Made by a program: the position numbers and the translations under genes. 5,811 nucleotides of DNA. Origin: Betaproteobacteria bacterium UBA7395 (GTDB lineage Bacteria; Pseudomonadota; Gammaproteobacteria; Burkholderiales; Rhodocyclaceae). The first letter of the stretch is position 1. Each line of letters opens with the position of its first letter. Shown here piece after piece: positions 1-5,811 of the stretch. A model generated the notes under the pieces. It saw only the letters and a list, made by a program, of their open reading frames with translations, did not search any database and was not told the DNA's origin. The stretch lies in NCBI GenBank assembly GCA_002470165.1, contig DKNF01000193.1:631-6441 (forward strand). Direction: 5' to 3'.

Positions 1-366
1 CCAGCGCACCACCACCGGACCGCGGTCGCCCCAGACGGCGAGTGCGGTGGTCTGGTTGATCTCGTCGCGCAGTTCGGCGATGGCATTGAGGCCGAGGCGT
101 ACCCGGTCGAGGCGGTCGAGGGCGACCAGGCCGACGTTGAGCGCGAACGGCCCGAGGTCGTAACGCGAACTCATCGGGTCCTGTTCGACCAGGCCGGCGC
201 GGATCAGGCTGACCAGGTAACGGTGCGCTTTCGACGCCGGCATCCCGGCAGCCGCCGCAATGTCCTTGAGCATCATCGAGCGCTGCCCGTCGACCATGGC
301 CCGCAGGATGCTCATGCCGACCTCCATCGACTGCACGCCGTGCTTGCCGTCAGTATCCTCGCTCAT
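1..366 (-). CDS. IclR-family transcriptional regulator, N-terminal part (3' end outside window)
   Basis: The 122 codons visible begin at the ATG at 366 and stay open to the window edge. Residues about 10-70 form an IclR-type winged helix-turn-helix: [14 protein letters not shown], then [20 protein letters not shown] (recognition helix) and a wing-like [15 protein letters not shown]. From about residue 71 the start of the effector-binding domain is seen ([15 protein letters not shown], then [17 protein letters not shown]). IclR proteins are normally about 250-270 aa and bind small aromatic or organic acids, acting as repressors or activators. The start is supported by GAGGAA (381-376) 9 nt upstream of the ATG. 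The gene is divergent from paaY with a 68-bp gap, so it may control paaY as well as itself. The ligand cannot be told from this fragment; control of an aromatic pathway is a guess from context. Confidence 0.9.
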
Positions 367-375
367 CGCCAAAAA

Positions 376-381
376 TTCCTC
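376..381 (-). promoter_or_regulatory. Ribosome binding site of the IclR-family gene
   Basis: On the minus strand this reads GAGGAA, followed by nine bases and then the ATG at 366. It decides the start chosen for the regulator. Confidence 0.6.
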
Positions 382-389
382 ATTACAAA

Positions 390-400
390 ATAGGTTCTAT
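390..400. promoter_or_regulatory. Small palindrome between iclR-type gene and paaY, possible operator
   Basis: The sequence ATAGGTTCTAT is an inverted repeat (ATAG/CTAT, 3-bp centre). It overlaps the first three bases of the -10 box of the plus-strand promoter and lies 24 bp upstream of the IclR-type start codon. IclR proteins commonly bind short palindromes in the divergent region next to their own gene, so this is a plausible binding site. The match is short and could be chance. Confidence 0.3.
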
Positions 401-403
401 AAT
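398..403 (+). promoter_or_regulatory. -10 box of likely paaY promoter
   Basis: A perfect sigma70 TATAAT lies 31 bp upstream of the chosen paaY ATG (435). The -35 region is weak: TTCCTC at 376-381 with a 16-bp spacer, which also serves as the RBS of the divergent gene. A transcript starting about 409-411 would exclude the in-frame ATG at 405, which supports the start at 435. A weak -35 suggests an activator may be needed. Confidence 0.45.
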
Positions 404-434
404 AATGCACTTCGACAGCCAAGCGACAAGCCCC

Positions 435-1055
435 ATGAACTCCCTGCGCGTCTATGCCATCGACGGCATCACCCCGGTGGTTGATCCGACCGCCTACGTC
501 CATCCCAGCGCCGTCCTGATCGGCGACGTGATCGTTGGTCCGGGCTGTTACGTCGGCCCCTGCGCCAGCCTGCGCGGCGATTTCGGCCGGCTGATCCTGG
601 AACGCGGCGCCAACCTCCAGGACACCTGCGTCATGCACGGTTTTCCCGGCACCGACACGGTGGTCGAGGAAGACGGGCACATCGGCCACGGCGCCGTGCT
701 GCACGGCTGCCGCGTCGGACGCAACGCGCTGGTCGGCATGAACGCGGTGATCATGGACAACGCCGTGATCGGCGCCAACAGCATCGTCGCCGCTTCAAGC
801 TTCATCAAGGCCGGCCAGGAAATTCCCGACGGCGTGCTGGTCGCCGGCCTGCCCGGCCGCGTCGTCCGCCCGCTGAGCGCCGAGGAAATCGCCTGGAAGG
901 GCGAAGGCACGAAAACCTACCAGGACCTGACCCGGCGCTGCCTGGCCACGATGGTCGAAACGGCACCGTTGACTGAGGTCGAAGCCGACCGCCGGCGCAT
1001 CGAGATCGCCGGCGTGATCCCGCTGGTCGACCTGAAGAAGGATTCAGCGGCTTAA
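435..1055 (+). CDS. paaY: PaaY, phenylacetate-pathway hexapeptide-repeat thioesterase
   Basis: This 206-aa left-handed beta-helix protein is of the gamma-carbonic anhydrase/CaiE type. It closely follows E. coli PaaY (about 196 aa) as I recall it: [62 protein letters not shown] and [12 protein letters not shown]. Likely metal ligands are H68 (VMHG), H85 and H90; the 5-residue spacing of the last two matches gamma-carbonic anhydrases. In E. coli PaaY is a thioesterase that clears dead-end CoA adducts arising from ring opening of epoxidised phenylacetyl-CoA. A C-terminal helical extension (about 147-206) is also PaaY-like. The ATG at 435 was chosen over 405 because the protein then aligns with PaaY and because the -10 box overlaps the upstream ATG. 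No strong Shine-Dalgarno is visible. The 3' end overlaps convergent paaX by 12 bp. Confidence 0.93.
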
Positions 1056-1991
1056 GGGATCGTCCTGGCTGAAGCGGTTGGCCAGGGTCGCGTCCTCGAC
1101 CGGCGTGCTGCCGTCGGCCACGCACAGCATGGCATCGAGGTGACGCGACGAGGCCGTCTCCAGGCGCCGGTAGATTTCCTTGCACAGCAGGCGTGCCTGC
1201 TGGCCGGGCCACTGGGCGGGCAACAGGACTTCGGGCAGTTCCGGATCGCGCAGCAGCATGCGCCGGTAGTCGTGGATCAGCAGGATGCGCAGCAGGAAGG
1301 CATCCTGATCGCTCAACACCAGTCGCTGGTCGCGCTGCAGTTCGTCGAGAATCGGCTGGTAGCGAGTGACGAAATGCCCGTAGGCTTCGGCCAGCGCCGG
1401 CAGGTTCCAGGCGCGGCTGACCAGATCGGCGTCGCTGGCCGACATGGCCGACCGCGAATCGGCGGCGAACAGCGGCAACAGGGCTGACAAGGCCGAAGAC
1501 AGGCCCTCGGCAACCAGTGCATCGAGCACCGCCGAGAGTTCAGCGCCCGGGTGCACGAAGCACTCGCTGCCGAGCATGCCGAAGCCCTGCCAGGCGAGCG
1601 CGCTGCGCACCTGTTCGCGGGTCTTCTGGGGCAGTTCGCCGACCTGGAGGATCAGGCGCCAGCGGTGATCCCACAGCGGCGCCCGCGAGGCGTAGATGTG
1701 CCGGGCGGCTTCTTCGAAACGTCGCCGGCCGGCGGCGGTCAGGGCATAATCGGCACGACGGCCGATGGTTTCGGTACACAACCATTCTTCCTTGACCAGG
1801 CGGAAGACCGAAGTCCGGATCAGGCGCTCGTTGAGGTCAAGCGGTTCCAGCAGGCGGATCAGGCTGCCCAGCCAGATCTTGCCGCCACGCGGCAGAATGG
1901 CGTCGCCAAAGACGGTGATGATCAGCGAACCGGCCTGCACCCGGCGTTTCTGCCGGAATGCGCTGAGACGCTGCTGTATTTCACTATTCAC
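1044..1991 (-). CDS. paaX: PaaX, phenylacetyl-CoA-responsive repressor
   Basis: The 315-aa product matches the layout of E. coli PaaX, a GntR-like winged-helix repressor of phenylacetate catabolic operons that is released from DNA by phenylacetyl-CoA. The N-terminal DNA-binding region (about 20-95) includes [37 protein letters not shown] and [17 protein letters not shown]. The central part has [10 protein letters not shown] and LAWQGFGML, and the C-terminal domain carries the family signature [20 protein letters not shown] followed by [11 protein letters not shown] at about 237-267. Translation begins with GTG at 1991; upstream in frame a TGA occurs before any other ATG, and the leader to GSLI has the same length as in E. 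coli. In E. coli paaX and paaY lie in tandem; here they converge and overlap by 12 bp. Autoregulation is likely: a palindrome with the TGATTC core of known PaaX sites covers the start codon. Confidence 0.93.
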
Positions 1992-1996
1992 GGAAT
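1986..1996. promoter_or_regulatory. Candidate PaaX operator over the paaX start codon
   Basis: The plus strand reads ATTCACGGAAT, a perfect ATTC/GAAT inverted repeat with a 3-bp centre. On the minus strand it lies in GTGATTCCGTGAAT, which contains the TGATTC core of the imperfect palindrome described for E. coli PaaX. The flanks match the E. coli consensus poorly. The site covers the GTG start of paaX, so binding would block either elongation or an early transcribed region. This is a candidate only. Confidence 0.3.
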
Positions 1997-2070
1997 CACG
2001 ACCCCGGGCACTTGCCGATCAGGAAGAATCGAATTAAATCATTTATCAGCATAATTTAAAAGACTTTTTC
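1997..2070. promoter_or_regulatory. AT-rich divergent region between paaX and the M23 peptidase gene
   Basis: From about 2027 the sequence turns sharply AT-rich, as expected for promoters facing both ways. On the plus strand CATAAT (2050-2055) resembles a -10 box, but no acceptable -35 is found at 16-18 bp. On the minus strand TTTAAT (2038-2033) could be the paaX -10, with TTTTAA (2061-2056) as a poor -35. Neither promoter is convincing on its own. Confidence 0.3.
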
Positions 2071-2991
2071 ATGACAACCGCAGAAACAACCAACACCAAC
2101 ACGACACACATTTCAATTTTTTTGATTTTTATATGTAACATTTTCGGAAAACCAGAAAATCCCATCTCACGCGCACGCCTGATCGCCGCATTGCTGCTCG
2201 GCAGCGCGCTGTCGTTTACCCCGGCATACGCCGAACTGCCACGGCACCTGGCGGTTCCGGGCGGCGTTGCCGTAATCGATCTGGGACCAGACAACCGCCC
2301 ACGCCCACAGGCGTTCCACAACACCAGCCCGCTCGCTGTTGTCGCCCATGCCGGACGCTGGCACGCCCTGCTCGGCATCCCCCTCGATGCCCTGCCGGTT
2401 CCGCTGGACGTCACCGTCGCCGACGCGGCGGCGACCAGGACAATCAGCATTCCGGTCGGCACGAAGAACTATCCTGAACAGCGTCTGACCATCAAGGAAA
2501 AACGCAAGGTCGAACCTTCACCGGAAGACCTCGCGCGCATCGAGCGCGAGCAGGCGCATACCGCCGAACTGAAACGCCGCTTCAGCACCGGCAACCCCGA
2601 CACCGGTTTCTCGCGGCCGGCCGACGGTCGTCTGTCATCGCGTTTCGGTCTGCGCCGTTATTTCAACGACCTGCCGCGCAACCCGCACAACGGGCTCGAT
2701 TTCGCCGCCCCCAGCGGCGCGCCGGTCCGCGCACCGGCCGCTGGCACGGTGATCGACACCGGCGATTATTTCTTCAACGGCAACAGCGTCTTCCTCGATC
2801 ACGGCCAGGGCCTGATCAGCATCTACATGCACCTGTCGCGCATCGATGTGCAGGTGGGGCAACGCGTTGCCCGCGGCGAACGCCTGGGCGCCGTCGGCGC
2901 CACCGGCCGCTCGACCGGGCCGCACCTGCACTGGACGGTCATTCTCAACGATACGCCGGTCGACCCGGAGCTGTTTCTCGCCCGCCCCTGA
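2071..2991 (+). CDS. Exported M23-family peptidoglycan metallopeptidase
   Basis: The open frame encodes 306 aa. A classic lysostaphin/LytM-type M23 domain fills about residues 182-304: SSRFGLRR (189-196), HNGLD with zinc ligands H206 and D210, YMHLS with H254, and GPHLHW with H285 and zinc ligand H287. All catalytic residues are present, so it should be an active endopeptidase cutting peptidoglycan cross-bridges. Residues about 55-135 form a beta-rich N-terminal domain seen in many proteobacterial M23 proteins, followed by a charged linker (about 140-172). A signal peptide is clear at about 34-54 (RARLIAALLLGSALSF, cleavage after AYA), so it acts in the periplasm. The ATG at 2071 puts an odd 33-residue extension with its own hydrophobic run (ISIFLIFICNIF) before the signal peptide; no better start codon is visible, so the N-terminus is uncertain. 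The 3' end lies 9 bp from the convergent neighbour with no terminator. Confidence 0.88.
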   Translation: MTTAETTNTNTTHISIFLIFICNIFGKPENPISRARLIAALLLGSALSFTPAYAELPRHLAVPGGVAVIDLGPDNRPRPQAFHNTSPLAVVAHAGRWHALLGIPLDALPVPLDVTVADAAATRTISIPVGTKNYPEQRLTIKEKRKVEPSPEDLARIEREQAHTAELKRRFSTGNPDTGFSRPADGRLSSRFGLRRYFNDLPRNPHNGLDFAAPSGAPVRAPAAGTVIDTGDYFFNGNSVFLDHGQGLISIYMHLSRIDVQVGQRVARGERLGAVGATGRSTGPHLHWTVILNDTPVDPELFLARP

Positions 2992-3000
2992 GGGCCGCGC

Positions 3001-3687
3001 TTACATGCCGAGCGACTTGAGCAGGTCGTCGTGGTCGTTGGCCGGCGCCTGCACGGCGGCCGGTTTGCCGGCGGAGGCAGCCGCCTGAGCGATCAGTTCG
3101 TCGGGGTCGGTCACTTCCTGGGCGTCGAAGTCGAACAGCTTGATGAACTCTGTGCGATCGATCGCCAGTTCGAGGTAGAAGATGTTGTTGCGGCTGGTAT
3201 AAAAGGTGACCCGGCGCGCTTCCGGCTTGTCCAGATTGGTATCGACACTGAGCATGACCTGCTTGCTGAGCACCAGCATCTTCGGCTGATTCTGGGTGAT
3301 GTGGGTCTGCAATTCACGTCCGACCTTGCCGGTGAAATTGCCGACGATCTGGTTCATCAGTTCGCCCATCACGTTACTGACTTCATCGGCCGTGTGCGAA
3401 CTGGCCAACTCATCCTTCGCCATGCCCATGCTCAGGAGATAACTCTCGTAGAGCTCCATCGCCGCCGAGGCGGAGAAGTTGATCACGACCAGGCCGGTGA
3501 AACCACCGTCGAAGAGCACGAAACAGCCGATGTCCGGCTTCAGGCAGGTCTTGCTGATGCGCTGGACCATGCCGGAATAACGGATCTGGCTCTGCGTGGC
3601 GACATTGAGGACATCGGTCACCGAGTTGCACAGGCTCATCAGGATGTCTTCGGTGCCAAAGACGACAGGTTTGTCTTGTTCGATCAT
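3001..3687 (-). CDS. CheX-like (DUF3334-type) protein with CheZ-like C-terminal tail
   Basis: This 228-aa cytoplasmic protein resembles, from memory, the DUF3334 family of Gammaproteobacteria and Betaproteobacteria: TEDILMSLCNSVTDVL near the N-terminus, KTCLKPDIGCFVLFDGGF (46-63) and NQPKMLVLSKQVMLSVDTNL (133-152). Residues about 101-118 (DEVSNVMGELMNQIVGNF) carry the E-x-x-N-x3-G-N pattern (E109, N112, G116, N117) of CheC/CheX/FliY CheY-P phosphatases, where E and N are catalytic. An Ala/Pro-rich linker (about 200-216) leads to the last residues HDDLLKSLGM, close to the E. coli CheZ C-terminal CheY-binding peptide VDDLLDSLGF. No signal peptide or membrane segment is seen. The inferred role is dephosphorylation or sensing of a CheY-like receiver. 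The ATG at 3687 is preferred to 3777 because the upstream 30 residues look non-coding and overlap the divergent gene's promoter region. It is not next to other chemotaxis genes here. Confidence 0.8.
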   Translation of the reverse strand: MIEQDKPVVFGTEDILMSLCNSVTDVLNVATQSQIRYSGMVQRISKTCLKPDIGCFVLFDGGFTGLVVINFSASAAMELYESYLLSMGMAKDELASSHTADEVSNVMGELMNQIVGNFTGKVGRELQTHITQNQPKMLVLSKQVMLSVDTNLDKPEARRVTFYTSRNNIFYLELAIDRTEFIKLFDFDAQEVTDPDELIAQAAASAGKPAAVQAPANDHDDLLKSLGM

Positions 3688-3724
3688 GATTCGGCAAAGT
3701 CTCGGTGAATTAACAATATCCGCA

Positions 3725-3733
3725 TATATAGCA
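3725..3733 (-). promoter_or_regulatory. Possible extended -10 promoter of the CheX-like gene
   Basis: On the minus strand this reads TGCTATATA, an extended -10 (TGn) next to a partial TATAAT match. It would start transcription near 3718, giving a leader of about 30 nt before the ATG at 3687. No good -35 is visible. Confidence 0.3.
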
Positions 3734-3782
3734 CAGTCACGGACGACTTGCCGGCCTTCACCTTGATGCCGCATCATGCGCC

Positions 3783-4073
3783 GTGCGCGAAATCATCCTG
3801 GAACTGCATCGCGAGGCCCCTGCCAAGCCCGCCGAAGGCCAGCCCTGCAATGGCTGCGGAGTCTGCTGCGCACTCGAAACCTGTCCGCTCGGCCGCTTGC
3901 GCTTCCTGCAACGGCACGGTCCGTGCCCGGCACTGACCTGGTCGGCCGGGGCCGGACGCTATCACTGCGGCCTGCTACTGGCCGCCGGCCCCGACAGCCT
4001 GACCGGCCGGCTCTGCGCCCGCTGGATTTCCGCCGGCAGCGGCTGCGACTGTAGCGCCGAAATTCAGTCCTGA
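3783..4073 (+). CDS. Small CxxCxxCC (YkgJ-type) metal-binding protein
   Basis: The 96-aa product has ten cysteines (22, 25, 28, 29, 34, 48, 62, 78, 88, 90). The core CNGCGVCC fits the CxxCxxCC motif of the YkgJ/UPF0153 family, thought to chelate zinc or an iron-sulfur cluster; the family has no firm function. There is no signal peptide, so it is cytoplasmic. The start is a GTG at 3783: the in-frame codons upstream run into a TGA at 3765 without another start. No Shine-Dalgarno is evident, as often with leaderless or weakly translated genes. It is divergent from the CheX-like gene (95-bp gap) and its 3' end overlaps the convergent ridA by 10 bp. Compared with many family members it is short, but the cysteine pattern is intact. 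Confidence 0.75.
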   Translation: MREIILELHREAPAKPAEGQPCNGCGVCCALETCPLGRLRFLQRHGPCPALTWSAGAGRYHCGLLLAAGPDSLTGRLCARWISAGSGCDCSAEIQS

Positions 4074-4417
4074 GCGATGGCTGCGGTCAGCGCGATTTCG
4101 ACACGGTATTCCGGTTTCGCCAGCCTGGCCTGCACGCAGGCGCGGGACGGCGCACAGCCTGCCGGCACCCAGACATCCCAGACGGCGTTCATGGCATCGT
4201 AGTCGGCCATGTCGGCCAGGTAGATCGTCGCCATGAGCAAATGGCGCTTGTCACTGCCAAGCTGCGCCAGCAAGCGCTCGACGCTGGCCAGCATGTCGGC
4301 GGTCTGCTCGGCGATGCCGGCATCGGCCAGCGCAGAAACTTCGACGAGGTAGACGGTGCCGTTGTGCACCACGGCATCGGAATAGCGGCGTGTCGTGCCG
4401 TAACGTTGAATCGACAT
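4064..4417 (-). CDS. RidA-family enamine/imine deaminase
   Basis: The 117-aa product is a YjgF/YER057c/UK114 (RidA) protein. It has the expected length for a trimeric single-domain enzyme that hydrolyses reactive enamines/imines, such as 2-aminoacrylate released by PLP enzymes, and so prevents metabolite damage in the cytoplasm. Visible features are YSDAVVHNGTVYLVEVSA, then QTADMLASVERLLAQLGSD, YLADMADYDAMNAVWDVWV, and the C-terminal signature PSRACVQARLAKPEYRVEIA. R92 corresponds to the substrate-binding Arg105 of E. coli RidA and E107 to Glu120 (same 15-residue spacing); C94 corresponds to Cys107. The start at 4417 is supported by AGGA 7 nt upstream; the frame extends to 4486, but through the hairpin region. 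It overlaps the YkgJ-type gene by 10 bp at the 3' end. The exact Rid subfamily is not assigned. Confidence 0.9.
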   Translation of the reverse strand: MSIQRYGTTRRYSDAVVHNGTVYLVEVSALADAGIAEQTADMLASVERLLAQLGSDKRHLLMATIYLADMADYDAMNAVWDVWVPAGCAPSRACVQARLAKPEYRVEIALTAAIAQD

Positions 4418-4424
4418 TTCCCGT

Positions 4425-4428
4425 TCCT
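4425..4428 (-). promoter_or_regulatory. Ribosome binding site of the ridA-family gene
   Basis: On the minus strand this reads AGGA, seven bases upstream of the ATG at 4417. It selects this start over the in-frame ATG codons at 4459 and 4486. Confidence 0.65.
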
Positions 4429-4437
4429 GAAAAGCGT

Positions 4438-4466
4438 GAAGCCCATGCGTTTGAGGCATGGGCTTC
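4438..4466. repeat. Perfect inverted repeat, 11-bp stem, in the ridA leader
   Basis: GAAGCCCATGC (4438-4448) and GCATGGGCTTC (4456-4466) are exact reverse complements around a 7-base loop. On the minus strand the hairpin ends 20 bp before the ridA ATG and is followed by ACGCTTTTC, so it could act as a leader attenuator or stability element. On the plus strand only three T residues follow, which is poor for a terminator, and no plus-strand gene ends nearby. The minus-strand bases just before it read GTGCAGCAAACGAAGCCC, recalling right ends of IS200/IS605 elements where the tnpB tail runs into a palindrome, but no tnpB is present. Confidence 0.75.
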
Positions 4467-4622
4467 GTTTGCTGCACCCCCGACACACCCGGTCGGGGTA
4501 ACCGGCTTTACGCCGTATGGGGAGTACTACACGGTAATCTCAAGAAATGCTTCCTTTGACAACTGCCATAGAATCTCCTGCAACGCAGCATTGACTGCCA
4601 CTGCATGCCGGGCTTGCTGCAC
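4456..4622. repeat. Imperfect direct repeat flanking the intergenic core
   Basis: Copy A at 4456-4477 and copy B at 4603-4622 share GCATG, GGGCTT (one base short in register) and an exact TTGCTGCAC (4469-4477 and 4614-4622). The copies are 145 bp apart. They may be the footprint of a small duplication or insertion; the exact part is only 9 bp. Confidence 0.35.
4478..4498. repeat. Inverted repeat, 7-bp GC-rich stem
   Basis: CCCCGAC (4478-4484) and GTCGGGG (4492-4498) pair around a 7-base loop. Its right arm overlaps an alternative pairing, CCGGT (4489-4493) with ACCGG (4501-4505), so the two stems cannot form together. It lies 11 bp from the larger hairpin. Confidence 0.55.
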
Positions 4623-4656
4623 ACTCGACACGACTTCAGCTTACCACTCTGAAAAT

Positions 4657-4677
4657 AAAAAACCAGCCTGTTTTTTT
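4657..4677 (+). terminator. Weak A/T hairpin with T tract, doubtful terminator
   Basis: AAAAAAC (4657-4663) and GTTTTTT (4670-4676) pair around a 6-base loop, within a T7 run. The stem is almost all A:T, and no plus-strand gene ends upstream. It may equally be an AT-rich upstream element of the promoter at 4704. Confidence 0.2.
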
Positions 4678-4703
4678 CTCCAGCAAATTCCCTTACGCCA
4701 TGT

Positions 4704-4732
4704 TTGGTCAAACCCGTGCAATCGGCGAGAAT
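4704..4732 (+). promoter_or_regulatory. Candidate promoter of the unknown gene and adaptor operon
   Basis: TTGGTC (4704-4709) and GAGAAT (4727-4732) are separated by 17 bp and give partial matches to sigma70 boxes, predicting a start near 4739 and a leader of about 23 nt. The -35 lies inside a GTTTG-gt-CAAAC inverted repeat (4702-4713), a possible operator. Upstream DNA is A/T-rich. Confidence 0.35.
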
Positions 4733-4761
4733 GACGGGACTCGCACCACGCCAACGGGATC

Positions 4762-5349
4762 ATGGACAACCTGATCAAGGACACTGCAACGCTGGAGCTT
4801 TTCTGCTGGCTCGACGCAGGCGCCGACCTGCCCGGCTGGGACATTCTCAAGGGCAGCCCCTTCGGTGCCACGCTGGCCGCGCCGCAGGGCGGCGCACCGA
4901 GTGCCGGCGACCAGTTGCTGTCGGTGCAGAATTATTTCGCCGAGTACCACCTCGAATATTTCCGGCAACGGCGCTACAACCATTTTCCCAGCCGCCTGCA
5001 TGCCCTGCTGCAGTTCGCCACCCGGACCGACGCGATGACCTTCCGCCACAAGCATCCGGATCGCGTCTTCGGCAAGAACCTCTCCTGCTCGCGGACCAAG
5101 GGCGCCTACATCTGCTCCTTTCACGATGCCAGCTGGCTCGATTATTTACGCCTGCCGCACAGCCTGTCGCTCGAAGCGCTCGACGAAGTCGCCGAGCATT
5201 ACTGGTCGGGACGCACCGTCGAGGAAGTCGGCCTGACCTTCATGAACGAACCCTGGCAGGAACCGCCGGTGATCGAGGCGCTTTACCAGGGCAGCCTCGA
5301 ACCAGTCTGGGGCCATGAGCAATCCGGCTGGCTGCCCGGCTTCAGATAG
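4762..5349 (+). CDS. Protein of unknown function, DUF2441-like at best
   Basis: The 195-aa product has no signal peptide or membrane helix and is probably cytoplasmic. The middle (about 56-120) has a run of aromatic and basic residues: QNYFAEYHLEYFRQRRYNHF, PSRLHALLQFATRTDAMTFR, HKHPDRVFGKNL, then CSRTKGAYICSFHDASWLDY. The block 'fPSRlhslfaf...eda..fr' recalls DUF2441-type proteins, whose function is not established; I hold this only weakly. The C-terminal third (about 135-180) looks helical (LSLEALDEVAEHYWSG, then EPPVIEALYQGS). The ATG at 4762 has only a GGGA two bases upstream, so the ribosome site is poor. The stop codon (5347-5349) lies 8 bp before the adaptor gene and forms part of its RBS, which suggests co-transcription and translational coupling. 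The function cannot be told. Confidence 0.75.
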   Translation: MDNLIKDTATLELFCWLDAGADLPGWDILKGSPFGATLAAPQGGAPSAGDQLLSVQNYFAEYHLEYFRQRRYNHFPSRLHALLQFATRTDAMTFRHKHPDRVFGKNLSCSRTKGAYICSFHDASWLDYLRLPHSLSLEALDEVAEHYWSGRTVEEVGLTFMNEPWQEPPVIEALYQGSLEPVWGHEQSGWLPGFR

Positions 5350-5353
5350 GAAA
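5348..5353 (+). promoter_or_regulatory. Ribosome binding site of the adaptor gene, overlapping the upstream stop
   Basis: AGGAAA begins with the last two bases of the TAG stop of the upstream gene and lies 4 bp before the ATG at 5358. The arrangement favours translational coupling. Confidence 0.6.
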
Positions 5354-5357
5354 TCCC

Positions 5358-5811
5358 ATGCGTCGCCTCGTCACCGCCCTGATCATCGTCGTCATCCTGG
5401 CCGTCGCGGCCTTCTGGCTGAGCCGCCCCAAACCGGTTGCCGTCACCGTCGCCAGCGTCGGCACCGGCACCGTCGAAGCCACGCTGGCCAATACCCGCGC
5501 CGGCACGATCGAGGCCTGCCAGCGCACCAAACTGTCGACCATCGTCGGCGGGCGCATCGAATACCTCGGCGTCAAGGAAGGCGACAAGGTCGAAAAAGGC
5601 CAGTTGCTGCTCAAGCTCTGGAACGACGACCAGCAGGCCAGTTCGGCACTGGCGTCCGCTCAGGTGACGCTGGCGGCGAAGCGTGCCGAGGAAGTGTGCA
5701 TTGCCGCGACCAACGCCGAAAAGGAAGCCAGCCGGCAGGCCGAACTGCGCGCCCGCGGCTTCGTCTCGCCCAGCCGCGAGGAAAGCGCCCGCACCGACGC
5801 CGAGGTCCGCC
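5358..5811 (+). CDS. HlyD/RND-type efflux periplasmic adaptor subunit, N-terminal part
   Basis: 151 codons are visible before the window ends. Residues 4-21 (LVTALIIVVILAVAAFWL) form an N-terminal membrane anchor without a lipobox cysteine. A biotinyl-lipoyl half-motif follows (TKLSTIVGGRIEYLGVKEGD, then KVEKGQLLLKLWNDD, about 58-91), then an alanine- and charge-rich alpha-hairpin (about 93-151) with ASAQVTLAAKRAEE and RQAELRARGFVS. This order is typical of membrane fusion proteins that join an inner-membrane pump (RND or MacB-like ABC) to an outer-membrane channel. The pump type is not decidable here, since the pump gene would lie to the right. The start is firm: AGGAAA (5348-5353), beginning inside the upstream TAG stop, sits 4 bp before the ATG. 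C54 and C114 are unusual for a periplasmic protein of this class. Confidence 0.88.
   Translation, partial: MRRLVTALIIVVILAVAAFWLSRPKPVAVTVASVGTGTVEATLANTRAGTIEACQRTKLSTIVGGRIEYLGVKEGDKVEKGQLLLKLWNDDQQASSALASAQVTLAAKRAEEVCIAATNAEKEASRQAELRARGFVSPSREESARTDAEVR

What the first reader, a model, noticed from the sequence alone, without database searches (positions are those of the whole stretch)
3001..3687. CheX-like phosphatase motif joined to a CheZ-like CheY-docking tail in one protein
Seen: residues 109-117 read ELMNQIVGN (E-x-x-N-x3-G-N as in CheC/CheX), and the last ten residues are HDDLLKSLGM, sharing DDLL-SLG in register with the E. coli CheZ C-terminus VDDLLDSLGF, after an Ala/Pro-rich flexible linker. 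Known: in CheX E and N catalyse CheY-P hydrolysis; in CheZ the C-terminal peptide docks CheY. Inference: the protein combines the catalytic fold of one unrelated CheY-P phosphatase with the docking peptide of another, making it a tethered phosphatase for a CheY-like receiver. Such a combination would give a function to a DUF3334-type family now called unknown.
Basis: partly seen in the sequence, partly recalled or inferred. Interest (0 to 1): 0.75.

Follow-up and report, generated by a model that had tools for sequence, protein, structure and literature searches.

The report
CheX-type phosphatase with CheZ-type tail
The gene encodes a protein of the DUF3334 family that is predicted to fold like the chemotaxis phosphatase CheX and ends in a conserved tail that reads like the CheY-docking end of an unrelated phosphatase, CheZ, so it is likely a second, tethered enzyme that would switch off the swimming signal CheY-P in bacteria that already have CheZ.

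The parts
3001..3687 (-). Whole gene, 228 aa, DUF3334 (PF11813) protein including stop codon
   Evidence: Pfam DUF3334 380 bits over positions 2-226 of 226. The reading frame is open to 3777 but most listed homologues are about 223-237 aa
3136..3660 (-). CheX-like fold, residues 10-184
   Evidence: AlphaFold2 model; aligned range about 10-183 with CheX, CheC and FliM chains; Pfam CheX 36 bits, cut-off 27, residues 54-130
3337..3363 (-). Catalytic-type motif ELMNQIVGN, residues 109-117, on predicted helix 100-126; E109 and N112 are the CheX-type E and N
   Evidence: E109 and N112 invariant in 83 of 83; profile comparison aligns GELMNQI with GEITNMV of CheX
3034..3126 (-). Variable linker, residues 188-218 (Ala/Pro-rich; 207-217 with pLDDT under 50)
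   Evidence: 29 to 69 residues, mostly 29-43, between the TEF motif and the last nine in the 324 of 346 tailed proteins where the motif was found
3091..3108 (-). Conserved DPDELI, residues 194-199, start of a short predicted helix inside the linker, role unknown
   Evidence: D196 and L198 in 82 of 83; helix 195-204
3004..3033 (-). CheZ-type C-terminal tail HDDLLKSLGM, residues 219-228, predicted short helix 219-225 (low confidence)

Best explanation
The gene encodes a DUF3334-family protein predicted to be a CheX-type phosphatase whose conserved CheZ-like tail likely docks the flagellar response regulator CheY-P, so that it would speed up CheY-P dephosphorylation beside the cell's own CheZ. 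Shown here: the sequence, family-wide conservation of E109/N112 and of the tail, a variable linker, and the presence of CheZ and of an ordinary CheY in the same genome. Predicted: the CheX fold and the helical tail. Inferred: the tail binds the alpha4-beta5-alpha5 face of CheY (the face CheZ and FliM use), the flexible linker lets the folded part reach the active site of the same CheY, E109 pairs with the active-site lysine and N112 orients the attacking water as in CheX. Because the same kind of peptide is used by CheZ and the same face by FliM, the protein would compete with both for CheY.
Against: No binding or activity was measured and no complex modelled. The profile-profile match to CheX is weak (probability 26.6%, E 0.0007), so the CheX kinship rests mostly on the predicted fold and the Pfam hit. 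The last residue is M, I or L; F is found in 2 of 321 distinct records, whereas an LGF end was found in 50 of 50 CheZ loci (44 genomes; the motif used there required F, and no locus was missed). Most members have E where CheZ has S. Six of 20 DUF3334 copies fail the strict tail pattern, five by a substitution at its first D and one because it has no tail. The lowest DUF3334 tail scores fall into the background. The gene is not in a chemotaxis operon; a receptor gene lies within the fetched flanks in 7 of 100 loci, 4 of them one genus. No sigma-28 promoter signal upstream (7 of 100 loci at 10 or more of 13 matches, about 5% expected from shuffles). Seven of 353 proteins lack the strict tail: one reads SLDM, P0158 and five others have unrelated ends; so has locus L021/L091.
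Confidence: 0.7

Rival explanations
1. It is a tethered phosphatase of the same build, but its substrate is another receiver: the receiver domain of CheV, or a second CheY-like protein, rather than the flagellar CheY.
For: CheZ is present in all 20 carrier genomes, so a second enzyme for the same substrate looks redundant; the own che row starts with two CheV-like genes (by eye); the last residue of the tail is rarely the F of CheZ.
Against: The tail is close to the CheZ tail of the same genomes, which serves CheY.
Confidence: 0.15
2. The tail docks CheY but the folded part is not a working enzyme: the protein sequesters CheY-P away from FliM or carries it to another site.
Against: E109 and N112 kept in 352 of 353, on a helix and aligned with the CheX pair; the structural match to CheX is far above that to FliM.
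Confidence: 0.08
3. It is an ordinary CheX-type phosphatase and the tail does something else, for example it folds back on the core, marks the protein for a protease or binds a membrane or scaffold.
For: A tail conserved in a family says that it is used, not what for; a few natural members lack it; the tail helix has low confidence.
Against: In the carrier genomes the tail pattern falls on CheZ and DUF3334 and otherwise stays at the level of the control; the ordinary CheX paralogues read there lack it.
Confidence: 0.07

Closest known systems
CheX (PF13690)
   Same: Predicted fold, E-x-x-N motif on the long helix, Pfam score over cut-off
   Different: About 70 residues longer than most solved CheX chains (155-159 aa); carries a linker and a CheZ-type tail that 14 of 14 CheX paralogues read in carrier genomes lack
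CheZ (PF04344)
   Same: C-terminal tail DDLLxSLG at the very end after a linker (PMC7750401, passages)
   Different: No PF04344 match and a CheX fold instead of the CheZ body; last residue mostly M, I or L, not F
FliY
   Different: No FliN-like domain matched; the docking element here is C-terminal and CheZ-like. That FliY of some species has a FliM-like N-terminal CheY-binding peptide is recalled, not read here
CheC
   Different: No CheC match in Pfam up to E 1; closer to CheX in fold

Membership tests
DUF3334 (PF11813) | Full-length profile match over the curated cut-off | tested here: met
   380.3 bits, cut-off 25.2, positions 2-226 of 226
CheX (PF13690) | Profile match over the curated cut-off | tested here: met
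   36 bits, cut-off 27; NCBIfam gave no match; profile-profile probability only 26.6%
CheX (PF13690) | CheX fold | tested here: met
CheX (PF13690) | Catalytic E and N | tested here: met
   352 of 353 distinct family proteins; aligned with E-x-x-N of CheX
CheX (PF13690) | CheY-P phosphatase activity | not testable with these tools
   no assay
CheZ (PF04344) | CheZ profile match (four-helix bundle with D-x-x-x-Q) | tested here: not met
   no PF04344 among matches to E 1; CheX fold instead
CheZ (PF04344) | C-terminal CheY-docking peptide | tested here: inconclusive
   met by sequence; binding not tested
FliY | C-terminal FliN-like domain | tested here: not met
   no such match in Pfam up to E 1

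The most novel reading that the evidence does not exclude
DUF3334 is a further architecture of CheY-P phosphatase, a CheX catalyst that has gained CheZ's docking peptide, kept in hundreds of beta- and gammaproteobacterial species as a second, CheZ-competing brake on the flagellar signal, so that two unrelated enzymes and the motor protein FliM all contend for one face of CheY.
Probability: 0.6. Interest if true: 0.72.

Novelty: new variant of a known kind. Interest (0 to 1): 0.62.

Why it matters
It would give a testable function to a family that Pfam still calls 'unknown function' and for which each protein search found about 4400 relatives, and it would show the catalyst of one CheY-P phosphatase combined with the docking peptide of an unrelated one. 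It also raises a direct question: why do bacteria that have CheZ, and in the 14 gammaproteobacterial carriers read here a tail-less CheX as well, keep another enzyme that would use CheZ's own docking site?

Tried and rejected
Sigma-28 (flagellar) promoter upstream: 100 loci scanned with a recalled consensus, score distribution like that of shuffles; rejected. Sigma-70 and terminator scan around the gene: nothing. Conserved chemotaxis neighbourhood: not found in 20 loci; neighbours differ between clades. A receptor gene (recognised by its hairpin motif) lies within the flanks in 7 of 100 loci (a first, too strict motif found 3); four are one genus, Shewanella by the 100% match of L010 to P0123. 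PDB by sequence: no hit for the protein, four unrelated names at E 0.1-0.42 for the 83-row profile, none for the last 24 residues alone. Motif counts that failed by my own pattern: one search asked for N or S at 117 and found 39 of 121 (mended: ELMNQ in 121 of 121); the motif count found 0 of 80 (replaced, where the E/N motif is in 340 of 341 records; the loci there were themselves picked by that motif). Comamonas lead: a review says that C. testosteroni CNB-1 has an extra gene, CtCNB_4786, of low identity to CheZ, involved in signal quenching, as unpublished data (PMC6600141, passages); whether it is DUF3334 was not settled: no Comamonas among the named rows, other Comamonas papers seen in the listing only. 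Tail pattern over 100 genomes of the order: by eye more than half of the rows are of the LGF-stop type seen in CheZ; rows were not identified one by one. Of carrier genomes with more than two CheX matches only the best-scoring locus was read; the second CheX match of G225 was not read.

Selections: structure alignment A2 is 83 of 241 proteins picked by an identity filter; A4 is 63 of those 83.

Literature searches behind 'not found in print': in a library of open-licence papers only; Pazy et al. 2010 was not held, so a description elsewhere is not excluded.

Full report
What is there. The finding's stretch is a gene on the minus strand, window 3687 to 3001, 228 residues. Pfam puts the whole protein into DUF3334 (380 bits) and, over its cut-off, into CheX (36 bits against 27). 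NCBIfam has no model for it, and no solved structure matches by sequence at a meaningful E-value. The nearest relative with an organism name is from Azonexus hydrophilus, 93% identical. Automatic annotation already calls some relatives 'CheY-specific phosphatase CheX' or 'CheC' (names), so the CheX half is not new; the tail is.

Conservation. Three protein searches found 4391, 4503 and 4393 relatives, of which the best 120 were listed each time. Over the 353 distinct proteins so obtained, the query included, GExxNQ is present in 352 and a C-terminus of the form [LF][LFMI]xxLG[MILFV] in 346; of the seven without it one reads SLDM and six have unrelated ends, some perhaps database frame errors. 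In 83 representatives the mean column entropy is 0.67 bits in the core, 2.78 in the linker and 0.78 in the tail: the tail is kept while the stretch before it drifts. The aligned members reach down to 51% identity to the query. Betaproteobacterial tails read DDLLKSLGM and close variants, those of the other carrier families mostly DLLDELGI and the like. In the 80 loci kept from the species collection (the best 80 of at least 480), 79 have the LG ending and one reads SLDM.

The tail is CheZ-like. CheZ in chain 1kmi_Z ends QDQVDDLLDSLGF and this genome's own CheZ QEQVDDLLESLGF. The CheZ proteins of 20 of 20 carrier genomes end VDDLL[ESA]SLGF. A profile of 24 CheZ tails from genomes outside the 20 carriers scored the C-termini of 100 DUF3334 proteins and of 5209 other six-frame ORFs of the same loci: DUF3334 median 15.5 bits, this protein 19.5, best other ORF 10.2; the lowest DUF3334 scores, the tail-less L091 among them, fall into the background, and 6 other ORFs reach the DUF3334 fifth percentile. 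The DNA pattern of the tail in the 20 carrier genomes falls on CheZ (20), DUF3334 (14) and 10 other places, against 16 for the reversed control. The codons differ between genomes in these hits, so it is the peptide that is kept.

Company. In a sample of 398 genomes of the phylum 20 carry DUF3334, this one included, and all 20 carry CheZ; overall 152 of 398 have a CheZ match (148 over the cut-off). The 20 stand for 9 genera, so the cases are not independent. The 14 CheX paralogues that I read from carrier genomes, one per genome, end with the domain and lack the tail. In the window's genome CheZ lies in a row CheV-CheV-CheY-CheZ-CheA. Its CheY matches CheY chains of the 2fka group best; that these are Salmonella CheY and that 2fmf and its group hold the CheZ peptide is recalled, and fits a reference title seen. 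Over the last 44 aligned residues 39 are the same (counted by eye).

Mechanism. From the passages seen: CheZ and the CheC/CheX/FliY family insert Gln or Asn plus an acidic residue into the receiver's active site (PMC3035606); E. coli CheZ has a linker 169-199 and a C-terminal helix, and its conserved C-terminal region takes part in CheY binding (PMC7750401); CheZ and FliM share one face of CheY (PMC3774744). Put together, DUF3334 is most likely a CheX catalyst tethered to CheY by a CheZ-type peptide. The linker here, about residues 188-218 by my boundaries, is of about the same length as that of CheZ. Docking, catalysis and competition are inferred.

Against. Orphan gene, no flagellar promoter signal, terminal residue rarely F, a few tail-less members, weak profile match, no complex, no assay (see the Against line). 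CheZ and CheX together in one genome is not itself unusual: F3-class Campylobacterota are reported to have a possible CheX beside CheZ, lost in some Helicobacter (PMC9321776, passages).

Verdict. It is a new variant of a known kind: two known parts in a combination that I did not find described (searches listed under Tried and rejected).

Noticed in passing
window 3091-3108 (-), residues 194-199: DPDELI inside the otherwise variable linker is nearly invariant (D196, L198 in 82 of 83) and starts a predicted helix; it may be a second contact site.
   Followed up: partly
L052 2066-2905 (+), own CheZ: The N-terminal extension of this CheZ holds two similar stretches, DLEALFDSIA and DELQALFDSVA, that look like short docking motifs of their own.
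   Followed up: no
L021 / L091 (G290) and P0158: Two natural DUF3334 proteins stop soon after the DPD motif and lack the tail; the genome of L021 still has CheZ.
   Followed up: partly
L144, L160, L171: Aeromonas species carry DUF3334 at 76-78% identity to this protein, closer than the carrier genomes outside its order (51-66%), which may mean gene transfer.
   Followed up: no
L077, L078, L080, L091: In one genus (Shewanella by the match of L010, the same genome as L080) a chemoreceptor gene, recognised by motif, lies beside the DUF3334 gene, pointing away from it.
   Followed up: partly
search, genomes of other classes: Many genomes match only the C-terminal half of the CheZ profile (about positions 107-202), a shortened or divergent CheZ type.
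   Followed up: no
window 3783-4073 (+): 96-residue cysteine-rich ORF divergent from the gene, no Pfam match up to E 1.
   Followed up: no
window 1-1991: IclR-type regulator, hexapeptide-repeat protein and PaaX regulator side by side, as in phenylacetate gene clusters (the pathway link is recalled).
   Followed up: no
P0303, P0350, L151: Relatives labelled eukaryote, Sphingomonas and Desulfobulbus in the sources are perhaps contamination or misbinning.
   Followed up: no
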